A DNA stretch of 11,435 nt from Planctomycetota bacterium (lineage in GTDB: Bacteria > Planctomycetota > Planctomycetia > Isosphaerales > Isosphaeraceae). The stretch is from contig JAKBCQ010000025.1 in NCBI GenBank assembly GCA_021807585.1, forward strand, positions 1 to 11,435. Reading direction: 5' to 3'. The notes beneath the pieces were generated by a model. It worked only from the letters and a program-made list of their open reading frames with translations. It ran no database searches and had not been told where the DNA came from. The position numbers and the translations under genes are program-made. Shown here piece by piece: positions 1-11,435 of the stretch. Numbering within the stretch: position 1 is the stretch's first letter; the number at the start of each line of letters is the position of its first letter.

Positions 1-1
1 A

Positions 2-676
2 GCCAGACGCATCGCCGAACTCGAACGCAGGCTCCAATTCACCGTGCAACACGATCCCGAAGGATATGGTCACGCGGTTTGGACCGCGCAAAAGTTTGTA
101 GCGGGCGAGCCGTTTCTGCTCCTGCTGAGCGATCACCTCTATATCTCGAAACTCGCCGATCGCTGCGCCCAGCAGTTGATCAAGCTTGCAATGGCGGAGG
201 CGTGCTCGGTTTCCGCGGTGCAGGCGACGCGTGAGCATCTTGTACACCAATACGGCACGCTGACGGGTCGCAGGCTCGACGATCGAGCCGACGTTTTCGT
301 GATCGACGAGATCGTCGAGAAGCCGAATCCGACGCTCGCCGAGCTTAAGCTGCAAACGCCGGGGGTTCGATCGGGGCATTACCTTTGTTTTTTCGGCATG
401 CACGTTCTCACGGCGTCGATCTTCGATTTTCTTGGCGAGATGATCGCCCGCGACGAACGCGAGGGGGGACAAATTCAGCTCACCCCGGCGCTCCGCGCGC
501 TCGCCCGCAGCGAGCGCCATCTCGCGTTGGAAACCCAGGGAACGCGGCACAATCTCGGCGTCAAATACGGCTTCGTCGAGGCTCAAATCGCGCTCGCTCT
601 CGCGGGGATTGATCGCGAACAAATGCTCACTACTTTGCTCGAATCGGTCATTCGCATTGAACAATCACAATCATGA
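2..676 (+). CDS. GalU-like sugar-1-phosphate nucleotidyltransferase, 5'-truncated by window edge
   Basis: Predicted cytoplasmic enzyme joining a nucleoside triphosphate and a sugar-1-phosphate to give an NDP-sugar, most likely UTP plus glucose-1-phosphate to UDP-glucose. The reading frame is open from position 2, so the gene starts upstream; the GTG at 44 is internal. The visible 224 residues contain a Q-H-D-P-E-G-Y-G-H-A stretch (16-25), matching the nucleotide/sugar-binding segment of GalU-type enzymes, then a hydrophobic strand ending in S-D-H (43-45) where the family has its metal-binding Asp. A V-E-K-P motif (105-108) follows, and a C-terminal G-x-R-x-N-L-G-x-K-Y-G-F segment resembles the GalU 'G-R-x-D-x-G...G-[YF]' region. 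The N-terminal G-x-G-T-R loop lies outside the window. A second, unrelated pyrophosphorylase follows 88 bp downstream, which suggests a shared UDP-sugar pathway. A glucose-1-phosphate thymidylyltransferase is the main alternative. The family call is firm; the substrate is inferred. Confidence 0.85.
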   Translation, partial: ARRIAELERRLQFTVQHDPEGYGHAVWTAQKFVAGEPFLLLLSDHLYISKLADRCAQQLIKLAMAEACSVSAVQATREHLVHQYGTLTGRRLDDRADVFVIDEIVEKPNPTLAELKLQTPGVRSGHYLCFFGMHVLTASIFDFLGEMIARDEREGGQIQLTPALRALARSERHLALETQGTRHNLGVKYGFVEAQIALALAGIDREQMLTTLLESVIRIEQSQS

Positions 677-683
677 TTTTATA

Positions 684-689
684 TATAAT
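684..689 (+). promoter_or_regulatory. possible -10 element between the nucleotidyltransferase and the kinase/pyrophosphorylase gene
   Basis: A perfect TATAAT lies in a short AT-rich patch (671-691) just after the first gene's stop, 75 bp before the next start codon. No good -35 hexamer sits 16-18 bp upstream; the nearest, TTGAAC at 657-662, is 21 bp away. The same patch can fold as a 5-bp hairpin (674-678 with 687-691). It may be a weak internal promoter or chance. Confidence 0.25.
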
Positions 690-750
690 CACAGGCGCGT
701 TCGTCGTTCGGGAGCGTGATCGCGGCGTTCGACGCGGCGGGATCGATGCG

Positions 751-758
751 AAAGGAGG
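751..758 (+). promoter_or_regulatory. strong ribosome binding site for the kinase/pyrophosphorylase gene
   Basis: AAAGGAGG lies 6 nt upstream of the GTG at 765. This near-consensus Shine-Dalgarno site decides the start of the 1141-residue protein. It stands out because the epimerase and ABC transporter genes downstream lack comparable sites. Confidence 0.85.
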
Positions 759-764
759 CCGCAC

Positions 765-3700
765 GTGACGGTCGAGGCGCGAATTCGGTCGCTGTTGGAA
801 ACGATCGAGAGCGACGATCCGGCGATTCGCGATCGCTCGCTTTCCGAGCTTTTAATCGGCATGTCGACCTCCGATTTGCTCGCGGCGTGCAAAGAGCTCG
901 AGCGTTTCCGCAGGCGGTCCGAGAACCTTTATGAACGCGTGCGAGCGTCGATGTTTTTGCATGCGATCTATCAATATCACATTCAAGAGAGCCCCGAGAT
1001 TCCCGCGTCGGGTTATGTTCCGTATGACGGATTTGAGGATCTGCTCGACCGTCGGTTTGAGCGAGCGATCGCTTTGTTTTTAAGGGCTTTCGACGAACAG
1101 GGGCCGAACGGGACGGTCGCGAGTGCGCTTGCGCAGGCATATGAACAAATCACTTATCAAACACTTGCGGATCAGGTGCGGCGATCGGTGCGGAGCTGTT
1201 CGGGGAATCGCTGGATGTTCCGCGTCGGCGGGGTCGACGAACAGCCGCTCCGGCTGGTTCCGGCGTTGCTCGACCGCGCATCGGCCGACGCACTCTTTCC
1301 GATCCTGATTGAGCGAACGCCCGTAAGGCTCGATCTTTCGCATTCGGCCTGGTCCGACATCTTCTTTTTGGGGATGGATTATCCAGAACGGGCGCTGGTT
1401 CTGAACATATCGGTTGATCTTGGCGTGCACGGTCGCGACGCCGCGCCCGTCCCGCCGATCTCGGTTTATGTGCGCGTGCTCGCCGAGCCGATCCTTCGGT
1501 TGACGAGCCTCGATCTCAACGCGTGCAAAGACGTCGATTCGCTTGAAGAGCTGTTCAATTTTGGCAATGATTATCTAGGGTTGGTGAAGGCGGGGGTTAT
1601 CGCGTCGGGGCTCGTCCCCCCTTCGCTCGAGGGGACGGGGACGGCGCTCGCCGACGTTTTGGCGCGGGTCGTCCGTCCCGGCCACGGGCTCGAGGTGACG
1701 ACCGCGGTCAACGATATCCCCAAAGGTTCCCGGCTTGCGGTATCAACAAATCTGCTTGCGTCGATTATTTCGGCGTTGATGCGCGCGACGGGTCAAGCGC
1801 GGCGGTTGACGGGGACGCTCGAGCCCGACGAGGCTCGCGTCGTGGTGGCGCGTGCGATCCTCGGCGAATGGCTCGGCGGGTCGGGAGGGGGCTGGCAGGA
1901 TTCGGGAGGCGTTTTTCCGGGCGTGAAAATCATCGAGGGAGTTCCCTCCGGGCCGACCGACCCCGAACACGGGATTAGCCGCGGACGTCTGCTGCCGAGC
2001 CATCAATTGCTTGACCAAGTTGCTCATGCTTATCCTCATACAAGCAATAAGAATGATATGGATTTGAGCGGGAGATCGCCGCTCGCCGACGATCGGTCGG
2101 AGTCGTTCGCCCGAACGCTCGCGGAAAGCCTTGTGTTGGTGCACGGGGGGATGGCGCAGAACGTCGGCCCGATTCTCAATATGGTGACGCAAAAATATCT
2201 TTTGAGAAGCGGACCCGAATGGGAGGGGAGGCGCGACGCGGGGCGGATTTTCGAGCGGATCGTTCACGCGGTTCAAACCGGAGACGTCGCGGCGCTCGGC
2301 GGGTTGACGACCGCGAATTGGGAAGGCCCGCTTAAAGGCATTATTCCGTGGGTGAGTAATCATTTCACCGAGACGATCATCGCCCAGGCTCGGGCGACGC
2401 TCGAAGAGGATTTTTGGGGCTTTTTGATGCTGGGAGGGATGTCGGGAGGGGGAATGGCGTTTTTCACAGCGCCCCACAGGCGCGATGAATTCCGCCGCGA
2501 AATCGCCGCGATCATGCGGAACGCCAAGGCGTCTCTTGAAGAGGCGTTGCCGTTCGCGATGGAGCCCGTCGTTTATGATTTCAGGATCAACCCGCTCGGC
2601 ACTCACGCCGAGTTGATTACCGATGCGCGTGCGATGATGCCCGCGAAATACTACACGTTGCAGGTTCCTCGGATGATCGAACAAGGAGCGCGCGAGACCG
2701 CGGCGTCACGGCGGGCCGACGTCGATCATTTTTCGAATCATTGCGGCGATCCCGCCGATTTGATCCGGGTGTTCCGTGCAATGATTAACAATCTTTTTCC
2801 TGTCCCTCGATCCGCGGTCGATCGGTCGCGTGCCGGATGGGACGAAACCGCCGAGATGATCTTGAGGGCGAACGGGTTCGACGCGACCGAGCACGAACGG
2901 TTGCGCGAGGATCTGATCAGGGGCCGGATCGGGCTCGCGCGTAATCGCCTTCCCGTCGATACCGATATCCGCGACGTCGACGATCGCGAACTCGTTACCG
3001 CGAGAGGACGCATTCCCGCGACGACTGTCGAGCTCGGTCGCCGCGCGATCGAAGCCGGCGAGGTCGCGGTCGTCTCGCTCGCCGCGGGAGTCGGCAGCCG
3101 CTGGACGACGGGAGCGGGAGTCGTCAAGGCGATCAACCCGTTCGTCATGATCGACGGCCGTCATCGCGCGTTCCTTGAGATCCACTTCGCCAAAACGAAA
3201 CGATCTCAAAAAATCCATCATGTTCGAATCCCGCATATCGTGACGACGAGCTATCTCACGCACTCGGCGATCGAACGTCGGCTCGAGAAAACGGGGGATT
3301 TCGGCCACGACGGCCCGGTGTTTCTCTCGCCCGGGCGATCGATCGGCAAGCGTCTCGTTCCGATGACTCGTGATCTCACCTTTTTATGGGAAGAGACGAG
3401 TCACGAGACGCTCGACGAGAACAAGCAAAAAGTTCGCGCCGCGGGCCGGCGTGCGATCCTCGATTGGGCGCGGGGGACCGGCGAGGGGAGCGATTACACC
3501 GACAACACGCCGATCCAACGCTTCAACCCGCCGGGACATTTTCATGAAATTCCCAATCTTCTCAAAAACGGCGTGCTCGCCCGCGTCCTAACCGAATTTC
3601 CCAAGCTGAAATATTTGCTTGTTCATAATATTGATACGTTGGGGGCTTCGATCGATCCGGGAGTGTTGGGGCGCGCGATCGAATCGGGGGCGAGCGTTTC

Positions 3701-4190
3701 GTTCGAGGTGATTCCCCGGCGGATCGAGGATCGAGGGGGCGGGTTGGCGAAGGTGAACGGTCGCTTGAGGCTGCTCGAGGGGCTGGCGCAGCCGCGCGAG
3801 GAGACGGAATTTCGCCTTCGATATTACAACACCCTGACGACGTGGGTCGAGATCGACGGCCTGCTCAGAGCGTTCGGACTCACCCGCGACGACCCCGGCA
3901 AAGATCCCGCCAAGGTCGCCGCGGCGGTGCGCGAAGTCGCGTCGCGAGTTCCAACATATGTAACGATCAAGGATGTGAAGCGTCGATGGGGGCACGGCCA
4001 GGAGGACGTTTTCCCCGCGGCGCAGTTTGAAAAATTGTGGGGCGACGTCACGTCGCTTCCCGATCTTTCGTGTTCGTTCCTCGTCGTCGATCGCGGCCGA
4101 GGCCGCCAGCTCAAGGACACGGCGCAGCTCGACGGCTGGGCGAACGACGGCGGCCTTGAATACGTGAAATCACTTTGCGATTTTCATTAA
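765..4190 (+). CDS. fused GHMP (fucokinase-like) kinase / UDPGP-family nucleotide-sugar pyrophosphorylase
   Basis: Predicted cytoplasmic 1141-residue enzyme for sugar salvage: a kinase half would make a sugar-1-phosphate and a pyrophosphorylase half would convert it to a UDP-sugar. Residues 1-180 are helical and unrecognised. Residues about 181-600 look like the fucokinase branch of GHMP kinases: R-L-D-L...W-S-D (188-198) for the usual G-G-W-T-D-T motif; I-P-K-G-S-R-L-A-V-S-T (318-328) for the ATP loop; G-G-G-W-Q-D (374-379) with the catalytic-type Asp; and L-G-G-M-S-G-G-G-M (556-564) as the C-terminal glycine motif. Residues about 750-1110 resemble UGPase/USP: L-A-A-G-V-G-S-R-W (772-780), Lys788, P-P-G-H (922-925), V-H-N-I-D (953-957) and N-T-L-T (1022-1025). 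The ATP loop has lost two family glycines (Arg323, Ala325), so kinase activity is uncertain. GDP-fucose-type enzymes (FKP) place the domains in the reverse order. The GTG start is fixed by AAAGGAGG. The sugar substrate is unknown. Confidence 0.85.
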   Translation: MTVEARIRSLLETIESDDPAIRDRSLSELLIGMSTSDLLAACKELERFRRRSENLYERVRASMFLHAIYQYHIQESPEIPASGYVPYDGFEDLLDRRFERAIALFLRAFDEQGPNGTVASALAQAYEQITYQTLADQVRRSVRSCSGNRWMFRVGGVDEQPLRLVPALLDRASADALFPILIERTPVRLDLSHSAWSDIFFLGMDYPERALVLNISVDLGVHGRDAAPVPPISVYVRVLAEPILRLTSLDLNACKDVDSLEELFNFGNDYLGLVKAGVIASGLVPPSLEGTGTALADVLARVVRPGHGLEVTTAVNDIPKGSRLAVSTNLLASIISALMRATGQARRLTGTLEPDEARVVVARAILGEWLGGSGGGWQDSGGVFPGVKIIEGVPSGPTDPEHGISRGRLLPSHQLLDQVAHAYPHTSNKNDMDLSGRSPLADDRSESFARTLAESLVLVHGGMAQNVGPILNMVTQKYLLRSGPEWEGRRDAGRIFERIVHAVQTGDVAALGGLTTANWEGPLKGIIPWVSNHFTETIIAQARATLEEDFWGFLMLGGMSGGGMAFFTAPHRRDEFRREIAAIMRNAKASLEEALPFAMEPVVYDFRINPLGTHAELITDARAMMPAKYYTLQVPRMIEQGARETAASRRADVDHFSNHCGDPADLIRVFRAMINNLFPVPRSAVDRSRAGWDETAEMILRANGFDATEHERLREDLIRGRIGLARNRLPVDTDIRDVDDRELVTARGRIPATTVELGRRAIEAGEVAVVSLAAGVGSRWTTGAGVVKAINPFVMIDGRHRAFLEIHFAKTKRSQKIHHVRIPHIVTTSYLTHSAIERRLEKTGDFGHDGPVFLSPGRSIGKRLVPMTRDLTFLWEETSHETLDENKQKVRAAGRRAILDWARGTGEGSDYTDNTPIQRFNPPGHFHEIPNLLKNGVLARVLTEFPKLKYLLVHNIDTLGASIDPGVLGRAIESGASVSFEVIPRRIEDRGGGLAKVNGRLRLLEGLAQPREETEFRLRYYNTLTTWVEIDGLLRAFGLTRDDPGKDPAKVAAAVREVASRVPTYVTIKDVKRRWGHGQEDVFPAAQFEKLWGDVTSLPDLSCSFLVVDRGRGRQLKDTAQLDGWANDGGLEYVKSLCDFH

Positions 4191-4264
4191 ATTGGCGATC
4201 GATCGTCCAAATATCTCGTCCCGGCTAACTTTATGATTTCACTTGAAGTAATTATGGAAATAAC

Positions 4265-5239
4265 ATGACACAATCGGCGAATGCAGTGGATCTTCGTGGG
4301 AGTCGCGTTCTGGTGACGGGGGGTGCGGGATTCATCGGGTCGCACCTGGTCGATGCGCTCGTGAGCGCGGGGGCTCTGGTGCGGGTCGTCGACGATTTAT
4401 CGACGGGAAAGATCGAGAATTTGGCCGATTCTTGGGATCGGATCGAGTTTATCGAGGGGAATCTGGCCGAATTTGGGGTGTGTCGGCGTGCGGTCGAGGG
4501 GATGGATTTTGTCTCGCATCAGGCGGCGATTCCGAGCGTGCCGCGGTCGATCGCCGAGCCGATTCCTTCAATGGCGAGCGGGCCGATCGCGACGTTGCAT
4601 TTGCTTGAGGCGAGTCGGCTCGCGAAGGTGAAGCGTTTCATTTACGCGGCTTCGAGCAGCGCTTACGGCGACGCGGCGATTCTTCCCAAGGAGGAGTCGT
4701 CGCCGCCCGCTCCGCTTAGTCCTTACGCGGCGGGTAAGATCGCGGGGGAATATTACGTATCGGTGTATGCAAAAACGATGGGGGTCGATGGAGCGAGCCT
4801 GCGGTATTTCAACGTGTTTGGTCCGAGGCAGGATCCTTCGAGCCCTTATAGCGGGGTAATCGCCCTCTGCGCGCGGCGGGCGGCGGAGGGACGAGCGGCG
4901 ACGATCCACGGCGACGGTTTACAAACGCGAGATTTTACATACATATCCAATGTTGTTTTGGCGAATCTTTTGGCGATGACGCGAGCCGAACCGCTCGGCG
5001 GGATCGTGCTCAACGTCGGCACGGGTCGCAGGATAAGTTTGCTCATGCTTGTCGATCGGCTCAACGCGCTGTTGGAGACGAATATCGAGCCCGTTCACCT
5101 TGAGCCGCGACCGGGCGACGTGCGCGATTCGCAGGCGAGTCTTGATCGGATTCGCGCCGAACTCGGCTACGAGCCGATCGTCGATTTTGAAGAGGGACTC
5201 GATCGATTGTTAAAGTCTCTTGCGCTTGGGAAAGCGTGA
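4265..5239 (+). CDS. NAD-dependent UDP-sugar epimerase of the extended SDR family (WbpP/GalE-like)
   Basis: Predicted 324-residue cytoplasmic enzyme that interconverts C4 epimers of a UDP-sugar (for example UDP-GlcNAc/UDP-GalNAc or UDP-Glc/UDP-Gal). The Rossmann motif T-G-G-A-G-F-I-G-S-H is at 18-27, the D-D-L-S-T-G segment after the second strand at 43-48, the catalytic Ser in A-A-S-S-S-A-Y-G (128-135) and the Y-x-x-x-K pair at Tyr154/Lys158. The R-Y-F-N-V-F-G-P-R-Q-D-P and G-D-G...R-D-F-T-Y-I stretches follow the WbpP subgroup more than classical GalE. The usual N-V-x-G-T motif before L-x-L-L-E-A is replaced by S-G-P-I-A-T (105-110), which is odd. It follows the pyrophosphorylase by 74 bp and is likely in the same operon. 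Only a weak GGAAA precedes the ATG. Uronate decarboxylase or 4,6-dehydratase activity is less likely given the motifs. Confidence 0.85.
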   Translation: MTQSANAVDLRGSRVLVTGGAGFIGSHLVDALVSAGALVRVVDDLSTGKIENLADSWDRIEFIEGNLAEFGVCRRAVEGMDFVSHQAAIPSVPRSIAEPIPSMASGPIATLHLLEASRLAKVKRFIYAASSSAYGDAAILPKEESSPPAPLSPYAAGKIAGEYYVSVYAKTMGVDGASLRYFNVFGPRQDPSSPYSGVIALCARRAAEGRAATIHGDGLQTRDFTYISNVVLANLLAMTRAEPLGGIVLNVGTGRRISLLMLVDRLNALLETNIEPVHLEPRPGDVRDSQASLDRIRAELGYEPIVDFEEGLDRLLKSLALGKA

Positions 5240-5683
5240 AAATCGAGCGGCCTTCGCCGAGATCGAATTTCAGTAATACAATCATGTAAATACTTATAGA
5301 TTAATTAATTAGAATCATAACGCTTGTTTATGTATAAGAGTGAATCGCCCGGATTATCGCTTGGCGAACGGCGTCGACCTCGATATTTCAGGCCTGCCGC
5401 ATGAACGCCAAACGTCGGGCGTCATATTCATTTTCATCGATTTTGGCTCCCAAAAGCGCGAAACTCGAACTTATAGCAAGGCCGTTTGATCGCTTCCCTT
5501 CTGATGTTCGCCCGCGGGGTGAATACCCGAATTCATACAAACTGTGGGGCGACACAAACCGATCAACTCTCTTGCGCGACACGAATACCGACTCCTTACA
5601 ATCGACCCGTTCAACCCCAACGTCGATCATTCGCCCAGTTTTAAACTCGCAAACGCTCGGCCAAAAAAATCCCAATGATAGCG

Positions 5684-5716
5684 AAAAAAACGGAACGCTT
5701 TTCCTCTCTGAGCGTC
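5684..5716 (-). terminator. possible Rho-independent terminator reading on the minus strand
   Basis: Read on the minus strand, GACGCT (5716-5711) pairs with AGCGTT (5699-5694) around an 11-nt loop, giving five Watson-Crick pairs and one G-U. Three bases later comes a run of seven T (5690-5684). It lies just past the end of an unconvincing minus-strand frame (stop at 5738), so what it would terminate is unknown. The stem is short. Confidence 0.3.
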
Positions 5717-5849
5717 TATATTAGAGACAGTGGATTATCAGTCGAAATTTAAAACGTCATGTGGCATGATCAACCCGAAAATTTTCGCATAAAACACCCA
5801 AACTTGCAGGCTTTGCTCAACCATGCGAATCCTCAACACGCCGCAACGC

Positions 5850-5867
5850 TCGTCGCGAACGCGACGA
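5850..5867. other. perfect 7-bp stem-loop
   Basis: TCGTCGC and GCGACGA flank a GAAC tetraloop, or an 8-bp stem with AA if the inner C-G closes. There is no T-run on either side, so it is not a standard terminator. It lies in the gene-free region. Confidence 0.45.
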
Positions 5868-6089
5868 ATCCGCTCGACCGCCCCGCGCGCAACACGCGAT
5901 GATTCAATTCGAGGTATTGCGGGCGAAAAATGTCCAACGGCTCGTCTTCCATAAACCACCCAAATTACGCCTGGCTTCGCTCGGCGCTTTTTCGAATCAC
6001 CCGATTCCTCAAAAATACTGTCGAGCGATCGCGGCCGTCGCCGGGATCGTAGGCGTGCGAACCGCATTGAAACGTCCGAGACTTTGGTT

Positions 6090-6126
6090 TGATCGCGGAT
6101 CGCGATCAGCTCGATCGTATCGAGCT
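6090..6126. other. two back-to-back perfect 8-bp hairpins
   Basis: TGATCGCG-GAT-CGCGATCA (6090-6108) is followed immediately by AGCTCGAT-CGT-ATCGAGCT (6108-6126), the two sharing one base. Each has eight Watson-Crick pairs and a 3-nt loop. TATTAA follows the second. The arrangement could be RNA structure, a double operator, or partly a by-product of the window's richness in palindromic CGATCG. Confidence 0.5.
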
Positions 6127-6194
6127 TATTAACCGGCGCGCGAGCGTGATCGACGTTTGCGTCGTTCTTTGGCAATTCGGCTTTCGGTGGATGG

Positions 6195-6258
6195 GAGCGG
6201 GGGAGGTGTCGAGCGAGTCGACGACGGAAATGTCGGCTCGACTCGACCTCCGTCGCTC
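6195..6258 (+). other. 64-nt long imperfect hairpin
   Basis: The arms pair as GAGCG/CGCTC, GGAGGT/ACCTCC, CGAG/CTCG, CGAG/CTCG and CGAC/GTCG, closing on the 9-nt loop 6223-6231. That gives 23 Watson-Crick pairs with small bulges (6208-6209, 6241) plus G-U pairs at 6218/6236 and 6200/6253. The G-U pairs are stable only if the + strand is transcribed. No T-tract follows at once, so it is not a typical terminator. It sits about 260 bp upstream of the ABC transporter start and may be part of its leader. Confidence 0.55.
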
Positions 6259-6391
6259 TTCAGGAGTTTCGGTTTACGTTCATCGGGATTGATCGTGATT
6301 GATGAGCCTTTTCGATGAGGGTTCGAATCTTTACGACGCCGAGTTGAAAGCTCGAACTTTCGCGCCGGCGCCGCCGATGAAGACCCTCGGA

Positions 6392-6434
6392 GCGAGTTGT
6401 TAATGCGCCTTGCCGAGATTGGCGCGAGTTGTTA
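6392..6434. repeat. 11-bp direct repeat, 32-bp period
   Basis: GCGAGTTGTTA occurs exactly at 6392-6402 and 6424-6434, about three helical turns apart. A small inverted repeat, GCGCC/GGCGC (6405-6409 with 6421-6425), lies between and overlaps the second copy. Located 85-127 bp before the ABC transporter start, it could be a regulator-binding site; no regulator gene is in view. Confidence 0.45.
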
Positions 6435-6518
6435 CAAGGTCTCGTCGTAAAGCACGGCCGGCAGGAGGCGGGCCGATGAGGCATGGAGGCCGGCGCCCGT
6501 CCGCGGTAAATCCCCGTT

Positions 6519-8774
6519 ATGAAAAATTTCTTTCGCCTCGTACGTTACGCCTGGCCGTATCGCGGCCGGTTCTGGTTATCCTTCGTGTGCGCGATGATGG
6601 TCGCGGCGATGTTCGGCGCGAATATCAGCGCCGTATTGCCGCTTTTGAAAATTCTCGTTCATCACGAGAATTGTCGGACGTGGATGGCCGATCAGGTCGC
6701 CGCGGTCGATCAACGGATCGCGGTCGCCGACGCACAAATTGAAGAAGACGTTTTCGTGGCGCAACTTGTGGAATCTCGCGGGATTAAAAACAAGACGCTC
6801 CAGAATCGTTATGAACGCGTTCGCGACGAATACCAGGGGCTCCGCACCGAGATCGAAGATATTGAACGCCGGATCGACATGCTTGGTATTGAGGATCCCA
6901 AGGAAAAGAAAGAGCTCGCCCGCGGCAAGCTTGACCTGAACACGAAGCGTCGCACGTTTGAGATCGCCGAGGCGCGTAAAAATGAGCTCAACCAGGCGCG
7001 CGATCGCGTGAAAGATCCCGCATATGCCGCCGCCAAGATGAAGCGACGCGTCGCGTCGCTCAAGGGGGAGCGTTCCGACGCGCTCTTTTGGAAACGATGT
7101 TACGCGTACGCGCAACCGCTCGTCGATCGATACCTGCCGACCGACGGTTTTCGCACCCTCAAGCTCCTCATGCTCCTTGTCGTTCTCGGAGTCGTCGTCA
7201 AGGGGATGTTCCAGTTCTTCCAGGAAGTCCTGGTAGCCGATATAATGCAGTTATGCCTGTTTGATATACGTAATCACTTCTTCAGGCGGACATTGGCGCT
7301 CGATCTTGCGAGTTTCAATCAGCAGGGTTCGGCCGAATTGATGGCGCGGTTCACGAACGATATGGACTCGCTTAGCCAGGGTCTCAACACGCTGCTTACC
7401 AAAGTGATTCGCGAACCTCTTCGAATCTTAAGCTGCTTATCGGTGGCGCTTTGGCTCAACTGGCGGCTCACGCTCCTGGCGCTCATTCTCGTTCCGCTTT
7501 CGACGATCACGACGGTGCGTGCCGGCAAAATCATGAAGCGCGCGGTGCGTCGAGCGCTTGAAAGCATGTCGAATATTTATAAGATCTTGCAAGAATCGTT
7601 CCAGGGGATCAAGGTCGTCAAAGCGTATACGATGGAGCGGCGCGAGCGAATCCGCTTTTATCATGAAACTAAGAAGCTTTATAAGAAAAGCGTGCGGGTG
7701 GCGACGATCGACGCACTTTCGGATCCCGCTCTTGAGCTCTTATCGTTTTTGACGATCGTGATTGCGCTTTTATCGGGATCGTATCTGGTCCTCCGACATT
7801 CGATCTTTTTGGATCTGTGGTTGTTCCGGATTCAGCTCGCGTCGACCCCGCCCGAAATCGTTGATTTGTTGGGTTTGTACGCGATGCTCGCGGGGATTTC
7901 GGATCCGGTTCGCAAGCTCGCGAACGTACATTCGAGGATTCAGCGAGCCGCGGCGGCTTCGGACCGGATCTGCTCGTTAATGGATCGCGAGCCGACGGTG
8001 ATCGATCGACCCATGGCGCACCCCCTTCCCGCGCATCGGCAGGCGATCGAGTTTGAGAACGTGACGTTCGGCTACGACGAGCGCGAGCTTGTGATTCAGG
8101 GATTCAATCTCAGCGTTCGCCACGGCGAGACGATTGCGATCGTCGGGCCCAACGGATGCGGTAAATCGACGTTGATGAGCCTGCTGCCGCGATTTTGGGA
8201 CGTCAAATCGGGGTCGATCAAGATCGACGGACGCGACATTCGGGATATCAAGCTGCGTGAATTACGATCGAGGATCGGACTCGTCGCACAGGAAATCGTC
8301 CTCTTCGACGATACGATCGCCGCGAACATCGCCTACGGCAGTCCGGGGGCGGATCGCAAACAGATCGAGATCGCCGCGAAACGAGCATATGCGCATCAGT
8401 TTATTATGTCGTTTCCCGACGGTTATGAAACAAGGGTGGGCGATCGCGGCCAGGGGTTGTCGGGGGGGCAAAAGCAGCGGATTGCGCTGGCGCGAGCGAT
8501 GTTGCGAGACCCGGCGATTTTGATTCTCGACGAGGCGACTTCGGCGGTCGACATTAAGGATGAGGCGTTAATCCGCAAAGCGATCGAAGAGTTCGCACGC
8601 GGCCGCACGACGTTCCTGATCACGCACAGTTTGGCGACGCTTCAATTCGCCGATCGGATCGTATTGATGAATGCGGGGGCGGTCGAGGCGGTCGGCGCCG
8701 AGGACGAGCTGCGTCGAGGCTCACAGCTTTATCGGAGCCTGCACGATATCCATTATCAACGTGAAAGCGCGTGA
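6519..8774 (+). CDS. MsbA-type ABC exporter half-transporter with a large coiled-coil-like extracytoplasmic insertion
   Basis: Predicted 751-residue inner-membrane protein with fused membrane and ATPase domains, working as a homodimer or heterodimer to flip or export a lipid, glycolipid or peptide. TM1 lies at about 17-45 and TM2 at 211-236; between them are about 165 charged, helical residues with coiled-coil-like spacing, where MsbA has only a short loop. TM3/TM4 cover about 300-336 and TM5/TM6 about 405-462. The ATPase is complete: Walker A G-P-N-G-C-G-K-S-T (543-551), Q-loop Gln591, signature L-S-G-G-Q (647-651), Walker B I-L-I-L-D-E (667-672), D-loop S-A-V-D (675-678) and switch His703. 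An in-frame stop 12 bp upstream (6507-6509) fixes the ATG as the earliest start. No Shine-Dalgarno site precedes it closely. The sugar-nucleotide genes upstream hint at a glycan or glycolipid cargo, but the 1.28-kb gap weakens that link. Confidence 0.9.
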   Translation: MKNFFRLVRYAWPYRGRFWLSFVCAMMVAAMFGANISAVLPLLKILVHHENCRTWMADQVAAVDQRIAVADAQIEEDVFVAQLVESRGIKNKTLQNRYERVRDEYQGLRTEIEDIERRIDMLGIEDPKEKKELARGKLDLNTKRRTFEIAEARKNELNQARDRVKDPAYAAAKMKRRVASLKGERSDALFWKRCYAYAQPLVDRYLPTDGFRTLKLLMLLVVLGVVVKGMFQFFQEVLVADIMQLCLFDIRNHFFRRTLALDLASFNQQGSAELMARFTNDMDSLSQGLNTLLTKVIREPLRILSCLSVALWLNWRLTLLALILVPLSTITTVRAGKIMKRAVRRALESMSNIYKILQESFQGIKVVKAYTMERRERIRFYHETKKLYKKSVRVATIDALSDPALELLSFLTIVIALLSGSYLVLRHSIFLDLWLFRIQLASTPPEIVDLLGLYAMLAGISDPVRKLANVHSRIQRAAAASDRICSLMDREPTVIDRPMAHPLPAHRQAIEFENVTFGYDERELVIQGFNLSVRHGETIAIVGPNGCGKSTLMSLLPRFWDVKSGSIKIDGRDIRDIKLRELRSRIGLVAQEIVLFDDTIAANIAYGSPGADRKQIEIAAKRAYAHQFIMSFPDGYETRVGDRGQGLSGGQKQRIALARAMLRDPAILILDEATSAVDIKDEALIRKAIEEFARGRTTFLITHSLATLQFADRIVLMNAGAVEAVGAEDELRRGSQLYRSLHDIHYQRESA

Positions 8775-9046
8775 GACCGCCGAATAAATCGGTGAACCAT
8801 TATACGTTTTGATCGCGCATGACGGATCACGCCGATTTCGATCGAATCAGCCCGAACGAACGGGGGTTGATTCCCGAGCGATGTCGCGCCTTGCCGATTC
8901 GGCGAGATTGGCTCGAACGCGGTCGCGGCCCCTTCCCCGCGGCCGGCGATCGGAATTATACTAAGGACCGAGTCGGCCGGTGCGTTTTGTTATCGTCGCT
9001 TATTCGCCGCCGGACGACGTGAGTCGCTCATAGGAGTGTTTTGTCC
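8775..9046. other. 272-bp spacer upstream of the lipoprotein gene; weak hairpin and -10-like box
   Basis: No gene is supported here. Soon after the ABC stop, CGCCGA/TCGGTG (8778-8783 with 8789-8794) forms a 6-bp stem with one G-U; a short T-run (8807-8810) comes 12 nt later, making a poor terminator. GCCG-ATT-CGGC at 8893-8903 is a second small hairpin. TATACT (8957-8962) could be a -10 box for the lipoprotein gene but has no recognisable -35. Confidence 0.35.
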
Positions 9047-10126
9047 ATGTCTCGGCGCGTTTGTCGGATCGTACCTCGTTCCTTCCTGGCTTTGGCGTGG
9101 TTGATCGTCGTCGGTTGTAATTCGACTTCCGCGCCGCCTCCGTTACCTCCGGCGGACGAGATCGGGGGGAATCCCGCCACGTCGGCGTCGCTTTATCAAA
9201 CGCATCGTAAGTCGAGCGAGATCAACTTGATTCTCCCTGCTCAAGACACGCCTGATTATCGCCTTTGGGAGCGGATCGTTCAGGTTGAAAGCGGCAAGAA
9301 GCACGTATCGTTCGTGGCCCAACGCCCGTCGCCCGGTGATCCCCCGACGGCGCAGGCCGATCTCGTACGCGAGTCCTCCAAACGCGGAGTGAAGGGAATC
9401 ATCGTGATACCCGACGAGCACGACGCCGAACTCGCGGAGGCGCTTGAAGAAGTAAGGGATCGAGGGACGTCGGTTCTCACCCTCGATCATGTCGTGAAGG
9501 TCGAAGGCAAGCCGATCCCCGCAATCGCTCTGGAAGGGTATGAAAAAACATCGGAGAACCTCATCAAGGCGGCTCTTGAGGACGCCAAAGAGGCGGGTTT
9601 TCCGGCGAACGCACCCGGGATCTTGTTGATCCGCCGACCGGGTGACGCGCAATCGTCCGCTCGGCTGGCGGCGATCGAAGCCGCGATCAAAAAAGCGAAT
9701 GTCAATATTGTAGAGCGAGTCTATTTTAACGGATTAGCCGATGTCGCGATGATCGCCTTCGAGCCCGTGATCATGAAGCATCATGAAGCCGCGTTCGTCT
9801 TCGCCGATGAGGATCAAGGGACGAGCGTCATCGTCGACAAATTGACGGGATCGCTGGCGCTCGAAGACGATGATCCCACGAAGTTCAAATACAGCGCCGT
9901 CGGATTCATCATGCTTGATCGTTTCAAAAGCCTGATCGATCGCGGCATCGCATCGGCGATCGCCGATCGGCAAATCATCCACTCCGGTAAGCTCGCGGTG
10001 CGACTAATTATCGATCTCTCCGAGGGCAAAACGATCGCGGATAAAACGGTCGTCGAACCCGATCTGCTGCGTCGCACTCACAAGCCATCCGAACAGGAAA
10101 AGCAAATGATGAAACGACCTCATTAA
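9047..10126 (+). CDS. periplasmic sugar-binding-type (Peripla_BP_4, RbsB-like) lipoprotein
   Basis: Predicted exported lipoprotein of 359 residues with a type I periplasmic-binding fold, expected to bind a small ligand such as a sugar outside the cytoplasmic membrane. The N-terminus has Arg residues, a hydrophobic run and V-V-G-C with the lipobox Cys at residue 24, followed by a Ser/Pro-rich tether. The body starts with I-N-L-I-L-P-A, then strand/helix units including G-V-K-G-I-I-V-I-P-D, V-L-T-L-D-H and a C-terminal S-A-V-G-F-I-M-L...I-D-R-G-I-A-S-A-I-A-D-R segment resembling the 'G...Gi.A.iaQ' region of RbsB-type proteins. AGGAG at 9032-9036 is 10 nt before this ATG; an in-frame TTG at 9041 is an alternative start only 4 nt from it. 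No permease or ATPase neighbour is visible, so it may be an orphan receptor or use a transporter encoded elsewhere. Ligand unknown. Confidence 0.8.
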   Translation: MSRRVCRIVPRSFLALAWLIVVGCNSTSAPPPLPPADEIGGNPATSASLYQTHRKSSEINLILPAQDTPDYRLWERIVQVESGKKHVSFVAQRPSPGDPPTAQADLVRESSKRGVKGIIVIPDEHDAELAEALEEVRDRGTSVLTLDHVVKVEGKPIPAIALEGYEKTSENLIKAALEDAKEAGFPANAPGILLIRRPGDAQSSARLAAIEAAIKKANVNIVERVYFNGLADVAMIAFEPVIMKHHEAAFVFADEDQGTSVIVDKLTGSLALEDDDPTKFKYSAVGFIMLDRFKSLIDRGIASAIADRQIIHSGKLAVRLIIDLSEGKTIADKTVVEPDLLRRTHKPSEQEKQMMKRPH

Positions 10127-10283
10127 GTTTCAAACGCGTGCGAATCCGAACCGGTTTGACGACTTGAGCGCGATTCCGCTCGATCGACTTTCGCCGACCT
10201 ACTTGCATCCGTTCAGCAGCGGTCGTCTCGCGAGTTAAGCCGCACGCGTGATTTCGAATTGAGACGAAATACGATCCGCAATT
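10127..10283. other. convergent intergenic region with nested inverted repeats
   Basis: The plus- and minus-strand genes end here 157 bp apart. Hairpins possible from the sequence are TCAAAC/GTTTGA (10130-10135 with 10154-10159) and GAGCG/CGCTC (10166-10170 with 10177-10181). A 9-bp pairing ACGCGTGCG/CGCACGCGT (10134-10142 with 10241-10249) would overlap the first of these. None has a T-run, so termination may be Rho-dependent or rely on structure. Confidence 0.35.
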
Positions 10284-11435
10284 TCAGCCGATAACGTACG
10301 CGGCCCCCGCGGCGCGACGTCCTCGGACGCTCTCGGGAAACAGATCTTCTTGAGCAAGATCCAAGGCGGAGTTGAACGGGATCTCGATATAATCGGTTTG
10401 GCGCTTCAGGTGCGGATGCGCCGCGACCTCGGCGTCGAGAGCCTGTGAAACCCAAAGATCGTTCAATTCCAATGTGTTTGGAATAATGACCAATCGCGCC
10501 TCTGATGCGCTCATGCGCCAGCATGTTTCGATCGCGGTTTCAAACACGGCGCGGTCGTTCTCAAGCGTGATGGGGATGCGAGCTCGTTCCAGGAAGCAAG
10601 ACGTGAGGACGTTGACGCGAAACGGCTCGGGATCGAGCTTGGAGACGAGTTTTTCGGTCGTCAAATCGGCGAAGCCGACGCCGACGATGTTGCCGTGACT
10701 CTCGTCCGAGACATCGAGCACGCCCAACCGGGTGACGACGGGGCGATCGTAATCGCTCTGGGTCTCAACCATCAACCTGCCGATCACGTTGGGATCGAGT
10801 CCTGCTCCCGAATAATTCTTGCCGAGCTCGCCGACAATCAGCACGTCGATCCGATCGAAGGGCAAGCGACCGATCAACTCGCGGGCCTTATCGAGCAATG
10901 CGGGCTCGACATCGAGAACGTCTTCGGGCTCGAGCGCGACGATTTCTGCGGGATAATCCTCGGCGTTCTCAAGCACCGCGAGGCCGAGCGCGAACGGCGT
11001 TTTCTCGATCAGAATTTTGCCGACCGCGGGAAGAACCTCTTTCATCCCTCGGAGCCCAAGCTTATGGATCTGGCTTGCACCGTCGCGCTTGCCCAGGCCG
11101 ATGACGAGCATTTTCAGAACGCCCGATTCGTACTTGGAATGAAAATCGGTGTGCGGCTTAACGCGATTGAGTAGGACAATTCCGTCGGCGTTCCAAGCGT
11201 TCTTGTCGAAAAAAATCGGCAGGCCGACCGGACTTGTTCCGACCGTGACGACTTCCATATCGGTTAAAACGTCGACCCCCATCGTCTCGCGAGTCACTCC
11301 GTAACCCGCGAGAAGCTCGCGCTGGCCGTCGGCGGTCGCTCCGCCGTGGCTCCCCATCGCCGCGACAATGAACGGGCGAAAGCCCATCTCCTTGAGCGTA
11401 TCGACCGCGGCCCGCGCCAGGATCGGGATCGTTGT
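10284..11435 (-). CDS. lactate racemase (LarA) superfamily protein, 5'-truncated by window edge
   Basis: Predicted cytoplasmic enzyme of the LarA/DUF2088 superfamily, whose founder racemises lactate with a covalently bound nickel-pincer nucleotide; related members act on other 2-hydroxyacids. The frame is open to the window end, so the start is missing; 383 residues are visible (numbered from the edge). Candidate cofactor residues fit LarA in order and spacing: His30 in A-M-G-S-H-G-G-A-T, His95 in R-V-K-P-H-T, Lys108 in G-V-L-K-M and His124 in S-Q-I-H. The gaps of 65, 13 and 16 compare with 66, 10 and 16 for His108, His174, Lys184 and His200 of LarA. G-x-x-S/T-H-R-P of LarA is replaced by G-S-H-G-G-A-T, so the substrate probably differs. 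The end reads A-A-Y-V-I-G. No larB, larC or larE maturation genes are visible nearby. The ATG at 11387 is not the true start, since conserved sequence continues upstream of it. Confidence 0.85.
   Translation of the reverse strand, partial: TTIPILARAAVDTLKEMGFRPFIVAAMGSHGGATADGQRELLAGYGVTRETMGVDVLTDMEVVTVGTSPVGLPIFFDKNAWNADGIVLLNRVKPHTDFHSKYESGVLKMLVIGLGKRDGASQIHKLGLRGMKEVLPAVGKILIEKTPFALGLAVLENAEDYPAEIVALEPEDVLDVEPALLDKARELIGRLPFDRIDVLIVGELGKNYSGAGLDPNVIGRLMVETQSDYDRPVVTRLGVLDVSDESHGNIVGVGFADLTTEKLVSKLDPEPFRVNVLTSCFLERARIPITLENDRAVFETAIETCWRMSASEARLVIIPNTLELNDLWVSQALDAEVAAHPHLKRQTDYIEIPFNSALDLAQEDLFPESVRGRRAAGAAYVIG

Follow-up and report, generated by a model that had tools for sequence, protein, structure and literature searches.

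A probable UDP-sugar salvage enzyme with a fixed ATP-loop variant and a co-inherited GalU-like neighbour in Planctomycetota

A large gene from a bacterium of the planctomycete family Isosphaeraceae raises the question of whether a sugar kinase domain with an unusual ATP-binding loop has decayed, has taken on another role, or still works as a kinase. The window (the whole 11,435-nucleotide stretch of DNA that was analysed; contig JAKBCQ010000025.1 of assembly GCA_021807585.1) carries this gene on the forward strand at positions 765 to 4190, as indicated by its open reading frame, profile matches and a structure model. It begins with GTG, six nucleotides 3′ of a Shine-Dalgarno-like AGGAGG (753 to 758, forward strand), and its frame is intact over 1141 amino acids, with the kinase placed before the pyrophosphorylase. 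The original prediction had described a fucokinase-like kinase fused to a UDPGP pyrophosphorylase, called the ATP loop eroded, and proposed either a salvage enzyme with a changed phosphate donor or a kinase turned sugar sensor. The reading frame, the fused architecture and the motifs that it quoted are all present at their positions, and the domain order is indeed opposite to that of FKP, the L-fucokinase/GDP-fucose pyrophosphorylase of Bacteroides fragilis, with the kinase N-terminal and the UDPGP domain C-terminal. Promoter and terminator scans of the window gave counts near shuffled expectation, and searches of it for Rfam families and tRNAs returned no match.

The protein divides into three parts. 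A helical N-terminal domain (residues 1-179; 765 to 1301, forward strand, as are all parts of the gene), part of which aligns with the FKP linker region, is followed by the fucokinase-like GHMP kinase domain (residues 180-618; 1302 to 2618) and the UDPGP pyrophosphorylase domain (residues 685-1141; 2817 to 4187). Within the kinase half lie sugar-binding motif 1, H-S-A-W-S-D with one extra residue (193-198, including W196-S-D198; 1341 to 1358), the altered Gly-rich ATP loop P319-K-G-S-R-L-A-V-S-T328 (1719 to 1748), the segment from Glu368 to the putative base Asp379 of G-G-G-W-Q-D (1866 to 1901; FKP Glu751 to Asp762), and motif 3, G557-G-M-S-G-G-G-M564 (2433 to 2456). Residues 180-392 match FKP among PDB sequences (9iip, E 1.6e-9), and the NCBIfam model of FKP, PRK13412, matches residues 180-391 only (E 2.5e-17; 61.9 bits, below its cut-off of 721). 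These matches bear out the predicted fucokinase-like half, though Pfam-A lists no GHMP domain in the protein at E ≤ 1; its YtxH match is sub-threshold (18 bits against a cut-off of 37.5). The predicted UDPGP half is confirmed by PF01704 (E 4.8e-14; 52.3 bits, above the curated cut-off of 22) and by similarity of residues 914-1035 to UDP-glucose pyrophosphorylases in the PDB, a result with which a profile version of the PDB search agrees. The predicted structure (pLDDT 89.0, pTM 0.88) matches the FKP kinase half and the UGP and UAP pyrophosphorylases; a GHMP fold was found for the kinase half, as was the combination of FKP-like linker helices with a GHMP kinase fold.

The fusion is not peculiar to this contig. 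Among 37 genomes of the same family, the window's own included, 24 have a single full-length match without stops, nine a partial or split match and four none. Thirty-five of 59 genomes (again counting the window's own) contain a match; outside the family, the whole protein was found in one of these 59 (G047), and another (G045) has a weak, UDPGP-only match. In a sample of the phylum, 43 of 392 genomes match at E ≤ 0.001, many through single-domain relatives only, and in the phylum of a Spirosoma genome 8 of 296 do so, seven at full length (the Spirosoma genome among them) and one through an FKP-type kinase. A scan of species genomes yielded at least 585 relatives, 80 of which were kept, with full-length copies under the names of many phyla; the labels, which can be wrong for metagenome-assembled genomes, span Planctomycetota, Hydrogenedentota, Bacteroidota, Verrucomicrobiota, Chloroflexota, Armatimonadota, Lentisphaerae and others. 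In a protein search, scores were computed for the 7999 candidates with the most words in common, and 7997 passed; the best 120 of these are all 1110-1174 amino acids long and all contain PF01704. The matches listed are mostly named "UTP--glucose-1-phosphate uridylyltransferase", "predicted kinase" or hypothetical, and one JGI record among them (P0066) names both halves, so that database names giving a single activity are probably incomplete. Searches of structures, families and open-licence PMC literature found no characterised homologue, and the literature search, which covered mostly titles and the beginnings of abstracts, recognised no paper describing the fusion. We know of no assayed member of this large, patchily spread and apparently uncharacterised family.

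The ATP loop can be judged against these relatives. GHMP motif 2 reads P-x3-G-L-x-S-S, with Gly before Leu; the fusion departs from it, with Arg323 in all 237 sequences that have a residue there. The main alignment holds 238 distinct sequences (the window's protein, the loci and listed proteins), roughly half of which are closely related. In it, G321, S322, R323, A325, V326, S327 and T328 each occur in 237 with one gap, K320 is found in 236, the remaining two showing an Arg and a gap, and Leu324 gives way to Phe in 23. R323, A325, V326, S327 and T328 are invariant as well in a more even set of 67 sequences that are 44-73% identical to the window's protein. Since the altered loop does not vary even among distant relatives, we read it as a fixed feature rather than as decay, and the word "eroded" does not fit it; a pseudogene or a recent decay of the fusion is ruled out by the same invariance and by the intact frame. 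FKP (5yys, 9iip) has the loop IPAGSGLGTSS, and the alignment confirms that two of its glycines, Gly715 and Gly717, are replaced by Arg323 and Ala325 and that SHSAW stands in motif 1 where FKP has AGGW, the one extra residue being aligned at His193. Because six FKP-type kinases that came up in the same searches keep the loop as (I/V/L)P(K/A)GSGLGTSS, none of the six with Arg before the loop Leu, the Arg, Ala, Val and Thr changes appear to mark the fusion family, small as this control is.

Whether such a domain should still phosphorylate sugars can be asked residue by residue, by counting along the alignment of the fusion with FKP; FKP numbers and roles are those in excerpts of PMC11982464. Arg592, Trp599, Asp601, Thr602, Gly717 and Ser719 of FKP correspond to Arg188, Trp196, Asp198, Ile199, Ala325 and Ser327, and Ser720, Glu751, Gly759, Gln761 and Asp762 to Thr328, Glu368, Gly376, Gln378 and Asp379. 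Thus, of 11 mapped residues that serve sugar, phosphate or metal binding or catalysis, eight are identical, one is conservatively replaced and two differ (Ala900 lies outside the alignment). Trp599 and Asp601 bind fucose, and their replacement by Ala lowers kcat/Km for fucose more than 3000-fold (PMC11982464, excerpts). In the family, 236 of the 238 sequences have H193, W196 and D198 and two have gaps there, whereas E368, G376, Q378 and D379 occur in all 238; the counterparts of FKP Arg592, Asp601, Ser719, Glu751 and Asp762 are kept wherever a sequence covers them. FKP Asp644, Met645, Ile669 and Leu722, placed next to adenine by modelling (excerpts of PMC11982464), correspond to Asp250, Leu251, Leu273 and Leu330, none of which varies. 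As every mapped active-site and adenine-pocket position of the window's protein is unchanged in the sequences covering it, the kinase half has the look of a functional ATP-dependent sugar-1-kinase whose pocket is fucokinase-like. Its substrate may be a sugar other than fucose, since Thr602, which contacts the C3 hydroxyl of the sugar (PMC11982464, excerpts), is Ile199 in the fusion.

It seems likely, then, that the fusion is a bifunctional salvage enzyme, intact and to all appearance active, which uses ATP and UTP to turn a free sugar into a UDP-sugar; in this respect the original prediction is supported as probable. The fucokinase-like domain would phosphorylate the free sugar at C1 with ATP, Asp379 acting as the base, Ser327 and Thr328 reaching the metal and Arg188 the transferred phosphate; the UDPGP domain would then convert the sugar-1-phosphate and UTP to UDP-sugar and pyrophosphate. 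We infer both activities, their order and the part played by Arg323 from the comparisons above. Arg323 and Ala325 make the ATP loop a fixed variant, which may gain an additional side-chain contact to the phosphates, although Arg323 could also reduce ATP binding. A different donor, such as pyrophosphate, polyphosphate or another NTP, to which Lys320 and Arg323 would offer extra phosphate contacts, seems unlikely: both basic residues are nearly universal in the family (236 and 237 of 238), but Lys also occupies the place of residue 320 in five of the six FKP-type kinases with an ordinary loop, and the invariant counterparts of the modelled adenine neighbours give no indication of the changed donor once proposed.

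In the pyrophosphorylase half, Arg779, Lys788 and Asp957 are conserved, among the motifs GVGSRW (775-780), Lys788, HNID (954-957), LLE (1003-1005) and Lys1069, and the domain would be expected from its sequence to transfer a uridylyl group to a sugar-1-phosphate. The His-Gly-Asp of UGP is His-Phe-His in the window's protein and mostly His-Phe/Trp-Tyr across the family, and FNTNNIW is YNTLTTW; with both motifs changed, the acceptor may not be glucose-1-phosphate. Nor does the neighbourhood name the sugar, since neighbours are not shared among loci: apart from the fusion and a GalU-like gene, each cluster of neighbours covers at most six of 75 loci (a count in which genes under longer antisense frames are missed), and a wider operon is ruled out on that ground. 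Farther along the window are an MsbA-like ABC exporter of 751 amino acids (6519 to 8774, forward), whose listed transporter-family matches do not start until about residue 160-260, so that a long additional N-terminal stretch precedes them; a PF13407 periplasmic-binding-type protein with a Cys-containing, lipoprotein-like start (9041 to 10126, forward), the window showing no import genes to go with it; and a nickel-pincer-dependent isomerase (NCBIfam group 22), truncated where the contig ends (10284 to 11435, reverse; 449.8 bits, cut-off 400).

The GalU-like gene is the exception. At positions 2 to 676 on the forward strand the window holds 224 codons of a GalU-like nucleotidyltransferase gene, its 5′ end cut by the contig start, which matches TIGR01099 at E 1.5e-26 and 93.5 bits, below the cut-off of 326.8; a whole copy in a relative of the same genus scores 153.2 bits, also below it. 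(Another example lies at 11003 to 11869 of locus L150.) Of 140 loci, 120 have such a gene upstream of the fusion and on its strand, and 13 others have no room for it; at the remaining six or seven, which do have room (L110, L093, L121, L123, L124 and L127 are named), no partner was recognised. In 28 of the 37 same-family genomes there is one match to the galU model above 90 bits and no second, on the same contig as the fusion match in 27 and on another in one (G029). We consider the neighbour co-inherited with the fusion and probably its subunit or regulator. A general replacement for GalU it is not, for six of 16 further genomes (two of these 16 being of the same family) also carry a true GalU above the cut-off; among the matches listed, none of five other-family genomes with galU matches of 244-287 bits exceeds it.

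Of 102 classifiable distinct partners, 57 retain the nucleotide loop G-x-G-x-R ... K-x-M-L-P and 45 lack its Lys half, these 45 all falling on a single side of the tree of the fusion; the window's copy does not include this region, since the contig starts later. The short-loop partners are still conserved and are predicted to be well folded, so that a conserved partner seems to have lost the loop in part of the family. If anything here is eroded, this suggests, it is the partner and not the fusion's loop, and the pattern hints at a regulatory subunit of the GalF or GMPPA kind. GMPPA itself has no catalytic activity and forms an assembly with GMPPB (PMC9168903, excerpts). By analogy, a physical complex of fusion and partner and regulation by the inactive form are conceivable, the GalU-like protein serving as subunit or regulator, with its nucleotide loop retained in one half of the family. 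Taken further, and only tentatively, the two might assemble into a hetero-complex of a type new to UDP-sugar metabolism, in which the fusion, its kinase working through a new Arg-containing ATP loop, is controlled by a GalU-fold partner; in one half of the family that partner would be a pseudo-pyrophosphorylase acting purely as a sensor of UDP-sugar or nucleotide.

The partner could instead belong to a galactose route that dispenses with GalT, the fusion making UDP-galactose, an epimerase turning it into UDP-glucose and the GalU-like protein releasing glucose-1-phosphate. An NAD-dependent sugar epimerase-like gene does lie 74 nucleotides downstream of the fusion (4265 to 5239, forward) and the GalU-like gene upstream, but the epimerase cluster covers only five of 75 loci, whose flanks are unequal in length, and the 45 partners without the Lys part of the loop should not catalyse, which leaves this route doubtful. 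Quite improbable is a catalytically dead kinase domain that senses a sugar or sugar phosphate and controls the pyrophosphorylase: two loop glycines are replaced, one of them the counterpart of FKP Gly717, whose backbone NH reaches the phosphate (PMC11982464, excerpts), yet no variation is seen at Asp379 (the putative base), Glu368, Arg188 or Ser327, nor at the sugar-pocket residues Trp196, Asp198 and Gln378, and a sensor need not keep a base and a metal ligand. Their loss, expected of a sensor, is seen in no lineage; the FKP variants E751A and D762A are inactive (same source).

The bifunctional salvage enzyme that we favour is of a known general kind. The zebrafish glucuronokinase/putative pyrophosphorylase likewise serves UDP-sugar salvage by joining a GHMP sugar-1-kinase to a nucleotidyltransferase, but its pyrophosphorylase domain, which resembles the short bacterial enzymes, is N-terminal, opposite to the fusion (PMC3938481, excerpts). 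FKP (5yys, 9iip, 9iit) shares the GHMP kinase half, but its pyrophosphorylase is N-terminal and contains a beta-helix, where the fusion has a helical N-terminus and a C-terminal UDPGP domain; GSGLGTSS and Thr602 in FKP stand against GSRLAVST and Ile in the fusion. Relative to the UDPGP family (UGP, UAP; PF01704), the fusion's copy sits behind a kinase and has altered HGD and NTNNIW motifs. What is new is the domain arrangement and the fixed loop variant. With two enzymes in one chain, a loop that differs from the usual GHMP form in a fixed manner and a partner that is conserved, the family offers a natural way to learn whether a GHMP kinase tolerates Arg in its ATP loop and, through the partner, by what means a pseudo-pyrophosphorylase might govern a pyrophosphorylase from a different family. 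The co-inherited partner deserves more attention than the loop. GalU and GalF pair a catalytic pyrophosphorylase with a related protein that is inactive or weak. GMPPA and GMPPB, according to excerpts of PMC9168903, follow the same pattern, and the partner and the fusion resemble both pairs. They differ from both in that it is the putative regulator that is GalU-like in fold, and the enzyme it would accompany belongs to the UDPGP family.
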